Assembly: GCA_003647765.1 (NCBI GenBank)
Contig: QMNM01000041.1
Span: 1 to 8,947, forward strand
Source: Candidatus Cloacimonadota bacterium
Lineage (GTDB): Bacteria; Cloacimonadota; Cloacimonadia; JGIOTU-2; B8-G9
DNA length: 8,947 bases
Direction of reading: 5' to 3'
Shown here: positions 1 to 8,947 of the stretch, in pieces
Numbering within the stretch: position 1 is the first letter of the stretch
How the letters are laid out: each line of letters starts with the position of its first letter
Made by a program: the position numbers and the translations under genes
The notes under the pieces: model-generated
Seen by the model: only the letters and a program-made list of their open reading frames with translations
Database searches by the model: none
What the model was told of the DNA's origin: nothing

Positions 1-1
1 G

Positions 2-265
2 AACAACCCTAAAGATTTAATTATCTGGCTTTATGAAAATCAAGGGGAACAAAGATTTGGTGCAGATAATAGACTATTTGTTATTCTTTTTGATAGACAA
101 AATCCAGAGAATAGTTGGAAGATTAAGAGAGATGTTGCACTGATACAATCAAGAATTACTGAATTTTTCAATAATGAAAAGGTTACAAATAATGATGAAG
201 TTGTTTTTAAGTTTAAGAGAAATACCTACACAGCAATTTCAAAATTATTGTTTATAACCAAATAA
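2..265 (+). CDS. C-terminal part of an unrecognised protein (5' end outside window)
   Basis: An open frame enters from the left edge and runs 87 codons to a TAA at 263-265. The visible residues include LIIWLYENQGEQRFGADNRL, then a hydrophobic strand (FVILFD), NSWKIKRD, and an end reading TYTAISKLLFITK. The mix of charged and beta-strand-like segments looks like a soluble globular domain with no membrane segment. I do not recognise the family with confidence. The alternating strand and basic-helix pattern would suit a nuclease-like or DNA-binding domain, but that is only an impression. Composition matches the neighbouring genes. About 80 bp separate it from the next gene, with no obvious terminator. 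Confidence 0.6.
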   Translation, partial: NNPKDLIIWLYENQGEQRFGADNRLFVILFDRQNPENSWKIKRDVALIQSRITEFFNNEKVTNNDEVVFKFKRNTYTAISKLLFITK

Positions 266-346
266 AGAACCTGTTAAAGATAATGATAACTTAATTAGAC
301 GATTCTCAAAAGCCATTCATATTAAGTTAACTCAATTGAGATTATA

Positions 347-1144
347 ATGATAGACATTCATAGTCATATATTACCCGGTTTAGATGATGGAGCCAAGGAT
401 GTTAAGGAAAGCATTCAGATTTTAGAGCATATTATTAATCAAGGAATATCTGAAATTATTGCTACTCCTCATATCTTGCCTGGTTCTTACGATAATAATA
501 AAGAAACAATTGATAAGGCATATCAATTACTTATTCAGGAAGTTGAAAGTAAAGGTTTGGAAATCAAAATCTACAAAGGTGCAGAACTGTATCTTGTCCC
601 TAATCTAAAAGAGAAAATTTATAAGGAGAGTTTTACTTTAGCAGATAGTAAATATATTCTTGTAGAAGGTTCTTTACAAGGATTGCCAACTGATCTTGTA
701 CAAATGTTATTTGAATTACAAATTGCTGGTTATAAGCCAATTCTCGCTCATGCTGAAAGATATGCTAATATACAAAATAATCCTGATATTGTAAAGGATT
801 TGATAAACCGTGATATACTAATTCAGATAAATGCAGGTAGTTTATTTGGAGAATTTGGACAGAATGCGGCAAAAGTTGCTCATCAGTTATTACAAGAAGG
901 TGGCGTTCATTTCATTGCCTCTGATGTGCATCATATAAAAAATCGCCAAGTTATGATGAAGGAAGTGTATAGCTTTATTGCTGACAATTTAGACATTATG
1001 ATTGCTGAACTTCTTATGCAAGAAAATCCTATGAAAGTAATCAATAATGAAAATATAGATAGTTTATATAATGATTATTTTGTTATGGAGAAGCAAGCTT
1101 CTTTATTTAAGAGAATAATACATAAGCTAATAAACATATTTTGA
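347..1144 (+). CDS. PHP-domain tyrosine-protein phosphatase, CpsB/CapC/YwqE family
   Basis: This is a metal-dependent phosphatase of the polymerase-and-histidinol-phosphatase (PHP) family, of the type that dephosphorylates tyrosine kinases controlling capsule or exopolysaccharide assembly. The 265-residue length is normal for the family. It opens with the hallmark MIDIHSHILPGLDDGAKD (metal ligands H5 and H7), then ATPH (H42), GAEL (E80), HAER (H135, E137) and SDVHH (D193, H195), so the whole metal-binding set is present. No signal peptide or membrane segment is visible, so it should be cytoplasmic. The ATG at 347 fits the family N-terminus exactly, although the ribosome binding site is weak. 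No partner kinase, Wzz or glycosyltransferase gene is visible. The only polysaccharide-type neighbour is the epimerase remnant that follows immediately, so this may be the eroded edge of a surface-polysaccharide locus. Confidence 0.9.
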   Translation: MIDIHSHILPGLDDGAKDVKESIQILEHIINQGISEIIATPHILPGSYDNNKETIDKAYQLLIQEVESKGLEIKIYKGAELYLVPNLKEKIYKESFTLADSKYILVEGSLQGLPTDLVQMLFELQIAGYKPILAHAERYANIQNNPDIVKDLINRDILIQINAGSLFGEFGQNAAKVAHQLLQEGGVHFIASDVHHIKNRQVMMKEVYSFIADNLDIMIAELLMQENPMKVINNENIDSLYNDYFVMEKQASLFKRIIHKLINIF

Positions 1145-1320
1145 ACATTTTTGTAACAGGTGGAACTGGTTTTATTGTGAAACATCTTGTTAGAAATTTA
1201 ATCACTAAACGCCATAAATTAAGAAGTTATGTCAGAAATAAAGAAAAAGCATTTAGATTATTTGGCAATAAAATTGATGTAATTTATCATAATTGCTTGA
1301 CACTTTTAGGAAATATATGA
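1141..1320 (+). pseudogene. Truncated NAD(P)-dependent epimerase/dehydratase (N-terminal remnant)
   Basis: A TTG-started frame overlaps the stop of the PHP phosphatase by 3 bp and reads NIFVTGGTGFIVKHLVRNL, the beta-alpha-beta start of an NAD-binding Rossmann fold. The third glycine of GxxGxxG is replaced by valine (FIV where FIG is expected). The second and third strands (LRSYVRNKEKAFRLFGNKIDVIY) still look like an NmrA- or UDP-sugar-epimerase-like protein. At the point where the conserved GDL/D would follow, the frame turns into unrelated residues and stops after 59 codons, against about 300 in the family. This is most simply a gene broken by deletion, whose catalytic portion is gone. Its TGA (1318-1320) overlaps the ATG of the downstream membrane protein, so its translation could still carry ribosomes to that gene. 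Confidence 0.75.
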
Positions 1321-2198
1321 AAAAAAGAATTAAAAACATTATAAAAGAGTTCGCATTAGATTATTTTTTTATATTAGTTGGCTGTGCTTTGATGGCATTA
1401 TCATTAGTATTATTTTTATCGCCAAACAAAATTGCGGCAGGTGGAGTTAGTGGCTTATCTATTGTTTTACATTACTTATTTAAAATACCTATTGGTATTA
1501 CTATGTTAGTTTTTAATGTGCCACTTTTTGTTTTAGGCGTTCATAAATTAGGAAAGCGATTTGGTGTTAAAACTATTTTTGGAATGTGTTCGTTCTCTTT
1601 TTTCACTGATTTTTTTGATGTTGTATTAAAGATAAAGCCATTTACTAATGATATGGTATTAGCCTCAATTTATGGAGGAATTCTATTAGGCATTGGGTTG
1701 GGTATTGTTTTTCGTAGGAAAGGTTCTACTGGTGGTTCAGATATTATTGCACAGATATTTAGTCATCATAATATAATGAGTGCTGGCAATACATTTATGA
1801 TGATTGACTTCTTTGTTATAAGTATTGCTGGTCTTGTGTTTCAAGGGATAGAATATTCATTATGGGGTTTTATTGCTCTTTATATATCCAGTAAGATTGT
1901 AGATGTGCTTATAGAGGGGTTAGGATATGCTAAAGCATCATATATAATTTCTGATAAAGCAGATGAAATAAAAGATACAATTATTAAAGAAATGAATCGT
2001 GGTGTTACAATTTTGAAAGGAGAGGGACCTTATACAAAAACCGGAAAAAAAATTATTTTGTGCATTGTTACTCGTAGAGAAATAAATAAGCTTAGTCGTC
2101 TTGCCAAAGAAATTGACCCTTCTGCATTTATGATTATTAGTGATGTGTATGAAGTATTAGGCAAAGGTTTTAAACGCAGAGCAGAATTCAAAATATAA
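1317..2198 (+). CDS. YitT family membrane protein (DUF161 plus DUF2179)
   Basis: This is an integral membrane protein of the YitT family (formerly UPF0750), whose transport or signalling role is not established. From the chosen ATG it is 293 residues. The first two thirds hold about five hydrophobic segments, beginning with DYFFILVGCALMALSLVLFL, with the family's SPNKIAAGGVSGLSIVL and FRRKGSTGGSDIIAQI between them. The last third is the soluble DUF2179 domain, roughly residues 225-285, with RGVTILKGEGPYTKTGKK, CIVTRREI and ending VYEVLGKGF. Both domains are complete. A longer reading from a TTG at 1293 is open, but AGGA at 1308-1311 lies 5 nt before the ATG at 1317, and the eight extra residues add nothing family-like. 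The start overlaps the stop of the epimerase remnant (ATGA), suggesting translational coupling. Confidence 0.9.
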   Translation: MKKRIKNIIKEFALDYFFILVGCALMALSLVLFLSPNKIAAGGVSGLSIVLHYLFKIPIGITMLVFNVPLFVLGVHKLGKRFGVKTIFGMCSFSFFTDFFDVVLKIKPFTNDMVLASIYGGILLGIGLGIVFRRKGSTGGSDIIAQIFSHHNIMSAGNTFMMIDFFVISIAGLVFQGIEYSLWGFIALYISSKIVDVLIEGLGYAKASYIISDKADEIKDTIIKEMNRGVTILKGEGPYTKTGKKIILCIVTRREINKLSRLAKEIDPSAFMIISDVYEVLGKGFKRRAEFKI

Positions 2199-2213
2199 CT
2201 TATTTAATGAATA

Positions 2214-2260
2214 ACACGCTGAAAAATGCTGACTAAATACGCTGAATAATGTTGATAAGA
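2214..2260 (+). repeat. CGCTGAAAAA-type dispersed repeat, copy 1
   Basis: An ungapped alignment over about 47 bp with 4450-4496 gives roughly 36 identical positions by eye. The core is a degenerate repetition of (A)CGCTGAAAA/TGCTGACTAA/ACGCTGAATAA. It starts 15 bp after the YitT stop and has no open frame of its own. Both copies lie upstream of the structured element found at 2380 and 4504. Confidence 0.6.
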
Positions 2261-2282
2261 AGTTGTAAAATAATAGAAATTT

Positions 2283-2309
2283 CTCAGTGTTCTTCTGTTG
2301 CGAATTAGG
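2283..2309 (+). repeat. CTCTGTG-type dispersed repeat, degenerate copy
   Basis: CTCAGTGTTCTTCTGTTGCG resembles the segments at 5581-5599 (CTCTCTGTGTCTCTGTGGC) and 7048-7068 (GTCAGTGTTTTTC then TGTGTGCC). It is intergenic and not coding. The remainder of this gap, 2310-2379, is AT-rich sequence in which I see nothing specific. Confidence 0.45.
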
Positions 2310-2379
2310 AAAAGAAAGTTTTAATAAAATATTTTTGCTTGGAAAAGATATAATGTTATATTTATTTTGATAAGATACC

Positions 2380-2476
2380 GCGACGGTGTAAACACCGAGG
2401 CTGAGTCAATAAAAGAACGCTAAAATGTCCTATAATATAGCGTTCTTTAGAACGCTTTCTTTGACTTAGCGTGTGG
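2380..2476 (+). other. Structured repeat element, copy A (candidate ncRNA or hairpin MITE), upstream of groES
   Basis: The element begins GCGACGGTGTAAACACCGAG and ends TTGACTTAGCGTGTGG; both ends recur almost unchanged at 4504-4636. A small local hairpin GGTG-TAAA-CACC (2385-2396) precedes an outer stem GCTGAGTCAA (2400-2409) paired with TTGACTTAGC (2461-2470), 10 bp with one G-U. Inside it, 2412-2422 pairs perfectly over 11 bp with 2438-2448, while 2439-2445 can instead pair with 2450-2456. The latter is followed by a T-rich run. No protein is encoded. It ends 118 bp before the groES start, and a plausible groES promoter lies downstream of it, so it need not be in the groES leader. It could be a structured RNA, a miniature mobile element or both. 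Confidence 0.55.
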
Positions 2477-2481
2477 ATTTA

Positions 2482-2510
2482 TTCACTCGCAATTAGTTTG
2501 AACTTATAAT
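2482..2510 (+). promoter_or_regulatory. Possible sigma-70-type promoter for groES
   Basis: TTCACT (2482-2487) and a perfect TATAAT (2505-2510) are separated by 17 bp, which would place transcription start near 2517 and give a leader of about 78 nt to groES. The -35 box matches consensus at only 4 of 6 positions, and AT-rich sequence makes chance matches common. No CIRCE operator (TTAGCACTC, 9 bp, GAGTGCTAA) is present. A near-duplicate AACATAAAATAA occurs twice within about 2540-2575. Confidence 0.35.
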
Positions 2511-2594
2511 AATAAAATTACTACACTGCAAAAGTCCTGATAACATAAAATAATTCATTAACATAAAATAAAATAAGTAATTAGGAGGAGAAAA

Positions 2595-2864
2595 ATGAAG
2601 ATAACGCCCCTTGATGACCGTGTACTTGTTAAGCCAATTGAGAATAAAGAGAAAAAAGTAGGAAATATCATTATTCCTGATACGGCAAAAGAAAAACCTC
2701 AAATTGGAAAAGTCATTGCTGTTGGCAATGATGAAGATTTGCAAAAGGTTGTTAAAAATGGTGATAAGGTTATTTATGCTAAGTATGGCGGTACAGAAGT
2801 AGAACTTGAAGGCGAAAAATATCTAATTGTGCAGAGGTCCGATTTACTTGGTATTGTAGAATAA
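2595..2864 (+). CDS. groES: Co-chaperonin GroES (Cpn10)
   Basis: This is the 10-kDa lid of the GroEL/GroES folding chamber, a cytoplasmic heptamer that caps GroEL during ATP-driven folding. At 89 residues it shows the family start [15 protein letters not shown], the mobile loop ending [14 protein letters not shown], then the C-terminal [20 protein letters not shown]. The hydrophobic tripeptide that docks on GroEL (III) is present, but the usual GG before it reads VGN. The segment between IAVGN and KNGDKV is about nine residues shorter than in E. coli, so the roof hairpin is reduced, as in Bacteroidota proteins. A strong Shine-Dalgarno (AGGAGG, 2583-2588) sits 6 nt before the ATG. No groEL follows; thioredoxin comes 55 bp downstream and probably shares the transcript. 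Confidence 0.96.
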
Positions 2865-2919
2865 TGCTGACATCATACGATATACGGCTGACCATTTAAT
2901 ATTATCAGGAGAAATTATA

Positions 2920-3240
2920 ATGAGTGAACTAGTCATAACAGACGCGAATTTTGATAAGGAAGTTCTTCAGCATACTGTTCCGGTATTAGTTGATTTTGGG
3001 GCTGAATGGTGTACTCCGTGTACAATGATTGAGCCAATTATATCTGAAATTGCTAATGATTATGATAATCGGATAAAAGTGTGTAAACTGAATGTTGACG
3101 AGAATCCTAAATTAGCATCAAGATACCAGATTCGCTCTATACCCACTTTATTGATTTTCAATAATGGGAAAATAGTAGAACAGCTAGTTGGAGTTCAGCC
3201 CAAAGACAAGATTATTGAAAAAATCAATAATTATTTATGA
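2920..3240 (+). CDS. trxA: Thioredoxin
   Basis: This is a small cytoplasmic dithiol-disulfide oxidoreductase that reduces protein disulfides and is recharged by thioredoxin reductase. It has 106 residues and a single thioredoxin fold without signal peptide. Visible hallmarks are the buried Asp25 in VDFGAEW, the active site WCTPC (Cys31 and Cys34) and the cis-proline in IRSIPT (Pro75), followed by LLIFNNGK. The residue between the cysteines and before proline is Thr instead of the usual Gly, a variant that can shift redox potential. An additional cysteine occurs at position 55. AGGAG (2907-2911) lies 8 nt before the ATG. With groES 55 bp upstream and a strong terminator just after it, it appears to be the last gene of a groES-trx unit. 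Confidence 0.95.
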
Positions 3241-3263
3241 TGAGTATTGCGATTACAATTGAC

Positions 3264-3312
3264 AGGCGAGATTCAGTTAATCGTATTACTGAAATATCTC
3301 GCCTATTTTTTT
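3264..3312 (+). terminator. Rho-independent terminator after thioredoxin
   Basis: AGGCGAGAT (3264-3272) pairs perfectly with ATCTCGCCT (3296-3304). An inner continuation TCAGT/ACTGA (3273-3277 and 3288-3292) follows, and the stem is followed by ATTTTTTT. This is the clearest terminator in the window. It begins 24 bp after the trx stop and should end the groES-trx transcript. Confidence 0.88.
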
Positions 3313-3334
3313 GGTTTATAAACAGCATCAAATT

Positions 3335-3478
3335 CTAATATTACTTTGTTGAACAATACACAGACAAACTGGATCTTACAGGATTTATAATCCTGTATTT
3401 TACTATATAAAACACCATTACAAATGGTGTTGGGATCAATACTCACACTTCTGTAATTTGACAAAGTAAAACTAATAT
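3335..3478. mobile_element. Possible miniature inverted-repeat element with twin hairpins
   Basis: The left end TACTTTGT (3342-3349) is the inverse of ACAAAGTA (3461-3468), and similarity decays inward. CTAATAT occurs just outside both ends (3335-3341 and 3472-3478), as a 7-bp target duplication would. Within lie two perfect 9-bp hairpins with 3-nt loops: TACAGGATT/AATCCTGTA (3377-3385 and 3389-3397) and AACACCATT/AATGGTGTT (3411-3419 and 3423-3431). They are flanked by GATC (3372-3375) and GATC (3434-3437), which could close a three-way junction. No protein frame is present. It fills the gap between the trx terminator and the TIM-barrel gene. A structured RNA is the alternative. Confidence 0.4.
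3451..3471 (+). repeat. TTGACAAAGTAAAA repeat, copy 1
   Basis: This 21-bp segment, CTGTAAT followed by TTGACAAAGTAAAA, matches 4643-4663 at 20 of 21 positions. It forms the right end of the proposed element at 3335-3478. TTGACA resembles a -35 box, but no good -10 follows at normal spacing. Confidence 0.7.
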
Positions 3479-3531
3479 GTAATTATTTATTTTTTTATTT
3501 GACAATAGATTTATACAAAAAGGTTCTCTTT

Positions 3532-4470
3532 ATGAAAGTTAAAAATATAATTATTTCAACATGTTGGCGACTGATTTCATCAGAAGAGCATTTGAGTAAT
3601 AGAAAGACATTTCAAAGGATAGATATTTTTCACAAGACATTAGAATTTCTATTAGAGAAACAATTTAATAAATTAGAATTGAATGCTATCCCTGATTTAT
3701 CTCTTATTAACATGATTAAGAACGATTTTGATATAGTTTCCATTCATAATCCGATTGATATGTTAGAAGTAAGCAATGACAGTTATTGTGATAATATCTC
3801 TTCAGAAGAGAAAACTAAGAGAGAATTAGCAATTAAAAGGACTCTAAATACTATTGAATTAGCAGAGAATCTTGATGTGCAAAATATTGTTTTACATGCT
3901 GGAAGTATTCTCCCAAAGAAAAAGGATTGGCAGAAAAAACTATTACAAGCAAATGATAGTTTGTTGTTAAATTCTGCGAAAGAATGGCGAAAGAAAAATA
4001 AAGAGCCATTTTTTAGTAATCTACTTTTTAGTATGGAACAGATTCTCAAATATGATTTTAGAGTAAATATTTCTATTGAGTGTCGTAATTATTTCTATGA
4101 ATTTCCAAATCCAGAAGAATTACAAAAAATTTTCAATGAATTTGCTGACGAAAGATTAAAATACTGGCATGATTTTGGTCATTCAGAGATGCAACAAAGA
4201 ATGGGCTTTTATACTCACATTGATATGTTAAGAAATTTTAAGGATAAATTATCAGGAGTTCACATTCACGATTTTCATCCTGATAAATTAGACCATATTG
4301 CAATTGGTGATGGAGAAATTGATTTTCAAAGTTTATGGAAAGAACTGCCAGATGATTTTCTTCCTGTAATTGAAGTACATCCGAAGGTTAGTAAAGATAA
4401 GTTCTTGACTTCATTACTATTAGCCACAAAATTACACAAAAAAAATAGCACACTGAAAAACGCTAACTAA
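3532..4470 (+). CDS. Xylose-isomerase-like TIM-barrel protein (sugar phosphate isomerase/epimerase superfamily; possibly CbiR-like)
   Basis: This is a predicted metal-dependent enzyme with the AP-endonuclease-2/xylose-isomerase fold. Strand ends carry typical ligand-type motifs in order: VSIHNP, IVLHAGS, ISIECRN, YWHDFGHSEM, GVHIHDF, HIAIGDGEIDF and IEVHP, giving His, Glu, Asp/His, His and Glu in the expected succession. Superfamily members include endonuclease IV, sugar-phosphate epimerases and the cobamide-remodelling phosphodiesterase CbiR. The sequence alone does not fix the substrate, and no cobamide gene is nearby. The start at 3532 is chosen over a TTG at 3499 because AAAAAGG (3517-3523) lies 8 nt before the ATG. 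This gives 312 residues. The last 17 codons and the stop are made of dispersed repeats found elsewhere in the window, so the native C-terminus was probably near residue 295. Confidence 0.8.
   Translation: MKVKNIIISTCWRLISSEEHLSNRKTFQRIDIFHKTLEFLLEKQFNKLELNAIPDLSLINMIKNDFDIVSIHNPIDMLEVSNDSYCDNISSEEKTKRELAIKRTLNTIELAENLDVQNIVLHAGSILPKKKDWQKKLLQANDSLLLNSAKEWRKKNKEPFFSNLLFSMEQILKYDFRVNISIECRNYFYEFPNPEELQKIFNEFADERLKYWHDFGHSEMQQRMGFYTHIDMLRNFKDKLSGVHIHDFHPDKLDHIAIGDGEIDFQSLWKELPDDFLPVIEVHPKVSKDKFLTSLLLATKLHKKNSTLKNAN
4418..4441 (+). repeat. CCACAAAATTACACAAAA dispersed repeat, copy 1 (coding)
   Basis: These 24 bp (TATTAG then CCACAAAATTACACAAAA) are identical to 8914-8937. Here they encode part of the C-terminus of the TIM-barrel protein (LATKLHK); at the other site they are intergenic. 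A perfect 24-bp match is beyond chance in 9 kb, even in AT-rich sequence. Confidence 0.85.
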
Positions 4471-4496
4471 AGCCACTGACTAACATTGATAGAAAA
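4450..4496 (+). repeat. CGCTGAAAAA-type dispersed repeat, copy 2
   Basis: This copy is ungapped and about 36/47 identical to 2214-2260. It supplies the last codons (TLKNAN) and the TAA stop (4468-4470) of the TIM-barrel gene, then continues into the gap. Structured element copy B begins 8 bp later. Confidence 0.6.
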
Positions 4497-4503
4497 TTAG
4501 GTT

Positions 4504-4636
4504 GCGACTGTGTCAACACCGAGGCTGAGTCAAATAAAGAATGCTAAAGCGTCATTTAGTAAAAAATAAATATTTTAATTTGTGAATTCGTGGCTTTAAT
4601 AATATTAGAACGCTTTTTTTTTGACTTAGCGCGTGG
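4504..4636 (+). other. Structured repeat element, copy B (candidate ncRNA or hairpin MITE), upstream of nadE
   Basis: The left block (GCGACTGTGTCAACACCGAG, continuing GCTGAGTCAA) and the right block (TTAGAACGCTTT to TTGACTTAGC, then GCGTGG) match copy A at 2380-2476 almost base for base. The interior is about 36 bp longer and unrelated. The outer stem is again GCTGAGTCAA (4524-4533) with TTGACTTAGC (4621-4630), extended here by A-T pairs. AAAGCGT (4546-4552) pairs with ACGCTTT (4610-4616), followed by a long T run (4614-4622). The element ends 72 bp before the nadE ATG. Conserved ends plus a variable but still pairable middle favour selection on structure or mobility over coding; no frame is shared. 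Confidence 0.55.
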
Positions 4637-4642
4637 GACTTG

Positions 4643-4696
4643 CTGTAACTTGACAAAGTAAAAATAAGTTTATTTGGAATGCTTTACTCTGTCAAG
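4643..4696. promoter_or_regulatory. Inverted repeat spanning the nadE upstream region
   Basis: CTTGACAAAGTAAA (4649-4662) and TTTACTCTGTCAAG (4683-4696) are inverted copies with one mismatch over 14 bp, separated by 20 bp. The left arm belongs to the 21-bp repeat also seen at 3451-3471. The right arm ends 12 bp before the nadE ATG, just upstream of its Shine-Dalgarno. It could be an operator, a hairpin in the nadE leader or the two ends of a short mobile element. Confidence 0.45.
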
Positions 4697-4708
4697 CTGG
4701 AGAAAAAG

Positions 4709-5485
4709 ATGAAAGTTAATTTTATTAAAAATTGGGAACAAGAAACACTCAGAATAAGCAATTTTATAAAATCCGAAGTAAATAGAGCTGGTTTTTATAA
4801 AGTAATATTAGGACTATCAGGAGGATTGGACTCAGCAGTTACAGCATATCTTTGTGTAAAAGCTGTTCATAAAGAGAATGTTTTAGCAGTATTGATGCCT
4901 CATAAAATAAGTAATAATAAAAGTTTAGAAGATGCTAATATTATAATAGAACAATTAGGAATTTCTTATATTATAAGAGACATAACTCCTATGATTGACG
5001 CATATTTTAACAATTATGAGCTATATGCTGATAACATTAGACGAGGCAATAAAATGGCTCGTGAGAGAATGTCCATACTTTACGACTTATCTGCTAAAGA
5101 GCAACGATTAGTTATTGGCACAGGAAATAAAACGGAAATCTATTTGGGATATAGCACAATTTATGGCGATTCTGCTTGTGCTATTGCTCCAATTGCACAT
5201 CTATATAAAACAGAAGTTCGGGAATTAGCAAAATTCCTACATATTCCGCAAAAAATAATTGAAAAGAAACCAAGTGCTGACCTATGGAAGGGCCAGACAG
5301 ATGAGGATGAATTAGGCATTACTTACAAAATTGCTGATGGAATTTTATATTATCTATTAAATGAAAAACTTGATAAAGAAGACATCATTCAAAAAGGATA
5401 TACAGAACGAGATATTGACCACATTATAAATCTTATAAAAAAATCAGAGTTTAAGAGAAAAATGCCTGCTGTGATTTTGTCATAG
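4709..5485 (+). CDS. nadE: Ammonia-dependent NAD+ synthase
   Basis: It catalyses the last step of NAD biosynthesis: deamido-NAD is adenylylated with ATP and amidated with ammonia. The protein is a single synthetase domain of 258 residues; the N-terminal glutaminase domain of the long NadE type is absent, so it should use free ammonia. Visible motifs are the ATP pyrophosphatase loop LSGGLDSAV (residues 36-44), GNKMARERMS (113-122), GTGNKTE (137-143), YGDSACAIAPI and PSADLWKGQTDEDELG (188-203). The frame stays open to an ATG at 4679, but GGAG (4699-4702) lies 6 nt before the ATG at 4709, and the extra ten residues fall inside an inverted repeat, so 4709 is preferred. cinA, whose C-terminal family recycles NMN, lies downstream. 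Confidence 0.95.
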   Translation: MKVNFIKNWEQETLRISNFIKSEVNRAGFYKVILGLSGGLDSAVTAYLCVKAVHKENVLAVLMPHKISNNKSLEDANIIIEQLGISYIIRDITPMIDAYFNNYELYADNIRRGNKMARERMSILYDLSAKEQRLVIGTGNKTEIYLGYSTIYGDSACAIAPIAHLYKTEVRELAKFLHIPQKIIEKKPSADLWKGQTDEDELGITYKIADGILYYLLNEKLDKEDIIQKGYTERDIDHIINLIKKSEFKRKMPAVILS

Positions 5486-5495
5486 TAAAGAATAT

Positions 5496-5557
5496 TGCGT
5501 AAAGCGTAAGGCGTAGAGCGTAGAGCGTAATGCGTAATGCGTAGAGCGTAATGCGTA
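5496..5557 (+). repeat. Heptanucleotide array NGCGTAR, nine units
   Basis: Nine consecutive units with a strict 7-bp period (TGCGTAA, AGCGTAA, GGCGTAG, AGCGTAG and so on) start 11 bp after the nadE stop. Only positions 1 and 7 of the unit vary. A second array is at 7870-7940. It resembles in kind the heptanucleotide short tandem repeats (STRR) described from cyanobacteria. It is not a CRISPR, since there are no spacers. Confidence 0.92.
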
Positions 5558-5580
5558 TGGAGACACCAAAATTATTTTAT

Positions 5581-5599
5581 CTCTCTGTGTCTCTGTGGC
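5581..5599 (+). repeat. CTCTGTG-type dispersed repeat
   Basis: CTCTCTGTGTCTCTGTGGC lies between the heptamer array and cinA. Similar wording occurs at 2283-2309 and 7048-7068, and in inverse orientation around 6887-6918. It is intergenic with no reading frame. Confidence 0.5.
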
Positions 5600-5660
5600 A
5601 AAGAAGAAAGATTCTATTTTGCAGATATGATAAATATATTAACAATTTGATGAGGAGTGA

Positions 5661-6917
5661 ATGACAAAAATTGGTCTAATTACTATTGGCAATGAGATTT
5701 TACTTGGGAAAACAATCAATACAAATCTTGGTTTTATAGGTGAGCAGTTATCTTTAATAGGATTGCCTCTAAGCCAGTCAGCAACGATAAGAGATAATGA
5801 ACAGGATATTTGGCATACATTAAATAAAATGTGGTCAGAAAGCGATGTTGTGATAACAACAGGCGGTCTCGGACCTACTATTGATGATTTGACAAAAAAA
5901 ACTATAGCCAGATTTTTCCATAAGGACTTAGTTTTCAGAGAAGAAATATGGCAAAAGATTCAGAATTTATTTACACTGAGAAATTTGACTATTCCAAAAA
6001 TAAATAGGACTCAAGCATTTGTTCCACAGGACTTTATAACTATTGATAATGATTATGGCACTGCACCAGGTTTGCATTATAATATAGAAAATAAAGATTT
6101 TTTTGCTCTGCCAGGTGTGCCTTCAGAAATGAAGCCAATGATAGTAAATTACATCATTCCATTCTTGAAAACCCATTATCCAATAAGACCATTTTATCAG
6201 AAAACTATAAGGACTTTTAGAATCAGTGAATCTGCGCTAGCTGAAAAATTGTCAGACATAGAAATAGAAGATAATGTTGAAATTGCATTCCTTCCGCAAT
6301 TAGGTAAAGTTGACATAAGAATATATGGCTTTAGTCAGCAGAATTTTCATAAGGCAATTACTTCAATTACAAATAAAATTTCTGATTATATTTATGGATA
6401 TAATGATGATACAATTCTGCGATTAGTTCACAATAAATTATTCTCATCAAAATTAACCCTTTCTATTGCTGAATCTTGTACAGGTGGATTGATTCAAAGT
6501 CAAATCACAAGTAATCCTGGTAGTTCCAATTATTTCATAGGTGGAATTGTTAGTTATAGTAATGAAGTTAAGAAGAATCTGTTAAATGTAAAAGAAGATA
6601 CACTGGAAAAATATGGAGCAGTAAGTGAAGAGACAGCTTTTGAAATGGTAAAAAATGTCAGACAATTATTTAACTCTGATTTGGCTATAGCAGTTACAGG
6701 AATTGCTGGTCCAAGTGGCGGAACAAAAGAAAAGCCAGTTGGATTAGTATATATCGGCATCAACATAAAAGGAGAAATTCTAGTAAAAGGATTTCATTTT
6801 AGTGGAACTCGTATTCAAATTCAAAACAAGACAGCTGAAAATGCTTTATATCTATTATTAAAAAAACAGCAGTTTAATTCAACGCAGGAGAACACAGATT
6901 TTACCGAAAAACACTGA
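5661..6917 (+). CDS. cinA: CinA family protein (MoaB-like domain plus NMN deamidase domain)
   Basis: This is a two-domain cytoplasmic protein of the CinA family. The N-terminal molybdopterin-binding-like domain (about residues 1-170) has GNEILLGKTINTN, TGGLGPTIDD (67-76) and LPGVPSEM (150-157); in characterised members this part hydrolyses ADP-ribose. The C-terminal PncC domain (about 250-400) has SIAESCTGG (268-276), PGSSNYFIGGIVSYSN and VTGIAGPSGGT (about 345-355), the active-site region of NMN deamidases, which convert NMN to nicotinate mononucleotide. Both domains look intact. GAGGAG (5652-5657) lies close before the ATG. With nadE just upstream, a role in pyridine-nucleotide recycling is likely. 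About ten C-terminal residues (ENTDFTEKH) and the TGA stop lie in a repeat arm, so the natural end was probably near LYLLLKK. Confidence 0.95.
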   Translation: MTKIGLITIGNEILLGKTINTNLGFIGEQLSLIGLPLSQSATIRDNEQDIWHTLNKMWSESDVVITTGGLGPTIDDLTKKTIARFFHKDLVFREEIWQKIQNLFTLRNLTIPKINRTQAFVPQDFITIDNDYGTAPGLHYNIENKDFFALPGVPSEMKPMIVNYIIPFLKTHYPIRPFYQKTIRTFRISESALAEKLSDIEIEDNVEIAFLPQLGKVDIRIYGFSQQNFHKAITSITNKISDYIYGYNDDTILRLVHNKLFSSKLTLSIAESCTGGLIQSQITSNPGSSNYFIGGIVSYSNEVKKNLLNVKEDTLEKYGAVSEETAFEMVKNVRQLFNSDLAIAVTGIAGPSGGTKEKPVGLVYIGINIKGEILVKGFHFSGTRIQIQNKTAENALYLLLKKQQFNSTQENTDFTEKH

Positions 6918-7060
6918 CAAATTTTTATTATTTTTCATTTGAAATTCTATTAGAAATTAGATATTCTTGCCCAGTTGGATAAGTTTTTCTATCCAATGGG
7001 GTGAATAATTAGTTATTTTTTAATTTCTTATCCGTGTAGCGACTTTAGTCAGTGTTTTTC
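6906..7060. repeat. Inverted repeat bracketing the cinA-folE2 gap, with internal hairpin
   Basis: GAAAAACACTGAC (6906-6918) and GTCAGTGTTTTTC (7048-7060) are perfect inverted copies over 13 bp, about 155 bp end to end. Similarity resumes outside them (ACACAG at 6892-6897 against the inverse of CTGTGT at 7060-7065) after a 9-bp interruption. In the middle, CCCA-TTGGATA (6970-6981, one bulged G) pairs with TATCCAATGGG (6990-7000). No frame of use is present. It may be a miniature mobile element or two opposed copies of the CTCTGTG-type repeat. The left arm contains the cinA stop codon. Confidence 0.55.
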
Positions 7061-7091
7061 TGTGTGCCATTCTTTGCAATTAAAGGTTTTA

Positions 7092-7883
7092 ATGAATAAA
7101 AATATGGCTGATATTCAAAACAGTCAAGATTATCGGGAGATGAGATTAGATAAAGTTGGAGTTAAAGGTATTAAATATCCAATCTGGGTTGATGACAGAA
7201 AGCACCACATCCAACAAACAATAGCTAATATCAATATGTATGTGGAATTACCGCATCACTATCGCGGTACTCATATGAGTAGATTCATTGCAATCCTGAA
7301 TCATTACCAAGATAAGACCATTGTAAATAAACTTCCAGAACTGTTAGCGGAGATGAAAACGAAATTAAATGCTGATTTTGCCTATATTGAAATATACTTC
7401 CCTTATTTTATAGGAAAGAAAGCACCTGTATCCAAAAAGAGCTCTTTAATGTCTTATGATTGCTGTTTCATCGCTGAATTAGGAAAGAAGTTTAAATTGA
7501 AAATTTCTGTTGCTGTTCCAATCACTGCTCTTTGTCCCTGTTCTAAAGAAATCAGTAAATACGGAGCTCATAATCAGCGCGGATATGTAACCGTTACATT
7601 TTGCTATAACGAATTTGTATGGATAGAAGAGATTATTGAATTAGTAGAATCACAGGCAAGCGCACCTGTTTATGCATTATTAAAAAGAGAAGATGAAAAA
7701 TTCGTAACAGAATTGGCTTATGATAATCCCAAATTTGTAGAAGATGTAGTTAGAGATGTGGCAAATCTTTTGGATAAAGATAAAAGAATTACAGAATATA
7801 AAGTGGAATCAGAGCATTTTGAATCAATCCATAATCATAATGTCTATGCAATGGTGAAAAAACACAGGAAGCGTAATGCGTAG
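7092..7883 (+). CDS. folE2: GTP cyclohydrolase FolE2 (type IB)
   Basis: It catalyses GTP to 7,8-dihydroneopterin triphosphate, the first step toward tetrahydrofolate and, through the same product, queuosine. FolE2 is the alternative to the zinc-dependent FolE. The 263-residue protein has GTHMSRF (59-65), the signature CPCSKEISKYGAHNQRG (148-164) with the active-site cysteine region and conserved His, and the C-terminal ESIHNHNVYA (244-253). The frame is open from a GTG at 7062, but AAAGG (7082-7086) sits 5 nt before the ATG at 7092, and the upstream residues derive from a repeat. A third start at 7104 is possible. The last four codons and TAG stop are the beginning of a heptamer array. No other folate or queuosine gene is visible nearby. 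Confidence 0.95.
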   Translation: MNKNMADIQNSQDYREMRLDKVGVKGIKYPIWVDDRKHHIQQTIANINMYVELPHHYRGTHMSRFIAILNHYQDKTIVNKLPELLAEMKTKLNADFAYIEIYFPYFIGKKAPVSKKSSLMSYDCCFIAELGKKFKLKISVAVPITALCPCSKEISKYGAHNQRGYVTVTFCYNEFVWIEEIIELVESQASAPVYALLKREDEKFVTELAYDNPKFVEDVVRDVANLLDKDKRITEYKVESEHFESIHNHNVYAMVKKHRKRNA

Positions 7884-7940
7884 AGCGTAGGGCGTAATGC
7901 GTAAGTGCGTAATGCATAGAGCGTAGGGCGTAGGGCGTAA
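7870..7940 (+). repeat. Heptanucleotide array NGCGTAR, ten units
   Basis: Ten units of the same 7-bp family as 5496-5557; one unit has an extra base (GTGCGTAA) and one has a substitution (TGCATAG). The array overlaps the end of folE2, giving its last residues (KRNA) and stop, and stops about 40 bp before the kinase start. Confidence 0.92.
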
Positions 7941-7978
7941 GAAATACAGAATTGAAAATAATGATTGTTAACAACAAG

Positions 7979-8896
7979 ATGAAAAGCTTAGGAATAGATA
8001 TTGGCGGCACAAATATTAAGTATGGTGTAATTGATACTAATAATAAGCTTGTATTTTCCAAATTCATTGATGCGGAGATAAAGAGTGGTAAGGACTCTGT
8101 TATTGAGAAATTGAAAAGTATAATTTGTAATTGTAAGCGAAACTATGATATATCCTATGTAGGAGTAGGAATTGCAGGATTAGTTGATAAAAATAGAGGC
8201 ATTGTTTTATCTTCACCAAACTTACCAGATTGGAATAATGTTCATCTAAAAAATAAATTGGAAGAATTGGGTCTACCAGTGATTTTAGATAATGATGCTA
8301 ATTGTTTTATTCTTGGAGAATATATTGCTGGTGCTGGACAAGGATACAAAGATATATTAGGCATTACTATTGGCACTGGCATAGGCGGTGGAATTATTGT
8401 CCATGGCAAATTATACAATGGTAAGAATAATTATGCAGGTGAATTTGGACATACAAAGGTTGTTCCTAATGGACGATTATGTAATTGTGGACAAAAAGGA
8501 TGTATAGAAGCTTATGCATCTGGCTTTGCTGTAACTAAAATTGCTCAGGAAAAATACGGGGCTCACAACTTAAAATGTAAGAGGATGACTCCAAAAATAC
8601 TTTATGAATTGGCACAAAATGGTGATAAGATTGCTCAAAAAATTTATAAGCAGGCATTTTATTATTTAGGAATTAGTATGTCTAATTTAATCAATATATT
8701 TAATCCAGAGGCAATCATTTTTGGTGGTGGGATGTCAAAAATGGGTGATTTTATGTTGAAGCAAGTTGAGAAAATTGCGATGGAACATTCCTTTAAGCCA
8801 TCAGCAAAAAATGTAGAGTTTAAATTAGCAAAATTGGGAGATAATGCTGGAATTGTCGGAGCAGGTAATTTACATTACCAAGCTGTTGCTTTGTAA
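7979..8896 (+). CDS. ROK family sugar kinase (glucokinase-like)
   Basis: This is an ATP-dependent sugar kinase of the ROK family, most like bacterial glucokinases that phosphorylate glucose at C6; ROK members can also act on N-acetylmannosamine, fructose or allose, and sequence alone does not decide. Hallmarks from the chosen start are GIDIGGTN (5-12), DNDAN (104-108, with the catalytic Asp region), GTGIGGG (132-138), GEFGHTKV (154-161) and the zinc motif CNCGQKGCIE (Cys168, 170, 175). No N-terminal helix-turn-helix is present, so it is a kinase and not a NagC/XylR-type repressor. ATG 7979 gives a normal N-terminus, MKSLGIDIGGT; in-frame starts at 7961 (ATG) and 7952 (TTG) remain possible because none has a good ribosome binding site. 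Confidence 0.92.
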   Translation: MKSLGIDIGGTNIKYGVIDTNNKLVFSKFIDAEIKSGKDSVIEKLKSIICNCKRNYDISYVGVGIAGLVDKNRGIVLSSPNLPDWNNVHLKNKLEELGLPVILDNDANCFILGEYIAGAGQGYKDILGITIGTGIGGGIIVHGKLYNGKNNYAGEFGHTKVVPNGRLCNCGQKGCIEAYASGFAVTKIAQEKYGAHNLKCKRMTPKILYELAQNGDKIAQKIYKQAFYYLGISMSNLINIFNPEAIIFGGGMSKMGDFMLKQVEKIAMEHSFKPSAKNVEFKLAKLGDNAGIVGAGNLHYQAVAL

Positions 8897-8913
8897 TGAG
8901 CGATCATAACGGA

Positions 8914-8947
8914 TATTAGCCACAAAATTACACAAAATTACACAAAA
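8914..8947 (+). repeat. CCACAAAATTACACAAAA dispersed repeat, copy 2 (running off the window)
   Basis: 8914-8937 is identical to 4418-4441. Here the ATTACACAAA unit is iterated once more and runs to the window edge. It is intergenic, 17 bp after the kinase stop. Confidence 0.85.

Follow-up and report, generated by a model that had tools for sequence, protein, structure and literature searches.

REPIN-like palindromic repeats in a Cloacimonadota genome and their probable connection to TnpAY1 subclass 1.2 transposases

Two Repeat Copies Between Genes

The window, meaning the whole stretch of DNA analyzed here (8,947 nucleotides), is contig C54 of the Cloacimonadota bin G000 (1.97 Mb, 360 contigs, 88.8% complete). 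It contains two copies of a palindromic repeat on the + strand. Copy 1 (2376–2494) lies between a YitT-family gene and groES, and copy 2 (4500–4647) lies between a TIM-barrel gene and nadE; the Pfam families of groES and nadE are Cpn10 and NAD_synthase. Both copies were recovered by a covariance model of the family, R1 (copy 1, 135 bits, E 5e-26; copy 2, 64.9 bits, E 1e-10). A preliminary description of this DNA had reported look-alike copies at 2380–2476 and 4504–4636, and these are indeed present (83% over 58 nt, D2; 90% over 21 nt, D12). The conserved blocks that it delimited are real, but the element is longer and continues beyond the former right end with a right hairpin, GTGGATTTATTCAC, followed by TCGCAA. 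The description had also placed the copies upstream of + strand groES and nadE. This was accurate for the genes, but both copies also lie directly downstream of a + strand gene.

Copy 1 shows the anatomy of the element most clearly. Its left REP (2380–2401) consists of GCGA, the hairpin CGGTG(TAAA)CACCG (2384–2397) and AGGC, and the stem carries compensatory changes among copies and relatives. Read on the - strand, the same REP is a TCAG foot followed by a hairpin with a TTTA loop. A long arm (2400–2470) formed by GCTGAGTCAA (2400–2409) and TTGACTTAGC (2461–2470) surrounds the variable core; this is the 10-bp stem of the preliminary description, found where it had been placed, and 95% of its cells are paired in an alignment of 19 copies. 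Within the core, an inner hairpin, AGCGTTCTTTAGAACGCT, is followed by TTCTTTG and resembles a terminator (2439–2456; two such sites in the region vs. 0.5 expected). The right REP (2466–2490) is inverted relative to the left REP and consists of a TTAG foot, CG, the hairpin GTGGA(TTTA)TTCAC and TCGC, a pattern that is matched elsewhere in the genome. Copy 2 has a left REP with a TCAA loop (4504–4525) and the same long arm (4524–4630; GCTGAGTCAA at 4524–4533 and TTGACTTAGC at 4621–4630), and its right hairpin has decayed. It also carries a 52-nt AATTTGTGAATTCGTGGCTTTAATAATATTAG insert that is missing from copy 1, the module TAGTAAAAAATAAATATTTTAATTTGTGAATTCGTGGCTTTAATAATATTAG (4557–4608). This module occurs in about eight places in the genome, and those that were read lie within copies of the element.

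The consensus copy has the order TTGCGA, CGGTG(TAAA)CACCG, GCTGAGTCAA, variable core, TTGACTTAGC, GTGGA(TTTA)TCCAC, TCGCAA, with a core rich in GAACGCT/AGCGTTC palindromes. The right end is the inverted counterpart of the left, and across the 19 aligned copies the left loop is TNAA and the right loop TTNA, which are mutually complementary. Both ends of some copies come close to a perfect palindrome of 22 nt (GCGACGGTGTAAACACCGTCGC in copy L031, GCGAGTGGGTTCACCCACTCGC in copy L055). Some copies are also enclosed by an outer inverted repeat, ACTTTGTCAAG...CTTGACAAAGTA, the left part of which is absent from most copies.

Copy Number and Genomic Setting

The preliminary description knew of two copies; the genome holds about 47. 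A pattern search of the bin found the left end in 31 places and the right end in 40 (reversed controls, 0 and 1). The covariance model R1, built from 19 copies and applied at a genome threshold of E <= 0.01, found 46 places, and one further copy, on contig C158, came from the pattern search. A strict right-REP pattern with at most three mismatches gave 22 matches in this genome and none in the reversed control. The model search of the source genome and its relatives had been proposed in the preliminary description, and it placed members of the family in 8 of 117 phylum genomes. The strict right-REP pattern was found in 3 of 124 phylum genomes, with 22 matches in the window genome, one in each of two relatives and none in the other 121. 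An exact scan of GTDB genomes for the left end gave two matches, both in Cloacimonadota RS_16_45. Comparison with phage, plasmid and IMG/VR sequences gave no match.

None of the 47 elements lies inside an open reading frame (simple ORF call, at least 80 aa). Overlaps with ORF ends do not exceed about 50 nt and occur mainly at the 3' ends of genes. The upstream gene is codirectional with the element in 24 cases and opposed in 16, and the counts for the downstream gene are 21 and 16, so that genome-wide the element has no preferred orientation relative to genes. Elements were also found at many contig ends of the bin. The 16 simple copies of the window genome have a mean identity of 86%; the closest pairs are 95–98% identical, so that some of the amplification must be fairly recent.

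Folding and Covariation

The folding energy of copy 1 (2380–2476) is -35.6 kcal/mol, whereas its shuffles average -20.3 (z = -5.1), and 0 of 200 shuffles were as good. Copy 2 folds more weakly relative to its shuffles (z = -1.6), which is explained by its decayed right hairpin and the insertion of the module of about 52 nt. A check for compensatory changes, as the preliminary description had advised, found 16 pairs changed on both sides in the 19-copy alignment vs. 3.8 in shuffles. Most of these changes come from one divergent relative copy (L060), which belongs to the pair at an ABC-transporter gene described below, and from the right hairpin, so they support conserved hairpins and are not a measure of RNA constraint. 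Mismatches within helices were of the G.T type in 13 pairs and of the A.C type in 11 (window genome and its close copies). Neither strand is therefore favored, and the counts give no sign of selection as RNA. The element is palindromic on both strands. The counts support both a cloverleaf, in which GCGA and TCGC form an outer stem across both ends, and a structure of two palindromes; the two are inseparable because GCGA can pair with either TCGC.

Hairpin Modules in the Variable Core

Copies differ from one another by whole modules, several of which are hairpins. A hairpin module of about 70 nt, TTCACCCAGTG...CACTGGGTAA, sits at the arm position GCT^TCAA in some copies, and another core module is an insert of the TTAGCCACAAAATTACACGAAAA type. 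Orthologous sites in relatives show the same process. At an ABC-transporter gene, GCT^AAATC is the exact site of a hairpin module, TTTACCCCGTA...TACGGGGTAAA, in the element of G002, and the element of G013 is without it. The end hairpins of this pair are very unlike in sequence (GCGAGAATATAAATATTCTCGC; GTGATAGTTTACTATCAC) and have the same loops, which amounts to compensatory change. Downstream of mgsA, G013 and G012 share an element with near-identical flanks and different cores. Orthologous insertions that gain or lose whole hairpin modules thus explain the variable core. No clean empty site was found at mgsA; G008 has about 118 nt of other sequence in place of the element. A reading of the element as an intron-like or bypass sequence lying within the mgsA frame was rejected, as the element closes the frame with a stop and mgsA of G008 has its own stop at almost the same position.

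A Transposase Gene Bracketed by the Repeats

In relatives of the window genome, the elements bracket a small transposase gene. On contig C105 of G013, a genome that is 8% contaminated, two ORFs of 142–147 aa each have elements on both sides, with an array of 125-nt units repeated in tandem after them. An independent PF01797 search found the same bracketing of a Y1_Tnp gene in G008 (C188) and G005 (C39). The bracketed proteins (142–154 aa) score 90–93 bits with Pfam Y1_Tnp and 85 bits with the NCBIfam IS200/IS605 transposase model (cut-off 55), and they fall under the NCBIfam RAYT cut-off (29.6 vs. 80). By sequence, the closest solved structure is TnpA of ISHp608. Plasmid homologues, considered as a sample from outside the phylum, are nearly all typical IS200 among the 60 listed. 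The tnpA loci that were read had no tnpB next to them.

The motifs of the bracketed proteins are DHVH or DHIH (EHIH in G005), YWQ, and YVKNQEEHH or YIKNQEEHH. TnpAY1 subclass 1.2 has been described by DH[IV]H, WQ and Y---Q--HH and a length of about 148 aa, and it is listed as being without REPs or IS200-type end structures and terminal hairpins (Quentin et al., 2018; PMC6006769). Judged by its motifs, the bracketed transposase carries the signature of this subclass. A Y1_Tnp search of the window genome (88.8% complete) found no subclass 1.2 gene adjoining these elements. Its single Y1_Tnp gene, on contig C246, has a Y motif that places it in this subclass; no element of the window family adjoins it, and the hairpin that does is different and rare. 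Either the cognate tnpA lies in the missing 11% of the bin, or it has been lost and the elements are orphaned.

Is the presence of hairpins beside subclass 1.2 genes peculiar to these few loci? Hairpins with a stem of 7 bp or more and a TNAA or TTNA loop were sought in the 86 flanks (200 nt each) of 43 distinct Cloacimonadota genes with the Y...Q..HH motif. In this exploratory survey of Cloacimonadota loci, 49 were found, compared with 9 in the 297 windows that served as controls at these loci, an enrichment of about 19-fold, with 0.25 expected in shuffled flanks. The loops differ by side, with TTNA prevailing upstream (15 vs. 3 TNAA) and TNAA downstream (21 vs. 10 TTNA). Class 2 (Y..NP) RAYT loci of the same genomes were rejected as hosts of these hairpins, with 2 TTNA hairpins in 20 flanks. 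Read in the TTNA orientation, the stem is often preceded by a foot that ends in AG or AA (GAAG, ATAG, GTAG, TTAG). The foot is TTAG or TCAG in the window family and of the NNAG type or NNAA beside many other subclass 1.2 genes. These feet recall the GTAG guide of TnpAREP, which has been shown to cut at a CT adjoining the hairpin with guide-dependent choice of site (PMC8266576). Most of the TTNA/TNAA hairpins would escape a survey restricted to GT[AG]G feet.

Interpretation

The features of the window are probably copies of REPIN-like non-autonomous elements that have been moved as single-stranded DNA by a subclass 1.2 TnpA. Each element comprises two inverted REP hairpins of about 22 nt as its conserved ends, an inverted-repeat arm and a variable modular core. 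In single-stranded DNA, such as the lagging-strand template, each end could fold into a TTNA-loop hairpin with a 5' NNAG foot (TTAG or TCAG). The small HUH/tyrosine transposase would then recognize the ends, cut beside them next to the foot, and relocate or copy the unit with no duplication of the target. A side effect as transcription terminator is possible, and the hairpin at 2439–2456 may act locally on transcription.

Other origins were weighed against this one. The preliminary description had suggested a hairpin MITE, and a dispersed palindromic non-coding repeat is indeed what was found. A classical MITE would be related to a DDE-transposase IS but internally deleted; it would have terminal inverted repeats, move by cut-and-paste and duplicate TA at its target. 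The outer repeat of some copies may begin and finish with TA, as such an element should, but its left part is missing from most copies, the conserved ends are hairpins instead of simple terminal repeats, and copies inspected by eye displayed no consistent target duplication. The gene bracketed in relatives encodes a Y1 and not a DDE transposase, and the repeat is accordingly placed with the REPIN/IS200 type; a MITE origin is unlikely. Less likely still are transcription terminators that spread as a repeat and were retained for that function. The + strand hairpin and T-run at 2439–2456 and the several copies that begin at gene 3' ends would suit them, but the upstream gene is codirectional in only 24 of 40 cases, many copies have lost this hairpin or have other sequence in its place, and termination does not need two inverted REP ends.

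The new class of non-coding RNA that the preliminary description had also proposed found no support. A structured or cis-regulatory RNA, such as a riboswitch-like leader acting on downstream genes, would account for the strong fold of copy 1, the conserved pairing and the + strand gene that follows both window copies. The description had correctly matched the element to no known RNA family (Rfam gave no match in the window at gathering score). It had held that many copies without consistent orientation would speak against an RNA, and this is largely what was observed, although the stem pairing is nevertheless conserved. About 47 copies beside unrelated genes, the near equality of A.C and G.T mismatches, palindromy on both strands and the wholesale exchange of interiors make this origin very improbable.

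Few bacterial mobile repeats are considered very long-lived. REPINs and their single-copy transposases belong to this small group, and until now they have been tied to class 2 RAYTs and the GTAG foot. A REPIN architecture beside a group described as repeat-free widens the range of enzymes able to maintain such repeats, and the TTNA-loop hairpins offer a concrete, testable substrate. There is perhaps an even chance that a further, widespread kind of REPtron has subclass 1.2 as its enzyme, with TTNA-loop, NNAG-foot repeats that in Cloacimonadota have grown into REPINs accreting hairpin modules in their cores. The case also carries a warning: strongly folding intergenic repeats of uncultured phyla can pass for new regulatory RNAs.

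Comparison With Known Systems

BOX elements of Streptococcus pneumoniae have conserved outer modules and a variable inner module, as does the window family, and are unrelated in sequence. The window family resembles IS200/IS605 in its subterminal hairpins and in an associated Y1 transposase that Pfam and NCBIfam assign to one family with theirs, but its elements are gene-free and its ends occur scattered, in tens of copies. CGTC-tagged palindromic repeats are similar in their stems of 8–9 bp, loops of 4–5 nt and frequent dimers; the window family, however, lacks the unpaired CGTC end and in relatives flanks a transposase gene, which CGTC-tagged repeats do not (PMC3733652).

The closest likeness is to REPINs and BIMEs, which are paired inverted REPs with a variable linker (PMC3116915; PMC8266576) and in E. 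coli and Pseudomonas are accompanied by a RAYT (TnpAREP). Like these, the window family has inverted palindromes around a variable spacer, occurs in many dispersed, extragenic and sometimes tandem copies, shows compensatory stem changes and in relatives flanks a small HUH-Y1 transposase gene (PMC3116915; PMC8266576). It differs in its TTAG/TCAG foot and conserved TTNA tetraloop, in further hairpin modules nested in its core, and in an associated transposase of subclass 1.2 (Y---Q--HH) instead of class 2 (Y---NP). Both the GT[AG]G foot and a class 2 RAYT partner were looked for and neither was found, so the family is called REPIN-like and not a member of the RAYT/GTAG system. Subclass 1.2 as published was reported to have no REPs; the 43 Cloacimonadota genes depart from that description by the TNAA/TTNA hairpins enriched beside them.

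Other repeats and an apparent gene remnant in the window

A second inverted-repeat element, ATTACTTTGTTGAACA...TGTAATTTGACAAAGTAA, is located at window positions 3335-3475 and contains two hairpins, CAGGATTTATAATCCTG and AACACCATTACAAATGGTGTT, both perfect and each with a loop of 3 nt. The right end of this second element recurs at 4643-4667, adjoining copy 2 of the main element (the REPIN-like paired-hairpin repeat), and it also flanks many further main-element copies. The TATTAGCCACAAAATTACACAAAA repeat was found at 4418-4441 and at 8914-8947, the latter being the contig end. Inserted sequence similar to this repeat is carried in the cores of several main-element copies (e.g., loci L008, L021, and L040). 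In two intergenic spaces, GCGTAATGCGTAGA-type 7-mers form short tandem arrays (5488-5558 and 7869-7940). The apparent start of an NAD-dependent epimerase (NIFVTGGTGFI...) at 1142-1318 is cut off after about 58 codons.

The main element in related genomes

Downstream of mgsA in the relatives G013 and G012 (L055 and L057), the main element sits at the mgsA end, at the position where G008 (L065) instead has the beginning of an intact ORF for a small membrane protein. Elsewhere in G013 (contig C105; L108, 2345-2719), three 125-nt element units are arrayed head-to-tail with zero spacing, adjoining two bracketed tnpA genes.

Hairpins beside Y1 transposase genes

The sole Y1 transposase gene of the window genome (L147, contig C246) is followed by CCCAGTCG(TAAA)CGACTGGG-CTAC, a hairpin that has a TTTA loop and a GTAG foot when read on the other strand. 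This hairpin occurs at only two places in the genome. Across Cloacimonadota, subclass-1.2 tnpA genes are flanked by hairpins with TNAA/TTNA loops (based on the 43 of loci L136-L195 that carry the Y...Q..HH motif). These flanking hairpins run contrary to the published statement that subclass 1.2 has no REP (Quentin et al., 2018; PMC6006769).
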